Shown here piece by piece: positions 1 through 64,000 of a stretch of DNA of 64,000 nt (position 1 is the stretch's first letter; each line of letters starts with the position of its first letter). The stretch spans positions 1,240,001-1,304,000 of the forward strand of contig NZ_CP072378.1 of assembly GCF_018128245.1 (NCBI RefSeq), written 5' to 3'. Both the position numbers and the translations under genes were made by a program. Below the pieces are notes generated by a model, which had not been told where the DNA came from, made no database searches, and was given only the letters and a program-made list of their open reading frames with translations. This DNA is from Leptotrichia sp. oral taxon 221 (GTDB lineage Bacteria > Fusobacteriota > Fusobacteriia > Fusobacteriales > Leptotrichiaceae).

Positions 1-54
1 TTCAATCAATTTTGAAAACACATGTTCTTTTTATTATGAATTCCTTAATTTTTT

Positions 55-1635
55 CTAAAAATGAGCGTAACTAAAATCAACTATTCCAGTAACACTTCTT
101 CTAACAATACCTTTTATCTTAGGATTTCTATAATGATTTTCAACTGAGAAATATAATGGCGAAATTACATTTTCATCAATCAATATTCTCTCAGCTTCAT
201 TCACTTTTTTGTCTCTTTCTTTAGAAGAAGACATTTTAGAAATTTCTGTTACTAGCGCATTATACTTAGCTTTTGACCAAACATTCATATTCAAGTTATC
301 ATCTTTTTTCCATCTATCTAAATAGGACAAAGCATCATCATATTTCGGCGACCAAGTATTTAAGACAATATCATAATCTCCAGCCCTAGTTTTCGACAAT
401 CTTTCTTTAAATGGCACAGTCGAAGCATCTGTCTCTAATCCCAATTTAGTTCTCAATTCCTCTTGAATAAATTGTATTTCCAAAACTTCTGGATTCGAGT
501 TTCCTGACAACAATCTTAATCTCAATCTATTAATTCCTAACTCTTTCAATGCTTCTGCATACAATTTTTTAGCCGTTTCAATATCATTATCTTTAAAATA
601 ATTTTTATCTGGATAATTTTCTCTATATTTTTTATTATATCCTGAAATTTGATTACTTATAATTGATTTCGCAATAACCGATCCATCTTTTTTAATTTCA
701 TCCACATATTTTTTTCTATCAATAACTATCGAAATTGCCTTTCTCAACTTAGCATTTTGTAAATATTTATTCCCTAAATTATAATCCAAATACCAAACTC
801 TTCCATTCAAATACGTATCCAAAACTTTATTTTTCTTATATTCTGCCAATCTGTAAGGCTCTACCCTCGACATATCTATTTCTCTATTTTTAATCAAATC
901 GTCAACCACTTTAAAATCTTTTGAAATAACATATTTTATTTTTGGAACCCTTATATTTTTAGCATTCCAATAATCTTCATTTTTTTCCAATAAAATCTCA
1001 TCTTCTTGCAATTTCACTATTTTATAAGGTCCATTAAATAAGAAATCTCCCAACTTAACCGCATATTTATTCTCTTTAGATTCATAAAATTTCTGATTTA
1101 AAGGCACAGAAATCGGCAAAGTCAAAATATATTTAAAATACGCTGTTGGATGCTCTAATTCAATTTCCAATGTCTTATCATCAATCGCTTTAACTCCCAA
1201 AGCATCTGCTCCAACTTTTCCAGCATAATATTTTTCTGCATTTTTTATTGGAAACAACATCTCAGAAAATTGAGCCGCAGTCTTAGGATTCAAAACTCTT
1301 TTAAACGCAAAAACAAAATCATTTGCTACTATTTTCTCACCATTACTCCATTTTGCATTATCCCTTAACTTAAACGTCAATTTATTTCCACTTTCTTTAA
1401 AACTTTCAGCAACTCCACCAGTATAATTCCCCTTTTCATCCAATCTCAGTAATCCCTCATAAATACTCGAATCCACTTGAACTGCTATCATTTCAGTAAA
1501 TAAATGTGGATCCAAAGTATTATAATCACTTCCAAGATTAAAAACTACCATTTCTTTATTATTATTAACATTTTTAGAACATCCCACCACTAAAAATACA
1601 AACAACATTAATGTAAAAAATATATTTTTTTTCAT
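55..1635 (-). CDS. ABC transporter substrate-binding lipoprotein (oligopeptide type, OppA-like)
   Basis: Extracytoplasmic solute-binding protein of the SBP_bac_5 (OppA/DppA) family, which captures peptides or nickel for an ABC importer. The N-terminus is a lipoprotein signal: two lysines, a hydrophobic stretch and the lipobox VVGC with Cys19, then a polar linker. The body has family features such as a TLDPHLFTE start and a C-terminal YRNPKIKGI region, and its 526 residues are normal for the family. No permease or ATPase gene is beside it in the window; they could lie just past the left edge or elsewhere. Upstream, between a GGAG and the start codon, there is a short hairpin (GGATA/TATCC), so the ribosome-binding arrangement is unusual. 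Peptide specificity is inferred from the family only. Confidence 0.88.
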   Translation of the reverse strand: MKKNIFFTLMLFVFLVVGCSKNVNNNKEMVVFNLGSDYNTLDPHLFTEMIAVQVDSSIYEGLLRLDEKGNYTGGVAESFKESGNKLTFKLRDNAKWSNGEKIVANDFVFAFKRVLNPKTAAQFSEMLFPIKNAEKYYAGKVGADALGVKAIDDKTLEIELEHPTAYFKYILTLPISVPLNQKFYESKENKYAVKLGDFLFNGPYKIVKLQEDEILLEKNEDYWNAKNIRVPKIKYVISKDFKVVDDLIKNREIDMSRVEPYRLAEYKKNKVLDTYLNGRVWYLDYNLGNKYLQNAKLRKAISIVIDRKKYVDEIKKDGSVIAKSIISNQISGYNKKYRENYPDKNYFKDNDIETAKKLYAEALKELGINRLRLRLLSGNSNPEVLEIQFIQEELRTKLGLETDASTVPFKERLSKTRAGDYDIVLNTWSPKYDDALSYLDRWKKDDNLNMNVWSKAKYNALVTEISKMSSSKERDKKVNEAERILIDENVISPLYFSVENHYRNPKIKGIVRRSVTGIVDFSYAHF

Positions 1636-1738
1636 TTTTTCTCGGATATTTAACTATCCTGATCTCCTTTCATGCAATTTTTATAATCCTCTAAACAATT
1701 ATTTTATTTTTCCTTCAATCTTTCTAAACAATATTTCT

Positions 1739-1801
1739 AAAAAAATAAGTTGAAAAAATAATACATCTTCATTTAAAAATTATATTAAATTTCCAACTTA
1801 T
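1739..1801 (-). terminator. Probable metK terminator
   Basis: On the minus strand ATAAGTTG pairs with CAACTTAT across a loop of about 40 nt, and a run of seven T follows. It lies just after the metK stop. The long loop makes it less certain than a compact hairpin. Confidence 0.5.
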
Positions 1802-1822
1802 AAGCTACTTCATTTAAAAAAA

Positions 1823-2977
1823 TTATAACAATTCTTTTTTCAATTCTTCAACTTTATTCAATCTTTCCCAAGGCAAATCAATATCAGTTCTTCCAACATG
1901 ACCAAAAGCAGCTAAATCTTGATATTTAAAACTAGGCGTTCTCAATTCTAATGCTTTTTCAATTCCTCTTGGTGTCAAATCAAATAATTTTGCTACAGCT
2001 TCAGCAATTTTCCCTTCATCAACAATCCCTGTTCCAAAAGTATCCACTTTTATAGATGTTGGTTGAACTACTCCAATCGCATAAGACAATTGAACTTCAC
2101 ATTTTGTAGCTATCCCTGCTGCAACTATATTTTTAGCAATCCATCTAGCCGCATAAGCTGCTGATCTATCTACTTTTGAAGGATCTTTTCCAGAAAATGC
2201 TCCTCCACCATGTCTAAAATATCCACCATACGTATCAATTATTATTTTTCTTCCAGTCAATCCTGAATCTCCATGAGGACCACCAATTACAAATCTTCCA
2301 GTCGGATTAATGTGATAATGTTTAACTTTTGAATAATCTAAATTATATTTTTCTAAAACAGGTTTTATAACCAATTCTTTTAAGTCACTTTCAATTTTTT
2401 CTCTAGTAACTTCTTCGTCATGCTGAACTGATAAAACAACTGTATCAACTGATTCAATTTTTGTTCCTGTTTCATCATATTCTAAAGTCACTTGAGCTTT
2501 TGCATCAGGTCTAGCCCATGCCAAAGTTTTATTTCTAGTTAACTCAGTCAATTTCACAATTATTTCACGAGCTAATGTCACAGCTAAAGGCATCAATTCT
2601 TCAGTTTCATTAACTGCTCCACCAAACATAATCCCTTGGTCTCCAGCTCCACCAGTATCTACTCCCATCGAAATGTCAGGTGATTGAGAATGAATAACAT
2701 TCATAACACCACAATCTGAGTCAAATCCCATTCCTGGTTTATATCCTATTTCTTTAATTTTACTTCTAACAATATCTTGTATATCAATATATGTAGTTGT
2801 TGTTATTTCTCCTCCAACCACAACTAATCCTGTTGTCGCAAATGTTTCACAAGCCACTCTCGCATGAGTATCATCTTTTAAACAAGCATCTAACACTGCA
2901 TCTGAAATTTGATCACAAATTTTATCTGGATGTCCAGGTGAAACGAATTCTGATGTAAAATAAATATTTTTTGCCAT
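1823..2977 (-). CDS. metK: S-adenosylmethionine synthetase
   Basis: Makes S-adenosylmethionine from methionine and ATP in the cytoplasm. The 384-residue length is typical. Diagnostic motifs are GHPDK near residue 15 (ATP-binding His), GAGDQG in the methionine/ATP site, and the glycine-rich [16 protein letters not shown] phosphate-binding loop near residue 257. The start is supported by a strong AGGAGG seven bases upstream. It is transcribed alone from a consensus promoter through a SAM-I riboswitch, so its own product should shut off expression. I see nothing odd in the protein. Confidence 0.98.
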
Positions 2978-3023
2978 TTTTTATTCCTCCTAAAATATAT
3001 TTTTATTTAAAAGAATTTTTTGT

Positions 3024-3052
3024 AAAAAAAAATTCTCTACAAAGAAGAGAAT
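3024..3052 (-). terminator. metK: Riboswitch expression-platform terminator before metK
   Basis: Minus strand ATTCTCT and AGAGAAT form a 7-bp hairpin with a 7-nt loop, followed by eight or nine T. It lies between the SAM-I aptamer and metK, as expected of a transcription attenuator. The 3' side of P1 (GATAAG) lies shortly upstream and could take part in the antiterminator. Confidence 0.85.
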
Positions 3053-3060
3053 GTAAAATT

Positions 3061-3163
3061 CTTATCTTCGCACTTTTATGCCAGGATTTAGCACCTTTTA
3101 CAAATAATTGTAAGGTTGCTGGATACTCATAACGGGCCTGTCCCTCATATCTCTCTTGATAAG
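3061..3163 (-). ncRNA. SAM-I (S-box) riboswitch aptamer
   Basis: Read on the minus strand, the element begins CTTATCAAGAG, continues with the conserved GAGGGACAGGCCC core and CAGCAACC, and ends with the GTGCTAAATCC and P4 region. P1 is closed by CTTATC at the 5' end and GATAAG at the 3' end. These are hallmark S-box features. SAM binding stabilises P1 and lets the downstream terminator form, which turns off metK. The control is cis-acting on the single downstream gene. Confidence 0.96.
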
Positions 3164-3185
3164 TTTGCATATTTAATTATAGTTT

Positions 3186-3214
3186 ATTATAGTACATTTT
3201 TCATTTATTGTCAA
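3186..3214 (-). promoter_or_regulatory. Sigma-70 promoter of the metK leader
   Basis: TTGACA and TATAAT separated by exactly 17 bp, a perfect consensus. It places the transcription start a few bases upstream of the SAM-I P1 stem. Confidence 0.9.
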
Positions 3215-3245
3215 ACTATTTTTTTAGAATTCATTATTTCTTTTT

Positions 3246-3836
3246 TTATTCAATTTCAATTCTTCCTTCAAGTGATTTCCCTAAAGTCGCCATATCCGTA
3301 TACTCAATATTTCCTCCCATAGGAATTCCACTAGCAATTTTTGAGACTCTGACATCTTTCTGCTTCAATATTTTCGTCAAATACAACGTCGTAGTTTCCC
3401 CTTCCAAGTCAGGATTTAACGCAATTATCACTTCTTTTATAACCTTCTCATCCAATCTTTTTATCAACGACTTCAAATTTAAATCTTCAATCGTAACTCC
3501 ATTCAAAGGATCTATTTTTCCACCTAAAACATGATAAAGTCCATTATATGTATCAGAATTTTCAAAAGCAATAACATCTCTAACACCTTCAACAATGCAA
3601 AGAACTTCTTTATTTCTCTTCTCATCTTCACAAATTTCACAAATATCATTTTCAGATAAATTCCCACAAATCGAACAATGCTTAATACTACTATGAGAAT
3701 CTTTTATTATGCCTATCATTCTATCAATATCCGCTTCACTTTTTTCCAAAACATCAAATGCTATTCTCATCGCACTTTTTTTCCCAATTCCTGGCAATTT
3801 TGAAAAAACATCTATCAAATCATCTAATTTTTTCAT
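3246..3836 (-). CDS. recR: Recombination mediator protein RecR
   Basis: Works with RecF/RecO to load RecA at single-stranded gaps. The protein has an N-terminal helix-hairpin-helix (LPGIGKKSAMR), a C4 zinc finger (CSICGN...CEIC) and a Toprim domain with VEGVRDV and NPDLEGE. The start chosen is MKKLDDL because it has a good AGGGGAG at the right distance; the longer frame starts upstream of that site and would add 11 residues. The result, 196 residues, is normal. A terminator ends only about 35 bp upstream, leaving little room for a separate promoter, so recR is probably expressed by read-through from pyk. RecO is encoded elsewhere in this window. Confidence 0.96.
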   Translation of the reverse strand: MKKLDDLIDVFSKLPGIGKKSAMRIAFDVLEKSEADIDRMIGIIKDSHSSIKHCSICGNLSENDICEICEDEKRNKEVLCIVEGVRDVIAFENSDTYNGLYHVLGGKIDPLNGVTIEDLNLKSLIKRLDEKVIKEVIIALNPDLEGETTTLYLTKILKQKDVRVSKIASGIPMGGNIEYTDMATLGKSLEGRIEIE

Positions 3837-3871
3837 AAATTTCTCCCCTCTATTTTTTACTTCTAACAAAC

Positions 3872-3908
3872 AAAAAAGTGAATCGTAATAACTTACTCTT
3901 CACTTTTT
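3872..3908 (-). terminator. Terminator after pyk
   Basis: Minus strand AAAAAGTGAA pairs with TTCACTTTTT, with an inner GTAA/TTAC extension, then a T-run. It sits between pyk and recR and should act as a partial terminator. Confidence 0.75.
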
Positions 3909-3950
3909 CATTTTTAATTTTACTAATAAAGACTTAATAATTTTTTATAA

Positions 3951-5381
3951 TTATTTTTCTCCAACTCTTTCAACTCTTAAAGTATTAGTTGTTCCTTCTT
4001 TAGAAATTCCAGTTACTAATACTACTAAATCACCTTTTTTAGCTTCTTCGTGATTAGCTGCAATTTCTCTTGCTTTTGCAAAGAAGTCATCAGTTTTATC
4101 TAATCCTTTTTCTACGTAAGCTCTAACTCCTCTTACTAATGCTAATTGTCTAGCTGTTTGATCATTATCAGTTAAAGCAATAATAGGTACAGTTGGTCCA
4201 TATTTTCTAATCATTCTAGCTGCTCTTCCTGTTTTTGTCCAACATACAATTAATTTAGCATCTAATAAATTTGATGTTCTAACTGCTCCATTTGAAATAG
4301 CTTCTGTTACTGTAACTTCTTCATTTTCATCGATTTCAACAGGTTTGAATTTTTTGAATTCATCTGTTCTTTTTGAAATTGTAGCCATCATTTGTACAGC
4401 TTCTGCTGGATATTTACCTTTTGCAGATTCTCCAGATAACATAACTGCATCTGTACCATCTAAGATAGCGTTAGCAACGTCTCCTGCTTCTGCTCTTGTA
4501 GGTCTTGGGTTTCTAATCATTGAATCTAACATTTGTGTAGCTGTAATAACTGGTTTTCCAGCTTTGTTACATTTTCTAATCATCATTTTTTGCATGAAAG
4601 GAACTTCTTCTGCAGGAACTTCTACTCCTAAGTCTCCTCTTGCTACCATGATTCCATCACTTAATTCCAAGATTTCATCGAAGTTATCAACACCTTCTTG
4701 GCTTTCAATTTTAGGAATAATTTTGATGTTGTGTCCACCATTTTCATCTAAAACTTTTCTTACTTCAGCAACGTCTGCTGCTTTTCTTATGAATGAAGCT
4801 GCAACAAAGTCTACTCCTTGTTCACAACCAAATTTCAAGTCGTTAATATCTTTTTCAGCTAATGCAGGTAATCCAACTGAAACATCTGGTAAGTTAACTC
4901 CTTTAGTTTGTCCTAATTCTCCTGTATTTGTAATAACACATTCAACTTCTCCTGCTTCTACATTGATGCTTTCAACTTTTAATCCAATTAAACCATCATC
5001 TAATAAAACAGTACTTCCTACTTTTAAGTCATTTACAATTCCAGGATATGAAACTGCGAATTTTTTAGCATTTCCAACAAAGCTATAATCAGTAGTGATT
5101 GTTACTTTGTTTCCTGTTTCTAATAATACATCTTCTCCATTTTCTAATTTCCCAGTTCTGATTTCAGGTCCTTTAGTATCCAATAAGATTGCAATTTCTT
5201 TACCTGTTTTTTTAACAACTTCTCTAATTGTTTTAATTCTTGCTCCATGTTCTTCATAGTCTCCGTGTGAGAAGTTTAATCTCATTACGTTCATTCCACT
5301 TTCAACTAATTTAGTTAACATTTCTTCGCTTTCTGATTTTGGTCCTATTGTACAAACAACTTTTGTCATTTTGATCTTCAT
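3951..5381 (-). CDS. pyk: Pyruvate kinase
   Basis: Converts phosphoenolpyruvate and ADP to pyruvate and ATP, the last step of glycolysis. Recognisable parts are TKVVCTIGP at the N-terminus, RLNFSHGDYEEH, the active-site MVARGDLGVE, and the ITATQMLDSM segment. Its 476 residues match the standard form without the C-terminal PEP-utiliser extension seen in some Firmicutes. The start MKIKMTK has an AGGAGG upstream. It follows pfkA in the same direction with a gap of about 120 bp, a common glycolytic pairing. Confidence 0.98.
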   Translation of the reverse strand: MKIKMTKVVCTIGPKSESEEMLTKLVESGMNVMRLNFSHGDYEEHGARIKTIREVVKKTGKEIAILLDTKGPEIRTGKLENGEDVLLETGNKVTITTDYSFVGNAKKFAVSYPGIVNDLKVGSTVLLDDGLIGLKVESINVEAGEVECVITNTGELGQTKGVNLPDVSVGLPALAEKDINDLKFGCEQGVDFVAASFIRKAADVAEVRKVLDENGGHNIKIIPKIESQEGVDNFDEILELSDGIMVARGDLGVEVPAEEVPFMQKMMIRKCNKAGKPVITATQMLDSMIRNPRPTRAEAGDVANAILDGTDAVMLSGESAKGKYPAEAVQMMATISKRTDEFKKFKPVEIDENEEVTVTEAISNGAVRTSNLLDAKLIVCWTKTGRAARMIRKYGPTVPIIALTDNDQTARQLALVRGVRAYVEKGLDKTDDFFAKAREIAANHEEAKKGDLVVLVTGISKEGTTNTLRVERVGEK

Positions 5382-5503
5382 TCTTGTATTCCTCCTAAAT
5401 CTGATATATATATAAATATTAAACTTTAGTGAGATTAATACTGAAATTAACCCACAAAACTTTAACTACATTAAAAAACTTTTTTATTTTGCCATCATTT
5501 TAA

Positions 5504-6466
5504 TTATAATGATAACATTGTTGCAATTTTATAATCTTCTTCTGAAGATTTACTATAGTTTTCCCAAGCATAAGATAATTTATGAGTAGTTACTTTTCCA
5601 CTTTCCATACCTACCATTAATCCTGCTTCTCCATCAATTAATAATTCTACTGCTTTTACTCCTAATTTTGTTGCTAAGATTCTATCATTAGCTGTTGGAG
5701 CTCCACCTCTTTGAACGTGTCCTAAAATAGTAACTCTTATATCTGTATCTATTTTTTGTGCTAATTCTTTTTCAATATCCAAGATATTTCCAGCACCTTC
5801 TGCTACAACTATAATGTCGTATAATTTACCTTCTGCTCTTCTTTCTCTAATAACTTTTGCAATATCATCAGTAGAAGCTTTTACTTCTGGTATCATAACT
5901 CCACTTGCTCCACCTGCAATCGCTGCATATAAAGCTAAATCCCCACAGTTTCTTCCCATTACTTCTATTAAATAAGTTCTTTCGTGTGATGTTGCTGTGT
6001 CTTTTAATTTTGATATTGCATCCAAGATTATATTTAATGCTGTATCGTAACCAATTGTATAATCAGTTCCTGCAATGTCATTATCGATTGTTCCAGGTAT
6101 TCCGATTGTTTTTATTCCATGTTCTTCATACAAATAATGTGCTCCATGGAACGAACCATCTCCACCTATTACTACTAAGCCTTCTATTCCTCTTTTTTTC
6201 AAGTTTTCAGCTGCCTTAGCTCTTACTTCAGGATCTTTAAAAGATGATAATCTAGCAGATAATAAGATAGTTCCACCATGATCAGCGATTCCACTTACAT
6301 CTAATGCTGACATTTGGAATATTTGATCTTCTAACATTCCTTTATATCCTCTTTTAATTCCAAAAACTTCCATTCCTTTACTCATCGCAGTTTTAGCAAC
6401 AGCTCTTACCGCTGTATTCATCCCTTGCGAATCTCCACCACTTGTTAGGATTGCAATTTTTTTCAT
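5504..6466 (-). CDS. pfkA: ATP-dependent 6-phosphofructokinase
   Basis: Phosphorylates fructose 6-phosphate, the committing step of glycolysis. The family motif appears as GGDSQGMNTAVRA (more often GGDAPGMN), followed by GGDGSFHGA for ATP binding and the catalytic GTIDNDIAGTD. Its 320 residues fit the bacterial ATP-dependent short form. An AGAAGGAGA lies upstream of the start. It has its own promoter and leads toward pyk, so the two glycolytic kinases are probably co-transcribed. Confidence 0.97.
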   Translation of the reverse strand: MKKIAILTSGGDSQGMNTAVRAVAKTAMSKGMEVFGIKRGYKGMLEDQIFQMSALDVSGIADHGGTILLSARLSSFKDPEVRAKAAENLKKRGIEGLVVIGGDGSFHGAHYLYEEHGIKTIGIPGTIDNDIAGTDYTIGYDTALNIILDAISKLKDTATSHERTYLIEVMGRNCGDLALYAAIAGGASGVMIPEVKASTDDIAKVIRERRAEGKLYDIIVVAEGAGNILDIEKELAQKIDTDIRVTILGHVQRGGAPTANDRILATKLGVKAVELLIDGEAGLMVGMESGKVTTHKLSYAWENYSKSSEEDYKIATMLSL

Positions 6467-6513
6467 AACTTATTTCTCCTTCTAAAATCAATAACTATTT
6501 ATCTCTCATAAAG

Positions 6514-6542
6514 ATAATACCATTTTTTTGATTTTTTTTCAA
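6514..6542 (-). promoter_or_regulatory. Promoter of pfkA(-pyk)
   Basis: TTGAAA and TATTAT with 17-bp spacing, about 50 bp upstream of the pfkA start codon. Confidence 0.75.
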
Positions 6543-6605
6543 TGATTATTTTATATCTTTTTTCTTTTTTTTCTTTTTTTTATTTTTATAAATTTCAATA
6601 TCTTT

Positions 6606-7856
6606 CTAATCTTCATACGAGTACATTGGTTCTACATGAATCAATATTCTTTTAACATTTTTATATTTATATTTCAATGTTTTTGTTATTTCATTAACAA
6701 TTTCATGTGCTTCCTCTATCGTTTTATCTCTATTCATCCTAACATCAACAAAAATATAAACTTCTTTCCCTGAAGTAGTCATTCTAAAATCATGTGCATT
6801 CTCAATTTCAGGAAATTTCAAAATATCTTCTCTAATTTCTTCCAACAATTCTTTATCTTGAGAATCCAATAAAATCAAGGCATTCTCACTAATCAATTGA
6901 TACCCATTAATAATTATGTATATTGCAATTATCAAACCAACAATAATGTCAAACAACGGACTTATCAATGAAAGCAACAATCCTACTAAAACTGAACTAG
7001 ATATCACAATATCCATTTTATAATCAACTAGAAGCGTTTCAATTAACGCACTTTTTTCTTTACCAGTTTTTTGTTTCATAAAAATTAATTGAAAAATTTT
7101 AATTATTATTGTCATAATCGTAATTATTATTGGCCATTTATTCAATAAAACTCCAGAATTTTTTTCAAACAACTTCAAAAAATTTTCTTGTATAACTTCA
7201 AATGCTGAAATTATGATAAACGTACCAATTATAACGCTAAATACCGATTCTATCTTACCATGTCCAAATGGATGTTCCGAATCTTCTGGATTATTTCCAA
7301 CCTTAAGTCCAACAATAACTAAAATATTTGTAATCAAATCTGATAATGAATTTAATCCATCTGATAATAAAGATACACTTTGAAAAATATTTCCTGAAAT
7401 AATTTTTAAGAGAGCTAAAACTACATTAACTACTATCGCAAATTTAGAGACAAACATCATATTTTCGTATTCTTTTCGATTTTCTCTCAAATTATTTAAT
7501 TCATATCCATTTTCTGTTTTTACAAATCTTTGTTTTTCTAAAAAATTATTCATTTTTTTATGATTTTTTACAACTAAAGAATCATAATCATTATTTATTA
7601 ACCAATTTATTATGAATTTTAAAAGAATTGTTCCACAAGCATTATTTCTTAATTTAGATACGATAAATATTCTCTTTAATTCCATTGAAACTTCATTTTC
7701 TTTTATTAAAACTGCATAACCAATTATTTTTTCACTTTTGTATAAAAAAAATAATTCTTCATCGTCTTCATTAAAATTAAAATAATTATCTATTCCTTTT
7801 AAAAACAGCAAATCTTTTCTTTCTTTTTTCGTATCATTCCAATTAATAATCTTCAT
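6606..7856 (-). CDS. Cation diffusion facilitator with N-terminal GNAT-like domain
   Basis: Probable divalent-metal efflux protein of the inner membrane. Residues 135-416 form a CDF transporter with the HPFGHGKIES motif near residue 195, several membrane segments and a cytoplasmic C-terminal domain. The usual metal-site positions are N169 and D173 in TM2 and D278 and D282 in TM5. Known CDF classification links an N/D plus D/D set to manganese exporters such as MntE rather than the H/D zinc type, so Mn is my inference. Residues 1-125 look like an acetyltransferase (GNAT) fold, with an acetyl-CoA-loop-like RNNACGTILLKFI and a typical end at FLEKQRFVK. That fusion is uncommon. The start lacks a close Shine-Dalgarno. 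Confidence 0.85.
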   Translation of the reverse strand: MKIINWNDTKKERKDLLFLKGIDNYFNFNEDDEELFFLYKSEKIIGYAVLIKENEVSMELKRIFIVSKLRNNACGTILLKFIINWLINNDYDSLVVKNHKKMNNFLEKQRFVKTENGYELNNLRENRKEYENMMFVSKFAIVVNVVLALLKIISGNIFQSVSLLSDGLNSLSDLITNILVIVGLKVGNNPEDSEHPFGHGKIESVFSVIIGTFIIISAFEVIQENFLKLFEKNSGVLLNKWPIIITIMTIIIKIFQLIFMKQKTGKEKSALIETLLVDYKMDIVISSSVLVGLLLSLISPLFDIIVGLIIAIYIIINGYQLISENALILLDSQDKELLEEIREDILKFPEIENAHDFRMTTSGKEVYIFVDVRMNRDKTIEEAHEIVNEITKTLKYKYKNVKRILIHVEPMYSYED

Positions 7857-8142
7857 TTTTTATAAAATCGCCCCCTAAAAATATTTCTACATAAAACTTT
7901 TTCCGTATAATTTAAAAAATAGCAATTCAAGTTTCTTTACTAAAGCTCTTTTTAGGAATCTTTTATAAAAGGTTTCTTAATTGCTATTGAATTTATATAT
8001 TTATCATCAAATACTTTTATCGTGAACTACTCCCACTTTTAGAAACGGAAACTTCTTGGGAAGTATCTGCTTTTGTTAGTCAAATATATTTACCAAGCTC
8101 TTTGGGTAGTTCCTACCCTGATATATTTAGTGTAATACATTT
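7857..8142. other. Gene-free stretch downstream of the SRP RNA
   Basis: No protein gene is visible. On the minus strand it holds a GGGTA/TACCC hairpin flanked by AAATATAT and ATATATTT arms, a CTTC/GAAG hairpin, a wobble-rich hairpin ending in GTGGGAGTAGTTCAC, and then the branched terminator described separately. The GTGGGAGTAGTTCAC ending resembles right ends of IS200/IS605 elements. Alternatively a second small RNA could be processed from the SRP transcript. Neither reading can be confirmed here. Confidence 0.4.
7914..7988 (-). terminator. Branched terminator-like structure of the SRP RNA transcript
   Basis: Minus strand AATAGCAATT pairs with AATTGCTATT and a T6 run follows. The enclosed 55 nt hold two further hairpins (CTTTTATAAAAG and CTTTAGTAAAG), giving a branched shape rather than a simple loop. 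It is the first plausible end for the RNA that starts at the SRP promoter. Confidence 0.6.
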
Positions 8143-8411
8143 TGCCATACATCAGACTCTCGAAAGAATTTTACCATCCGTTTCTTATAGAAAGAACTCA
8201 AAAACAGCTACCCTATAAACCTAGAGAAATTGACTTAGTGCTGCTTTGTTCCCAACCTGACACGGTTCACCAACTCTCTACAATATAGGACTATTTTCTC
8301 AACATTCTTTAGATAAGGCGTTGACACTAAAATCTCCCTCAAGTCTGACATCACCTCTACTAAAGCGGGTTGTAGATACAGGGCACCGCTATCTCCCCGG
8401 CTAGTATGACA
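8143..8411 (-). ncRNA. ffs: Signal recognition particle RNA, large type with Alu domain
   Basis: On the minus strand the 5' part carries the Alu-domain sequence GCCGGGGAGATAGCGGTGCC followed by ACAACCCGCT, close to the Bacillus scRNA. The S domain has GAACCGTGTCAGGTTGGGAA with the GGAA tetraloop and then AAAGCAGCACTAAG, the Ffh-binding helix 8. The ends TGTCATAC and GTATGGCA pair to close the molecule at about 270 nt. It has a consensus promoter just past the nfo stop. The large form is typical of Gram-positive lineages, so its presence in a diderm fits Fusobacteriota. Ends are set from the closing helix and are approximate. Confidence 0.93.
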
Positions 8412-8417
8412 AGTGTT

Positions 8418-8446
8418 ATTATATCATTTTCATATTCTAATGTCAA
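8418..8446 (-). promoter_or_regulatory. Promoter of the SRP RNA gene
   Basis: TTGACA and TATAAT separated by 17 bp, a perfect consensus that places the start about 7 bp downstream at the first bases of the SRP RNA. It suits a strong stable-RNA promoter. Confidence 0.92.
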
Positions 8447-8450
8447 CTTT

Positions 8451-9362
8451 TTATTTTTGATTTTTAATCTTTTCTAAAAGATTTTCATCAAATATTCCAT
8501 TTCTTAACATTTCAATCTCAAACTTATACGGTGGCAATTTCTTAGCACCTTTTTCTTCACTTAAAGCAACATATGGTGTTTCTAAAATTTTTGGCAAATG
8601 ACTGAACTTCTCAAAATGTGCAATTTTATTTAACGCATCAAAACCAATGTGACCAAATCCTATATTTTCGTGTCTATCTTTATGTGCACCAATAGGATTT
8701 TTGCTGTCATTTAAGTGAATTACAGAAATTCTGTCTATTCCTACAATTTTATCAAAATCATTGATTACGCCTTCAAAATCATTTACAATATCATATCCTG
8801 CATCGTGAACGTGGCACGTATCAAAGCAAATTGATAACTTATCTTTTAATTTTACACCGTCAATTATTTTAGCAATTTCTTCAAAACTTCTACCACATTC
8901 TGTACCTTTTCCAGCCATTGTTTCAAGTGCAACTGTTGTTTTCTGATCTTTTGTTAAAACTTCATTCAATCCTTCAATAATTTTATTTATTCCAACTTCT
9001 GCTCCCTCTCCAACGTGTGCTCCTGGATGTAACACTATTCTTTTTGCTCCAATTGCATCTGTTCTTTCGATTTCTGTTCTTAAAAATTGTACTGCAATTT
9101 CAAATGTTTCAGGTTTTATCGCATTTCCTAAATTAATAATATACGGTGCATGAACAACAATATCATCAATATCAATATTATTTTTTTTCATTAATTCTAA
9201 TCCTGCTTCAATATTTAATTCTTCAATTGGCTTTCTTCTAGTATTTTGTGGTGCACCAGTGTAAATCATAAATGTATTAGATCCGTAACTTATGGCTTCT
9301 TCTACTGATCCTAAAAACATTTTTTTTCCACTCATTCCCACGTGTGATCCTATTTTAAACAT
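8451..9362 (-). CDS. nfo: Endonuclease IV (AP endonuclease)
   Basis: Cleaves the backbone 5' of abasic sites in base-excision repair. The TIM-barrel family metal ligands are all visible: [27 protein letters not shown] and the [20 protein letters not shown] stretch. The length of 303 residues is slightly above the E. coli enzyme. The start MFKIGSHVG is standard for the family and has AGGAGG upstream. Confidence 0.97.
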
Positions 9363-9447
9363 TTTACCTCCTAATTTTGTTTTTATTTTCTGTTTTTTTA
9401 CTATATCAAATTATCGTATATTTTGCCACAAAAATTATTATTTTTAA

Positions 9448-10377
9448 TTATATTTTCATCAATAATAAATTTGTAGTTAATCCGGCTGCTGTCCCACTTA
9501 ACATAACAATGTCACCTTTTTTTATTTTCCCATTTTCAAAGGCCCAACATAAGGTGAATGGAACAGAAGCTGACACCATATTCCCATAATCTTTGAAAAT
9601 ATCAATGTATTTACCCTTTTTCACACCTAACTTTTTCATCATAAGCTCTAATGCGTGACTGGCTTGATGCGGAATAACCATATCAATATCTGTAATCTTC
9701 ATTTCATTCTTTTTCAAAAAATCGTCTACCATTTTTAAAGCCTTATTTTTTGATAATTTCAATACGCTTTTACCATTCATATCAAACATAAATTCTTCTT
9801 TTGTTTTTTCTGAATAATTTTTTGGATGATAATTAGACAGTCCACCTCTTATTTCTGTGAAATGAACTCCTTCTGACCAAGTTTTTTGCATTCCGTCAAT
9901 TACTCCAGAACCATTTTCACTATATTCTACTACTACTGCTGCTGCTGCATCACTAAATAGTTCGTAACTTTCCTTTTGATTAGGATTTGTAGCAATTGAT
10001 GGCACATCGACTGAAACAATTAGCACTCTTTTGTATCTTTTGGCATCAACCAAAAACGAAATCATATCTAATGCTGTAATAAAACTCGTACAAGTTGTAT
10101 TTATGTCTAATGCTGGAATATCAGTACCTTTTGCAATTTTTTCGTGAATTAATGCTGCCGTACATGGAATAGGCTGCACCGCAACTGCAGAAGCACTTAC
10201 AATACAGTCAATATCATTTATAGTAATTTTCGCATTCTCCATTGCTTTCTTGGCTGCTTTAACCCCAATTCCTAATTGTGTCTCATCTCCAGAAATTTTA
10301 TATCTAATTCCTCCTTTAAATTCCACTGTTTCTTTTGGTAAAACATACCCATACCCCTTAATCTCTAACTTTCTCAT
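9448..10377 (-). CDS. 3-oxoacyl-ACP synthase III-type ketosynthase
   Basis: Thiolase-fold condensing enzyme of the FabH/OleA class. The catalytic triad is visible as Cys96 (NTTCTSF), His237 (IPHQASH) and Asn266 (DYGNMVSAS). In 309 residues it covers both halves of the fold. It is the last gene of a tightly packed set with an adenylating enzyme, a metallo-beta-lactamase hydrolase and an NAD-dependent epimerase, with only 6 bp from the upstream stop. It could be housekeeping FabH, but no fab genes are nearby, and the company suggests condensation of acyl groups for a secondary lipid, as OleA does. The exact substrate is unknown. Confidence 0.85.
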   Translation of the reverse strand: MRKLEIKGYGYVLPKETVEFKGGIRYKISGDETQLGIGVKAAKKAMENAKITINDIDCIVSASAVAVQPIPCTAALIHEKIAKGTDIPALDINTTCTSFITALDMISFLVDAKRYKRVLIVSVDVPSIATNPNQKESYELFSDAAAAVVVEYSENGSGVIDGMQKTWSEGVHFTEIRGGLSNYHPKNYSEKTKEEFMFDMNGKSVLKLSKNKALKMVDDFLKKNEMKITDIDMVIPHQASHALELMMKKLGVKKGKYIDIFKDYGNMVSASVPFTLCWAFENGKIKKGDIVMLSGTAAGLTTNLLLMKI

Positions 10378-10383
10378 AGTAAT

Positions 10384-11667
10384 TTACAACTCCTTTTTTA
10401 TTTTTTGAAAAATTCTTCGCAATTTAACATTCTTTTCAGGTGCATATTCAATAAAATCAATTTTCACACCTTCTATTCCAAGTTTTTCAAATAATTTATC
10501 AAATTCTTTTGTTATCTCTTTTTTTTGAAAATCCTTAATCTCTAAAACTGCAACTTCTAATTTATCAAAATCTACTTGGAAAACTTGATATTCCCTTATT
10601 TCTTCACTAAAAAGTATACATCTTCTAATAAAATCTGGAAAAACTTTTTTTAATTTACCAAACTTATCTTTAAAAAAGAAAATATCATCTGAACGGCCTT
10701 CAATTTTATCTATTCTAGTAAAAACTGAACCACATTCACATTTATTCTTATTTTCAATCAAAATATCATTCAATTTATATTTTATAAATGGTTGACTTTT
10801 TCTCCTAAAATCACTAATAATCGGATAAAATCTCTTTTCATCTATATAATACTTTTCAAATTTTATACATTCTTCATTCAAGTGAATCGATCCACAATGA
10901 CAAGTGTACCCCAACAACCCTTCTGTCGCTTGATATATTTGATACACCATTTTTACACCGAATACTTCTTTTATAAATTCCTCATCTTTCTTCTCTAAAA
11001 TTTCTGCAACTGAAATTATTTGAATCGGATTGATTTTCAAGATTCCATCTAACTTTTTCTTACATAAAACTAAAAGCATTGAAGCTGGAGCCACTAAAAT
11101 TGTTGGATTATAATTATTCAGCTCATCAACATAAGTTTCAAAATCTTGAAATAAATCAAAATATTTTAATTTTATAAAAAATGAGTTAATACTTTTATAT
11201 AAATTATTATCTGCTCTTAGAAAAAATGCAATTTTATTACCAAAAAGCTTATTTTTAGGAAGCATTTTAGCAAGTATAAATCCAGCCCACACGCTTTGCT
11301 CATCGTCTGTTGTCACAAACATTCCACGATGTCCTGATGTTCCAGAAGACAATCCTACTGAAATATTTTTATACTTTTCAGAAAAATTACGAGTTTCTTC
11401 TCCATCAATAGCAATCTTAAACGCCTCGTCTTTTCGCACTCCAACCGTATTCAACTCATCAAAATTTTCCATCATAAATTGCTTATTCATAAAAAAATCA
11501 TTCAAATCAACTTTATGTTTCATAAAATATGGTGATTTCTTTTCAAAATATTTGATTTGTTTTTCTAACTTTTTATCTTGATATTTTTCTAATTTTTCTC
11601 TCGAATTCCATTTTCTCAGCCATCTAGCACTCACAAATTCCGATAATATTCTAATTATTTTCTTCAT
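10384..11667 (-). CDS. PaaK/CapK-like adenylate-forming enzyme (F390 synthetase-related)
   Basis: Member of the phenylacetate-CoA ligase-like branch of adenylate-forming enzymes, which activate a carboxylate with ATP. The nucleotide loop SSGTSGHRG lies near residue 107, QATEGLLGY near the acyl-binding region, and cysteines CHCG and CECG suggest a zinc site as in related proteins. The 427 residues match that branch. The start overlaps the end of the preceding hydrolase gene by 17 bp and the ketosynthase gene follows after 6 bp, so the products are probably made together. It may load or activate a fatty or aromatic acid for the neighbouring ketosynthase. Substrate and transfer partner are not shown by the sequence. 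Confidence 0.8.
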   Translation of the reverse strand: MKKIIRILSEFVSARWLRKWNSREKLEKYQDKKLEKQIKYFEKKSPYFMKHKVDLNDFFMNKQFMMENFDELNTVGVRKDEAFKIAIDGEETRNFSEKYKNISVGLSSGTSGHRGMFVTTDDEQSVWAGFILAKMLPKNKLFGNKIAFFLRADNNLYKSINSFFIKLKYFDLFQDFETYVDELNNYNPTILVAPASMLLVLCKKKLDGILKINPIQIISVAEILEKKDEEFIKEVFGVKMVYQIYQATEGLLGYTCHCGSIHLNEECIKFEKYYIDEKRFYPIISDFRRKSQPFIKYKLNDILIENKNKCECGSVFTRIDKIEGRSDDIFFFKDKFGKLKKVFPDFIRRCILFSEEIREYQVFQVDFDKLEVAVLEIKDFQKKEITKEFDKLFEKLGIEGVKIDFIEYAPEKNVKLRRIFQKIKKEL

Positions 11668-12475
11668 ACAAAATTTTCTTTATCCTTTCTTCAGGATCAT
11701 GACTAACAATCACATCTATTTTTTCTTTTTGAATGTTCTCCAAAATATCAATTCCTCTTTCATAATCCTTGAAATTATCTTGCACTAATTTAGGAAGCGT
11801 TCTCATTCTTTCTGTATACTTCATCAAATCTACTCCCCAGCAAACATCAGCTGCTATAAATAAATTTTTCTCCTTCACAAAAAGACAACCTTGCCCTCGA
11901 GAATGCCCATTTATCGAAGCTAAATACAAACTTCCATCTCCAAATAAGTCTTTAACTTTTACTGGAAAATCTTTTAATTTCTTGTATTCTTTTATTATTT
12001 CTACCCTTTCTTCAAAATATTTTGGAAGAAATTCCTTAAAAATAAGATCCTTTAACCTACTATTTTTATAATTTTCATAACAATCTTCTGTTATTATAAT
12101 TTTTGCATTTTGAAATTTTTTCACATCTCCAATATGATCTGGATGCAAATGCGATAAAATCACATATCGAATTTCATTTTGATTAATTCCTCTTTTTAAA
12201 AGTTGCTCAGAAATTAAATCTTCCTTCTTCAAAATAATCGGATTGGGTGCTCTATAAAGAAAATATTTAAAATTATTTTTCAAAATATCAATTCCGTAAC
12301 CTGTGTCATATAAAATATATCCAATTTCTCTATGTTTTATCAAAAAAACTCCAGCAGGAAAATTTATTATTCCAGAAAGTTTTTTTTCATTTTTCGAATT
12401 TTTAAACATTACTCCTAATTTATTTTTACAATAGCCACATGAAAAATAATCAACTCTTTCTATTATGTTCGACAT
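11651..12475 (-). CDS. MBL-fold metallo-hydrolase (lactonase-like)
   Basis: Metallo-beta-lactamase fold enzyme with a complete dinuclear metal motif: H109, H111, D113 and H114 in SHLHPDHIGD, then H191 (NGHSRGQ), D210 (AADVCWG) and a late His in VSHDPEE. The motif layout resembles N-acyl-homoserine lactonases and related ester or lactone hydrolases. There is no signal peptide, so it acts in the cytoplasm. The start overlaps the epimerase gene by about 25 bp and lacks its own good Shine-Dalgarno, which implies translational coupling. In this set it could hydrolyse a thioester or lactone intermediate; quorum-signal degradation is an alternative that the operon makes less likely. Confidence 0.83.
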   Translation of the reverse strand: MSNIIERVDYFSCGYCKNKLGVMFKNSKNEKKLSGIINFPAGVFLIKHREIGYILYDTGYGIDILKNNFKYFLYRAPNPIILKKEDLISEQLLKRGINQNEIRYVILSHLHPDHIGDVKKFQNAKIIITEDCYENYKNSRLKDLIFKEFLPKYFEERVEIIKEYKKLKDFPVKVKDLFGDGSLYLASINGHSRGQGCLFVKEKNLFIAADVCWGVDLMKYTERMRTLPKLVQDNFKDYERGIDILENIQKEKIDVIVSHDPEERIKKILYEENN

Positions 12476-13433
12476 ATTTTTTTACACCTTCTCTTACTGT
12501 CATTTTTGGCTTGTAACCCAATTCTTTTTTTGCTTTTTCAACTGATAAAGTCTGAGAATATCTCAATAAATACAGCGTATACAATGTTAATGGTGGCTCT
12601 TTTCTAATTTTAAAAAATGAATAAACTTTTTCTAGGATTGTTACAATGCCTTTTGTAAAAGAATAATTGAAATTCACATATTTACCTTTTATTCCCATTT
12701 CGGCAAAAAATAAATTTAAAATTTCCTTAAACTTCATAGGTTCATCATTTGTTATATTGTAAATTTTTCCCAATGCATTTTCATTTTCCATAGCCAATCT
12801 CAATGACAACGCCACATTCTCAACACAAGTCACATCTATCATTTGATTTCCACCTGCAAACAAAGGAATACCTATTTTACCATTCAATTTCAAAAGTCTT
12901 GGAACTATACTCGTATCCCCTACTCCAAAAAGCCCTCTCGGTCGAATTATTACCCATGATTTATAAGAACTTTCTTTTATTGATTTCTCAGCCATTAGTT
13001 TACTTTTTATATAAAAATTAAGGTTATTTTCAGTTGGAGCTTCTTCTTCTTTTACCTGTAAACTATCACCTTTTTTTGCATAAACACTTGGCGAAGATAC
13101 AAACACAAGCCTTTTCACATTTTGTTTCTCACAAAAGTCCAGTACATTTTGAGTTCCCAAAACATTCGCATTATAAAAATCTTCCCATCTTCCCCAAACT
13201 GTCGAAAGTCCTCCAGCATGAATAACAAAATCAATTTGATCTGTTATTTTTTCTAAATCTTCTCTATTTTCAAGATTTCCTTTCACAAATTTAACATTCT
13301 TATAATTCTCAGACAAATATTTTCCTTTTTTCTCATTTCTCCCAAAAGCCACAACTTCATAATCATTTTCCATAAGTTCCTGAATCATGTATTCGCCCAA
13401 AAAACCAGTAGCCCCTGTTAGTAATACTTTCAT
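12450..13433 (-). CDS. NAD-dependent epimerase/dehydratase (OleD / 3-beta-HSD-like)
   Basis: Extended short-chain dehydrogenase with the Rossmann motif GATGFLGEY at the N-terminus, VIHAGG, and the catalytic SSPSVYAKKG plus YIKSK (YxxxK). Family members of the 3-beta-hydroxysteroid dehydrogenase type include OleD, which reduces a 2-alkyl-3-keto acid. The start MKVLLTG is chosen because the earlier ATG touches the AAAGGAA ribosome site. It is the first gene of the four-gene overlapping set and has a plausible promoter about 130 bp upstream. Reduction of the ketosynthase product is inferred from context; nucleotide-sugar epimerisation is the main alternative. Confidence 0.82.
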   Translation of the reverse strand: MKVLLTGATGFLGEYMIQELMENDYEVVAFGRNEKKGKYLSENYKNVKFVKGNLENREDLEKITDQIDFVIHAGGLSTVWGRWEDFYNANVLGTQNVLDFCEKQNVKRLVFVSSPSVYAKKGDSLQVKEEEAPTENNLNFYIKSKLMAEKSIKESSYKSWVIIRPRGLFGVGDTSIVPRLLKLNGKIGIPLFAGGNQMIDVTCVENVALSLRLAMENENALGKIYNITNDEPMKFKEILNLFFAEMGIKGKYVNFNYSFTKGIVTILEKVYSFFKIRKEPPLTLYTLYLLRYSQTLSVEKAKKELGYKPKMTVREGVKKYVEHNRKS

Positions 13434-13561
13434 CTTCATTTCCTTTCAAAAATTATTTATTTTTAGATATCATTTTGTAATTTTTTTAGCAAAATCTCTA
13501 GTTTATTTCTTTTTATAATAAAATATTTATGATTCATGATATAATTTCTTTCTTTAATATT

Positions 13562-13590
13562 TTTATAGTTACTAATATTTTAACACTCAA
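13562..13590 (-). promoter_or_regulatory. Candidate promoter of the ketosynthase/epimerase locus
   Basis: TTGAGT and TATAAA with 17-bp spacing in the 205-bp gap between the glycosyltransferase and the epimerase. The implied leader is about 120 nt. The rest of this gap is AT-rich and shows no other clear signal. Confidence 0.5.
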
Positions 13591-13645
13591 TTATCATGTT
13601 TTCTATTTTATTTTAATTTTTTTGCATTTTATTACACAATCTATG

Positions 13646-14923
13646 CTATCTATTCACTTTTTCTTTCATCAATCTATCAATTTCACTCTTTAACACTTCA
13701 CTTGGATTATACTCTCTATATTTTTCAGAAACTTTTTTCAGATTATTCCATTCCTTACGATTCAAAAGTTCCCTTAATGCATTTTCAATCGAATTAATAT
13801 CCTTCAATTTAGCTGGAACACCTATATCTGCTATTTTTCCTCTCACTGCAAAATCAAATTGATCGTAATCGTGAGGAATTATAACTGATGGTTTATTGTA
13901 TTTTATGGCATTGTATAATATTCCTGCACCACCGTGATGAATAACATAATCTACCACAGGTAACACTGCCCCATAGTCGATATACTCGTAAATATGCACA
14001 TTATCTCTACTTTTTATAACAGGTTTTCCTTTTCCATTAATATTCCCTAACGAAACAATGAAACACACATCTGGAAACTTCGAACTCAATTCTTCAACTA
14101 TTCTTACAAGATTATTTTTTCCCCATAATAAATGTGTTCCATTTGTAACCAAGATACTTTTTTTAAATTTAGAAATATCTTCCAAAGTGTAATCCTTCAC
14201 ATCAAACTCAGATAAACAAGGCCCTGCCCATATTACTTGCTTCGGATAATCATCTCTAAACTCTAATTCTTTCATACCTAAAGCTAATATCGACTGTGGT
14301 GAATACAAATTTTCTTCCTTGTTTTCATTATACAGCTTAAAATCAAGTACTTTCAACTGTTTTGAAGCCAACACACACACAATTCTCTTAAAACTTCTTA
14401 TTACAAATCTTCCGAAGCTATCTCTCAATTTATATAAAAAACCTTCTCTTGGGTACCAACCACCCATATAACTTGGTGTCGTCGTCTTACTTTCAATCGC
14501 AAATGGTGTTGGTATTGAAGTTATCCAAGGGATATCCATCTTTTTCGCAATTAATCCTGCTGGAATCGCAATAAAATCAGCAATTACAACATCAGGTTTT
14601 CTCTTTTTGAACCCTTCTTCAAACTCTCTCGCAATCTCAGGAACTTGCGATATATTTCTTTTAAATTGTTTCCAATAAATAAAAGCATTCGTTTTTTCAG
14701 GCGTGTTCGCAATATCCTCGAAAAACGTAGGTTTATCTGGTAAAACTGGTACATGTTTCAGCCCCAATTTTTCTAAAAATTCTTGTCTTTTAACACCACT
14801 ATACACGCAAAGGTCGTATTTTTCATCATTTATCAACGGTTTTATTAACTCTAATATTGGAAATAGGTGTCCACTATAAGGTGGTACAACTACATCAATC
14901 TTTATTTTTCTTTGTTCCTCCAC
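13646..14923 (-). CDS. GT1-family glycosyltransferase (UDP-glycosyltransferase/MGT-like)
   Basis: Transfers a sugar from a nucleotide donor to a small, usually hydrophobic acceptor. The GT-B fold is suggested by the N-terminal PPYSGHLFPILELI and by the C-terminal donor-binding signature YIDYGAVLPVVDYVIHHGG followed by IIPHDYDQFD. Its 425 residues are standard, and there is no signal peptide or membrane segment. The start is a GTG with GAGG about 10 bases upstream. It follows an rRNA methyltransferase gene by about 25 bp and precedes the ketosynthase locus. I infer it glycosylates the product of that locus, but the intervening promoter means it could act separately. Confidence 0.85.
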   Translation of the reverse strand: MEEQRKIKIDVVVPPYSGHLFPILELIKPLINDEKYDLCVYSGVKRQEFLEKLGLKHVPVLPDKPTFFEDIANTPEKTNAFIYWKQFKRNISQVPEIAREFEEGFKKRKPDVVIADFIAIPAGLIAKKMDIPWITSIPTPFAIESKTTTPSYMGGWYPREGFLYKLRDSFGRFVIRSFKRIVCVLASKQLKVLDFKLYNENKEENLYSPQSILALGMKELEFRDDYPKQVIWAGPCLSEFDVKDYTLEDISKFKKSILVTNGTHLLWGKNNLVRIVEELSSKFPDVCFIVSLGNINGKGKPVIKSRDNVHIYEYIDYGAVLPVVDYVIHHGGAGILYNAIKYNKPSVIIPHDYDQFDFAVRGKIADIGVPAKLKDINSIENALRELLNRKEWNNLKKVSEKYREYNPSEVLKSEIDRLMKEKVNR

Positions 14924-14947
14924 AAATATTCATCCTCACTTAAATCT

Positions 14948-15721
14948 CTATTTATTTTTTTCTTTTTTCTCTCTCATTTTGTATAAAAACACCCCAGTTG
15001 CAACACTCACATTTAATGACTCAATATTTCCATAAATTGGAATAATCGCCTTAATATCAGAATTTTCAATCAAATAATCTGAAACGCCTCCACCTTCATG
15101 CCCAAAAATATAAGCATTTCTCTCTTTTTGCTCAATTTCATCATAAGAAATCGAATCTTCATGCAACGCTGTCGAAATCGTTAAATAATTCTTTTCCTTC
15201 AAAAATTTCACAATATTTTCTGGTGTTTCATAAATCACATTTAATTTAAAAATTCCACTCATTGTAGCTCTAACTGTTTTCGGATTATACACATCCACAG
15301 ATCCTTTTGTCAAAATCAAATTTCTAAAATCAGTCGCAATCATTGTTCTAATGATCGTCCCAACATTTCCTGGATCTTGTACATCATCCAAAATCACGAC
15401 ATCTCCCTCAATATCATCAATCGTATTCAAATTTTTTGAATACAAAAATATTATCCCTTGACTATTTTCTTGCGTTGAAACTTCATTAAACAGTTCATCT
15501 TTTAATATCGTTAAATTATCATGCTCACCAATATTGTAATTTTCATTAAAATATTCGTATCTCGACTCCTTCACAATTATTTTATTAAAATTAATTTTCT
15601 CATTCAGAAATTTTTCCCCTTCTGCCTTGAAAATATTATTTTCATCTCTATATTTTTTCTTATCTAGTTTTTTTAATAATTTGTAAAATTTATTATCCGA
15701 ACTTGCAATAACGTCTTTCAT
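14948..15721 (-). CDS. SpoU-family RNA 2'-O-methyltransferase
   Basis: SAM-dependent RNA ribose methyltransferase of the TrmH/SpoU class with the trefoil-knot signatures LDDVQDPGNVGTIIRT, IFGHEGGGVSD and IPIYGNIESLNVSVATGVFLY. Residues 1-90 form a substrate-binding N-terminal domain of the RNA_SpoU_sub_bind type, which points to an rRNA target. The longest frame opens with a TTG inside the AAAAGGAGAG ribosome site, so MKDVIASS is taken as the start, giving 257 residues. The exact modified nucleotide cannot be told from sequence. Confidence 0.9.
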   Translation of the reverse strand: MKDVIASSDNKFYKLLKKLDKKKYRDENNIFKAEGEKFLNEKINFNKIIVKESRYEYFNENYNIGEHDNLTILKDELFNEVSTQENSQGIIFLYSKNLNTIDDIEGDVVILDDVQDPGNVGTIIRTMIATDFRNLILTKGSVDVYNPKTVRATMSGIFKLNVIYETPENIVKFLKEKNYLTISTALHEDSISYDEIEQKERNAYIFGHEGGGVSDYLIENSDIKAIIPIYGNIESLNVSVATGVFLYKMREKKEKNK

Positions 15722-15835
15722 TTCTCTCCTTTTCAATTTTCCTAATTAATAAAAAATACTCAGACCACTTAAAATTGAATATTTATAAATTTCTCTCTTG
15801 TTTAAATATTATAAGTCTGTCTGAGCAATTAATTT

Positions 15836-16177
15836 TTATTTTAATGTAACTGGTAATTTTTCTCCACCTAAAATATGATAATGAATATGGAACACTTCTT
15901 GTCCTCCATTTCCATTAATATTTGTTATAACTCTGTATCCTTCTTCTGCAATTCCAAGTTGTCTAGCTATTTTAGCAATTACCAATTGTAATCTTCCAAG
16001 CAACAACGCATCTTCTTCTGTCGCCGCATCCAAATTTCTAATTTCTTTTTTTGGTATTACCAACACATGAACTTTAGCTTGAGGATTAATATCATTAAAT
16101 GCTAAAAAATCCTCATCTTCATAAACTATATTCGCTGGTATTTCTTTATCTATTATTTTTTTAAATATTGTTGACAC
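15836..16177 (-). CDS. HIT family protein (Hint/PKCI type)
   Basis: Histidine-triad nucleotide hydrolase, typically acting on nucleoside phosphoramidates or AMP-lysine. The triad HIHYH is in [12 protein letters not shown] near the C-terminus. The start is a GTG giving [15 protein letters not shown], the classic family opening; an earlier in-frame GTG is part of the GAGGTGATT ribosome site. The resulting 113 residues are typical. Neighbours are an RNA methyltransferase and rpiB, with no obvious functional link. Confidence 0.93.
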
Positions 16178-16253
16178 AACAATCACCTCTTTTATATTTC
16201 TTTTTTATTCTAAATAAAATGAATTACAATTTTTCAAATTTAATAAAATTTAC

Positions 16254-16697
16254 TTAACATCCACAACCGCAATCTTCAATTTTTCCAACTCTTCTTGCGT
16301 GTCTTCCACCTTCAAATTCTGTTGTAATAAATGTATCTACAATTGCTTTTCCTAATTCATCTCCAATAACTCTCGCTCCCAATGCAACAATATTTGCATT
16401 ATTATGAAGTCTTGCCATTCTAGCTGTAAATTCATTATGACACAAAGCTGCTCTAATTCCTTCAACTTTATTTGCCGCTATCGAAATTCCAATTCCTGTT
16501 CCACAAATAATTATTCCTAAATTTCCTTCTTCTGCCAAAACTTTTTCAGCAACAGATTTTGCAATATCAGGATAATCCACCGAATCCAATGTATCAGTCC
16601 CAACATTCACTACTTCATGCCCTTGTTCTTCCAAATGTTTCATTATTGTATTTTTAAATTCTACTCCTGCATGATCATTTCCAATTATTATTTTCAT
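16254..16697 (-). CDS. rpiB: Ribose-5-phosphate isomerase B
   Basis: Interconverts ribose 5-phosphate and ribulose 5-phosphate in the pentose phosphate pathway. Family motifs are GNDHAGVEFK at the start, the catalytic Cys in IICGTGIGIS, and GARVIG. At 147 residues it is full length. An unusual cysteine-rich tail, DCGCGC, closes the protein and could bind metal or be redox-active; I have no functional evidence for it. A LacA/LacB-like sugar isomerase is the main alternative, but no lac genes are near. No clear Shine-Dalgarno precedes the ATG. Confidence 0.93.
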   Translation of the reverse strand: MKIIIGNDHAGVEFKNTIMKHLEEQGHEVVNVGTDTLDSVDYPDIAKSVAEKVLAEEGNLGIIICGTGIGISIAANKVEGIRAALCHNEFTARMARLHNNANIVALGARVIGDELGKAIVDTFITTEFEGGRHARRVGKIEDCGCGC

Positions 16698-16807
16698 AGT
16701 CTAAAATCAAGTTCATTTACAAATATAAATTTATCAAATTATAAAATCCCTCTCTCCTTTCCTTCGAATACATTTTTCTTTTTTTAACATCCTCAACTTC
16801 AAAAAAA

Positions 16808-17215
16808 TTATTTTGTCAATTTTTCCAATAATTCATCTGATATTCTTTTCAAATTTCCATCATTATCCACAAAAACATTCACTGTTTCAGCTTTTGCCTT
16901 CAAAACATTTTTAGAATCATACATCTCATAAGAAAATCTAATTTTTATATTATTAATTTCTTCTATTTTTGCAAATACTTCAATTTCATCGTCATATTTT
17001 GCCGAATCAATATAATCAATATTTAGCGTTTTTACTGGTAAAATAAATCCTAATTCTTCCATTGATTTATACGGAAAAACATCCCGAAAATATTCTGTTC
17101 GTGCCATTTCCATCCATTTCAAATAATTTGAATGATAAACAACTCCCATTTTATCAGTATCGTAATAGTACACTTTTAATTTAATACTTTTCTTTTTCAA
17201 ATTTGTTTTTTTCAT
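16808..17215 (-). CDS. Acyl-CoA thioesterase, YbgC/4HBT type
   Basis: Hotdog-fold thioesterase. The active-site segment YYYDTDKMGVVYHSNYLKW contains the catalytic Asp and the conserved YHSNYLKWME of the YbgC/4-hydroxybenzoyl-CoA branch. At 135 residues it is full length and cytoplasmic. It sits in a run of small housekeeping genes (rpiB above, khpA below) with a 22-bp gap to the next upstream gene. Substrate chain length is not inferable. Confidence 0.88.
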   Translation of the reverse strand: MKKTNLKKKSIKLKVYYYDTDKMGVVYHSNYLKWMEMARTEYFRDVFPYKSMEELGFILPVKTLNIDYIDSAKYDDEIEVFAKIEEINNIKIRFSYEMYDSKNVLKAKAETVNVFVDNDGNLKRISDELLEKLTK

Positions 17216-17237
17216 AATTATTCCTTAATTACTTAAA

Positions 17238-17480
17238 TTATTGTTCTTTAACTTCAATTTTTACAACTTTTTTTTCTTTTTTTGCCAATGAAGAAATCAA
17301 AACTCTAAGTGATGTAATAATTCTTCCATTTTTCCCAATAACTTTTCCCATATCTACCTTAGCTACATTTATTGTAATATCTACATATTTCCCTTTTTCA
17401 TTGCTTTCAATCGTATAATTTTCAGTTGAATCCAATAAATTCTCAACCCAAAAATTAACTGTTTCAAAATATCTACTCAT
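17238..17480 (-). CDS. khpA: KH-domain RNA-binding protein KhpA
   Basis: Small single-domain KH protein of 80 residues with the RNA-binding loop MGKVIGKNGRIITSLR. KhpA proteins bind RNA widely and in Firmicutes and Fusobacteria act with KhpB in RNA metabolism and cell elongation. It usually sits near ribosome-associated genes. Here it is followed downstream by a thioesterase and preceded by a small DUF4911-like gene. Confidence 0.92.
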   Translation of the reverse strand: MSRYFETVNFWVENLLDSTENYTIESNEKGKYVDITINVAKVDMGKVIGKNGRIITSLRVLISSLAKKEKKVVKIEVKEQ

Positions 17481-17522
17481 TTTCCCTCCAATTCTCTCTT
17501 AAATTTTTCAATTTCCTACAAT

Positions 17523-17762
17523 TTACAATACTCCCAGCCATTCTCGTCTGTCCTGTATTTCTATCTCAATACCTTTTTTTTGTAATTTTTCCAAAACTTT
17601 ATCCATATCTTCGAGTAAATATGAATTTGTAATAATTTTTATAAGACCATTTTTATTATCCAAAGTCCTAACATTTCCAAGTCCGTCATACGCTTCCACA
17701 ATTTTATTTATAAAATCAATATTCTCTCTTTTGGTTTGGATAATATATTCCCAACTTTTCAA
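17523..17762 (-). CDS. Small DUF4911-like protein
   Basis: A 79-residue protein with an alpha/beta pattern, IDFINKIVEAYDGLGNVRT followed by GLIKIIT. I recognise this as resembling the uncharacterised DUF4911 family, but not with certainty. The start codon is TTG, supported by a GGAAGGG upstream and the absence of an ATG near the beginning. It lies between rsmA and khpA in the same direction, which suggests a role near RNA maturation. No catalytic motif is visible. Confidence 0.72.
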   Translation of the reverse strand: MKSWEYIIQTKRENIDFINKIVEAYDGLGNVRTLDNKNGLIKIITNSYLLEDMDKVLEKLQKKGIEIEIQDRREWLGVL

Positions 17763-17858
17763 TTTTTTCCCTTCCTAACTGTACTCTTTTTTGAGTATAT
17801 CAAAAATTTCCTATTATAAGAAACCTATCTAAATTTTTTATAAATAAATCTCAACTAA

Positions 17859-18695
17859 TTACCGTTTTAATAATTTAATAAAATCAATAAATTCTTGCAC
17901 TGAAAATTCTTCTGTTCTAGCTAATTTTGTTTTCCCTAATTTTTCCAATGCTTCTCCAATTTCTTCCTTACTCAATCCCAATTTCATCAAATTATTTGCA
18001 ACACTTTTCCTTTTATTCGAAAAAGCCTCCTTCAAATATTTAAAATATTCTTTTTCTGTAATCTGATTTTCATATTTTTTATCTTTTAAAATCTTAATTC
18101 CAATAAACGCTGAATCTACCTTAGGAACAGGATTAAACTTTTCTTTTGGAACAGTAAATAAATATTCAGCTTCTGCATAAAACTGAACTGCATGTGTCAG
18201 TAAACTCATATTTTTACTGTGAGGCTTTGAAGCTATTCTCTCTGCTACCTCTTTTTGAACCATCAAATATATTTCAGAAATTTTATCTCTATGCTCAATC
18301 AACTTATTAATAATAGGCGAAGTTATGTAATAAGGGATATTTGCAACAACTTTAATATCTTTTTTACCTAATAGATACTTTTCCAACTCAATTTCCATAA
18401 AATCATTATGAATCAATGTAAAATTCTCTTTATCTCCAAATTTTTTCATCAAAACTGGTATCAAATCATCATCAATTTCAAACGCAATCAAACTTTTCGC
18501 ACTTTCAACCAATTTTTCTGTCAAAAATCCTAATCCAGGCCCGATTTCAATTACATCTGTTTCTTCGTTAACTTCTGTCACATCTAAAATTTCATCCGAT
18601 AATTCCGTATCTTCTAAAAAATTTTGTCCGTATTTTTTCTTCGCTTCATGCTTATGATTTCCAGAATTTTCTTTTTTACTTTTTCTTTTTGCCAA
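17859..18695 (-). CDS. rsmA: 16S rRNA (adenine1518/1519-N6)-dimethyltransferase
   Basis: KsgA: dimethylates two adjacent adenines near the 3' end of 16S rRNA during 30S maturation. Visible motifs are KKKYGQNFLED, the SAM site VIEIGPGLGFLTE and the catalytic NIPYYITSP. The C-terminus matches the family. Translation likely begins at TTG behind GGAGAAAAG. The first 20 residues are an extra Lys/His-rich tail before the family core, which could be native or reflect a start further in. RNase M5, often next to ksgA in Firmicutes, is about 20 kb away here. Confidence 0.96.
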   Translation of the reverse strand: MAKRKSKKENSGNHKHEAKKKYGQNFLEDTELSDEILDVTEVNEETDVIEIGPGLGFLTEKLVESAKSLIAFEIDDDLIPVLMKKFGDKENFTLIHNDFMEIELEKYLLGKKDIKVVANIPYYITSPIINKLIEHRDKISEIYLMVQKEVAERIASKPHSKNMSLLTHAVQFYAEAEYLFTVPKEKFNPVPKVDSAFIGIKILKDKKYENQITEKEYFKYLKEAFSNKRKSVANNLMKLGLSKEEIGEALEKLGKTKLARTEEFSVQEFIDFIKLLKR

Positions 18696-18739
18696 CTTTT
18701 CTCCTATTTTTTATTTTATCTATTAAAATTTTTAACTCA

Positions 18740-18775
18740 CAAAAGTAAGAAAAATTATAATCCTTCTTACTTTTG
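18740..18775 (-). terminator. Hairpin after hpt
   Basis: CAAAAGTAAGAA pairs perfectly with TTCTTACTTTTG (12 bp, 12-nt loop). The minus strand then reads TTTTGTGAG, only a weak T-run. It lies between hpt and rsmA. Confidence 0.55.
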
Positions 18776-18791
18776 CAATCAATTAATAATT

Positions 18792-19343
18792 TTACTCAAA
18801 TACTTCTGGATTCGCAATCCCAATATATTCAAGATTTCTATAATTTTCGTTATAATCAAGACCATACCCAACTACAAATTCATTTGGTATTTCAAAACCA
18901 ATATATTGAACATCTACTTCAACTTCTCTTCTTTCTGGTTTATTCAACAAAGTACACAATGACACTTTCTTAGGCTCTCTGCTTCCAAATAATTTCAATA
19001 CTTTTTTCAATGTAAACCCTGAATCAATAATATCCTCTACAACCAAAACATTTTTCCCTTTTATTGTCGTTCTCAAATCTTTTAAAATTTTAACTTCTCT
19101 TGTTGTTTCAGTTCCTTCATAACTAGAAACTTCGATAAAATCAATTTCCAATGGCAATCTAATCTCTCTAATCAAATCTGCCATAAACACTACTGATCCT
19201 TTTAATAATCCAATAACTACAAGCGGTTCTTTTTCATCTTTAAAATCCTTTGTTATTTGTTCTCCTAATTCTTTAACTCTTCTCGCCAATTCCTCTTTAG
19301 TTATTAATTGCGATTTTATCCCAAAATCTACTTTTTTTGACAT
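18792..19343 (-). CDS. hpt: Hypoxanthine phosphoribosyltransferase
   Basis: Purine salvage enzyme that makes IMP or GMP from the base and PRPP. The PRPP-binding motif VLVVEDIIDSGFT is present, along with LLKGSVVFMADL and FVVGYGLDYNENYRNL at the C-terminus. The 183 residues are normal. A good promoter lies directly upstream, so it heads its own unit and may extend into rsmA past an imperfect hairpin. Confidence 0.95.
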   Translation of the reverse strand: MSKKVDFGIKSQLITKEELARRVKELGEQITKDFKDEKEPLVVIGLLKGSVVFMADLIREIRLPLEIDFIEVSSYEGTETTREVKILKDLRTTIKGKNVLVVEDIIDSGFTLKKVLKLFGSREPKKVSLCTLLNKPERREVEVDVQYIGFEIPNEFVVGYGLDYNENYRNLEYIGIANPEVFE

Positions 19344-19396
19344 TTTTGTACTCCATTTCCTTGATCTTTTTATGTTATTTATTTTATGTTGCTAAA

Positions 19397-19425
19397 ATTA
19401 TAACATTTTTTGTTATTTTCTTCAA
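19397..19425 (-). promoter_or_regulatory. Promoter of hpt
   Basis: TTGAAG and TATAAT with 17-bp spacing, located between copA and hpt, about 55 bp upstream of the hpt start. Confidence 0.8.
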
Positions 19426-19439
19426 TAACATTAATGAAC

Positions 19440-21680
19440 TTATTTTACTTTAAATAATTTCAATCTCAAAGCATTCAATAATACAGATACTGAACTAAAT
19501 GACATTGCAAACGCTGCTATCATTGGATCCAATTTAGGACCATTGAAAAATGCGTACAAAATTCCAGCTGCAACTGGTATTCCTAAAACATTATAGAAAA
19601 ATGCCCAAAATAGATTTTCTTTAATATTAGTAATTGTTGCCTTACTCAATGCAATCGCATTAGCCACATCTCTCAAGTCATTTCTAATTAAAATAATATC
19701 TGCCGATTCTATCGCAACATCAGTTCCACTTCCAATCGCAATTCCAACATTTGCTTGTGCTAACGCTGGCGAATCATTAATTCCATCTCCAACCATCGCT
19801 ACAAACTCATCTTTTTCTTGTAGTTTTTTCACTTCTTCTGATTTTTGATACGGCAACACTTCCGAAACAACTGTATTAATTCCAACTTGTTTTGCAATAT
19901 ATTCTGCTGTTTTTTGATTATCACCAGTAAGCATAATCGCTTTAACACCTAATTTATGTAACTTATCAATAGCCTCTTTACTTGTAGGTTTTATCACATC
20001 TGCAACTGCTATTAATCCAACTAACTCATTATCAATTGACATATACATTGGTGTTTTTCCTTGATTTGACAACACATCATAATCTTTATCAGAAATTGTG
20101 ATATCAATTTTCTTATTATCCATCAATTTTTTATTCCCAATTTGAATTTCTTTTCCATCAATTGTCGCTCTAATTCCATAACCAGGCAACGCTCTAAATT
20201 TATCATATTTTTTCAATTCAATATTTTTATCTTTTGCACCTTTTACAATCGCCTCAGCCAACGGATGTTCCGAATGATTTTCCACACTAGCTGCCAATTG
20301 CAATAATTCATTTTCAGCATGATTTCCATAAACTTTAAAATCTGTCAAAACTGGTTTTCCAACAGTAATTGTCCCAGTTTTATCAAACACAACTGTTTTT
20401 ATTTTGTAAGTAGTTTCCAATGCCTCACCACTTTTAATAAGTATTCCATTTTCAGCACCTTTTCCAGTTCCAACCATTATTGAAGTTGGTGTTGCAAGAC
20501 CTAATGCACATGGACACGCAATAACTAAAACTGATATAAAAAACGACAATGCCGAAACTAATCCTGAACCTGAAATATACCAAGAAATTCCTGTAATCAA
20601 AGCAATTCCCATTACTATTGGTACAAAATATTTCGCAACAGTATCAGCCATTCTAGAAATAGGCGCTTTCGATCCTTGTGCCTCTTCCACCAATTTTATA
20701 ATTTGCGATAACATCGTATTTTTCCCAATTTCAGTAGCTTCAAATCGAATACTTCCATTTTTATTAATACTTCCACCTACAACTTTATCTCCAACATTTT
20801 TTGTAACAGGCAAACTTTCTCCAGTAAGCATAGATTCATCTACAGAAGTTGATCCTTCTACTACAACTCCATCAACTGCAATCTTCTCACCTGGTTTTGC
20901 CACAACAATATCTCCAACTTTCAATTTTTCAATCAAAACTTCTTTTTCTACACCATTTTCAATAATTTTCGCCTTTTTTGGTTGTAATCCAATTAATTTT
21001 TTAATTGCAGACGAAGTTTGACCTTTTGTTCTAGCTTCTAATAATTTTCCTAAAGAAATCAATGTTATAATAATTCCTGCTGATTCATAGTGTAAATCTA
21101 TCGCATATTTATGTGCATGAGCTGGATCAATTATTGCACGAATAGTAGAAATTATACTATAAATCAATGCCGCTCCTGATCCCATCGCTATTAACGAATC
21201 CATATTAGGTGCTTTTCTAAATATATTTTTTATTCCATGTATAAAAAAATCTCTTCCTGCATATATAATCGGAATAACAAACACCAATTGTGCCAACGCA
21301 AAATTCACTGGATGTGCCTTATGATTCAAAAAACTTGGAACTGGCGCTCCTAGCATATGATGTCCCATTGAAATATACAATAATGGTATTGAAAATATAA
21401 CCGCTAATATCAATTTATTTTTCATTTCTTTTATCTTATCTTGATACATCTGAACCTTTTCATCCTCAGACACCTTTTCCAATAATCCATATCCACTTTT
21501 TTCAACAATCTCTCTAATCTTATCAAAATCATATTTACTCTCATCAAAACTAACGCTCATTTTTTCTGTCGCCAAATTTACTGTCGCATCAATTCCTTCT
21601 TTTTTGTTAACAGCTTTTTCTACTGCCAATGCACAAGCTGCACAACTCATTCCTGTAACTGTATAATTTTCTTTTTTCAT
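19440..21680 (-). CDS. copA: Copper-translocating P-type ATPase
   Basis: Exports monovalent copper across the inner membrane. Domain order: one heavy-metal-associated domain with GMSCAAC near residue 10, membrane segments, the actuator with TGES, the transmembrane CPC metal site (ACPCALG), the phosphorylation site DKTGTIT, and [13 protein letters not shown]. With 746 residues it is a P1B-1 pump with a single N-terminal metal domain. It follows copY by about 70 bp and should share the copY operator, so expression should rise when copper is high. Confidence 0.96.
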
Positions 21681-21749
21681 AAATATCTCCTTTTCAATTT
21701 CAATTATTTATTTATAAAATTAATTTTTACAAAAATTCTTTACCTCTTT

Positions 21750-22211
21750 TTAACCCCTACAGTGATCATGCTCCTCACAATTACACTGCCCTGGCAGACA
21801 ATCACACTTAACCTTTTCCACCGCAAATTTCTTTTTCACCTCAATTGCCTTCTCAATCAAATTTAAATCTGAAAAACTCAATTCATTCTCCTCAATCGCT
21901 TTCACAATCAATTCCCCCGATTTTGTCCGACAAATCTTCCCAAACACTTCCATTAACGCCTTTTTAGAAAGTTCCTCTTGCGAATATTCTGTAAAATACA
22001 CATATTTATTCCCTTCTTCCCTCTTTTTCAAAACTTTCTTCTCCAACAATCTATTCAAAAGCGTTTTTATCGTCGCTTTCTTCCACTCCATTTTCTCACA
22101 AAGAACTTCCGCTACAAATTTACTCGTAACTTCTCGATTTGCCCAAACTACTTTCATAATTTGCCATTCAGCATTAGTAATATGACAATCTTTTGAATTT
22201 TCCTCTCCCAT
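21750..22211 (-). CDS. copY: CopY/BlaI-type copper-responsive repressor
   Basis: Winged-helix repressor of the BlaI/MecI/CopY class that controls copA. The DNA-binding part has ITNAEWQIMKVVWANREVTS. The C-terminus carries CDCLPGQCNC, the CxCx4CxC metal-sensing motif of CopY, and a short His/Cys tail. I place the start at MGEEN because the AAAGGAG lies just upstream; a longer frame would begin within the operator itself. The result is 153 residues, typical for CopY. It is first in the copY-copA operon and represses itself. Confidence 0.93.
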   Translation of the reverse strand: MGEENSKDCHITNAEWQIMKVVWANREVTSKFVAEVLCEKMEWKKATIKTLLNRLLEKKVLKKREEGNKYVYFTEYSQEELSKKALMEVFGKICRTKSGELIVKAIEENELSFSDLNLIEKAIEVKKKFAVEKVKCDCLPGQCNCEEHDHCRG

Positions 22212-22232
22212 GTTTTTCTCTCCTTTGATGTT

Positions 22233-22242
22233 TACATTTGTA
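22233..22242. promoter_or_regulatory. Cop box 1
   Basis: TACATTTGTA, an exact match to the CopY operator consensus TACANNTGTA. It lies downstream of the -10 element, between the transcription start and the copY ribosome site. Confidence 0.85.
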
Positions 22243-22257
22243 ATCATTTATACAAAT

Positions 22258-22286
22258 AGTTTACAATAGTAATCGTTTTTTGTCAA
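22258..22286 (-). promoter_or_regulatory. Promoter of copY-copA
   Basis: TTGACA and TAAACT with 17-bp spacing. Its spacer and -10 overlap a second cop-box-like site and a full cop box lies just downstream, so repressor bound there would block RNA polymerase. Confidence 0.85.
22262..22271. promoter_or_regulatory. Cop box 2 (one mismatch)
   Basis: TACAATAGTA differs from TACANNTGTA at one position. It lies next to the -10 element within the promoter spacer, about 29 bp from cop box 1, the paired arrangement common in CopY operators. Confidence 0.6.
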
Positions 22287-22297
22287 GCATTTTTTTC

Positions 22298-22358
22298 AAA
22301 AAAAAATGCTATAATCATTATTTACATATTTATTCCATGCAAATAATAATCATAGCAT
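22298..22358 (-). terminator. Terminator after the HlyD-type gene
   Basis: An 18-bp stem with two mismatched pairs (ATGCTATGATT... with ...GATTATAGCAT), a 17-nt loop and a nine-T run, immediately after the stop codon. It separates the adaptor gene from the copper promoter. Confidence 0.85.
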
Positions 22359-22366
22359 ATTACAAA

Positions 22367-23587
22367 TTAGTTTTTAGGTTGATATTTTTCAACAATTTTT
22401 GCAATTTCTTGATTAATGATAGTATCATTAATTTCATAAGTATTCGTTACATTTTCTAATTTTAAAGTTGCTTTTTCTTTCTTAGCCGAGTTTTTATCAG
22501 CTTTTGTTTTTATATTAACTGCCATTGAACTTCCTATTGGCAATTCTCCATTTCTCGCTAAACTTCTCTTAGAAATCGCAATTTTAATAGACACTGTTTT
22601 GCTTCTATTATCTTTTTTATTTCCTTTTGTCACAACAACTGGTGCAATGTCAATAATATTTCCTTCGTATGTTTTACCATTCACAGAACTTACTAACGTA
22701 ACTTCATTTCCAATTTTAATATTTTTCAATTTAGATTCTTTTACATTAGCATCTACCCACATATTTTTCAAGTTTGCAACAGTTAATGCTGGTTGATTTT
22801 CTTGTATTTTTTGACCAACACTTAAATTTTTATACGAAGTTTTCCCAGTGATTGGTGAATACATTCTCGTTCTAGCTAGGTTTGTGTAAGCTATTTTAAA
22901 TTTGCTCACAGCTTGTTGAAACGCAGGATATTCTTCCAATGAGTTTGTCAATTGTGATTTTGGTGTAATTGCATTTGCCATACTTACTTTTAACTCTGAT
23001 TGTGCTGATTCGTAAGCATCTTGAGCTGATGATATTTTATCTTCATCTCCTGATTTTTTCGCATTCTCATACACACTTGCTAATCTATTTACAGCAGCCT
23101 GTCTAGTTTCAATTTCTTGATCCAAAGCATTACTTTGAGCTACTAAAGCATAATAACTTTTTACTGCTTGAGCAACTCCAGCTTCAGCATTTTGTAAATC
23201 TAATTTTGCACTTGTATCATCTAAAACTATCAACAAATCTCCTTGATTTACTTCTTTCGAATTCCCAGCAACTAATTCTCTAACAGTTCCATTTATTTGA
23301 GGCAAAATTTCCGCTTGTTGAGCATTTACATAAGCACTATCTGCTTTTATATTATATTGTCCAACCAATTGATAATAAGCTACTCCTGCAATAGCTACAA
23401 CCAAAATAACTCCCGCTGGAATTATCTTTTTAAAATCCCAAACTCTTTCTTCTCTATTTTTATTATCATCTCCAAGTTTTATTCCTAATGTTTCTGATCT
23501 TTCTCCAACTTTATCCTTCACTGTCTCAACTACATTATTTTCTAGTTTTTCCACTTTTTCTATTTCTTTTTTTGAATCTTCTGACAC
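22367..23587 (-). CDS. HlyD/EmrA-family periplasmic adaptor protein
   Basis: Membrane-fusion subunit of a drug or type I export system. After about 50 cytoplasmic residues one membrane segment (IIPAGVILVVAIAGVAYY) anchors it. A split biotinyl-lipoyl-like domain surrounds a coiled coil with KSYYALVAQ and an Ala/Gln-rich helix, and the MWVDANVKESKL region matches EmrA/HlyD. The start codon is GTG behind GAAGGGAG. No EmrB-type pump, ABC exporter or outer-membrane factor is encoded nearby, so the partner must be elsewhere. It follows a HAD phosphatase gene by 22 bp. Confidence 0.9.
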   Translation of the reverse strand: MSEDSKKEIEKVEKLENNVVETVKDKVGERSETLGIKLGDDNKNREERVWDFKKIIPAGVILVVAIAGVAYYQLVGQYNIKADSAYVNAQQAEILPQINGTVRELVAGNSKEVNQGDLLIVLDDTSAKLDLQNAEAGVAQAVKSYYALVAQSNALDQEIETRQAAVNRLASVYENAKKSGDEDKISSAQDAYESAQSELKVSMANAITPKSQLTNSLEEYPAFQQAVSKFKIAYTNLARTRMYSPITGKTSYKNLSVGQKIQENQPALTVANLKNMWVDANVKESKLKNIKIGNEVTLVSSVNGKTYEGNIIDIAPVVVTKGNKKDNRSKTVSIKIAISKRSLARNGELPIGSSMAVNIKTKADKNSAKKEKATLKLENVTNTYEINDTIINQEIAKIVEKYQPKN

Positions 23588-23609
23588 TTAATTTTCTCCC
23601 TTCATTTTA

Positions 23610-24434
23610 TTAATTTTTACTCAAAATATATTTTTCTATTGCTTTAGCAACTCCATGATTTTCATTCGTATCAGTCACATAATTTGCTGCCTTTTTCGCA
23701 GATTCTGTACCATTTCCCATCGCAACTCCAATCCCTGCAAATTCTAGCATTTCAACATCATTGTTTCCATCTCCTATGGTCATTATCTCTTCTCTCTCAA
23801 TACCCAATTTTTCAGCTAATTCTTTAAGAGCAGCAGCTTTATTTGTTCCAAACGGCAACATTTCAAATATATGAATTTGACTTAATACTGCATCATATTT
23901 ATCTTTCAATAAATTTTCATTATCATTCTTAAATCTTTGAATTTCTTCTTCCTCACCTAAATACATTGATTTAAAAAATGTATGTTTTCCACTAGTAGCT
24001 TCCTCTAAAGAAATTGGTTTTATATCTACATACACCAATTTCCCATCTTCAATTGTATATTTATTCGCCTTATCACCAACCACAAAGTAGTCATTATCAT
24101 TCGAAACCGTCAAATCCAAATTATATCCTTTTCTCAATTTATCCAAATAAATAACATCTTCTTTCGTTATTTCCTTGTTATCCAACAATTCCCAATTAGT
24201 CGTTTTACGAAGCGAACACCCATTATTCAAAATCACATATTCATCCAAATTGTATTTCTCTAATTCAAGCTCCCCATACACTGGTAATACCCCAAATAAA
24301 GGTCTACCTGTACAAAGAACCACTTTAATTCCAGCTTCAATTGTTTTTTGAACAGCTTCCTTTTGTGGAGTATCAATATGTTTTTCTTCATTTAACAATG
24401 TTCCATCCATATCTATCGCTAATAACTTTATCAT
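23610..24434 (-). CDS. Cof-type HAD-IIB family phosphatase
   Basis: Haloacid-dehalogenase-like phosphatase of the Cof/YidA group. Motif I DMDGTLL at the N-terminus, motif II TGRPL, and motifs III and IV as K...MTIGDGNNDVEML are all present. The large C2B cap lies between the motifs. At 274 residues it is full size. These enzymes dephosphorylate sugar phosphates or flavin or thiamine precursors, and this sequence alone does not tell which. It sits 12 bp after a thioredoxin-like gene and is probably co-transcribed with it. Confidence 0.92.
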   Translation of the reverse strand: MIKLLAIDMDGTLLNEEKHIDTPQKEAVQKTIEAGIKVVLCTGRPLFGVLPVYGELELEKYNLDEYVILNNGCSLRKTTNWELLDNKEITKEDVIYLDKLRKGYNLDLTVSNDNDYFVVGDKANKYTIEDGKLVYVDIKPISLEEATSGKHTFFKSMYLGEEEEIQRFKNDNENLLKDKYDAVLSQIHIFEMLPFGTNKAAALKELAEKLGIEREEIMTIGDGNNDVEMLEFAGIGVAMGNGTESAKKAANYVTDTNENHGVAKAIEKYILSKN

Positions 24435-24446
24435 TTCTTCTCCTTC

Positions 24447-24929
24447 CTAAAAACTCTTTACCAAGCTATCATAATTTACTGGCAATTCTAAAATTCCCTC
24501 AATTTTATTATTTGAGATTTTAAAATTAAACGGTACACTTTGAATATCAAATCCTTCTAAAATACTGTTATCATCATCATAGTACACAGGAAAAGTAAAT
24601 TCACTATTTGAAACGTACCCTTTAACTTCTTCTAAACTACTACTTCCAAGAAACACAACTACTACATTTACTTTATCTTTATATTTTTCATAAAACTTTT
24701 GCACTTCTGGTAATTCAGCTCTACAATGCGGACACCATTCTGCTGCTAATATAAACAATGTTTTTTTACCATTTTTAAATATATTTTTACTCTCAGTAGT
24801 TTTTCCATCTAAATCTTTCAAAATAAAAGTTGGCATATCAACATTCAATTTTTTCTCAATATGAAATTCATTTCCAAAACTTATATTAAACAACAATAAC
24901 ATTGATAAAAATAATACTATCTTTTTCAT
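24447..24929 (-). CDS. TlpA-like thiol-disulfide oxidoreductase, paralogue 2
   Basis: Exported thioredoxin-fold protein. It has a signal peptide (MKKIVLFLSMLLLFNISFG) and the redox motif AAEWCPHCRAELPEV near residue 65. The 160 residues cover a TlpA/AhpC-TSA-like domain. It is similar over its length to the gene immediately upstream, including WCPHC and PEVQKFYEKYKDKVNVVVVF, so the two form a tandem duplication. Unlike its neighbour it lacks a lipobox cysteine and could be periplasmic and soluble. The disulfide partner is unknown. Confidence 0.88.
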   Translation of the reverse strand: MKKIVLFLSMLLLFNISFGNEFHIEKKLNVDMPTFILKDLDGKTTESKNIFKNGKKTLFILAAEWCPHCRAELPEVQKFYEKYKDKVNVVVVFLGSSSLEEVKGYVSNSEFTFPVYYDDDNSILEGFDIQSVPFNFKISNNKIEGILELPVNYDSLVKSF

Positions 24930-24973
24930 ATTTTATTCTCCTCTCATCTTCAAATACATTTTTACAAGTAGAA

Positions 24974-25008
24974 AGTGGACAAACCACAAATCATCGTTTT
25001 TGTCCACT
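24974..25008. terminator. Hairpin between the two thioredoxin-like genes
   Basis: AGTGGACAAA and TTTGTCCACT form a 10-bp stem with a 15-nt loop. There is no T-run on the minus strand, so it is either a weak terminator or an RNA-stability element that sets different levels for the two paralogues. Confidence 0.5.
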
Positions 25009-25017
25009 CATAATATA

Positions 25018-25509
25018 TTATTTCCCTAAATCTTGAACTAATGAATCAAAATCAACTGGAACTTCTAAGAATTTTTCAATTTTATTATTCGAAATTACTA
25101 CATTATAAGGGAACCCTTGAACAGCAAATCCTCTTAAAATGCTTCCATCTTTGTCATAAAATACAGGGAATGTATATTCATTTGTTTTAACATAATCTTT
25201 TGTTTTACCTAAATCAGTGTTTGAATTAGTAAATACAACTACTACATTTACTTTATCTTTGTATTTATCATAAAATTTTTGCACTTCTGGCAACTCTACT
25301 TTACAATGCGGACACCATTCTGCCGCTACCACAAATAAAGTCTTTTTACCATTGTCCATCAATTTTTTACTACTAACTTTTTTCCCATCAAAATTTTCTA
25401 AATTAAATGCCGATACTTTTGCTCCCGGATTTTGATCTACATAAAATTCTTTTTCACATCCTATCAAAAATAATGCAACCATAGAAATTAAAAATACTAT
25501 TTTTTTCAT
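25018..25509 (-). CDS. TlpA-like thiol-disulfide oxidoreductase lipoprotein, paralogue 1
   Basis: Membrane-anchored thioredoxin-fold protein. The lipobox LIGC places the lipidated Cys at residue 18, and AAEWCPHCKVELPEV carries the redox-active WCPHC. Its 163 residues align along their length with the next gene. Both likely reduce or oxidise disulfides of envelope proteins. It has a strong AGGAGG before the ATG, and follows the TPR lipoprotein gene by about 30 bp. Confidence 0.88.
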   Translation of the reverse strand: MKKIVFLISMVALFLIGCEKEFYVDQNPGAKVSAFNLENFDGKKVSSKKLMDNGKKTLFVVAAEWCPHCKVELPEVQKFYDKYKDKVNVVVVFTNSNTDLGKTKDYVKTNEYTFPVFYDKDGSILRGFAVQGFPYNVVISNNKIEKFLEVPVDFDSLVQDLGK

Positions 25510-25538
25510 TTTTCCTCCTAAATTTTTTGTTCTAATAT

Positions 25539-26930
25539 TTATTTTCCTTCAATGAATTTTTCAAAAACTGGTCCAATATCATAACCATTATCTTTTGCTA
25601 TTCTAAAATACACTTTTGATTTATTTTTATCATTTCTTGTGTAATAATACACTCCTAAATTATAAAATGCTGTAGAATTCAACTTCGCTGCCGCTTTTAA
25701 ATTCAATATTCTTATATTTTTATCTTTTTCAGGATAATACAAACTCAAATCTACAGTTGAATAATCATCACCATTTTCAGAAAGTTTTTCTAAAATTTGT
25801 TTAGCTTCCTTACTTTTTCTAACATTGTCCTTAACTTTAGATTTAGTTTTTTCAGCTTCAATCTCTTCCAACACATATGCCAATCTATACCCAGCTGGAA
25901 TTGATCCTAACTGATACGCCTTGTTATAAATATTTTTAGCCTTCTTCAACTCATTCTTAGTTTCATAAAGTCTTCCCAAATAATTCATAACATCTACATC
26001 ACCTTTTTGAATAGCTTTTTGGTAATAATCCTCAGCTTTATCATAATCTTTCATATTTTCATATATAAATCCTTGATATCCTAAAACCACTGATTTATCA
26101 GATTTTGCAGCATCTAATACTTGCAATGCCAATTGATAGTTGTCTTTACTTCTATTTACTAATTTTGAAGCCAACTCAAAGGCAGACAAATAATATTTAT
26201 CCTTTTCAAAAGACTGATTATATAATTGAACTGCTTCATCTTCTTTATCTTCACTTTCAAGAATTTTTCCTTTTGCATATAAAGCCGGTGAAAATCCTTC
26301 TGAAATAAATTCTTTCAATATATCATAAGCTTTTTCATAATCTGACATTACTTCTAAAACTAAAGTTCCAAGCTCTTTTTTCTCATCCTTTGAAATTGAA
26401 CCATCCTTTAATTTTTTGTCTAAATTTTCCATTTTTTTGTACTCATTAGAAAACTTTTTGTTATACTCATAAGAATAAGTCGCATACATATCTCCAGCAT
26501 CTTTTCCTTTTTTCAAGTACTCTTGTGCCTTCTCAAACTCAAATTTATCCTCATAAATTCTTCCTAACGTAAAATACGATCTAACAAACCCTTGTTTAGC
26601 AGAACTTTCCAACAAAGGAATAATTTGGTCATCATTAGGATTTTGCTTTTGCAAGTAAGAGGCTTTGTAAAATTCCGCTATTCCCTTACTTTTTTTCAGA
26701 TATCTATTCCAAAAATCTTCTCCTGTTTCACCTAAATACGCATACGCCAGTCCAAATACATCTTCATTTCCTAAATCAGCTGTTTTTTCCAATTGTTTTA
26801 CTACACTATTTTCATCTTTTTTTAATAATATTCCCATTAATGATTTTTCAAGTTCATCGTAACCTCTAGCACTCTTTGAACATGAAAACAACATAAAAGG
26901 AATAAATAAAAAACAGAATATTTTTTTCAT
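25539..26930 (-). CDS. TPR/Sel1-repeat lipoprotein
   Basis: Predicted envelope lipoprotein with a lipobox at LFSCSK (Cys17) and a chain of helix-turn-helix repeats covering most of its 463 residues. Examples are DKAEDYYQKAIQKGDVDVMN and KKAKNIYNKAYQLGSIPAGY, which match TPR/Sel1-like repeats. Such proteins scaffold protein contacts; no enzyme domain is present. It lies between metG and the thioredoxin-like pair in the same direction. Confidence 0.85.
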   Translation of the reverse strand: MKKIFCFLFIPFMLFSCSKSARGYDELEKSLMGILLKKDENSVVKQLEKTADLGNEDVFGLAYAYLGETGEDFWNRYLKKSKGIAEFYKASYLQKQNPNDDQIIPLLESSAKQGFVRSYFTLGRIYEDKFEFEKAQEYLKKGKDAGDMYATYSYEYNKKFSNEYKKMENLDKKLKDGSISKDEKKELGTLVLEVMSDYEKAYDILKEFISEGFSPALYAKGKILESEDKEDEAVQLYNQSFEKDKYYLSAFELASKLVNRSKDNYQLALQVLDAAKSDKSVVLGYQGFIYENMKDYDKAEDYYQKAIQKGDVDVMNYLGRLYETKNELKKAKNIYNKAYQLGSIPAGYRLAYVLEEIEAEKTKSKVKDNVRKSKEAKQILEKLSENGDDYSTVDLSLYYPEKDKNIRILNLKAAAKLNSTAFYNLGVYYYTRNDKNKSKVYFRIAKDNGYDIGPVFEKFIEGK

Positions 26931-26967
26931 ACTTTCTCATTCCTATCTTTATTCTATTTTGATGTAT

Positions 26968-28869
26968 TTATCTTATTGTTGTTCCTAATTTTACTTCATT
27001 ATCAATTATAACTAATTTCGTTTTTTTCTTTTCAGTTGTTGTCAACAACATTCCTTGTGACAATTCTCCACGCAATGTAACTGGTTCTAAATTCAATACT
27101 GCCATTACTTTCTTCCCAACTAATTCTTGTTCATTTGGATACCATTTAGCAATTCCAGAAACAATTTGTCTCTTCTCTTTTCCAGTGTTAACAATAAATT
27201 TCAATAATTTATCAGCACCTTCGATTTTACTAGCCTTAATAATTTCAACAACTTTTATTTCAACTTTTGAAAAATCATCAATTGTTATAGGATTTTCGAT
27301 AGTTAAATTTTCATTGTATTCTTTTTTAGGCTCTTCCTCGAATTCAACTCTAGGGAAAATTGGTTCAGCTGCATTTAATTTTCCTCCAACTGGATACGCT
27401 CCCCAAGCCTTAACATCTTCTAATTTCATTTTCTCAGCATCCACTTCAAGCCCTAATTGATTCAACATTTTTTGAGCTGTATCTGGCATAAATGGCGAAA
27501 TTAAAGCTGCTATTTTATATAATCCTTCCACCAAATTATACATCACTGTCGACAATCTATCTTTAGAATCTTCATCTTTAGCTAATTTCCAAGGTTCACA
27601 CTCATCAATATATTTATTCATTCTAGAAATAAATTTCCAAATTTCCTTCAATGCTTCAGAAAATTGATATTCATTCATTCTCTTTTCAATATTTACTAAA
27701 ACTTCTTCCCATAATGCCTTTATCTCAGCATCAAATGTATCCGTCACTTCATTCAAGACAACTTTTGAATCAAAATATTTCTTTTGCATTCCAATTGTTC
27801 TATTTAAAAGGTTCCCTAAATCATTTGCTAAATCTGAATTAATTCTTTGAACCATTGCTCGTTTTGAATAATCAGCATCTTGTCCGTATGTAGCTTCTCT
27901 CATCAAATAATATCTAAATGGATCCAATCCATATTTCTCAACTTCTTCCGCTGGATTTACTACATTTCCAAGTGATTTGGACATTTTCTCACCTTCTACA
28001 GTCCACCATCCATGTGCTGCAATAGTTTCTGGCAATTTTATTCCTGCAGACATCAACATCGCTGGCCAAATAATTGCATGGAATCTCAAAATATCTTTCC
28101 CAATCACATGATTTACTGTTCCATTAGTCCAAACATTCGCAAACTCCTCTGGATCCTTAGCAAATCCTGCTCCTGTCAAGTAATTAGTTAAAGCATCAAA
28201 CCAAACATAAATTACATGCCCTTCTTCTAATTCCAACGGTATTCCCCAATCAAAAGTTGTTCTAGAAATCGACAAATCTTGTAACCCTTGTTTTATAAAT
28301 GCGACAACTTCATTTTTCTTACCTTCTGGCTTAATAAATTCAGGATGTTCCTCAATGTATTTCAACAAAGCATCTTCATATTTAGATAGTTTGAAAAAAT
28401 ATGAAACTTCTTTTACATCGATAACCTCTTTCCCCATATATTTTCCATCAACCAACTGATTTTCAGGAACAAAAGTTTCTTCTGAAACGCAATATTTACC
28501 CCAGTACTCACCTTTGTAAATATCACCATTATCGTTAACTCTTTTTACAATTTCTCTAACACTGTTAATGTGTCTTTCTTGAGTTGTTCTCATAAAATCA
28601 GTGTTTGAAATATTTAATTTTTCCCATAACGTTGTAAAATTCAACGACATTTTATCCACCCATTGTTGTGGTGTATAGCCATTTTTATCTGCAGCCTCTT
28701 GAATTTTTTGTCCGTGCTCATCTACTCCTGTCAAAAATTTAACATCATATCCAGTCAATCTTTTATATCTTGCAACTACATCACAAACGATTGTAGAATA
28801 AGCAGTTCCAACATGTGGAGCCGCATTAGGGTAATAAATTGGTGTTGTTATATAAAATGATTTTGGCAT
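26968..28869 (-). CDS. metG: Methionyl-tRNA synthetase
   Basis: Charges tRNA-Met. The class I signatures are the HIGH-type PNAAPHVGTAY and KMSKS (GEKMSKSLGN) near residue 300. A C-terminal EMAPII-like tRNA-binding domain begins near residue 530 (FSKVEIKVVEIIKASKI). The expected zinc knuckle region (CVSEETFVPENQLV) has lost most cysteines, as in zinc-poor bacterial forms. The length of 633 residues fits dimeric MetG. No T-box or SAM element lies upstream, since the acyltransferase gene ends 15 bp before it. Confidence 0.97.
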   Translation of the reverse strand: MPKSFYITTPIYYPNAAPHVGTAYSTIVCDVVARYKRLTGYDVKFLTGVDEHGQKIQEAADKNGYTPQQWVDKMSLNFTTLWEKLNISNTDFMRTTQERHINSVREIVKRVNDNGDIYKGEYWGKYCVSEETFVPENQLVDGKYMGKEVIDVKEVSYFFKLSKYEDALLKYIEEHPEFIKPEGKKNEVVAFIKQGLQDLSISRTTFDWGIPLELEEGHVIYVWFDALTNYLTGAGFAKDPEEFANVWTNGTVNHVIGKDILRFHAIIWPAMLMSAGIKLPETIAAHGWWTVEGEKMSKSLGNVVNPAEEVEKYGLDPFRYYLMREATYGQDADYSKRAMVQRINSDLANDLGNLLNRTIGMQKKYFDSKVVLNEVTDTFDAEIKALWEEVLVNIEKRMNEYQFSEALKEIWKFISRMNKYIDECEPWKLAKDEDSKDRLSTVMYNLVEGLYKIAALISPFMPDTAQKMLNQLGLEVDAEKMKLEDVKAWGAYPVGGKLNAAEPIFPRVEFEEEPKKEYNENLTIENPITIDDFSKVEIKVVEIIKASKIEGADKLLKFIVNTGKEKRQIVSGIAKWYPNEQELVGKKVMAVLNLEPVTLRGELSQGMLLTTTEKKKTKLVIIDNEVKLGTTIR

Positions 28870-28884
28870 TTTTTCCTCCTATTT

Positions 28885-29559
28885 TTAAAAATTTTCTTCA
28901 TTAAATTCTATTTTTTTATTTTTTTTATTATATTTTTCATTATAAATCTCAAAAGCCTTGTATCCAGCTGAATGTATTTTTTCTTTCACTATTTTTGTGG
29001 CTTCTTCCATTGATAATTCCTTTGGAAGATAAAAAGGTTCTGCAACATAATGAACACATCTTGCAAATGGTTTTGGAATCTCTAATTTATCCCACATATT
29101 TTTAAATATCCATTTTCTACTAGAGTACGAACTTACAGGCAATATTGGTGCCCCAGTCCTCTGAGCTATAAAAATTGCCCCTGCTTTTGGTTCAAATATA
29201 GGCCCTTTCGGTCCATCAATCGCAATTCCTATCGTATAATCTTTTTTAGCATATCTCATAGCTTCCTTCAAACTTTTGATATTATCTCTATTTGATGATC
29301 CTCTTATCAGCTCATTCCCCTCTCTCGCAAGAAGTTCCGACAAAATTTCACCATCTTTCGAAGCACTAACTATTGACGCCTTCTTTTTTATCACTCTAGT
29401 CGCATTACAAACAGTAAATATCTTTCTATGCCAAAACACGACTATATTTTGCTGATTCATCTCTACACCATCAGCATAATAATATTCTCGCCTTGTCATA
29501 AAACTCAACATTCTATAAATAGAATGAAGAAATATTCCAAAAAACTTATATTTATTCAT
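28885..29559 (-). CDS. DUF374 lysophospholipid acyltransferase family protein
   Basis: Membrane-associated acyltransferase related to LpxL-type enzymes. It has VVFWHRK near the N-terminus as the HX4D-like region, then GIAIDGPKGP and GAIFIAQRTGAPILPV, conserved in DUF374. In a diderm it may acylate lipid A or another glycolipid; the sequence does not settle the acceptor. The longest frame opens at TTG inside the GGAG; MNKYKF is the probable start, giving 224 residues. It precedes metG closely. Confidence 0.85.
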   Translation of the reverse strand: MNKYKFFGIFLHSIYRMLSFMTRREYYYADGVEMNQQNIVVFWHRKIFTVCNATRVIKKKASIVSASKDGEILSELLAREGNELIRGSSNRDNIKSLKEAMRYAKKDYTIGIAIDGPKGPIFEPKAGAIFIAQRTGAPILPVSSYSSRKWIFKNMWDKLEIPKPFARCVHYVAEPFYLPKELSMEEATKIVKEKIHSAGYKAFEIYNEKYNKKNKKIEFNEENF

Positions 29560-29663
29560 TTTTTTCTCCAAAAATTATCTAATTTTAATAAATTCTATTA
29601 CATTCGTTCCAATTTTGAACTACAATTTTTCAGTAATTTACAATAAAATTTCACAGAATTTAT

Positions 29664-30227
29664 TTATGCGTACATTTTTCTAAAATAACTTGTTATTTCT
29701 AATATTTTTTCTTCTATTTTTTCATTTGTTTGGTCATTTCTGTAATCATTATCTCTACTTGTACAAATCAATGTAGCGTATCCAAATAAAAAATACCATA
29801 ATCTTCTTACTGACAATTTTGCTTCTTGAAAAGTTAGTTTAGGAAAACTTACCATTAAAATTTCTTCTGTTAATAAAGTATTCAATGTTTCATCGTAAAG
29901 TTCTTTAAATCTTTCTGCACCATCAAGAAAAATCGCTCTAAAAAGCTCTCTTTCTTCCCTCGCAAAAGCTACAAAACCAACTGCACTATTTAGTAACTTT
30001 CGCTCAGAATAATTTCCATAAAGATATTTTTTCAACTTTTCTTTTGATAAAATAATAATTTCTTCTTTTAAGTCGTCTACTGTATTAAAATTAAAATATA
30101 TTGGTGCCGTTGAACTCTTTAAATATTTAGCGATTTTTCTAACACTTAAATTATTAAAGCCTTCTATCTTCATTAACTCATAGGCTGCTTCGACTATGAT
30201 TTCCTTTGTAAATTTTACTTTCGGCAT
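29664..30227 (-). CDS. TetR-family transcriptional regulator
   Basis: One-component repressor. The N-terminal HTH reads MPKVKFTKEIIVEAAYELM and later LSVRKIAKYLKSSTAPIYFNF, with a ligand-binding helical domain after. The start is MPKVKF, which has AAAAGGAGC upstream and lies 4 bp after the folA stop; a longer frame would overlap folA. The length is 188 residues. It is at the end of the thyA-folA run, so it is probably co-expressed. No paired target gene or inverted-repeat operator is obvious, and the ligand is unknown. Confidence 0.88.
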   Translation of the reverse strand: MPKVKFTKEIIVEAAYELMKIEGFNNLSVRKIAKYLKSSTAPIYFNFNTVDDLKEEIIILSKEKLKKYLYGNYSERKLLNSAVGFVAFAREERELFRAIFLDGAERFKELYDETLNTLLTEEILMVSFPKLTFQEAKLSVRRLWYFLFGYATLICTSRDNDYRNDQTNEKIEEKILEITSYFRKMYA

Positions 30228-30231
30228 AAAT

Positions 30232-30747
30232 TTACACTGCTCCTTTTCTATTTTTTCTTTCATATACACAAAACTTCCAATTATCATATTTTTTTTCTTC
30301 ATTCATTTTCCAATCACAATTTTCTATAACAGGAAAATATGCATCTGCTTCATCATCAGAAAAATTAACATAACTAATATATAATTTATCAATAATTTCC
30401 TCTTTCAAAGCCATTTTATAAATCTGTTCTCCTCCAATTATAAAAATTTCTTCTTTAGAATTTTTAAAACTATCTATCATTTTTTGAAAATCATCAAATA
30501 CTTCCACTTTTGTAGTTTCATTTTCCAACTTTTTCAAATCTGACTCTAAAACTTCTCTTGATAAAATTATATTTTTTCTATTCGGCAACAATCTTCCAAT
30601 ACTTTCAAAAGTTTTTCTTCCCATAACAACAGTCTTTCCATTTGTTATTCGTCTAAAATTTTTCAAATCTTCTGGAATATGCCACAATAATTTGTTTTCT
30701 TTCCCAATTTCTCGATTTTTTCCAATCGCTACTATTATACTAAACAT
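30232..30747 (-). CDS. folA: Dihydrofolate reductase
   Basis: Regenerates tetrahydrofolate from dihydrofolate. Family motifs include the N-terminal IVAIGKNREIGKENKLLWHIPEDL with the catalytic acid, VVMGRKTFESIG for NADPH binding, and FIIGGEQIY. Its 171 residues are normal. It is 36 bp after thyA, the usual pairing because thymidylate synthase produces the dihydrofolate it reduces. Confidence 0.97.
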   Translation of the reverse strand: MFSIIVAIGKNREIGKENKLLWHIPEDLKNFRRITNGKTVVMGRKTFESIGRLLPNRKNIILSREVLESDLKKLENETTKVEVFDDFQKMIDSFKNSKEEIFIIGGEQIYKMALKEEIIDKLYISYVNFSDDEADAYFPVIENCDWKMNEEKKYDNWKFCVYERKNRKGAV

Positions 30748-30783
30748 TTTTTCTTCCTATCCGACATTTACTTTTTTCAAAAA

Positions 30784-31653
30784 CTAAACTGCTACTTCAA
30801 ATTTTATCAAAGGATAACTTTCATAATCTTCCAATTTTATATCGTCAAATGTCAATTCATTAAATGGCTTGTCTGCTATCTTAATTTTGGGTAATTTTAA
30901 AGGTTTTCTAGTCAATTGCTCTTTCAATCCTTCAATATGATTTTCATAAATATGAGCATCAATTATCGTATGAGAAAACTCTCCAACTTCATAACCGCAT
31001 TCCTTCGCCAACATCATTGTTAATAACGAATAACAAGCCAAATTAAATGGTATTCCCAAAGCAATATCTCCACTTCTTTGAGTCAAATGACAATTCAATT
31101 TATTTCCTAAAACATTAAATGCAAACGTATAATGACAAGGTGGTAGCTTACTTATCGTTGCATTCCCAGGATTCCAAGCAACTACAATCATTCTTCTACC
31201 ATTTTTATGATTAGGATTTATCTTCAATTCTTTCAAAGTATCAATCACATACTGAATTTGATCAAAAACTAATTGTCCATTTTCTTCTCTCGTTGTCCAA
31301 GGATTATTCTCATCTGCAAAAACTTCTCCATCTAAAGCAACTTCTGGAACTGGATATCTTCTCCAAAATCTTCCGTAAGCTGTTTCTAATCTACCTTCTT
31401 CATCTGCCCACGCATCCCATATTTTCGTTTTTTCTCTCAACGTTTTAATATGCTCTTCTCCTGACAAATACCAAAAAAGCTCATGCAACATCGAATTAAA
31501 ATACATTTTTTTTGTTGTCAACAAAGGATATCCTTCACTCAAATCAACTTTATATGTATATGCAAAAGTTGAAATAGTATCGACTCCTGTTCTATTTTCT
31601 TTCCTTACTCCATTTTCCAAAACATGTTTCACTAAATCCAAATATTGTTTCAT
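30784..31653 (-). CDS. thyA: Thymidylate synthase
   Basis: Methylates dUMP to dTMP using methylene-tetrahydrofolate. The catalytic Cys is in LPPCHYTF, the phosphate-binding QRSGDIALG follows, and FSHTIIDAHIYENH is conserved near the C-terminus. Its 289 residues fit the ThyA family; no ThyX motif is present. AAGGAGGAG precedes the start. It forms a cassette with folA. Confidence 0.98.
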   Translation of the reverse strand: MKQYLDLVKHVLENGVRKENRTGVDTISTFAYTYKVDLSEGYPLLTTKKMYFNSMLHELFWYLSGEEHIKTLREKTKIWDAWADEEGRLETAYGRFWRRYPVPEVALDGEVFADENNPWTTREENGQLVFDQIQYVIDTLKELKINPNHKNGRRMIVVAWNPGNATISKLPPCHYTFAFNVLGNKLNCHLTQRSGDIALGIPFNLACYSLLTMMLAKECGYEVGEFSHTIIDAHIYENHIEGLKEQLTRKPLKLPKIKIADKPFNELTFDDIKLEDYESYPLIKFEVAV

Positions 31654-31713
31654 CTCTTGTCAACTCCTCCTTCCAAAATTTTTAACTCTATTTTTAAATA
31701 TTTTTCATTCAAT

Positions 31714-32181
31714 TTACAACGAAAAATCAAAATCATTCTGTCTCAATGCTTCATACAATATTATCGAAGCCGAATTTGCTAAATTTATCGATCTTCCCAT
31801 TGGAATCATTGGAATAGTTATGTTATATTCCTTGTATTTATTCAATATTTCTTCTGGTATTCCTCTCGATTCAGGTCCAAACATTATAAAATCATTTTTT
31901 TGAAATTTTACATCTGAATATTTTTGATTTGTTTTAGTCGTTGCAAAATATAAATTTGCATCTTTATTTTCGATATTTTCTTTATAAAAATGGTCAAAAT
32001 CTTCCCAAATAAAAAGCTGAACTTTTTCCCAATAATCCAATCCACCTTTTTTAATATATTTATCTTCCAATGAAAATCCCAAAGGTTTTATCAAATGCAA
32101 TTTCGTATTTGTTAAAACACATGTTCTACCTATATTTCCCGTATTTGTTGGAATTTCTGGATTTAAAAATACTATATTCAT
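31714..32181 (-). CDS. trmL: tRNA (cytidine/uridine-34 2'-O)-methyltransferase
   Basis: SPOUT-class methyltransferase that modifies the wobble ribose of leucine tRNAs. The short 155-residue form, with NTGNIGRTC at the start, FGPESRGIPEEIL in the middle and SINLANSASIILYEALRQ in the knot, is characteristic of TrmL/CspR rather than longer TrmH proteins. It lies between ruvC and thyA in the same direction. Confidence 0.93.
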   Translation of the reverse strand: MNIVFLNPEIPTNTGNIGRTCVLTNTKLHLIKPLGFSLEDKYIKKGGLDYWEKVQLFIWEDFDHFYKENIENKDANLYFATTKTNQKYSDVKFQKNDFIMFGPESRGIPEEILNKYKEYNITIPMIPMGRSINLANSASIILYEALRQNDFDFSL

Positions 32182-32293
32182 TTTTTGTTATCCCTCTTTC
32201 CTTTTTTCTTAATTTACTATATTCCAATTTTTATGATTTTGTTTAACTTAATATCATTTTTAAGCCATTTTTTAGCATTTTTACTTTATTTAA

Positions 32294-32869
32294 TTATTTA
32301 ATATTCATCAATTTTTTATAATCTGACAATTTTATTCTATCAGTTTTTAGAGTATCTAATTTCTTAGTAACGTTATCTCCTCTTTCAAATCCTCCAAAAC
32401 CAATTTTTGAATTCACATGCGTAATTGCTATTGCCAAAGCATCAGCCGCATCATCAGGTTTCGGTATTTCATCTAATTTCAATATCAACTTTACCATTTC
32501 CTGAATTTGCTTTTTAGTCGCCCTTCCATAACCTGCAATACCCATTTTCACTTGAAGTGGCGTATAACTAAATAAATTTAATCTATTTTTTTGACCAACA
32601 AGAGTTATAACCCCTCTCGCCTGTCCAACTTCAATTATTGTTTTTTGATTTTTAAAAAAGAATAAATTTTCAATAGCCATATCTGTAGGCTTCCACAATT
32701 TTATAACCTTTTCCAAAGCATCATAAATTTGCTCTAATCGAACTGGCATATCCTCCGATTTATCTGTAAAAATACACCCGTAATCTAATGTTGTATATTT
32801 CCCATTTTCATAGTCAATGATTGAGTATCCAACAATAGCTGTACCGGGATCTATACCTAAAACTCTCAT
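32294..32869 (-). CDS. ruvC: Crossover junction endodeoxyribonuclease RuvC
   Basis: Resolves Holliday junctions. Acidic catalytic residues appear in LGIDPGTAIVG, AIENLFFF and DAADALAIAITH. The longest frame opens with a TTG in the GAGGAG; MRVLGIDPG is the true start and gives 191 residues. An excellent promoter lies 30 bp upstream. No ruvA or ruvB is adjacent. Confidence 0.96.
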   Translation of the reverse strand: MRVLGIDPGTAIVGYSIIDYENGKYTTLDYGCIFTDKSEDMPVRLEQIYDALEKVIKLWKPTDMAIENLFFFKNQKTIIEVGQARGVITLVGQKNRLNLFSYTPLQVKMGIAGYGRATKKQIQEMVKLILKLDEIPKPDDAADALAIAITHVNSKIGFGGFERGDNVTKKLDTLKTDRIKLSDYKKLMNIK

Positions 32870-32895
32870 ATTTCTCCTCAATATTTTGATGTTAT

Positions 32896-32924
32896 ATTAT
32901 ATCACAAATACATCATTTTTTCAA
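32896..32924 (-). promoter_or_regulatory. Promoter of ruvC-trmL-thyA-folA
   Basis: TTGAAA and TATAAT with 17-bp spacing. It leads into ruvC and could read on through trmL, thyA and folA, whose gaps are 112, 60 and 36 bp. Confidence 0.85.
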
Positions 32925-32969
32925 ACGTAAATCCTCTTGTCAAAATATAAACTTGTATATAAAAACAAT

Positions 32970-33000
32970 AAAAAAATAGCCTAAAACTAAATTTAGACTA
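32970..33000 (-). terminator. Terminator after the glutamine amidotransferase gene
   Basis: TAGTCTAAA pairs with TTTAGGCTA (one wobble), loop ATTTAG, then a seven-T run on the minus strand. Confidence 0.8.
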
Positions 33001-33067
33001 CTTTTCTTTTTTTAAATTTCCAAATAACTTATTTTAGTTAACAAAACTATTTGAAATCAAAATTTTA

Positions 33068-33793
33068 TTATAAACTATTTTTATATTCAATATCTAATTT
33101 ATCCAAAAATTCATGCAATTTTTTATTCATTGCTGTGTAATCATATTTTTTTATTTCTTCTGGATTTTCGATATATCTAAATTTTTCAAATTCTTGTTCT
33201 AAATTTTTTTCATTTGCAATTAGCTCAACTACAATTTCACTATCAAACTCCAAATGACATTGAAAACCATATACTAACGGAGTAAATCTTATAATTTGTC
33301 TTGGACATCCAACACTTTTCGCTAAAACAACACTACCTTCAACCAATCCTGGCATATCACCGTGCCAATGACCTACAATTTCTCTATTTCTATCAAAATG
33401 ACTTAATTTTTCATCTTTTAATCCTTCTTCTGTCAATTCAATCGCAAAATTTCCAATTTCCTTTTCAGGACTATGATCAAATTTTCCACCTAAACTCTCT
33501 CCAATTAATTGTGCTCCCAAACAAACTCCTACAACAGCTTTTTTCGCATCAATACATTTTTTTATAAATTCTTGTTCTTTTTTTGTATCAAAATGCGGAC
33601 ATTCTTCCAATTTTGTTGCAGGCGATTGAGGCCCTCCCATTACAAATAAAAAGTCAATCCCTTCAGTATTTTCTGGTAATTTATCTCCTTCAAATACTTT
33701 TGAAAATGTAACTTCATACCCTTTATTTTCTGCCCATTTCAAATATGATCCTGGAGCTTCAAAACTTTCATGTTGTAAAATGTGTACTCTCAT
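33068..33793 (-). CDS. Class I glutamine amidotransferase-like protein
   Basis: GATase1 fold related to the glutaminase half of GMP synthase. The catalytic Cys is in GVCLGAQLIG and the His in GFQCHLEFDSE. At 241 residues it is a standalone domain without a synthetase partner. Possible roles include gamma-glutamyl hydrolase-type or amino-group donor activity; the family often annotates only as type 1 glutamine amidotransferase. It has its own terminator, with truB upstream across a gap of about 110 bp. Confidence 0.88.
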   Translation of the reverse strand: MRVHILQHESFEAPGSYLKWAENKGYEVTFSKVFEGDKLPENTEGIDFLFVMGGPQSPATKLEECPHFDTKKEQEFIKKCIDAKKAVVGVCLGAQLIGESLGGKFDHSPEKEIGNFAIELTEEGLKDEKLSHFDRNREIVGHWHGDMPGLVEGSVVLAKSVGCPRQIIRFTPLVYGFQCHLEFDSEIVVELIANEKNLEQEFEKFRYIENPEEIKKYDYTAMNKKLHEFLDKLDIEYKNSL

Positions 33794-33900
33794 TTTTCTG
33801 TTATGTGTGATAAATTTTAATCAATTAGATTGTTCTATAAAAATAAATCACACTCTCCTTTCTTTTTATTTTTTGAATATGAATTCTCATCCAAATATTT

Positions 33901-34986
33901 CTACAAAAAATATTTATCTCTCTTTAAATAAACCTTATCATACCCTATTTTAATAATTTTCACTACCCCTTTAAATTCTCGCTTTTGAGTCTTCCCATTA
34001 GTAACAAATACTTTCAAAATTGTATTTTCTCTATAACCTTTAATATTTTCTAATTTCCTAAACCCAACTAATACAGTCATCCCATTTTTCAATTTCAAGT
34101 ATTTATCATTGGAAATAACAATTTCTTTATATTCCAATATTTCTTCAATATCTTTAAATTTAATGATCTCCTGTATTTTTAATTCTCGTTTTACATTACT
34201 TTCCTTATCAAAAATATTTTCCAAAATCCCATAAATCTTCTCTTCAATACTTTCATCTTTTTTCATTTCAATTTTTTGTCGCTTAACAAAATCTCTATTT
34301 TCCTCAACAATTTCTTGCCCTAACAATTTCTCTATCTCACTCAAAGTCACAGCATCCTTCAAATAATATTTGTCAATCTGAGTTCTCACTAATTTTGTCA
34401 TAGTTGCAAAAGTTCCTAATTTTTGTCCAATATCTCTGACTAACGAACGAATATAAGTTCCACTACTTACACTCGTATAAAACGATACCTTATTTTCTGA
34501 AAAATCAATTTTGATATCTTTTATATAATTTATACGAATTTTTCTAGCTTTCCTCTCAACTTCAATACCTTTTCTCGCCAAATCATATAACTTTTCTCCA
34601 TTAATTTTTATTGCCGAATACATTGGAGGCATCTGTTCAATCTCTCCAACAAAACTATTAATCACGCTTTCAATCTCATGTTGTGAAACATTCACAATTC
34701 CCTTTTTAGTGATTTCCCCTTCTGTATCATAAGTATCCGTCTCATAACCCATTTCCAATTCTACGTAATATTCCTTATCTTTTTTCATCAAATCATCAGA
34801 AAATTTTGTAGCATTGTTAAGCATCACTATCAATAATCCTTCAGCCATCGGATCCAAAGTCCCAGCATGTCCAACTCTGTTAGCTTTTATCAGCCATTTT
34901 AACCTATTTATCGCTCCAAACGAACTGACACCCTTCTCTTTATTCAAGAGAACTATCCCATTTTTCTCAAATTTTTTTACTTTCAT
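33901..34986 (-). CDS. truB: tRNA pseudouridine(55) synthase
   Basis: Forms pseudouridine 55 in the T-loop of tRNAs. The core HAGTLDPMAEGLL has the catalytic Asp, with YDTEGE and GTYIRSLVRDIG further on. MKVKKFEKNG is chosen as start because the longer frame opens at GTG within GAGGAGG. The 361 residues exceed the common 300, through a lysine/glutamate-rich C-terminal extension of about 110 residues that includes a PUA-like piece. The cls gene ends 12 bp before this start. Confidence 0.95.
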   Translation of the reverse strand: MKVKKFEKNGIVLLNKEKGVSSFGAINRLKWLIKANRVGHAGTLDPMAEGLLIVMLNNATKFSDDLMKKDKEYYVELEMGYETDTYDTEGEITKKGIVNVSQHEIESVINSFVGEIEQMPPMYSAIKINGEKLYDLARKGIEVERKARKIRINYIKDIKIDFSENKVSFYTSVSSGTYIRSLVRDIGQKLGTFATMTKLVRTQIDKYYLKDAVTLSEIEKLLGQEIVEENRDFVKRQKIEMKKDESIEEKIYGILENIFDKESNVKRELKIQEIIKFKDIEEILEYKEIVISNDKYLKLKNGMTVLVGFRKLENIKGYRENTILKVFVTNGKTQKREFKGVVKIIKIGYDKVYLKRDKYFL

Positions 34987-34998
34987 TTTCCTCCTCAC

Positions 34999-36516
34999 CT
35001 ACATTATTGGCGACACCAATTTAAACAATGAATTTCTAATTCTTTTCCAAAAAGCTTTTTTTTCAATCTGTTTCTTCTCAATCTTTTCACATTTTTCTAA
35101 ATCTTTAAAAAATTGATTTCTTACATTTTGACTAATTTCTCGATTGTAAAAAACTGAATTTATCTCATAATTTATCTCAAGACTTCTCATATCAAAATTA
35201 CAAGTTCCTATCGTAGAAAATTCTCCATCAACCACGATATTTTTACAATGTAAAAATCCTGCTTTGTATCTATAAATTTCAATTCCTGCATTAGTCAATT
35301 CCTCAAAATACGTTTCTGCAATCCAATAAGGAATTTTTTTATCAGGAACTCCCGTCATTATAATTTTTATCTTAATTCCAGCTAAAGCCATTATTGTCAA
35401 TTGATTTACGAGTGCGCTATCAGGCACAAAATATGGACTTTGAATTAGTACTTCCCTTTTCGCACTAGATATTAATTTTGAATATAAATATTTCAAAGAT
35501 GTCCATTCTGTATCTGGTCCACTCGATGAAACCTGCATTAAATAATATTTTTCATCATCTTTCACAATATTTTTCTCAACAATTTCATCTAATTTTATCG
35601 TTTCAAAATCATTTTTTCCACCACTATTCAACCAATCTGTAATAAAAATCGTCAAATACTGTATCACTAATTCTCCTTCAACTCTAAAATTAGTATCTCT
35701 CCATTCATTAAATCTCGATCCACCTGTAATGTACTCTTCTCCCAAATTCATTCCACCTGTATGAAGAATTTTACTATCAATTATCGTCATTTTTCGATGA
35801 TTTCTATAATTCAATTTTGATAATGCAAATTTAATATCTAAAAAATATCTAAATTCAATTCCTGCTTTTAACAATTCTCTCCTATATTTTTTCGAAATTG
35901 CCCTAAAAGAACCCAATCCATCAAACAACAATCGTATTTTCACGCCTTCTTTCGCTTTTTTTACCAATAAATCCTTTATTTGCTGCCCCAACTTATCTGA
36001 ACGCCATATAAAGTACTCCATCAAAATACTTTCTTTCGCCTCACTAATATCTTTTATAATTGAATCAAACGCTTCCCTTCCCGAATAATAAATTTTATAA
36101 GATTTATTTCTCGTAATCGTCGTTTTTTCTGCTGTTGCCAACAATTTTACAATTTCAATTTCAGAATCACTAATATTTTCCTTATCAATACTACGATATG
36201 ACGATTTTTCTAAAAACTTTTCATCCAAGAAAAAATCAACAGGATCATATTTCAAAAAATTCCTAACTCTAAACCATCTGCCCTCTTGTTTTTCACGATT
36301 GGAAATAGCTCTATTCTTTCTCCAATTTATCCCAAACAATAAATACAAAACAATCCCAATCACAGGAAATACCGTAATTGCAAATATCCATGATACCATT
36401 GCTGACGACGGTTTATCAGATACTAAAATTGCTATTAAACAAAAAATATAAATCACTAAATGTATATGTTCAATTGACATAAGCCACATAAGCCCTGTAT
36501 CTCCGTGTCCAAACAT
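34999..36516 (-). CDS. cls: Cardiolipin synthase (phospholipase D family)
   Basis: Joins two phosphatidylglycerol molecules into cardiolipin at the inner membrane. Two membrane segments open the protein (IHLVIYIFCLIAILV and AMVSWIFAITVFPVIGIVLYLLF). Two HKD motifs follow, HRKMTIIDSKILHTGG and HCKNIVVDGEFSTIGTCN. The 505 residues fit bacterial Cls. It lies 12 bp upstream of truB in the transcript. Confidence 0.95.
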   Translation of the reverse strand: MFGHGDTGLMWLMSIEHIHLVIYIFCLIAILVSDKPSSAMVSWIFAITVFPVIGIVLYLLFGINWRKNRAISNREKQEGRWFRVRNFLKYDPVDFFLDEKFLEKSSYRSIDKENISDSEIEIVKLLATAEKTTITRNKSYKIYYSGREAFDSIIKDISEAKESILMEYFIWRSDKLGQQIKDLLVKKAKEGVKIRLLFDGLGSFRAISKKYRRELLKAGIEFRYFLDIKFALSKLNYRNHRKMTIIDSKILHTGGMNLGEEYITGGSRFNEWRDTNFRVEGELVIQYLTIFITDWLNSGGKNDFETIKLDEIVEKNIVKDDEKYYLMQVSSSGPDTEWTSLKYLYSKLISSAKREVLIQSPYFVPDSALVNQLTIMALAGIKIKIIMTGVPDKKIPYWIAETYFEELTNAGIEIYRYKAGFLHCKNIVVDGEFSTIGTCNFDMRSLEINYEINSVFYNREISQNVRNQFFKDLEKCEKIEKKQIEKKAFWKRIRNSLFKLVSPIM

Positions 36517-36541
36517 TCTTTTCTCCCTTTAAAAATATTAT

Positions 36542-36589
36542 AAAATGTGAATTTATAATTCCTTTTAAAAGTTATAAACTCACATTTTT
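36542..36589. terminator. Terminator after ridA
   Basis: AAAATGTGAGTTTATAA pairs with TTATAAATTCACATTTT (one mismatch) around a short loop. T-rich flanks on both strands allow it to end ridA. Confidence 0.75.
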
Positions 36590-36606
36590 TTAATGAATAT
36601 TTTTAC

Positions 36607-36972
36607 TTATTTTTTTACATAAGCAATTGTTTCAATTTCAACTAACGCATTTTTAGGTAATTTTCCTACTTCGAAAGCCGATCTAGCTGGATATGGTTCT
36701 GAAAAATAACCTGCATAAATTTCATTTACTGTTCCAAAATCTGCGATATTATCTAATAAAACTGTTGTTTTTATTACATTTGCTGTTGTTAAACCATTAT
36801 TTTCTAAAATTGCTTTTATGTTTTCCATTACTTGTTTTGCTTGTCCTTCAACTGTTGTTTCTTCAATTTCTTGAGTTTCTGGATTAATCGCTATTTGCCC
36901 TGAAATATACAAAAAATCCCCTGCTAATCTATATGCTGAATAAGGTCCCACTGCATTTGGTATTTTTTTCAT
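36607..36972 (-). CDS. ridA: RidA family reactive intermediate deaminase
   Basis: Hydrolyses reactive enamine/imine products of PLP enzymes such as 2-aminoacrylate. The 121-residue chain holds IPNAVGPYSAYRLAGDFLYISGQI and the conserved RSAFEVGKLPKNALVEIE with the substrate-binding Arg. GGAGG precedes the ATG. A separate promoter and terminator make it a single-gene unit. Confidence 0.95.
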   Translation of the reverse strand: MKKIPNAVGPYSAYRLAGDFLYISGQIAINPETQEIEETTVEGQAKQVMENIKAILENNGLTTANVIKTTVLLDNIADFGTVNEIYAGYFSEPYPARSAFEVGKLPKNALVEIETIAYVKK

Positions 36973-37053
36973 CGATATTTCCTCCTATTTTTTAATAAAA
37001 ATTTTCACTCTAAAATAAAAAATAATTTTTTTATTTAAAAGTTCTACAAATTC

Positions 37054-37083
37054 ATTTTAACATAATTTTTCAGTAATAATCAA
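37054..37083 (-). promoter_or_regulatory. Promoter of ridA
   Basis: TTGATT and TAAAAT with 18-bp spacing, about 85 bp upstream of the ridA start codon. A plus-strand promoter for hpf lies about 70 bp further, so the two genes diverge. Confidence 0.65.
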
Positions 37084-37153
37084 CATTTTTTTATTATTTC
37101 TTTTTTGTTTATTTTTTACAAAATAAATTTTAAAATTAAATAATTTTTTGCTA

Positions 37154-37181
37154 TTGACTTCTAGAATTTATAGAGTATAAT
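37154..37181 (+). promoter_or_regulatory. Promoter of hpf
   Basis: TTGACT and TATAAT with 16-bp spacing. The leader is about 25 nt to the ATG at 37213. Confidence 0.85.
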
Positions 37182-37212
37182 AATAATGACATAGATGAAG
37201 GGATGTGATTTT

Positions 37213-37533
37213 ATGAAAATCATTATTAGCGGAAAACAATTGAAAGTTACAGATGCAATTAGAAACTATACTGAAGAAAAGATACAAAAAATTTCTAAAT
37301 ATACAGAAGCTATAACAGAAGTCGATGTTGTTTTATCAGTAGAAACTACAAAATCTGAAGGGGATGTTCACAAAGCTGATGGATTAGTTTATGCAAGTGG
37401 AACAAAAATAAAAGTTGAAACAGAAAACAGCGATTTATATGCTGCAATTGACGAATTATCTGATAAATTAGAAAGACAAGTTAGAAAATATAAAGAAAAA
37501 CAAAAAGATTTTAACAAAAAAGGAACTCGTTAA
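37213..37533 (+). CDS. hpf: Ribosome hibernation promoting factor, short form
   Basis: Binds the 30S subunit at the decoding centre when growth slows. The sequence MKIIISGKQLKVTDAIRNYTEEKI is the family opening, and the basic C-terminal SDKLERQVRKYKEKQK is typical. At 106 residues it is the short type, without the dimerising C-terminal domain of long HPF. The earlier ATG at 37195 is read through the ribosome site and is less likely. It is one of only three plus-strand genes here and has its own promoter and terminator. Confidence 0.93.
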   Translation: MKIIISGKQLKVTDAIRNYTEEKIQKISKYTEAITEVDVVLSVETTKSEGDVHKADGLVYASGTKIKVETENSDLYAAIDELSDKLERQVRKYKEKQKDFNKKGTR

Positions 37534-37571
37534 TCTTTGATCTTTTATAAATTATTTGATATTGGTTAACC

Positions 37572-37609
37572 AAAAAATAGAGCACTTAGAAATGCTCTAT
37601 TTTTATTTT
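37572..37609. terminator. Bidirectional terminator between hpf and rnmV
   Basis: AAAAATAGAGCA and TGCTCTATTTTT form a hairpin with T-runs on both strands, serving both convergent genes. Confidence 0.9.
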
Positions 37610-37621
37610 AAATCACAATTT

Positions 37622-38179
37622 TTATGAATCAATCTCTGAAATAGCCTTTTCAAACTGTTCTCTCGAAATATTAAACGAATTTAACGCTTTCAATAACTGT
37701 TTTGAATTATAATATCCGATTTTCAAAATATCTCCCAATTTTGCTCTTCTCTCTTTTGAATTGCTCCCTGAAGTAAGCCCATTATCAATTAAATCACTTG
37801 CGCTAAAGAGATTTCCTCCAGTTGACTCATCCCTATGCGTAATCACATGTTTAAGTGCCTCCAAAATTGATGCATCTGAAGCATTCTCAACTCCAATGTT
37901 ATCAACTTTTGTAGCCTCTTTTTTACTAATAAAAGCATGTTTAATTTTAGGAATTCGACTTTCTATAACGCTTCTTATTTTTTTCCCAGCAAAATCTGGA
38001 TCAGTAAAAAGTATCATTTCATTCGTTTTTGATAATTCCTCCAATTTTTTCAAAGTCTTCTTATTCACAGCAGAAAAGCCATTCAATGCAATTATGTGCG
38101 CATCCACTACTCTTTTTAAAGCTGTTACATCATCACGCCCTTCCACCAAAATAATCTCATTTATTTTTAATTTTTCCAT
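37622..38179 (-). CDS. rnmV: Ribonuclease M5
   Basis: Toprim-domain nuclease that matures 5S rRNA. VEGRDDVTALKRVV and LFTDPDFAGKKIRSVI are the Toprim motifs with the catalytic Glu and paired Asp. At 185 residues it is full length. In Firmicutes it is usually next to ksgA; here rsmA is about 20 kb away, so the pairing is broken. A hairpin lies between it and pepD. Confidence 0.95.
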   Translation of the reverse strand: MEKLKINEIILVEGRDDVTALKRVVDAHIIALNGFSAVNKKTLKKLEELSKTNEMILFTDPDFAGKKIRSVIESRIPKIKHAFISKKEATKVDNIGVENASDASILEALKHVITHRDESTGGNLFSASDLIDNGLTSGSNSKERRAKLGDILKIGYYNSKQLLKALNSFNISREQFEKAISEIDS

Positions 38180-38224
38180 TTATTTTCCTCAATCATTTAT
38201 TATTTATAATTTCATTATTTAAAT

Positions 38225-38250
38225 TACTCCCACTTATAAAAGCGGGAGTA
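38225..38250. repeat. Short perfect hairpin
   Basis: TACTCCCGCTT pairs with AAGTGGGAGTA (one wobble) around a 4-nt loop in the gap between pepD and rnmV. There is no T-run. The arm AAGTGGGAGTA recurs in the gene-free stretch below the SRP RNA, near 8024-8035, and resembles the hairpins at IS200/IS605 ends. Confidence 0.6.
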
Positions 38251-38278
38251 TCCTAATCAAATTTCATTATATAAAATC

Positions 38279-39772
38279 TTATTTTTCAATTTTAGCATTT
38301 TTCAATATTTCCAATAACCAATCCCAAGTTTCTTTAACTGACCAAATTTCCATTCTTTCTTCAGGCGTATGTGCTCCAAAAATATTTGGTCCTACTGAAA
38401 TAATATCCAAATCTTTTATATTCACATCAAAAATTCCACATTCTAAACCTGCGTGAATTGCTCTAATTTCAGGATCTTTATTCGCAACCTTTTTAAAGGC
38501 TTCTGTTGCAATATCTCTAATTCTTGAATTTTCTCTGTATTCCCAAGACATATAAGATGAATCAATTCTAACAGCCGCTCCATATTTTTTAGAAACTTCT
38601 ATAACTTTTTTCATAATTTCATCCAATGATTTATTTACAGAACTTCTTGGTAAAGTTTGAATTTTTATTACCAATTTACTATTTTCATTTTTAGTCTTAA
38701 TAACACCCACATTTATTGAAGTTTCCACCAAATCATCAATATTTTTACTCATAGCTAAAACTCCATTTGGAAGTTCATTTATCAATGAAATCAATCTATT
38801 TGAATCAGCTTCTGAAACTCCTTTTTCATCACCTTTTTTCTCAACTTCAACTACTTCTATCATCGGCGTTTTATCAATGATTTTCATATCTTTAATTATA
38901 TTTTCAAAAGCCAATTCAGCCAATTTTTTTACATCTTCAACAGTTTCATCTTTAAGATCTACAGCCAATGTAGCCACTGCTTCTCTAGGAATCGCATTTA
39001 CTTTATCTCCACCGTCAATATTCACTATAGAAAAATTATATTTTTTATTAAGATGATCCAAAACCTCACCTAAAATTTTATTTGCATTTCCAAATCCACA
39101 GTGAATTTCTGCTCCTGAATGTCCTCCACTTAAACCTTTTACATCAACAGTAATCAATTTACTTTCAGGATTAATTTCTTTAGTGTCAAGCGTTAATTCT
39201 GTAACTGTTCTTCCTCCACCAGCACTACTCACATAAATTTTTCCATGCTCCTCAGTATCAAGATTAATCATTGTTTTTCCAGTAAAAATACTATAATCCA
39301 AATTATTTACACCAGTCATTCCATCTTCTTCATCAACTGTAATTATCATTTCCAAAGCAGGATGCTCAATGTCGTTTCTATCCATCAATTCAAGCATATA
39401 CGCCACTGCAATCCCATCATCTCCACCAAGTGTAGTTCCATTAGCTCTCAAGAATCCATCTTTCACAACTAACTCAATTCCTTGTGTTTCAAAATCAAAA
39501 TCTGTATTTTTGTTTTTTTCCCAAACCATATCCATATGACCTTGTAAAATTACAGGTGAATAATTTTCATATCCTTTTGTTGCTTGTTTTTTTATAAATA
39601 TATTCAAAACTTCATCTTGTGTCACTTCAAGATTTCTTTCTTTTGCAAAATTATACAACCAATCACTTATTTTTTTTTCTTTTTTTGAAGCTCTCGGTAT
39701 TTTTGAAATTTCACTAAAATAATGAAAAACTCCTTTTGGCTCTAAATTTTCTAAATTTGTTTCTTTACTCAT
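38279..39772 (-). CDS. pepD: Aminoacyl-histidine dipeptidase (PepD/M20C)
   Basis: Zinc dipeptidase that releases amino acids from dipeptides such as Xaa-His. M20 metal ligands occur as GHMDMVWEK, TTLGGDDGIAVAY and VDEEDGMTG, with late His in AHTPEERM. The length of 497 residues and the lack of a signal fit a cytoplasmic M20C enzyme. It follows a 49-codon gene and dinB in the same direction. Peptide use fits the peptide-binding lipoprotein at the left edge. Confidence 0.95.
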   Translation of the reverse strand: MSKETNLENLEPKGVFHYFSEISKIPRASKKEKKISDWLYNFAKERNLEVTQDEVLNIFIKKQATKGYENYSPVILQGHMDMVWEKNKNTDFDFETQGIELVVKDGFLRANGTTLGGDDGIAVAYMLELMDRNDIEHPALEMIITVDEEDGMTGVNNLDYSIFTGKTMINLDTEEHGKIYVSSAGGGRTVTELTLDTKEINPESKLITVDVKGLSGGHSGAEIHCGFGNANKILGEVLDHLNKKYNFSIVNIDGGDKVNAIPREAVATLAVDLKDETVEDVKKLAELAFENIIKDMKIIDKTPMIEVVEVEKKGDEKGVSEADSNRLISLINELPNGVLAMSKNIDDLVETSINVGVIKTKNENSKLVIKIQTLPRSSVNKSLDEIMKKVIEVSKKYGAAVRIDSSYMSWEYRENSRIRDIATEAFKKVANKDPEIRAIHAGLECGIFDVNIKDLDIISVGPNIFGAHTPEERMEIWSVKETWDWLLEILKNAKIEK

Positions 39773-39815
39773 TTTTCTACCTTCTTTCTGCTTTTCTATA
39801 TTTTTTGCTTTTTTA

Positions 39816-39965
39816 CTAAATTAATGAATCAAAGAGTTCCTCCAGCTCCGTCATTTCCCTTTGAGACAAATCATACCCTGACTTCAATTTTTTCAATAAC
39901 GGATTATCTTCTCCTAGCGAACTCCTCTCCAATATTTTAATTACTAATTTTTTATAAAATTCCAT
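39816..39965 (-). CDS. Small hypothetical protein downstream of dinB
   Basis: A 49-residue frame, MEFYKKLVIKILERSSLGED at the start and MTELEELFDSLI at the end, with a GAGGAG six bases upstream that lies in the last codons of dinB. It begins 3 bp after the dinB stop, so it is probably translated from the same RNA. The sequence is helical and acidic at its end. I do not recognise a family. Confidence 0.6.
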   Translation of the reverse strand: MEFYKKLVIKILERSSLGEDNPLLKKLKSGYDLSQREMTELEELFDSLI

Positions 39966-39968
39966 TTT

Positions 39969-41048
39969 TTACTCCTCTTTTTTCTTTTTCATAAATTCCA
40001 AGTCATCAAATGTCAACTGGACAATATTCGTTTTAGTTATTGAACTTAATTGAACTCCAATTAATCTAACTTCATTCTTTTTCTCTAAAGATCTAAAACT
40101 TTCAATCGCCATATCAGCAATTTGTTTATAATCATTCGTTGCATTTTTTAGTCTCTTTGCCTTTGTATGTGTAACAAAATTAGAATACCTTATTTTTAAT
40201 GTAACCGTTTTTATAAATTCTTTTTTCTCTTTTAATTTCTCACTCAATATTTTCGATTGCTTTCTCAATTCATCTTCCAATTCAAGAACATCATTAATTG
40301 AATGGTTAAAAGTCACTTCTCTTCCATACGACTGCCTTTTCCTAGCATTATTAATTTCAGAAAAATGCAACCCTCTAACCACATTATACAAAAACTCTCC
40401 CTTTACATTACCAAATTTATTTATCAAATCAAATTTATCAAAGCCATGTAAATCTTTTCCATTCTCAACTTTAAACATTTTCAATGTTTCTCGAGTTTTC
40501 TTTCCAATTCCTGGAATTATACCTAATTCCTTGTCTTTCAAATATTCTACAAACTGCTCTCTATCCCAAAAAATAAAATATCCATTCGGTTTATTGATAT
40601 CACTTGCAATTTTAGCACTAACCTTGTTAAAACCTATCCCAACAGAACAAGTTAATCCCACATTTTTAAAAATATATTCTTTAAATTTCCTAACAAACTT
40701 TTCTATATTATTATTTTTTATAAACTCAGTAATATCAATATATCCTTCATCCACCGAAGTAAATTCATACTTATCCGTAAATCTTTTTATTAATTTTTGA
40801 ATTTCTTTTCCAATTCTAAAATATTTCTCTTTATCAATTCTAACTAAAGTCAAATTTGGACATAATCTTTTTGCTTCCACTACAGACATTGCAGATTTCA
40901 CACCATATTTTCTCGCTTCATAACTTGCTGTCGTCACCACTCCATACCCAACAGCTATTGGTATTCCTCGTAACCTAGGATTATCCCTCTGCTCCACTGA
41001 TGCAAAAAAAGCATCCATATCATAATGCAAATATATTTTTTTATTCAT
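39969..41048 (-). CDS. dinB: DNA polymerase IV (DinB)
   Basis: Y-family translesion polymerase. Motifs include HYDMDAFFASVEQ (catalytic Asp), SVDEGYIDITEF (second catalytic acidic pair), and NKVSAKIASDINKPNG. The finger, palm and little-finger regions total 359 residues, normal for DinB. A TTG three codons earlier is possible, but MNKKIYLHYD is the more usual start. No LexA-like operator is apparent upstream. It ends the Lol gene run after an 18-bp gap. Confidence 0.93.
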   Translation of the reverse strand: MNKKIYLHYDMDAFFASVEQRDNPRLRGIPIAVGYGVVTTASYEARKYGVKSAMSVVEAKRLCPNLTLVRIDKEKYFRIGKEIQKLIKRFTDKYEFTSVDEGYIDITEFIKNNNIEKFVRKFKEYIFKNVGLTCSVGIGFNKVSAKIASDINKPNGYFIFWDREQFVEYLKDKELGIIPGIGKKTRETLKMFKVENGKDLHGFDKFDLINKFGNVKGEFLYNVVRGLHFSEINNARKRQSYGREVTFNHSINDVLELEDELRKQSKILSEKLKEKKEFIKTVTLKIRYSNFVTHTKAKRLKNATNDYKQIADMAIESFRSLEKKNEVRLIGVQLSSITKTNIVQLTFDDLEFMKKKKEE

Positions 41049-41066
41049 CTCATTCAATCCACAATT

Positions 41067-41771
41067 TTAATATGTACTCAATGTCGGTAAAATCATATTA
41101 AATTCACCATTTTCAATTTTATATTTATATGTAGCCATATTCGCTAATTCCAAACTATGTGTAACAATTATTATCGCTTGATTTTCTTCTTTACTAATCT
41201 TTTTAAATAACTCATTTATCACATTACTAGTTTCTGTATCCAAATTCCCTGTTGGTTCATCAGCCAATATCATTTCAGGATTATTAATCATCGCCCTAGC
41301 AATTGCCACTCTTTGTTTTTCTCCACCAGACAATTCATTTGGCTTATGATTTATCCTGTGACCTAAATCTACCATTTTTAACAATTCTTTCGCTCTTTTT
41401 TTAGCCTTATCTTTTGTCATACTTTTATTAACTAACGCTGGCATCATAACATTTTCAAGTGCTGTAAATTCATTAAGCAAATAATGAAATTGAAATACAA
41501 ATCCTATTTTTCTATTTCTCAAAATATTTTTTAATTTTTCATCCTTCATATTCACTTTTTTCTCATCAATAAAAACATCTCCACTTGTCGGAACATCAAG
41601 TAACCCAAGTATATTCAATAATGAAGTTTTCCCACTTCCAGATTTCCCCTGAATTGACACAAAATCTCCACTGTTAAATGTTAAATTTATATTTTTTAAC
41701 ACATGAATTTCTTCTGCCTTCGTTTTATATGTTTTACTCACATTCTTCAATTCTAAAATCTTTTTATTCAT
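41067..41771 (-). CDS. lolD: Lipoprotein-releasing ABC ATPase LolD
   Basis: ATPase that powers lipoprotein extraction from the inner membrane. Walker A GKSGSGKTS, signature LSGGEKQR and Walker B MILADEPTGNLD are present, in a 234-residue MacB-type subunit. Its start overlaps the permease gene by 8 bp, so the two form one transporter. The outer-membrane carrier LolA is encoded 5 kb away. Confidence 0.95.
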   Translation of the reverse strand: MNKKILELKNVSKTYKTKAEEIHVLKNINLTFNSGDFVSIQGKSGSGKTSLLNILGLLDVPTSGDVFIDEKKVNMKDEKLKNILRNRKIGFVFQFHYLLNEFTALENVMMPALVNKSMTKDKAKKRAKELLKMVDLGHRINHKPNELSGGEKQRVAIARAMINNPEMILADEPTGNLDTETSNVINELFKKISKEENQAIIIVTHSLELANMATYKYKIENGEFNMILPTLSTY

Positions 41772-42930
41772 ATTTCAATGCCTCCACAGGTTTCATTTTT
41801 GCAGCTCTAGACGCTGGATAAATTGTAGAAATAAAAACTATAAAGAAAGTTACAATATATATTGTTGAGATTTCTCCTGAAGAAATATACAATGGTAATT
41901 CATCTAAATAATAATATCTTCCGGATGCCATATATATTTTAAATAATTCTTTTAATAGAATTAACACTAATGGTGAAAAAATCATTGAAAATACTATTCC
42001 TGAAACTCCAATAATTAACCCTTCTATCGTGAATATTTTTCTAATATTAGAATTTGTATATCCAATTGATTTTAAAATTCCAATATCTTTAATTTTTTCT
42101 CTAACAATCATATTCAAAATAACCGACACGGCAAATGAAGCAACTAATAACAACAAACTTAATATTGCAATTAACACATATTTTTCAAATTGAACCGCAT
42201 GTAATAAATTTTCATTTAATTTTTTCCAAGTTATCGCACCAAAATCTTTACTTGGCAAATTTGCTCTAACTTCTTCAAAAACTTTATCTACCTTTTGAGG
42301 ATTCGCAGTTATAATTCCAACTTCTGTAGCAACTTCTCCTCTTTCACTCATAATTTGCATTGTTTTCAAAGGTACCACAACTAAATTTGAATCATAATCC
42401 AAAAAACCTGTTTTAAAAATCCCCCTTACAATCAATTTTACTTCTTTATTTTCAGCAGAAACTAGACTTATCTCTTGACCTACTTTCGCATTCATTTCCT
42501 TCGATAATTCTTCCCCAATTAACACTGAATTTAATTCAGAAATATTATTATTCCCATTCAAAATTCTTAATTTTAAATCCTTTTTTACATTCTCAGCTGT
42601 CATTCCTTTTGCAAGAACTCCCTTTGCAAATCCCTTGTATTTCAAGATCGACTGACTATTAATTTGAGGAATAACTGCTGTTACCTCTTTTATTCCCTTT
42701 GTACTGTCAATCACGCTATTATAATTTTCAAAAAAAGCATCTTTTCTACTTTTTACCAAAATATGTGGACTCATAGTCAAAAGGGTATTTATCATATTTT
42801 TATTCAATCCATTAGAAATCGTAAGCGATACAACAAATACTGTAACTGCAATTCCTACTCCTAAAATAGAAAAAATACTTTGAAATTTTCTCTCAACAAC
42901 ATGTCTCCAAGCTATAAAAAACTCTACCAT
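41764..42930 (-). CDS. lolE: LolC/LolE-family lipoprotein-releasing permease
   Basis: FtsX/MacB-like permease with a first membrane segment (FSILGVGIAVTVFVVSLTIS), a large periplasmic domain, and three C-terminal membrane segments. The 388 residues and neighbour lolD support lipoprotein release. Only one such permease gene is present, so it may act as a homodimer (LolF-like) in place of separate LolC and LolE. The name is from family plus context; a macrolide-type exporter is a weaker alternative. Confidence 0.85.
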   Translation of the reverse strand: MVEFFIAWRHVVERKFQSIFSILGVGIAVTVFVVSLTISNGLNKNMINTLLTMSPHILVKSRKDAFFENYNSVIDSTKGIKEVTAVIPQINSQSILKYKGFAKGVLAKGMTAENVKKDLKLRILNGNNNISELNSVLIGEELSKEMNAKVGQEISLVSAENKEVKLIVRGIFKTGFLDYDSNLVVVPLKTMQIMSERGEVATEVGIITANPQKVDKVFEEVRANLPSKDFGAITWKKLNENLLHAVQFEKYVLIAILSLLLLVASFAVSVILNMIVREKIKDIGILKSIGYTNSNIRKIFTIEGLIIGVSGIVFSMIFSPLVLILLKELFKIYMASGRYYYLDELPLYISSGEISTIYIVTFFIVFISTIYPASRAAKMKPVEALKYE

Positions 42931-42967
42931 CTTTGTCTTAGATTCTCCCTTCTATCATTTTTTATTT

Positions 42968-44413
42968 TTATCTTACATCATCAGACATTTCCGATGTGAC
43001 ATTATAATTTCTCATTAAATCTTCTTTTTGTGCCTCAACTTTTGCTCTATCCAACACAATTTCATCACCATTTTCTGTTTCCAATATCACAAATTCCGAA
43101 TTCACTTTTCTCAATTTTTGAACAAAATCTTTGAAATTTTTATATTTCTCACCATTTATTTTCAAGATTATTACATTTTCCAATTCAGAATATCCTAAAT
43201 TCACATCAAATGGCAACACACTTGTTAAAATAGCTAATTGATCATAATCTTTATAAGTGTCCTCTTTCTCATAAACAGGCGGTACTTCACCTTTCGATTC
43301 CTTCAACAATGTCAAATAATTGTTTGTTAATGGCTCAAAAACCAATCCCCCGTACACAAAATATGAAGGCGGTGTCTCAATTTTCACTTCAGTTACAACA
43401 CTATATCTAATATTTTTACTATTCAACTTAACTGATCCAGTCATTTTTTTCTTATTTCTCACAATTTCATAACTTAACATATCTCCAAAATTCTTTTGTT
43501 GATTAATATAAGAAAAATCCGTTTTTTCATTAGGTCTAAATTCAACTGTTCCATCAGATTCAATCCATTTATTATCCAATTTCAATAAAACATCATTTTT
43601 TTGAAGAACCCCCTCAAAAGGTGAATTTTTAAATACTTTTTTTATCAACACACCTTTCGAATCATTAGGCAATCCCAACATTTTTCTATGTGCTACACTT
43701 TCAAGCGCACTCCACTGAATTCCTAACCTCGGAGGACCATCATAATTTTCATCCTTTATATCATTTAAAAAGTTTTTCAAAATATTCACTGGTATAAAAT
43801 ATCCAATATTATCAGCATTCGCAATACCTGCAAAAGCGACTCCTACTACTTTCCCATTATTTGTAACAGGACCTCCACTATTTCCACTATTTATTGCAGC
43901 ATCCGTTTGCCCAATCAAAAATCTCTCATTTGTCAATGTATAGGTATTATGCTCCATTCTAGAAACTATCCCTTGCGTTGTACTCAACTTATCTCCACCT
44001 AAAGGATATCCATAAACAACTACTTTTTCCTGAATACTTGGCAAATTCCCTAAAGTCAACGATGTCGTCCCTTTAAAAAAATCTTTATCATCCACTTCAA
44101 CTAAAGCTAAATCATACTCTTCCGACACAAATTTAACTTTAGCTTCATATTTTTTAGAATCTCCTTCTTTTCTTATCTGCAAAAATTTTGTATTTATTAC
44201 TGCGTGTGCATTTGTAATAATTTTATTCCCATCAATTATAAAACCTGTCGCCGTAGAATTAAAACTCTGACCATATTGCCAAGGTGCACTATAATTGTAT
44301 GATTGATGTGCCGCATAAACTTTTACTAATGCCTTAGTAACTGAACTTTCAGCAGAAAAAACAGTCATCACACACATAAAAAATCCCATTAGAATTATTT
44401 TTTTTATCTTCAT
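42968..44413 (-). CDS. Secreted trypsin-like serine protease with PDZ domains (Deg family)
   Basis: Exported protease of the trypsin-like Deg class. After the signal peptide MKIKKIILMGFFMCVMTVFS, the triad appears as His in ITNAHAV, Asp in EYDLALVEV and Ser in NSGNSGGPV. Two PDZ-like domains follow, one near GVLIKKVFKNSPFEGVLQ. At 481 residues it is near the DegP size. MKIKKI is the start because AGGAGGGAAA lies just upstream; a longer frame overlaps the upstream gene. It probably handles misfolded envelope proteins and lies next to Lol genes. Confidence 0.9.
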   Translation of the reverse strand: MKIKKIILMGFFMCVMTVFSAESSVTKALVKVYAAHQSYNYSAPWQYGQSFNSTATGFIIDGNKIITNAHAVINTKFLQIRKEGDSKKYEAKVKFVSEEYDLALVEVDDKDFFKGTTSLTLGNLPSIQEKVVVYGYPLGGDKLSTTQGIVSRMEHNTYTLTNERFLIGQTDAAINSGNSGGPVTNNGKVVGVAFAGIANADNIGYFIPVNILKNFLNDIKDENYDGPPRLGIQWSALESVAHRKMLGLPNDSKGVLIKKVFKNSPFEGVLQKNDVLLKLDNKWIESDGTVEFRPNEKTDFSYINQQKNFGDMLSYEIVRNKKKMTGSVKLNSKNIRYSVVTEVKIETPPSYFVYGGLVFEPLTNNYLTLLKESKGEVPPVYEKEDTYKDYDQLAILTSVLPFDVNLGYSELENVIILKINGEKYKNFKDFVQKLRKVNSEFVILETENGDEIVLDRAKVEAQKEDLMRNYNVTSEMSDDVR

Positions 44414-44429
44414 TTTCCCTCCTATTTTC

Positions 44430-44942
44430 CTATATTTTTTTTCCATTCTCAAACTCAATTTTCGCACCTGATCTTTTTTCTACAAGTTTTAAAAATAATA
44501 ACGGATTATCAATATTCAAAATAAATTTTATACTTTTTTTATCCTTTGTTATCACTTCCAAGACACGCTCAAATTTTTGTCCTTTTACTTTATCAATTTT
44601 TACAAAAAGAGCTTTCACATTAGATAATTTCACTCGTACTCTTGAATTAGCAATTTCATTTTTATCAACTGTTAGCTTGTATCCCACTAAAACTACCGTA
44701 GAAATAATAACGTAAAGTAATAAAATTACTCCTAAAATTATCTTTATTGCAGACATTTTTTCCAATCCCATAAACTGTTTATACAGCGAATAAACAGCAG
44801 TTCCCGTTAGTACTATAAAAAAAATAGACGATGAAATCATATATTTTTTACTTGCCCTAAAAGTATATTTATCAATTTCACCTTCTATTTTATAATCTTC
44901 AAAATTTTTTTCAAAAGTTGACATATCAAACAAATTTTCCAT
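44430..44942 (-). CDS. Membrane protein with PH-like C-terminal part, hypothetical
   Basis: A 170-residue protein with two membrane segments (ISSSIFFIVLTGTAVYSLY and IKIILGVILLLYVIISTVVLV) and a soluble C-terminal domain of alternating strands. That layout is seen in bacterial PH-domain membrane proteins, but I cannot assign it with confidence. It precedes the Deg protease by 16 bp and so may be part of the same envelope-maintenance unit. Confidence 0.75.
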   Translation of the reverse strand: MENLFDMSTFEKNFEDYKIEGEIDKYTFRASKKYMISSSIFFIVLTGTAVYSLYKQFMGLEKMSAIKIILGVILLLYVIISTVVLVGYKLTVDKNEIANSRVRVKLSNVKALFVKIDKVKGQKFERVLEVITKDKKSIKFILNIDNPLLFLKLVEKRSGAKIEFENGKKI

Positions 44943-44990
44943 AATAAATCTCCTATAAAAACAAAGTTCTTTTTCAATTATTCTATTAGA

Positions 44991-45263
44991 TTATTCAATG
45001 ATTTTATAAGTTGTTTCCCCTTTCCTTTTTAAATTAAAAACTTCACGCGCTAATTTTTCTGTTTTATCACTATTATTAAGATTTTTTTGATTATCTTCCA
45101 AAGTCTTTTTTTTATTTTCATAAACAACTAATTGTTGCTTTACTTCATTTAATTCTTTTTTTACTTTCTCTTTTTTTTGATTTATATCATACATTTGAAA
45201 AGCAAACCACGCCAAAAGTAAAGCTACGAAAGCATTTAAACCAATAAATGTTTTTTTATTCAT
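44991..45263 (-). CDS. FtsB/DivIC-like septum formation initiator
   Basis: Small bitopic membrane protein: one membrane segment (TFIGLNAFVALLLAWFAFQMY) followed by a coiled coil (KKEKVKKELNEVKQQLVVYE) and a short tail ending in REVFNLKRKGETTYKI, like FtsB/DivIC proteins that scaffold divisome assembly. MNKKTF is chosen as the start, giving 90 residues. Assignment rests on architecture and the end motif. Confidence 0.8.
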   Translation of the reverse strand: MNKKTFIGLNAFVALLLAWFAFQMYDINQKKEKVKKELNEVKQQLVVYENKKKTLEDNQKNLNNSDKTEKLAREVFNLKRKGETTYKIIE

Positions 45264-45397
45264 ATTTCTCTTTTCTCTCCTTTTTTTCATTCAAAATTAC
45301 TTTTACAAAATTCATAAAAATAGAACTTTAAAACTTTTAAATAATTAATTTTTATTATACTTAATATATTTCAGTGTATTTTTAACTTATTATTTTA

Positions 45398-45874
45398 CTA
45401 TTTAACTTTTCCTTTTATATTTTTTTCATTTTTTATTTTTTCAATCTCTTTAACAAAACTATCTAAATTATCAAATTTTTTATAAACTGATGCAAATCTA
45501 ACATAAGCTACTTCATCCAAATCCAATAAATATGAAACAATTTTATCGCCTAACTGACTAGACTTAATCTCACCAGAAAATTTCGTCAAAATCTCTCTTT
45601 CTAATTTATCCAAAATTTCCTCAATCTTTTCCATATTTATATTTCTCTTTTCAAAAGCCCTAATTATCCCATTATAAACCTTTTCTCTTGAATATAGTTG
45701 CTTTTCTCCATTTTTCTTTATAACAAAAAGTGTCAAATCTACAACTTTCTCATGAGTCGTAAACCTTTTTTGACATTCTTCACACTCTCTACGTCTTTTT
45801 ATCGAATTTCCATCCGAATAAGATCTACTATCAATAACTTTAGTATTATCACTACCACAATATGGACATTTCAT
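45398..45874 (-). CDS. nrdR: Transcriptional repressor NrdR
   Basis: Represses ribonucleotide reductase genes in response to ATP/dATP. The zinc ribbon CPYCGSDNTKVIDSR followed by RRRECEECQKRF is at the N-terminus, and the ATP-cone domain covers the rest. At 158 residues it is standard. No nrd gene or clear NrdR box was seen in the window. Confidence 0.96.
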   Translation of the reverse strand: MKCPYCGSDNTKVIDSRSYSDGNSIKRRRECEECQKRFTTHEKVVDLTLFVIKKNGEKQLYSREKVYNGIIRAFEKRNINMEKIEEILDKLEREILTKFSGEIKSSQLGDKIVSYLLDLDEVAYVRFASVYKKFDNLDSFVKEIEKIKNEKNIKGKVK

Positions 45875-45880
45875 ATATTT

Positions 45881-46351
45881 TTAAACCTCTTCACTCTTAA
45901 TTATTTCCATAATTTCTTCTTGAGTTTTAGCCTTTAATAAATTTTCTCTAAATTTATCTTCTTTTATCACTCTAGAAATTCTTGCTAGAACTCTCAAATA
46001 TTCTTTTGTATCATCAACTGGACATAAGAACATAAAAATTATTTTCACTTTTTCTTTTTCGCCTTCTAGTGTACCATACTCAACACCATCTTTTGAAATT
46101 CCTATAGTTATGATTAACTCATCTACTGTTGTTGTTTTTGCATGGGGAACTGCTACTTCTTTCCCAATTCCTGTGGTACCCATTTCTTCTCTCGAAAAAA
46201 TATCATTCAAACCTAATTCTGGATTTTTTATTACATTTGTTTCTTTTAAACCTTCATAAAGCTCTTTAATTACAGCATTTTTAGTTTTTCCTTTTAAATC
46301 TAAATTAATTGTTTGTACTTTAATGTAATCAGTAATGCTATTTGTCGACAT
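45881..46351 (-). CDS. ptsN: PTS EIIA domain protein (fructose/nitrogen type)
   Basis: Phosphoacceptor domain of the PTS. The phosphorylated His is in EVAVPHAKTTT. In 156 residues there is only the EIIA type 2 domain, with no EIIB or EIIC nearby, so a regulatory PtsN-like role is likely. Its ATG directly follows the recO stop and GGAGG lies within the end of recO, so it is translationally coupled. Confidence 0.88.
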   Translation of the reverse strand: MSTNSITDYIKVQTINLDLKGKTKNAVIKELYEGLKETNVIKNPELGLNDIFSREEMGTTGIGKEVAVPHAKTTTVDELIITIGISKDGVEYGTLEGEKEKVKIIFMFLCPVDDTKEYLRVLARISRVIKEDKFRENLLKAKTQEEIMEIIKSEEV

Positions 46352-47032
46352 TTATATTCCCTCCACAACGAATTTTTTTATTTCTAAATTTACTTGTAAA
46401 TTTATATTTATATATTTTTCAAAAAAATATGTAATTCTCTTTAACGCTTTTGAATATTTTTTTAATTCATTTTGAATTTTTTCCAAATTATTAGAATTTT
46501 CCCCATTTATTTTTACTAGATTATCGTATACTTTTCCTAATCTTTCACCTAAAATTTCTTTCAATTCCATTTTATCGTAGATTCCATGCTCAATCATTAT
46601 TCTACGTAAAAATGATACACCAATATAATATTTATATTCTTCTGTCATACTTTTAATTCCATCAATATAATCTAAAATTTCTAAAATTTTATCAAAAAAT
46701 ATATGATTTTCATAACTCAAATCATATATTTTCTCAACACTATCTAAAATATACAGTGCTATTTCTAATTTTTCAATATTTTTAGTTATATTATTAAAAA
46801 CTTTTATAGTTTCTGTCTCATCAATAATGTGATAATTATTTTTTTCAGTTATTAACATTTCAACTATATTTAAAGGATTCAAAGAAGCAACATTCCTTTT
46901 TTTTGATTTTCTAATTCCATATGCCATTCCTACTAACTTCCCATATTCCTGACTAAAAATCGTTATTAGTAAATTTGCTTCTCCTACTTCCTTCTTTTTC
47001 AATATTAATCCTTTTACTTTTAATTTTTTCAT
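46352..47032 (-). CDS. recO: DNA repair protein RecO
   Basis: Helps RecR load RecA on gapped DNA. The N-terminal OB domain reads LKVKGLILKKKEVGEANLLIT, a typical RecO start, and the helical C-terminal half follows. The zinc-finger cysteines found in many RecO proteins are absent. MKKLKVKG is selected rather than an upstream TTG. It is transcribed with lolA and mreC above and ptsN below. Confidence 0.93.
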   Translation of the reverse strand: MKKLKVKGLILKKKEVGEANLLITIFSQEYGKLVGMAYGIRKSKKRNVASLNPLNIVEMLITEKNNYHIIDETETIKVFNNITKNIEKLEIALYILDSVEKIYDLSYENHIFFDKILEILDYIDGIKSMTEEYKYYIGVSFLRRIMIEHGIYDKMELKEILGERLGKVYDNLVKINGENSNNLEKIQNELKKYSKALKRITYFFEKYININLQVNLEIKKFVVEGI

Positions 47033-47110
47033 AATTAATATTTTATAATCTTTCAATTAATTTTTCAATTTTCACAACCATATTTCAATCAAAAATATAT
47101 GATTTTATTT

Positions 47111-47659
47111 CTATTTAAAATTAGATAAATAGTAAACCACTCTTGAATTACCATCTGTTACAAATATTTTTGTAGGATATGTATATTCTCCAACTTTTTT
47201 ATAATCACTAAATCCAACAGTCACTCCACCACTTTTTATTGAAGTCAACCAGTTATTTGTGAAAACAAATGTATCGTTCCCTTTAGTTTGTGTTTTTTTA
47301 GAAGTTAATTTACTTAATTTATTGAATACACCTAAAATATCTGCTTCATCTTTTTGTATTTTTTGTTTAACTGTTTGTTTTAATGAAGGATAATATATAG
47401 TTTTACTATTTCCTGTAAAAGTGTATATTTCACCTTTGTTTACGCTTGGTGCAGTAATTTGTAACTTCATTGTACCATTATGATACGACATAATGTATCT
47501 TTTAGTTTTTTTCGATCCATTAATTGTTAACGATTCTGATACATTAGCTGTAAAATTTCTCTTTTCCCAAAAATCTTTAGAAAAAGAAAATACTGATATT
47601 AGTAAAAATATTGCTACTAATTTTTTTCCCATTGAAATCCTTTTTAATCCATTTAACAT
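47111..47659 (-). CDS. lolA: LolA-like outer-membrane lipoprotein carrier
   Basis: Periplasmic shuttle that takes lipoproteins from the Lol ABC complex to the outer membrane. It has a signal peptide (KKLVAIFLLISVFSFS) and a beta-sheet domain with GTMKLQITAPSVNKG and IYYPSLKQTVKQ, seen in LolA/DUF4292 proteins. The 182 residues match. Together with lolD and the permease it shows the outer-membrane lipoprotein route, though the receptor LolB is not here. Confidence 0.85.
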   Translation of the reverse strand: MLNGLKRISMGKKLVAIFLLISVFSFSKDFWEKRNFTANVSESLTINGSKKTKRYIMSYHNGTMKLQITAPSVNKGEIYTFTGNSKTIYYPSLKQTVKQKIQKDEADILGVFNKLSKLTSKKTQTKGNDTFVFTNNWLTSIKSGGVTVGFSDYKKVGEYTYPTKIFVTDGNSRVVYYLSNFK

Positions 47660-47723
47660 CCTTTATCACCTCTATAATTATTTGGTTAATTGTAATTTTA
47701 GCACATTTCAATTCATTTTCTCT

Positions 47724-48626
47724 TTAGTTTGTCTGTGATGTTTCTTTATTCTTTTTAAATTCTTCTTCAACACTCTTATTTATCTCTGTATTTAAAGTAT
47801 TTGTACTCCATTTATACACTAATACACTTTGAATATCAAACACATTATATGCTGGTTTAAATCTCATTTCCTTCATTTTTTTAAATGCATTTATATCTCT
47901 AATTTTAAACGCTCCAATTTTTATACCTCTAGGAAAAATATCGCTCACTCCTGAAGTTTCTATATTGAATACTGTTTTATCATTTACATTTTCATTATAA
48001 TTCAAGATTGAAAAAGTTCCGTTTCCATTTCCTCTTAAAATTTGCATATCTGTTCCATTTACAACTACACTCATTCTAGATTTTTTACTTGTCAATAACA
48101 TAACTTCTGAATATTCATCATTTATTTTAGAAATTTTTCCAATTAGATAACCGTCATACATTACTGGTAAATTTAATGATAATCCTTGATTTTTACCTTT
48201 GTTTATGTATATTGTGTCTGAAGAACTTCCATTTTCAACTAAAGCTATATCTGCTGCAATATACTCAGATGGTTGTTTCGTTCTCATTTCCAACATTTGT
48301 CTTAATTTTTCATTTTCGATTTTTAAATTTGCTAATTCCATATTTTGAACTTTATTTTTTTGTAATTCAAAATCTCTTGTTTTATTTCTTTCCACATATT
48401 CATCTATATAACTTATATCATTCACTCTTGACTTAAATTTTAACGTCTGCTTATAAAGCATTCCTTTCATTTTAGCAAGCCTAAAATTGACTGCCTGTGT
48501 CATTCCATCTGCAAATTTAAAAGTCGATGCCAATCTATTTTTGAAAGCAAATAAAACTGTTATTAAAATTGCAATAATTAATACATTTCTACCTAGATTT
48601 TTTTTAGGAGATTTACCTATACCCAT
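47724..48626 (-). CDS. mreC: Rod shape-determining protein MreC
   Basis: Bitopic elongasome protein that links MreB to wall synthesis. One membrane segment (NVLIIAILITVLFAF) is followed by a coiled coil (ENEKLRQMLEMRTKQ) and the beta-rich MreC domain with GLSLNLPVMYDGYLIGKI and LTSKKSRMSVVV. The 300 residues fit. It has a good promoter and leads lolA, recO and ptsN. MreB and MreD are not adjacent. Confidence 0.93.
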   Translation of the reverse strand: MGIGKSPKKNLGRNVLIIAILITVLFAFKNRLASTFKFADGMTQAVNFRLAKMKGMLYKQTLKFKSRVNDISYIDEYVERNKTRDFELQKNKVQNMELANLKIENEKLRQMLEMRTKQPSEYIAADIALVENGSSSDTIYINKGKNQGLSLNLPVMYDGYLIGKISKINDEYSEVMLLTSKKSRMSVVVNGTDMQILRGNGNGTFSILNYNENVNDKTVFNIETSGVSDIFPRGIKIGAFKIRDINAFKKMKEMRFKPAYNVFDIQSVLVYKWSTNTLNTEINKSVEEEFKKNKETSQTN

Positions 48627-48676
48627 TCTTACTCAATATCCTCCATTTCTTATTTCTTAAATCACTTTTAGTTAGT

Positions 48677-48705
48677 ATTATACTATATTTTTATCACTTT
48701 GTAAA
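48677..48705 (-). promoter_or_regulatory. Promoter of the mreC unit
   Basis: TTTACA and TATAAT with 17-bp spacing, about 50 bp upstream of mreC. It diverges from the mvaS promoter. Confidence 0.85.
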
Positions 48706-48760
48706 TGTAGAAACGACTTTAAACTGAGTTTTTTTTATTTTATTTTCTGAAAATATTCAT

Positions 48761-48789
48761 TTGATATTTATCAACTTTTGTAGTAAAAT
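48761..48789 (+). promoter_or_regulatory. Promoter of mvaS-mvaA
   Basis: TTGATA and TAAAAT with 17-bp spacing. The -35 hexamer is part of an inverted repeat (TTGATA TT TATCAA) that could be an operator. The leader is about 75 nt. Confidence 0.65.
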
Positions 48790-48871
48790 AAATTGTATTG
48801 AAAATCAAATAATACATAACAAGATATTAAGATTATAAATAATAACTTTTTTGTTAGAAAGGCAGGAATAA

Positions 48872-50044
48872 ATGAAAATAGGAATTGATAAAATTGGATT
48901 TGCAATGCCTAAATATTTTTTAGATATCGCAGATTTGGCAAAAGCTAGAAACATTAATGCTAATAAATATGTAAAAGGGCTTTTACAATTGGAAATGAGT
49001 ATAGCACCAATTACTCAAGATATAGTTACTTTAGGTGCTACAGCTGCCTCGGAATTTTTGACTGAAGAAGATAAAAAAAATATTGATATGATAATAATCG
49101 GTACAGAATCTGGGATTGATCAAAGTAAATCAGCTTCTATTTTTATCCATAGTTTGCTGGGATTATCGCCATTTACGAGGGCTATTGAAGTGAAAGAGGC
49201 TTGTTATGGGGGAACAGCAGCTATTGCAATTGCTAAAAATCATGTGGCTTCTAATCCAGAATCATCTGTTCTTGTAATAACTAGTGATTTGGCAAAATAT
49301 GGAATTGGGGCAACAGGAGAATCAACACAAGGAGCTGGTAGCTGTGCAATGCTTATAAAAAAAGATCCAAGCATCTTAATTTTAAATGACGACAATGTTT
49401 ATCAAACTCGGGATATTATGGATTTTTGGCGTCCTAATTATTCAGATTTTCCTCATGTTGACGGACATTTCTCGACAAAACAATATTTAGATTGTTTAGA
49501 AACAACTTGGAATGAGTATTCTAAAAAATTTAATAAATCTTTAGACAATTTTGAAGCAATTTGTTTTCATTTACCTTTTCCAAAAATCGGTTTAAAAGGT
49601 TTAAATACAATAGTTCCAAAACAGGAAAATGAAAATTTAAAAGATAAATTAAATGAGAATTTCCATACTTCAATTATTTATAACCAAAAAGTAGGAAATA
49701 TTTATACTGGCTCTCTTTATTTGAACTTACTTTCGCTTCTTGAAAACTCAAAATCTTTGTCTAGCGGTGATAATATTTTGATGTATAGTTATGGAAGTGG
49801 TGCTGTTTGTGAAATATTTAGTGTAACTTTGGTTGATGGTTTTGAGAAACGATTGCGTTCTGATAGAATGGAAGATTTTGATACTCGTGTTAAACTTTCT
49901 ATTGAAGAATATGAAAAAATGTTTTTTGAGAAAATTGAGTTAGATGAAAATGGAAATTCTAGTTTTATTAATGATGATAATAGTTTGTTCTCGTTAGAAA
50001 AAATTGAAAATCATATGAGAATTTATAAAAAAAATAATTTTTAG
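48872..50044 (+). CDS. mvaS: Hydroxymethylglutaryl-CoA synthase
   Basis: Condenses acetyl-CoA with acetoacetyl-CoA to HMG-CoA. The catalytic Glu79 lies in GTESGID, the nucleophilic Cys111 in EACYGGTAA, and the His in CFHLPFPKIG. The 390 residues fit bacterial MvaS. An AGGCAGGAA lies just upstream. It is the first plus-strand gene of a two-gene operon with mvaA, 10 bp apart. Codon use and base composition look like the rest of the window. Confidence 0.96.
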   Translation: MKIGIDKIGFAMPKYFLDIADLAKARNINANKYVKGLLQLEMSIAPITQDIVTLGATAASEFLTEEDKKNIDMIIIGTESGIDQSKSASIFIHSLLGLSPFTRAIEVKEACYGGTAAIAIAKNHVASNPESSVLVITSDLAKYGIGATGESTQGAGSCAMLIKKDPSILILNDDNVYQTRDIMDFWRPNYSDFPHVDGHFSTKQYLDCLETTWNEYSKKFNKSLDNFEAICFHLPFPKIGLKGLNTIVPKQENENLKDKLNENFHTSIIYNQKVGNIYTGSLYLNLLSLLENSKSLSSGDNILMYSYGSGAVCEIFSVTLVDGFEKRLRSDRMEDFDTRVKLSIEEYEKMFFEKIELDENGNSSFINDDNSLFSLEKIENHMRIYKKNNF

Positions 50045-50054
50045 GAGAAGAATT

Positions 50055-51323
50055 ATGAAGAAAAAAAATTGGCTTGGATTTCAGAAAAAAACAAGACTTG
50101 AGCGTATTGATATGTTGAAGGAAAACGAAATTATTGACAGTGATTTTGAAAATTTATTAAAAGAAAATGAAAATCTATCTACTGAAATTGCTAGGCAAAT
50201 GATTGAAAATAGTATTGGTACGTTTTCTTTACCATTTGGAGTAGCACCTAATTTTTTGATAAATGATGTTGAATATACTGTTCCTATGGTTACTGAAGAG
50301 CCTTCTGTAATTGCAGCTTGTAGTTTTGCAGCTAAACTTGTTTCAAAATCTGGAGGTTTTTCTACAAAAATTTTAGATAGAAAAATGATTGGTGAAATTG
50401 CTTTATTTGATGTTGAAAATTTTGATGTAGCAGCTGAAAAAATTCTAAATTCGAAAGAAGAAATAATAAAAGTTGCAAACGACGCTTACCCGTCAATTGT
50501 AGCACGTGGTGGTGGTGCTTGTGAAATCGAAGTTAAGAAACTTGAAGAAGGAAATACTTCTTTTTTGGTCGTTTATTTGACTATCGATGTAAAAGAAGCA
50601 ATGGGTGCAAATATTATAAATACTATGTTAGAAGCGATTAAACCTTTACTTGAAGAAATTACTCACTCAAAATCTTTAATGGCAATTTTATCAAATTATG
50701 CTACAAAATCATTGGTTAAGGCAAATTGTGAATTGGATGTTAAATTGCTTGGTGGAAGTGAAGTTGCTAAAAAAATAGATTTGGCGAGTAAATTTGCTAA
50801 AATGGATATTTATCGTGCGACTACACATAATAAAGGGATTTTTAATGGTATTGATGCTGTCGTGATTGCTACAGGAAACGATTGGAGAGCTATTGAAGCT
50901 GCTGGAAATGCTTATGCTGTAAAAAATGAACGATATGAAGGACTTACAACTTGGACTTTCGATGAAAATACAAACAAATTAAATGGAGAACTTATTTTAC
51001 CGATGCCTGTTGCAAGTGTTGGCGGTTCTATTGGGCTAAATCCTTCTGTTAAAGCGGCTTTTCATATTTTGAATAATCCTGATGCAAAAACTTTAGCAAG
51101 TATTATCGTTTCTGTTGGATTAGCACAGAATTTGGCTGCTCTTAAAGCATTAGTTACGACTGGTATTCAGAAGGGGCATATGAAGCTTCAGGCTCGTTCT
51201 CTTGCTCTTTTTGCTGGGGCTAATGCTGATGAAGTAGATCCGCTTGTAGAGGAACTTTTGAAGGTTAGGCATATGAATTTAGGTGTGGCGAAGGAATTGT
51301 TGGAGGAATTGAGAAAAAAATAA
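50055..51323 (+). CDS. mvaA: Hydroxymethylglutaryl-CoA reductase, class II
   Basis: Reduces HMG-CoA to mevalonate. Class II features are the short N-terminal domain, ENSIGTFSLPFGVAPNF, the catalytic Glu in TEEPSVIAACS, the nucleotide-loop EAMGANIINTM, and the GHMKLQARSLA stretch near the C-terminus. At 422 residues it is typical of Firmicutes-type MvaA. It follows mvaS at 10 bp with its own AGGAG. Kinases and decarboxylase of the pathway are not in the window. Confidence 0.96.
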   Translation: MKKKNWLGFQKKTRLERIDMLKENEIIDSDFENLLKENENLSTEIARQMIENSIGTFSLPFGVAPNFLINDVEYTVPMVTEEPSVIAACSFAAKLVSKSGGFSTKILDRKMIGEIALFDVENFDVAAEKILNSKEEIIKVANDAYPSIVARGGGACEIEVKKLEEGNTSFLVVYLTIDVKEAMGANIINTMLEAIKPLLEEITHSKSLMAILSNYATKSLVKANCELDVKLLGGSEVAKKIDLASKFAKMDIYRATTHNKGIFNGIDAVVIATGNDWRAIEAAGNAYAVKNERYEGLTTWTFDENTNKLNGELILPMPVASVGGSIGLNPSVKAAFHILNNPDAKTLASIIVSVGLAQNLAALKALVTTGIQKGHMKLQARSLALFAGANADEVDPLVEELLKVRHMNLGVAKELLEELRKK

Positions 51324-51348
51324 AGATTTTATATATTTTATTAAATAT

Positions 51349-51440
51349 GAGAGTGTAACAATTTTTGTGTAATATAGAATAAAAAAGTTCTGAATTTAAT
51401 GGATTTATTTATTAGTTTACACGAAATTATGGACACTCTC
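51349..51440. mobile_element. Possible MITE (IS256-like ends) or terminator hairpin
   Basis: A 92-bp non-coding segment bounded by GAGAGTGT and ACACTCTC. The inverted repeats extend imperfectly to about 24 bp (18 matches), each ending in GTGTAA next to the interior. Such ends resemble those of IS256-family elements. No 8-bp direct repeat is visible at its edges. It lies between the convergent mvaA and capA-like genes and could also act as a transcription terminator. Confidence 0.45.
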
Positions 51441-51522
51441 CAATTACTTGATATCTTTTAGTTCTTTTTCCATTTTTTATTAAATACTATATTAATAAAA
51501 ATTTTAATCCAAGAGTTTTACT

Positions 51523-52620
51523 TTACCTTTTTTCAATCTCTCCAGTTTCTAAAATTCTAAGCCCATTCCCCTCAGGAAAATCTTGATTACTCAAAGCAAT
51601 TATTCTCTTTGTAGCGGAATTTTCACTATCTATTTTCACTTTTGGAACACCTTTTTCTTGCTTCACTGATATAATTTTACCACTAATGAAATTACCATTA
51701 TTGTCAAGTTTTATTTTGAATATAGGTGCGATTCCACTGATTCCTGATAAAGTTATATTTCCAAATGTGGCAAAATTTCCAGCACTGTAGGAGATAAATT
51801 TATTTTTATAAATTTCTATTGCACGTGTTACATGAGGGCCTTGTCCAAAAACTATATCAGCACCTGAATCTACAGCATTTCTAGCGAATTTAAAAACATT
51901 TCCTCTATTTTCATCATGAAAAATTTCATTATTTCGGGTAATATGTTCGTGATCCTTGCCTTCAGCACCACCGTGAAAATAGACTACAACAATATTTGTC
52001 TTACTTTTCAAAGATTTAATTAATTTTGAAGCATATTCATAATCATTTATATCTACTGTTTTTGAATTTGGTGCAAATGAGACAAATCCATATTTTATAC
52101 CATTTTTTTCTAATATTGAATATTCTATTTTATCTTTAATTCCTGAATATTTAATTCCTAGTCCATCAAGATTTTTCATCGTTTCTGATATTCCAGTTTC
52201 ACCAAAATCGTTGCTATGATTATTCGCTAAACTCAAATAGTCAAAACCAGTATTCTTTAAATACTCTCCATATTTTGATGGCATTCTAAAAACATAACAA
52301 ACTGATGGATTATCGCAAGTTTTCGCATCTCCACCCTTATCAAACAATGTTCCTTCCAAATTTCCAGTTGTTATATCCGCATCTCTTAAAATCCCTTCAA
52401 CATTTTGTAAAATGTTTGTATTTGGCAATAATTCCTCACTTGGATAATTACTTCCTAACATAATATCTCCAACACCAATAATCGAAATTTCTTTTTTCAT
52501 TTCTTCTTTTTTTATTTTTCTCGTATTTTTATTATTTGAATTACTATTTTCAAATTGACCACAACTAAAATTTAAACTCAATATGAAAATTAAAATCAAA
52601 TATTTCTGTAATTTTCTCAA
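51523..52620 (-). CDS. CapA-family lipoprotein
   Basis: Metallophosphatase-fold protein of the CapA/PgsA group, named for poly-gamma-glutamate capsule export. Metal-site motifs are GVGDIMLGS, GNLEGTLFD, LANNHSNDFGETG and GPHVTRAIE. A lipobox at LNFSC (Cys20) places it in the envelope. Translation begins at TTG behind GGAGGAAA. No capBC genes are near, so a capsule role is not supported; family members of other function are common. Confidence 0.88.
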   Translation of the reverse strand: MRKLQKYLILIFILSLNFSCGQFENSNSNNKNTRKIKKEEMKKEISIIGVGDIMLGSNYPSEELLPNTNILQNVEGILRDADITTGNLEGTLFDKGGDAKTCDNPSVCYVFRMPSKYGEYLKNTGFDYLSLANNHSNDFGETGISETMKNLDGLGIKYSGIKDKIEYSILEKNGIKYGFVSFAPNSKTVDINDYEYASKLIKSLKSKTNIVVVYFHGGAEGKDHEHITRNNEIFHDENRGNVFKFARNAVDSGADIVFGQGPHVTRAIEIYKNKFISYSAGNFATFGNITLSGISGIAPIFKIKLDNNGNFISGKIISVKQEKGVPKVKIDSENSATKRIIALSNQDFPEGNGLRILETGEIEKR

Positions 52621-52658
52621 ATTTCCTCCAAAATTTTAATATTTTTTTCTCTATTCCT

Positions 52659-52995
52659 TTATTCTTTCTCAAATTTTACTTCAAATTCTTTTCCAAAAAA
52701 TGCAATTCCAATTTTCAAAATTCTCTCAACACCAGCATTTTTCAAAACTGAAATATATTCTTTCTCATCAATTTGATTTAATGCAACTTCACATTCTTTT
52801 TCAAGTTTCTCTTTTAATTTATCTCCACTAAACTTTTGATCTGAATTTGCATTCACAATTTTCAATTCAAAAATAATTCCTTCTCTTCCTTCCAAAACAT
52901 TTTTAGGTTTCAAAAGTAAATCATATCGACCTTTTCCAGCAAAGCCATTCGATGTAATTTCTCTTTCCTTTTTTTCATAATAATCCCCTCTTTTT
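52659..52995 (-). pseudogene. C-terminal remnant of a PD-(D/E)XK nuclease-type protein (DUF1703-like)
   Basis: The frame reads TSNGFAGKGRYDLLLKPKNV, then EGREGIIFELKIVN, matching the GxGRYDxxL...IxELK core of PD-(D/E)XK proteins often fused to AAA ATPases (DUF1703). It opens after a stop and has no usable start codon or ribosome site. What remains is about 110 residues of a family that is usually over 500. This looks like decay after loss of the N-terminal ATPase part. A 60-codon frame in another phase across it is a shadow. Confidence 0.7.
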
Positions 52996-53006
52996 TATTA
53001 ATTTCA

Positions 53007-53444
53007 CTAACTTCTATTTGTCTTATAAATACCTTCCAAACGTCTTCTTGTAGCAGTTTTTGAATACCAAGTGTCCTCCAAAATAAGTGCATCTTTAAGT
53101 GGCGTTTTCAAAACTTGCTGTTTCATATGATTTATAAACATACATCTCGAAGAATGATGATTGTCTAGCGTAACACAAGATGCAAAGTGTATTGCCACTT
53201 CTTCCGGCTTAATTTTCCCTTCTTTTTTAAGACATTTTCCCACATTTGACAAAAGAGAATTTACTCCTTTTCCGTTACATCCTCCACATTCAAACATAAG
53301 AAGTCTCATATCTTGATCTTGTGAATATTTTTCAAATCCGCCACTTCTTTCATAAAATGACTGGCTGCAATGATATCCGCTGCATCGTCTTTTTGCAATC
53401 TCACATTGAATTATTACAATTAATTTAATTTTTGATAAATCCAT
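53007..53444 (-). CDS. CGGC-domain protein
   Basis: Small cysteine-rich protein with the diagnostic CGGCNGKG and further cysteines CEIAKRRCSGYHC and ASCVTL, probably binding metal. It belongs to the CGGC (PF08821-like) group of unknown function. The start is MDLSKIK, preceded by AGGAGG; a longer frame adds 8 residues. The length is 145 residues. It has its own promoter downstream of groEL and ends 11 bp before the nuclease remnant. Confidence 0.83.
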   Translation of the reverse strand: MDLSKIKLIVIIQCEIAKRRCSGYHCSQSFYERSGGFEKYSQDQDMRLLMFECGGCNGKGVNSLLSNVGKCLKKEGKIKPEEVAIHFASCVTLDNHHSSRCMFINHMKQQVLKTPLKDALILEDTWYSKTATRRRLEGIYKTNRS

Positions 53445-53497
53445 ATTTATAATACCTCCTAAAAACATCTATTTTATAATTTAGTTTTCTAATTCAA

Positions 53498-53527
53498 ATT
53501 TTATCAAAAATAGAAACCTTTTGTCAA
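53498..53527 (-). promoter_or_regulatory. Promoter of the CGGC gene
   Basis: TTGACA and TAAAAT with 18-bp spacing, just after the groEL terminator. Confidence 0.8.
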
Positions 53528-53542
53528 TTAGATTTTATTACT

Positions 53543-53578
53543 AAAAAAAGTCCCTATCCAATTATAGACAGAGACTTT
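53543..53578 (-). terminator. Terminator after groEL
   Basis: AAAGTC pairs with GACTTT, with inner pairs in between, followed by a seven-T run on the minus strand. Confidence 0.8.
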
Positions 53579-53601
53579 GAATATATTTTATTTCAAATGT
53601 T

Positions 53602-55245
<1,644 letters not shown>

Positions 55246-55255
55246 TTAATTTATA

Positions 55256-55519
55256 CTAGTCAGTTATTGCTAAAACATTATCTAAATTTAAAATTAAATA
55301 AGTTTCATCTCCATCTTTCACTTCAGTCCCAGTATATTTTTCATGAATAATTTTATCTCCTACTTTGATATCTTCAATTTCTTTCCCAATAGCCACAACT
55401 TCTCCAGTAGTTGGTTGATCCTCACCAGTTTTTCCTGGTAAAACAATTCCACTTTTTCTAACTTCTTCTTCTTTAACTTTTTTTACTAATATTCTTTTCC
55501 CTAATGGTCTAATATTCAT
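55256..55519 (-). CDS. groS: Co-chaperonin GroES
   Basis: Heptameric lid of GroEL. It has MNIRPLGKRILVKKV at the start and KSGIVLPGKTGEDQPT, the mobile loop. The start behind TTAGGAGGAGAT gives 87 residues, a little shorter than most. It is the first gene of groESL under a CIRCE operator. Confidence 0.96.
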   Translation of the reverse strand: MNIRPLGKRILVKKVKEEEVRKSGIVLPGKTGEDQPTTGEVVAIGKEIEDIKVGDKIIHEKYTGTEVKDGDETYLILNLDNVLAITD

Positions 55520-55628
55520 ATCTCCTCCTAATTTTATTATCTTCAATAATTTTTACTAAAGTCTGTTCAATAATAAACATAATATAAAATATATCTAATA
55601 ATTTTATATAGTTTAAATATTAAAAAAG

Positions 55629-55655
55629 TTAGCACTCTCTCGACAAGATTGCTAA
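55629..55655. promoter_or_regulatory. CIRCE operator of groESL
   Basis: TTAGCACTC, 9-bp spacer, GATTGCTAA: the HrcA binding site with one changed base in the second arm (consensus GAGTGCTAA). It is about 110 bp upstream of groS. A promoter with TTGTCG and TAATAT (18-bp spacing) overlaps it. HrcA-controlled heat induction is inferred; hrcA is not in the window. Confidence 0.85.
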
Positions 55656-55674
55656 CTATATAATAATATATTTT

Positions 55675-56985
55675 TTATTTTTTTTCAAGTATTTTTTTCT
55701 GATTTGATGTTTCTTCATTCGTTGAAATAGATTTTGATTTTTCTACAATAATTTCATATTTCTTATCCGTATCAAATTCAAGATTTTTTATTTTTTCAGC
55801 AATTTCATCAGTCATTGCTTCATTCCCAATAACTAAAACAATGTAACTTTCACTATTATTTGCATCTACCAATTTCCCAATTTTTACTTCACTAATACTA
55901 TTTCCAAAACTTTTATACAATATATTTTCTATCGTCTTTAAATCCCTTTCTAAAGAAATTTTATCTTCAGTAGCGTTAGGTACTGTTATTTCTTCCGATT
56001 TATCCTTTATCTGTTCTTCTTTCAAATATTTCGATAAATCCTGTACTGTCAAATATTTTTCATTTGAAATCTGTTTTATATTCAAACTATATTTCCCCAA
56101 ATTATACTTCTCTAATTTTTTTTCTAAATTCTTAATATCTTGATTTTTAACATTATCTCCAACAATTTTCAAAGTTATCACTTTATTTTTTTTATCAATT
56201 GAATCGTCAAAAACATAGTGATTATTCAATTCTTTAGAAATAAATTTTTTTAGCGAATTATCTCTTGCCGTATCTTGCACCAAAATAGTTGCAGTATATA
56301 TACTTGGAAGTACTACAAGTAAACTTCCTACATAAAAAATTACTTGCTGTCTTAGGGACATTCTTCTTTTTCCATCAAAAATATCCCCATAATAAATTTT
56401 TAGTCCAACTAGCGTTGCCATCATTATAAAAAATACATTTATAATGAATAAATATCCAGCTCCAAGAAAAATTTTAGGATTTCCATGAGCAATTCCAAAT
56501 CCTACTACACATAGAGGCGGCATTAATGCCGTAGCAATAGCCACTCCAGGAACTACATTTCCACCATCTTCCTTTGTTTTCCCTATTACTCCTGCAATTC
56601 CACCAAAGATTGCAATTAATACATCCCATAAAGTAGGAGATGTTCTAGCTAAAATTTGTGGAGTTACATCATTTATTGGACTTACCAAAAAATAAAATGT
56701 TGAACTAATAACACTTATTAAAACAAAAATTCCTAGCCTAAAAAGAGAAAGATAAATTCTTCTCAAATTTCCAGTTGATAGCCCAAGTCCTAATGATTGA
56801 ATTGGTGACATCAAAGGTGAAATCAACATTGCTCCAATAATTACTGCAACAGAATTCGTATTTAATCCAATTGAGGCGATAACCATTGCACAAACCAAAA
56901 TAAATAATGTTTCTTTTGTAAAATCAGAATCTTCAATAATATTCCGTTTTAAAATTCTATATTTCTCATGTTTTATTTTTTCCAT
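55675..56985 (-). CDS. DUF389 membrane protein
   Basis: Integral membrane protein of unknown function. The N-terminal half holds several hydrophobic segments with the family motif GAMLISPLMSPI and GVAIATALMPPLCVVG. The C-terminal half is a soluble charged domain with two repeated alpha/beta parts. The length of 436 residues fits the family. It lies upstream of groESL in the same direction. Confidence 0.87.
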   Translation of the reverse strand: MEKIKHEKYRILKRNIIEDSDFTKETLFILVCAMVIASIGLNTNSVAVIIGAMLISPLMSPIQSLGLGLSTGNLRRIYLSLFRLGIFVLISVISSTFYFLVSPINDVTPQILARTSPTLWDVLIAIFGGIAGVIGKTKEDGGNVVPGVAIATALMPPLCVVGFGIAHGNPKIFLGAGYLFIINVFFIMMATLVGLKIYYGDIFDGKRRMSLRQQVIFYVGSLLVVLPSIYTATILVQDTARDNSLKKFISKELNNHYVFDDSIDKKNKVITLKIVGDNVKNQDIKNLEKKLEKYNLGKYSLNIKQISNEKYLTVQDLSKYLKEEQIKDKSEEITVPNATEDKISLERDLKTIENILYKSFGNSISEVKIGKLVDANNSESYIVLVIGNEAMTDEIAEKIKNLEFDTDKKYEIIVEKSKSISTNEETSNQKKILEKK

Positions 56986-57103
56986 TTTATATTCTCCTTT
57001 TAAACTTAAATTTTCTAAAATTTATTTTTTATAATACTCAAAATTAATAATATCAAACAACTATTTTTCAAATAAAACTAAAATTTCACTACTTTTATAT
57101 TTT

Positions 57104-57664
57104 TTAAGTTTGAACAAATAATTTACCATCTCTAATGTACATATTTTTAATTTTTACATGTTTTTTTATTCTATCTTTATTTTTCTCTTCATATTCCTCA
57201 CCATATTTATACACTGGCGTAGTCTCAATATAGTTACTCAATAAGGATTTCAACATTTTTGCTTCCGAAGAATCTGCCACTTCCTTACCATTTTCATCTA
57301 AAATCTTATCAATCGACAAATCCACTAGATATAATTCTTCTTTATTTGTATCATATCTGACATTTGTACTCAAATACATTTTTCCACTAATTCCACTTCC
57401 AACAAGCGAAGCTGAATAATCAGCGTCAATATACATTTTATCACCCTTAAAATCAACTTTAGGATTTTTCAAAGTAACCTTCGCAAACAAGAAATTTTTT
57501 GTAATTGGAAATTTTTTGTCTACTTTTCCTTGTATTATAGACTTTGGAACACTTAAAGTTTTATTTTCCAAAAAAGTGCAAGAAACTATTCCTAATGCAA
57601 CTACAAATACTAGAATCATGATTAATGCCAATTTTTTTAGAAAACTGTTTTTCTTTTTTCCCAT
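57104..57664 (-). CDS. DUF1439-like lipoprotein
   Basis: Envelope lipoprotein with signal FLKKLALIMILVFVVALGIV and lipobox VSCTF near residue 29. The rest is a beta-rich domain with IQGKVDKKFPITKNF and KNPKVDFKGDKMYI, resembling YceB/DUF1439 proteins. The start MGKKKNS has AAAGGAG upstream. The length is 186 residues. It follows the VWA-LRAT gene by 40 bp and may share its transcript. Confidence 0.78.
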   Translation of the reverse strand: MGKKKNSFLKKLALIMILVFVVALGIVSCTFLENKTLSVPKSIIQGKVDKKFPITKNFLFAKVTLKNPKVDFKGDKMYIDADYSASLVGSGISGKMYLSTNVRYDTNKEELYLVDLSIDKILDENGKEVADSSEAKMLKSLLSNYIETTPVYKYGEEYEEKNKDRIKKHVKIKNMYIRDGKLFVQT

Positions 57665-57704
57665 TTTTACATCTCCTTTTTTATTTATTCGCATTTTCAA
57701 AAAT

Positions 57705-59384
57705 TTAAATCTTTATTATTTTATCACTAAATCCATCGTTTGAAAAAATAATATTTGAACAATTTACTGTACAAATTTTAAAACTATGTACCTCTTTCTT
57801 ATTTTTTAAAAATTCTTTTCCTGAGTTACTTAATTCGCAAATACCATCACTTATAAATAAAATATCTGCTTTGTTATAATATTTAACTTCTTCTATTATT
57901 TCAACAGCTCTTTTTAATGGTGTATCAAAATCAGTCCCTCCGTTAAAATTTTGATTTAAAAAATTAAATACTTCAATATTATTCTCGCTATTCTCAATAT
58001 TTAACTCTAAAATTTCTCCGACAGATCCAAATAAAATAATATATAATTTTCTATCTTCTTTTTTCAAAATTTTTGAAATTGCTAGAAGTAATGCTCTTGC
58101 CTTTTTTAAAGGCGTACCGTTCATACTTCCTGATGTATCCAAACAAGCTATGATTGGACCCTTTTTATATTCTATATCATCTTCCTCTGTTTTTCTTTTG
58201 CTTTCTCCTTGAAGTTCATATGTTAAGAGACTATTTTCATACATTTTTGCATAAAAAAGATTTTCTAAATCTTCATTTTCGAACAAAATTAACTCTGATG
58301 GAAGAATTCTTGTGATATCATTACTTTTATAAATCCCAAATAATTCATCTTGTGACATTTCATTAATTTCTTTTTTCTTAGAAACTTCAACTTCATCAAG
58401 ATTATCACTTTTCCCTAACGTATCTAGCACTTTTTTTATTTCATCATTAATTTTCATCTCTTCTATAATTTCACTAAAATTTTCAGGTAATTTTTTCAAC
58501 TGACTGTAAGTATAGCCAATTCCATTTTTATTTTCTTCTGAAAAATCAGAAAACTCTTTCAAAAAATTTTTATATTTTCCTCTAATATCATTATTAATAT
58601 TATTAACTTCCTCTCTAACCTTATTTAAATCACTCATTAAATATTCAGGTATGTTCTCATCTGAAATTTCTTTAATATAGTTTTCTATTTCTAAACCTTC
58701 CAATTCCATATTAATAATATTTTTTGCATTCAAAGGAATGTTTTCATAATCCTGATACAATTCTTTCATATTATATTTATAATCTTCCATGTTGGAATCC
58801 TCTTCTTCCTCCAAATCCCAAACATACCACTTAGTTGCCCCTAACTTTTGTTTTGCTTTTCTTTTTAACGCAGTAATTGTCCTTTCCCAGGTTTCATCAA
58901 ACATTTTCCCAAATCCAAAAAAATCAGAAACTTTTTCTAAAAATCCAATATTTGCTTTTTCATCACATTCATCAAGACATCTCATACAAAATGTATGACA
59001 ATTTTTAAAGAAAGGATTATAATACCTTTTATTCCCAACTCTTGAAAGAGCATATTCACTAACATTCCAATTCCCCACAGCTCCATCTTTATTTGATGAA
59101 ACATAAATATTTTTCCCACGCCATGCTTTTTCAGTAAAATCTTCAGGTGTAGAAATCAAAATCTTACTTTTCCCTAATAAAAGATTCTGAACTTTTACAT
59201 TAGAAATTTCTCTATTTCCAACATAAATTCCTGAATGTTCTGCAACCAACATTAAATCAGAATATAAGACACTTCCTTCGATAGGAACAACTTTCATTCT
59301 ATGAAAATTATCTATTAAACTTTTTATTGCTCTAAAACCAAATTTACCACTAAACCAAGTAAATGGATTTAAAAAATTAATCAT
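57705..59384 (-). CDS. Fusion of NlpC/P60-LRAT-like and VWA domains
   Basis: A 559-residue protein with two recognisable parts. The first (residues about 40-150) carries an LRAT/NlpC-like papain-type set: His50 in AEHSGIYVGN and Cys129 in KNCHTFC. The last part is a von Willebrand A domain with the MIDAS pattern DTSGSMNG, GGTDFDTP and ISDGICEL. Between them is an acidic coiled-coil linker. Its start overlaps the MoxR gene by 4 bases (ATGA), so the two proteins should work together, as MoxR-VWA pairs do. An LRAT-like thiol domain joined to the VWA partner is unusual; it could be a lipid- or peptide-modifying activity under AAA+ control. Confidence 0.82.
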   Translation of the reverse strand: MINFLNPFTWFSGKFGFRAIKSLIDNFHRMKVVPIEGSVLYSDLMLVAEHSGIYVGNREISNVKVQNLLLGKSKILISTPEDFTEKAWRGKNIYVSSNKDGAVGNWNVSEYALSRVGNKRYYNPFFKNCHTFCMRCLDECDEKANIGFLEKVSDFFGFGKMFDETWERTITALKRKAKQKLGATKWYVWDLEEEEDSNMEDYKYNMKELYQDYENIPLNAKNIINMELEGLEIENYIKEISDENIPEYLMSDLNKVREEVNNINNDIRGKYKNFLKEFSDFSEENKNGIGYTYSQLKKLPENFSEIIEEMKINDEIKKVLDTLGKSDNLDEVEVSKKKEINEMSQDELFGIYKSNDITRILPSELILFENEDLENLFYAKMYENSLLTYELQGESKRKTEEDDIEYKKGPIIACLDTSGSMNGTPLKKARALLLAISKILKKEDRKLYIILFGSVGEILELNIENSENNIEVFNFLNQNFNGGTDFDTPLKRAVEIIEEVKYYNKADILFISDGICELSNSGKEFLKNKKEVHSFKICTVNCSNIIFSNDGFSDKIIKI

Positions 59385-60610
59385 AACCAAATGTTCTCCT
59401 GACAAAGTTCTTCTATTTTTTCTATAACTTCATTTTTCTTTTGTACCTCAAGCTGTATTTTTTCTAGTTGTATATCATTTTGATTGGCTTTATTTACTGA
59501 GTTTTTTATTGTTTTTTCATCTAAAGTTTCAGGATTATTTATCGAACTAATAAGTTCTTTCACTATTTTTTCACTTATGTTTTGAATTTTTTCACCTATG
59601 TTTTGAATTAATTTTTTAGACTGATAATTTTCTATATCTTGAGAAGGATTCCCAGAAAATACATTATTCATTTCTTTTCCAATTTTAATTATATCTAAAA
59701 CTTCTTTCCATTCTTTTTTTATTACTTTATCCAAAATAGTATCAACTTTTGTTATATTTTTTGGATTATTCCATAAACATTCTCTTAATAAAGTTAAATC
59801 AGAAATATCAACTACATTTCGCTCATTTACAAATGCTGAAATTTTTAACAATTTAGAAATTTTTACAATTTTTCTATCTGAAATAATTTCTTTTTTTTCA
59901 TCTTTTGTAAATGATTTTTCATACTCTTCAATTAATTTTAAAATTAGACTTGACATTTTATCAGAAATTAAAACTTCTTTACTTTTTATTTTTATTATCT
60001 CTATTTCTTCTCTTGTAATTTTCAATTCTTCTGGTATAAAAAACTCCTCTTTTTCTAAATTTAGCAATCTTTTCCTTTCATCACTTTCAATATATCCAAC
60101 TTCTTTCTTTACTAAAAATCTATCATAAAGTGCTTCTAATTCAATAGAAGTAGGAAATTCATTAGAAGCTCCAACTAATGAAATCAGAGGAACATCTACT
60201 TTCCCTCTTCCATTATGATATTTTTTCTCATTTATTATAGTTAAAAGGGAATTTAAAATCGAAGAATTCGCTTTAAAAACTTCATCTAAAAATACAACTG
60301 ATGCAGATGGCATATATCCTTCTACATTTCTTTCAAACTGATCATTTTTCAATTTTGTTATCGAAAGTGGACCAAATAATTCTTCAGGCGTTGTAAATTT
60401 TGTAAGTAAATATTCAAAATAATTTCCATCTTTTATAACTTGTGATAATCTTCTTGAAACTTCACTTTTTGCCGTACCTGGAGGCCCTAATAAAACTATA
60501 TTTTCACTTGATAATAATGTTAAAAGTCCGATTTTCATAACATCTTCTTTTTCAATTAGTCCTTTATTTAAATGTTCTAATAATTTAAATATTTTTTGTT
60601 TTAATTCCAT
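59381..60610 (-). CDS. MoxR-family AAA+ ATPase (RavA-like)
   Basis: Chaperone-type ATPase. Walker A GPPGTAKS, Walker B VVFLDEVFKAN, sensor and arginine-finger regions (ASNEFPTSIELEALYDRF) are present in residues 30-190. The C-terminal half is a charged helical region. It has 409 residues and starts at MELKQKIF with GGAG at the right distance. Coupling to a VWA protein parallels RavA-ViaA, known in metal-related and membrane stress; function here is inferred. Confidence 0.88.
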   Translation of the reverse strand: MELKQKIFKLLEHLNKGLIEKEDVMKIGLLTLLSSENIVLLGPPGTAKSEVSRRLSQVIKDGNYFEYLLTKFTTPEELFGPLSITKLKNDQFERNVEGYMPSASVVFLDEVFKANSSILNSLLTIINEKKYHNGRGKVDVPLISLVGASNEFPTSIELEALYDRFLVKKEVGYIESDERKRLLNLEKEEFFIPEELKITREEIEIIKIKSKEVLISDKMSSLILKLIEEYEKSFTKDEKKEIISDRKIVKISKLLKISAFVNERNVVDISDLTLLRECLWNNPKNITKVDTILDKVIKKEWKEVLDIIKIGKEMNNVFSGNPSQDIENYQSKKLIQNIGEKIQNISEKIVKELISSINNPETLDEKTIKNSVNKANQNDIQLEKIQLEVQKKNEVIEKIEELCQENIWL

Positions 60611-60679
60611 TTTTCTCCTTTTCATATATTATTTGCTATTAATAAATTATCATTTTTTATTTATTTTTCTTAATGTTTT

Positions 60680-60709
60680 ATTATACCATATCTTTAAATT
60701 TTTTGTAAA
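60680..60709 (-). promoter_or_regulatory. Promoter of the MoxR operon
   Basis: TTTACA and TATAAT with 18-bp spacing. It overlaps the stop codon of the upstream hypothetical gene. Confidence 0.75.
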
Positions 60710-61013
60710 CTAAAAATTTACTTATCATCTTTACTATTACGAATATTTTGTCTTTAATATATATATCTTTTGTATTAATCTTTATAGTCTTAGTATCGCT
60801 ATCATCACCTATTATATCCTTACCAACTATTTGACAGAATTTGGAATTTAAAGATACACTTATATACTTTAATTTATTTTCTATAATTATAATTAAAGAA
60901 TCTATAATCTCCGTTTCATATCTTACACTAACTTCCACATCCTCTCTAATATTATCTAATAATGATATTCTTAAATCCTTTGCTTTATTATCTAGATATT
61001 CTATATACATCAT
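60681..61013 (-). CDS. Hypothetical protein, about 110 residues
   Basis: I do not recognise a family. The sequence alternates hydrophobic beta-like stretches (EIIDSLIIIIENKLKYISVS and KDKIFVIVKMISKFLV) with acidic loops. There is no signal peptide. The start is one of two adjacent ATGs behind GGAAAGGG. A terminator lies just upstream, so expression may be weak or by read-through. It precedes the MoxR operon. Confidence 0.65.
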   Translation of the reverse strand: MMYIEYLDNKAKDLRISLLDNIREDVEVSVRYETEIIDSLIIIIENKLKYISVSLNSKFCQIVGKDIIGDDSDTKTIKINTKDIYIKDKIFVIVKMISKFLVYKKFKDMV

Positions 61014-61060
61014 ATTATAATCCCTTTCCTTTCGTATTTAATCTTAATATTTTTCAGTTT

Positions 61061-61094
61061 AAAAAAAAAAGGTATATCATTAAGATATACCTTT
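61061..61094 (-). terminator. Terminator after the 375-residue hypothetical gene
   Basis: AAGGTATATC and GATATACCTT form a perfect hairpin with a 5-nt loop and a ten-T run on the minus strand. It is one of the strongest terminators in the window. Confidence 0.92.
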
Positions 61095-61101
61095 ATAATA
61101 A

Positions 61102-62229
61102 CTATTCTATCACTTCAATAGGGTTTCCGTGATATCTTACATTAGCGTGCATAAATGAAATTTTATATAATACATCATTTTCAATTACATAAGAGTAGAA
61201 CGAATTTCCATCTTGATTATCTAGGTTATTCTTACTGAATGTAAATATATTTTTTAAGTAAGAGTAAATCAATTTCTTAGTATCATATTCCATACTTTCA
61301 TACACTACATCCATATATATATCCTCAGATACCATTTTTCCATCTATATTAAAAAATGGTGCAAAACTAAATAATAGTCTCACATCATCAACGATATATT
61401 TTGAATCGTACTCATATAATAATTTTATATCAGGATATTGCCCATTAAATACAGTATCTTTTAAAAGCCAAGTATAATAGGCATTATCTAATGAATTTTG
61501 TGTATCTGATATACAGTTAAAGAATACTTTTTCATACTCATCTAAGATTTTCATCATCTTAGATATATCTATCTTAGTATTACCTATTCCTGCTATTTGA
61601 CTTATTAATGAGTCTCTGTGAAAGTCATTGTACACTTCCTTTATGTAATATCTTCTTTTTATTATATCTGGAGATTTAATGATTCTTGCTAATAAATACC
61701 CCCCAAGATACACTATTATTTCTCCAGTATCGTAATCTTGGAATAACCTTCTTCCTTCTAAAGCAAAATATCTTTCCAAGTATTTTTCACCAGGTAATTC
61801 ATCTCTGTAAGATAATTTTGTAGATAAGAAAAATTCAAACCATTCTTCTTTTCTTTCTAATGGTCTAGCAAATGAATCTTCCCAAATCCACTCAGTAGGA
61901 GTTTCATTTTCTATAATTTTTTGCGAATTCTTTTCAGATATTTTCTTAACACTATCTATAATACCATTTCTAAAAATTTCTAAAAATTCTGAAGATAAAT
62001 CTTCAGGTGATATAGTTTCTATATTACATCCAGTAGTATTTAATATATCGTTCAAATTTTCATCAACCATATTTTCTAATTGAGATATTATTTTATTCTT
62101 CTCATTTTCAGAATTAATTTTAAAATTTTTTAATAAATCTTCAATAAATTGATTTGACAAAAGTAATTTTTTGAAATTGTTTTTTGAATTATTATCTTTC
62201 ATTTCCTTGTTTAAAGTATTTTTATCCAT
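61102..62229 (-). CDS. Hypothetical protein, 375 residues
   Basis: No recognised family. The first 90 residues are polar and helical; the middle has EWFEFFLSTKLSYRDELPGE and GEIIVYLGGYLLARII. It has no signal peptide or clear membrane segments. The start MDKNTLNK has GGGGGAA upstream. A strong terminator follows, so it is a single-gene unit. Base composition resembles its neighbours and gives no sign of recent transfer. Confidence 0.8.
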   Translation of the reverse strand: MDKNTLNKEMKDNNSKNNFKKLLLSNQFIEDLLKNFKINSENEKNKIISQLENMVDENLNDILNTTGCNIETISPEDLSSEFLEIFRNGIIDSVKKISEKNSQKIIENETPTEWIWEDSFARPLERKEEWFEFFLSTKLSYRDELPGEKYLERYFALEGRRLFQDYDTGEIIVYLGGYLLARIIKSPDIIKRRYYIKEVYNDFHRDSLISQIAGIGNTKIDISKMMKILDEYEKVFFNCISDTQNSLDNAYYTWLLKDTVFNGQYPDIKLLYEYDSKYIVDDVRLLFSFAPFFNIDGKMVSEDIYMDVVYESMEYDTKKLIYSYLKNIFTFSKNNLDNQDGNSFYSYVIENDVLYKISFMHANVRYHGNPIEVIE

Positions 62230-62442
62230 AGTAAATTCCCCCTTTTTTATATAGTTATATTATGCCATATTTTATTCTTCGTTTAATATTATTTCCCATA
62301 AAAAATAATAATTTTTTTATTCTATTACATAAGAAATCAATACTTTTTATTAGAAAATAAATTTAATATACATCACTTTCTTTTGTAATTATTTCATCTA
62401 AACCACAATCATTCAAAAAATATGTATCATCTTTTTTAAACA
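62230..62442. other. Gap between uvrA and the hypothetical gene
   Basis: A 213-bp AT-rich gap. A weak promoter (TTAAAC and CATAAT, 16-bp spacing) precedes the hypothetical gene. A 37-codon frame running past the uvrA stop to 62363 is open but lacks a good start and is not called a gene. Confidence 0.4.
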
Positions 62443-64000
62443 CTACAAATACTTCTTTAAAAATTTCCCAGTCCAAGACCCTTCATTCTCTGCAATTTCT
62501 TCAGGAGTCCCTTCTGCAATAATCTGTCCACCTTTGTAACCACCTTCAGGCCCTATATCAATAATGTGATCCGCAACTTTAATTACATCTAAATTATGCT
62601 CAATTACTAAGACTGTATTCCCTTTATCAACCAATCTGTTTAACACTTCTAATAATTTTCTGATATCTTCAAAGTGAAGTCCTGTCGTAGGTTCGTCCAA
62701 AATGTAAATGGTTTTTCCTCTTGACATTTTTGATAATTCAGTTGCAAGTTTTATACGTTGAGCTTCCCCTCCTGAAAGAGTTGTCGCAGGTTGTCCTAAT
62801 TGAATGTAATTCATTCCTACATCCATCAATGTTTGCAGTTTTCTCTCAAGTGACGGAATATTTTTGAAAAATTCGTATGCTTCTTCAACTGTCATTTCTA
62901 GCACATCTGCTATACTTTTGCCTTTGTACTGAACTTCCAGTGTTTCTCGATTGTATCGTTTTCCTTTACAAACTTCACATTCCACATAAACATCTGGTAA
63001 GAAATTCATTTCAATTTTATTAATTCCAGCACCGCTACACGCTTCACATCGTCCACCTTTTACATTAAATGAAAATCTTCCTTTCGTGTATCCACGCACT
63101 TTCGCATCGTTTGTCTGTGCAAATAAATCACGAATATCATCAAAAATTTTCGTATATGTCGCAGTATTCGATCTCGGCGTTCTCCCAATCGGCGACTGAT
63201 CAATGTCAATCACTTTTTCCAAGTTTTCAAGCCCGTCTATTCCACCATTTTCAAGCGGATATAATTTCCCTTTATTTAGCCTGTTGTGAAGCTCTGGAAA
63301 CAATGTCTGATTAATCAATGTCGACTTCCCACTTCCTGAAACTCCTGTCACGACCGTCAAAACTTCAAGAGGAATATGTGCAGTCACATTTTTCAAATTA
63401 TTTCCTTTTGCATTTTTCAAAACAATTTCTTTAGTCGCTTTTCTTCTTTTTTCAGGAACTTCAATTTTAATTTTTCCGTTCAAATATTGCGCTGTCAATG
63501 ATTTTTTATTTCTCATAACTTGTTTTGGCGTTCCTTGTGCTACAACCTTTCCTCCATTAATTCCAGCACCTGGACCTATGTCAATCAGATAATCCGCTTC
63601 TCTCATCGTATCTTCATCATGCTCTACAACAATCAAACTATTCCCAATATCACGCAAATCTTTCAAAGTCGCAAGTAACTTGTCATTATCCCTTTGATGA
63701 AGTCCAATACTCGGCTCGTCAAGCACATAAATCACGCCAGTAAGCCTACTTCCAATTTGAGTCGCAAGTCTAATTCTTTGAGATTCTCCACCAGACAGCG
63801 TTTTCGTCATTCTCGCAAGACTCAAGTAATCAAGTCCGACATTTATCATAAATTTTAGCCGTTCTTTTATTTCCTTCAAAATTTCAGCTGCAATCTGCAT
63901 TTGTTTTTCCGTAAGTTGAATTTTTTCATAAAAATCAAGTGCATCAACAACACTCACCTCAGTCAGGTCAATAATACTCTTATCATTTACCGTTATTGCC
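62443..64000 (-). CDS. uvrA: Excinuclease ABC subunit A, C-terminal part (5' end outside window)
   Basis: Damage-recognition ATPase of nucleotide excision repair. About 519 residues are visible out of an expected 940; the frame stays open to the window edge, so the start lies beyond it. Signatures are LSGGESQRI (first ABC domain) and LSGGEAQRI (second), Walker [11 protein letters not shown], Walker [14 protein letters not shown], and the zinc module CEACSGAG...CEVCKGKR. The frame before MSVVDALD continues with [14 protein letters not shown], a UvrA-like stretch, which confirms truncation by the window. Confidence 0.97.

Follow-up and report, generated by a model that had tools for sequence, protein, structure and literature searches.

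A recurring four-enzyme cassette in Leptotrichia and distantly related bacteria that may build the backbone of an undescribed lipid

Why does a beta-ketoacyl synthase III (KAS III) share a compact gene set with a reductase, a metallo-hydrolase, an adenylate-forming enzyme, and a glycosyltransferase in Leptotrichia sp. oral taxon 221, and does this set recur elsewhere? We analyzed the locus within a 64,000-nucleotide stretch of DNA (the window). Four overlapping or nearly touching genes with a GT1 glycosyltransferase upstream had been predicted, and we found these open reading frames in place, all on the minus strand:

14948-15736, minus: SpoU-family RNA methyltransferase (Pfam SpoU_methylase, 125 bits), flank outside the cassette
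13646-14923, minus: GT1-family glycosyltransferase (EryCIII/MGT-like), 425 aa, GTG start, first in the gene set
13440-13645, minus: gap of 206 bp between the GT1 and SDR genes
12450-13439, minus: extended SDR (OleD/3-beta-HSD type), predicted beta-keto reductase, 329 aa
11651-12475, minus: MBL-fold metallo-hydrolase, predicted thioesterase or lactonase, 274 aa
10384-11667, minus: F390 synthetase-related/PaaK-type adenylate-forming enzyme (TIGR02304), 427 aa
9448-10377, minus: KAS III (PRK07204-like), 309 aa
8451-9362, minus: nfo (deoxyribonuclease IV; NF002196, 482 bits), other flank, outside the cassette

The SDR and MBL genes overlap by 26 bp and the MBL and adenylating-enzyme genes by 17 bp, with 6 bp separating the latter from the KAS gene. 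The GT1 and SDR genes overlap in two relatives (L027 and L029), in contrast to the 206-bp gap in the window, where the best promoter-like matches reach 9/12; between positions 8000 and 17500, such matches number 67, against 53.7 +/- 6.7 in shuffled sequences. We found no acyl carrier protein (ACP) gene or other fatty-acid gene beside the window's cassette.

Spread and partners of the cassette

The locus was at first read as a local oddity; it is in fact a cassette that occurs in five phyla as judged from named isolates (Fusobacteriota, Bacillota, Actinomycetota, Pseudomonadota, and Mycoplasmatota). Bins from metagenomes, labelled Campylobacterota and Saccharibacteria, carry it as well. Mouth streptococci are among the carriers. 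We searched with the adenylating enzyme alone and took the best-scoring 80 of at least 572 loci, 34 of them titled Streptococcus. In 76 of these best 80, the SDR, MBL, TIGR02304, and KAS genes lie on one strand, in the order SDR-MBL-F390-KAS (61 loci) or KAS-SDR-MBL-F390 (15 loci); the other four comprise two loci with SDR-MBL fusions and two 3.7-kb contigs. Since a cassette KAS occurs on the same strand as the adenylating enzyme in all 80 loci, which were found by the latter alone, the grouping is far beyond chance. The SDR and MBL are fused in one locus (L098), and a GT1-looking part, the SDR, and the MBL in another (L105), which links these steps. Moreover, pairwise distances of the four cassette proteins correlate (r 0.835-0.893, reached in 0 of 500 shuffles), in a comparison limited to these four proteins. 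The four-gene set is thus a genuine unit that recurs in distantly related bacteria.

Its distribution is patchy. Among 98 Fusobacteriota genomes, 14 exceed the TIGR02304 cut-off, and all 14 hold the cassette; in E. coli, at least 80% of a seven-gene stretch is present in 671 of 5,426 complete genomes (about one in eight). A DNA-level search of E. coli with the window stretch gave no match, and relatives came from a protein search of plasmids. Two of the 12 plasmid-collection loci examined are partial, one with the adenylating enzyme alone and one with only the MBL and adenylating enzyme. We rejected carriage as phage cargo, as an SDR-alignment scan of viral contigs gave 22 pattern matches and no relatives. 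In three relatives (G001, G006, and G010), the nfo and SpoU-methylase matches lie 2-10 bases apart, so that the cassette site is empty there. The patchy spread and the empty site suggest that the cassette is horizontally mobile, which forms part of the explanation proposed below and shares the roughly even confidence that we place in that explanation as a whole.

A glycosyltransferase had been predicted as a partner, and it proved a frequent one (57 of the best 80 loci). An ATP-grasp gene is present in 15, no locus has both, and eight have neither, two of these being short contigs. The choice between glycosyltransferase and ATP-grasp tracks lineage, and the exclusivity may therefore reflect phylogeny. 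A GT1-like gene lies within 6 kb of the cassette in 45 of the best 80 loci and is thus not universal. The window's own GT1 matches Pfam EryCIII-like_C (36.4 bits, cut-off 31.7) and Glyco_tran_28_C (30.6 bits, cut-off 22), and falls short of the macrolide-type family (TIGR01426, 55.5 bits, cut-off 260). Elsewhere, the partners are exchanged: a sulfotransferase adjoins the cassette in all three Rhodobacterales examined, and DUF3419 accompanies it in Rhizobium. Fusobacterial relatives have GT21, presumably the ceramide glucosyltransferase family, near the cassette; the E. coli stretch includes a fatty-acid hydroxylase, a desaturase, and PAP2; and the KAS adjoins ACP and FabF in L069, and ACP, FabD-like, FabF, and phosphopantetheinyl transferase genes in L071. 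These partners link the cassette to lipids. None of the relatives' GT21, classical SDR, and lipase-like genes lies beside the window's cassette, and a search of the window's genome, run without a positive control, found neither GT21 nor the lipase-like gene. The latter (about 213 aa) is itself a weak match (best E 2.9e-4), with a low-confidence model (pLDDT 69) and a weak fold match (TM 0.39-0.43).

The four enzymes and their likeness to Ole

The original prediction described an Ole-like ketosynthase with an intact Cys-His-Asn triad. The triad (C96/H237/N266) is indeed unchanged in all 96 family members, the window protein included, and Pfam ACP_syn_III and its C-terminal domain score above their cut-offs. 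The description of the KAS as Ole-like was not supported. We located the OleA glutamate position through V94 of MxnB (PMC4578411) and sequence alignment; according to PMC7064751, OleA has Glu-Pro in all but two of the proteins aligned there. The cassette KAS has isoleucine (87/96) or leucine (9/96) before the invariant P71, and thereby lacks the glutamate of OleA and PpyS (E117 in Xanthomonas OleA, E105 in PpyS). MxnB and CorB lack it too (PMC4578411). Against PDB chains, the KAS profile scores highest with MxnB (300 bits) and CorB (285 bits), followed by the best FabH (252 bits) and PqsD (154 bits), and PqsC matches too. In contrast, 3fk5_A (99 bits) and 3row_A (98 bits), labelled 3-oxoacyl synthase III and which we take to be Xanthomonas OleA, score far lower.

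The KAS is also distinct from housekeeping FabH. It reaches 317 bits with NF005541 (cut-off 402) and 173 bits with the fabH model TIGR00747 (cut-off 292), and the genome has another FabH at C1:810341, followed by a FabD-like ORF. In our tree, 41 of 42 cassette KAS are separate from three FabH, with MxnB and CorB on a long separate branch of unsettled position. The cassette KAS is thus a paralogue distinct from the genome's other FabH. The outcome named beforehand as counting against the prediction, a KAS grouping with housekeeping FabH among unconserved neighbours, is clearly not what we found. The fusobacterial form is about 18 residues shorter near the N terminus; by a rough text-pattern measure, this region is short (9-10 residues) in 65 of the 96 members, long (28) in 12, and of other lengths, partly through wrong starts, in 13, with six giving no match.

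The adenylating enzyme is a member of NCBIfam TIGR02304, 'F390 synthetase-related protein' (563.4 bits, cut-off 251.9), whose name assigns no reaction. It has no Pfam match at E 0.001, and coenzyme F390 synthetase proper is rejected (TIGR03335, 27 bits, cut-off 459). The first 32 PDB matches of its predicted model (pLDDT 86.7; Foldseek) are PaaK-type ligases, with PaaK, BT_0428, NatL2, AjiA1, and ClxA as structural neighbours, and K415 is kept in 95 of 96 members. NatL2, AjiA1, and ClxA join acyl groups without CoA. The protein had been called PaaK/CapK-like; it belongs to TIGR02304 and is not PaaK or CapK itself. No OleC model appeared among its NCBIfam matches, from a library that may hold none. 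A ligase annotated as F390 synthetase occurs in a Desulfotalea-type fatty-acid cluster (PMC2649909), a likeness by annotation.

The SDR had been called an OleD-like epimerase, and OleD is its best named family (NF042422, 187.5 bits; NF042423, 183.7 bits; top of 46 families), at scores below the equivalog cut-off of 580. It matches Pfam Epimerase (131 bits) and 3Beta_HSD (121 bits) above cut-offs, and both residues of its active-site pair (Y143-x3-K147) are present in 94 of 94 members. OleD acts on beta-keto acids. The MBL enzyme matches Lactamase_B (49.8 bits, above cut-off) with an intact HxHxDH-H-D-H motif, and its metal ligands and W213, three residues past D210, are conserved in 93 of 93 members. 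Its closest PDB relatives are lactonases; in sequence it most resembles AHL lactonases, yet it scores far below every lactonase cut-off listed. We rejected an AHL lactonase on these scores (AttM 80.5 bits, cut-off 390; AiiA 49.3 bits, cut-off 375) and on the tryptophan that replaces tyrosine at what we take to be position Tyr194 of AiiA.

The predicted Ole-like logic is borne out: as in OleABCD and oleACD clusters, a thiolase-fold condensing enzyme, an extended SDR, an adenylate-forming enzyme, and a hydrolase share one operon, and all four chemistries match. The claim that unrelated enzyme classes fill the OleC and OleB positions stands for OleB, an alpha/beta-hydrolase replaced here by an MBL enzyme, and not for OleC, which is an ANL adenylating enzyme like those of the PaaK type. 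Judged from the KAS residues and relatives, the PaaK-type ligase, and the MBL in place of OleB, the cassette appears to be Ole-like in logic without being a member of the Ole family.

Proposed pathway and alternatives

Based on the gene set, its co-occurrence, the fusions, the intact catalytic residues, the patchy spread with an empty site, and the exchangeable partners, we propose that a mobile four-enzyme cassette supplies the acyl backbone for a lipid not yet described. Each lineage would add its own head group, here a GT1 sugar; we give this reading about an even chance. We infer its substrates, step order, and product as follows. KAS III would condense an acyl chain, probably ACP-borne; the other substrate would be malonyl-ACP or else a second beta-ketoacyl thioester. 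The MBL enzyme would then free an unstable beta-keto acid, which the SDR, sometimes fused to the MBL, would reduce at once to a beta-hydroxy acid. The PaaK-type enzyme would adenylate the carboxylate and form an ester with a hydroxyl, an amide with an amine, or a lactone within the molecule itself, and GT1 would glycosylate the hydroxyl. More tentatively, and in our view probably going too far, the cassette may be a portable module that makes an entire class of membrane lipids, not based on glycerol and so far undescribed, and that has been passed among five phyla (seven if the bins are right), with one backbone and sugars, an ATP-grasp amino acid, sulfate, or a DUF3419 aminocarboxypropyl group as heads.

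Alternatively, the product could be a small diffusible signal or a pyrone-like compound, by analogy with pqsABCDE or the chain fusion of MxnB and CorB. The pqsABCDE operon combines an ANL ligase, a KAS III, and an MBL thioesterase, with no SDR or glycosyltransferase. MxnB and CorB are the structures nearest to the cassette KAS and share a hydrophobic residue (valine) at the glutamate position, and PqsD and PqsC match too. However, similarity to PqsD is lower, MxnB and CorB are unsettled in the tree, no type I PKS lies beside the window's cassette, and the cassette KAS has SDR, MBL, and adenylating partners. Because the GT21, desaturase, hydroxylase, and FabF partners indicate long chains and membranes, we consider this alternative unlikely.

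A true Ole-type route, in which the KAS would make a 2-alkyl-3-keto acid, the SDR reduce it, the adenylating enzyme close a beta-lactone, and the MBL open or decarboxylate the lactone as OleB does, seems to us quite doubtful. It would agree with the four shared chemistries, the OleD-like SDR, and the lactonase relatives of the MBL; one described oleACD cluster also has a glycosyltransferase (PMC7064751). Against it stand the absent glutamate, the far greater nearness of the KAS to MxnB, CorB, and FabH than to OleA-type chains, the PaaK-type ligase, and the tryptophan at the presumed Tyr194 position. To our knowledge, no MBL enzyme decarboxylates a lactone.

A catabolic or detoxifying set, for instance for the breakdown of lactones or fatty acids of the host or neighbours, would fit the lactonase-like MBL and a PaaK-like ligase, an enzyme type known from catabolism; the intact condensing triad and the genes found near the KAS in L069/L071 (ACP, FabD-like, FabF, and phosphopantetheinyl transferase) make it very improbable. 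Finally, a housekeeping FabH among chance neighbours, suggested by the place of the KAS within the broad FabH/KAS III superfamily, is ruled out by the neighbourhood survey, the fabH score, the second FabH, and the tree.

The open-licence literature that we searched gave no description of the cassette and no mention of TIGR02304. A fixed four-gene pathway is present in those 671 complete E. coli genomes, many streptococci, and a minority of Fusobacteriota. If our proposal is correct, TIGR02304 would gain a role, and the condense-reduce-adenylate logic known from Ole would have a second assembly. If the cassette makes a lipid, common bacteria of the human body would contain a membrane or signalling lipid that has yet to be described.

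Four genes that form a unit

By ORF reading, the window carries five consecutive genes:

14923 to 9448, minus strand: GT1-like glycosyltransferase, extended reductase (SDR), metallo-beta-lactamase-fold hydrolase (MBL), adenylating enzyme and beta-ketoacyl synthase III (KAS)

As originally predicted, the genes overlap (SDR/MBL and MBL/adenylating enzyme) or nearly touch (6 bp between adenylating enzyme and KAS); a 206-bp gap lies upstream of the SDR, and GT1 may or may not share a transcript here with the last four genes, the cassette. Pfam assigned the families of KAS, MBL, SDR and GT1, and NCBIfam placed the 427-aa adenylating enzyme in TIGR02304 (F390 synthetase-related, 563 bits against a cut-off of 252). 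Using this enzyme as sole query against genome contigs, we found 572 relatives and analyzed the best 80, a sample skewed toward the query's near relatives; 34 of the 80 have Streptococcus titles. In these best 80 of 572, its same-strand partners were KAS (80/80), SDR (78/80) and MBL (77/80), with all four genes in 76, so that the neighbours, whose joint conservation had been in question, are indeed kept together in other genomes. The order was SDR-MBL-adenylating enzyme-KAS in 61 loci and KAS-SDR-MBL-adenylating enzyme in 15. Two of the four exceptions are contigs shorter than 3.8 kb (L085 and L089), and the others carry fusions:

L098, 6942-8963, strand not given: SDR-MBL fusion of 673 aa, metagenome-derived genome
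L105, 5859-9017, strand not given: 1052-aa fusion of a GT1-looking N-terminal part with scored SDR and MBL parts, metagenome-derived genome

On visual inspection, the N-terminal part of the longer fusion resembles GT1; a phmmer search with the window's GT1 found no match there, and a broader GT1 profile was positive somewhere within 6 kb. The protein distances of the four correlate (r 0.835-0.893, 0 of 500 shuffles as high; 59 of 92 loci after thinning), with a contribution from shared genome descent because the comparison had no housekeeping control. The four genes thus form a unit, and their grouping is not due to chance.

Insertion site and distribution

The cassette is bordered in the window by nfo (deoxyribonuclease IV, 8451-9362) and an RNA methyltransferase gene (14948-15736). 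Six close relatives match both flanks well on a single contig: the flank genes are 2 to 10 bases apart in three (G001, G006 and G010), and 1.2-10 kb of other DNA separates them in three (G002, G008 and G011); in G002 and G011 (L169 and L170 are listed with the site), other genes fill the junction. G006 has its own cassette elsewhere on the contig with the empty junction. Since the junction is empty in some relatives and otherwise filled in others, it is an insertion site within the window's family, and the cassette moves.

In Fusobacteriota, 14 of 98 genomes exceeded the TIGR02304 cut-off, and the four genes are present in every one of them, with KAS 3 kb away from the rest in L126; G071, one of the 14, is judged by its length to be identical with contig L035 among the best 80. 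Matches below the cut-off had no partner in the short flanks of seven checked out of nine, and one of these seven, L034, had none across 17 kb. A plasmid collection yielded 54 matching records, and 10 of the 12 examined contain all four genes (five by annotation alone, the rest by profile as well). The other two are giant Pseudomonas plasmids, L021 and L129, on which the TIGR02304 gene is surrounded by many hypothetical genes; its only partner is MBL in one of them, and in the other it has none of the three. L021 also has an ATP-grasp-like ORF ~1 kb downstream. A 2.1-Mb Fusobacterium vincentii record labelled plasmid, with one annotated feature (L023, NZ_CP084075.1), looks like a mislabelled chromosome. 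An E. coli stretch joins the four genes to PAP2, fatty-acid hydroxylase and desaturase genes, adjoining narGHJI, and is present at >=80% of its length in 671 of 5,426 genomes. Three further carriers of the cassette, L073, L074 and L103, bear the labels Candidatus Saccharibacteria, Campylobacteraceae (these two being metagenome bins, with taxonomy as labelled) and Acholeplasma oculi.

Catalytic residues and enzyme families

The KAS triad was correctly described as intact (C96, H237 and N266 in 96/96). Equally constant are SDR Tyr143 and Lys147 (94/94), MBL HxHxDH, H191, D210 and H259 (93/93), MBL W213 (93/93; presumably at the place of AiiA Tyr194), and G109, T110, S111, T248, E249, D301, G324, R325 and D328 of the adenylating enzyme (96/96; K415 in 95/96). 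A model of this enzyme (pLDDT 86.7, pTM 0.83, from 14 sequences; residues 110-112 poorly predicted) first matched the PaaK-type ligases BT_0428, PaaK1, NatL2, AjiA1 and ClxA (14-17% identity, TM 0.57-0.71). Because NatL2, AjiA1 and ClxA couple an acyl-adenylate to another molecule with no need of CoA, we propose that it may form an ester, amide or lactone.

As housekeeping fabH, the window KAS reached only 173 bits against a cut-off of 292, and was rejected; against PRK07204 it scored 317 (cut-off 402). Another gene of this genome, at C1:810341, encodes a FabH and has a FabD-like ORF after it. Elsewhere in the window, where long ORFs are mostly minus-strand, a plus-strand 390-aa ORF (48872-50044) has a sub-cut-off ACP_syn_III_C match (24.5 bits) and is, at a guess, HMG-CoA-synthase-like. 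In a quick tree of 42 of the 96 KAS, the three FabH included formed a branch of their own (support 100), separate from 41 of the 42 cassette KAS; the exception, the compositionally odd L022 KAS, stands beside FabH with a support of only 26. The majority of the fusobacterial and streptococcal KAS group next to each other (support 91), with Enterococcus outside them, and L032/L033, from the window's own family, are placed far away.

An early Pro-to-Arg stretch spans 9-10 residues, not 28, in the window KAS and at least 64 others of 96. Its counterpart in E. coli FabH, we assume, bears the CoA-binding Trp32, which suggests that the substrates would be ACP-bound rather than CoA-bound. KAS profile scores were 300 bits for MxnB, 285 for CorB, 252 for FabH, 154 for PqsD and 99 for 3fk5_A, which we take to be OleA. 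In agreement, Kresovic and others (PMC4578411) place MxnB and CorB in the FabH clade, with Val at the OleA/PpyS Glu position. Cassette KAS have Ile (87/96, I70 in the window) or Leu (9/96) at this place (OleA E117, PpyS E105). A signal or pyrone-like product is, in our view, improbable. A real beta-lactone or Ole-type route is less probable still: the predicted Ole-likeness holds in that the cassette appears to work like part of Ole, but with Ile or Leu instead of Glu it is not a member by family.

Partner genes and the putative product

The predicted glycosyltransferase partner was found in part: one lies within 6 kb, on either strand, in 57 of the best 80 of 572 loci, but GT1 is not universal (GT1 45, GT4 9, GT21 without GT1 2, GT2 1). 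ATP-grasp accompanies 15 of these 80, both partners none, and neither eight (two being short contigs). This mutual exclusion is only suggestive because partner type follows lineage, all 15 ATP-grasp loci having Bacillales-type titles. A Paraburkholderia plasmid also has the cassette with ATP-grasp and GNAT. In most fusobacterial relatives the set is extended by GT21, a classical SDR and a ~213-aa protein whose fold weakly matches lipases. A divergent sulfotransferase is present in three Rhodobacterales, and a DUF3419 gene in a Rhizobium; DUF3419 is presumably the family to which BtaA, the aminocarboxypropyl transferase of betaine-lipid synthesis, belongs. ACP and FabF follow KAS in L069, and a longer row occurs in L071:

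L071, 5891-13637, strand not given: GT2, phosphopantetheinyl transferase, four-gene cassette, ACP, FabD-like, FabF

By gene content, this row would be an operon for acyl synthesis that is almost complete in itself. In the other scanned loci, a rough text pattern gave no additional ACP that was convincing.

From the SDR-MBL fusion, hydrolysis and reduction are probably successive steps, an arrangement that would be sensible if MBL frees a beta-keto acid, otherwise prone to decarboxylate, for SDR to reduce next. The common denominator of these loci would be a putative hydroxyl-bearing acyl backbone with lineage-specific decoration, a lipid-backbone reading to which we give an even chance.
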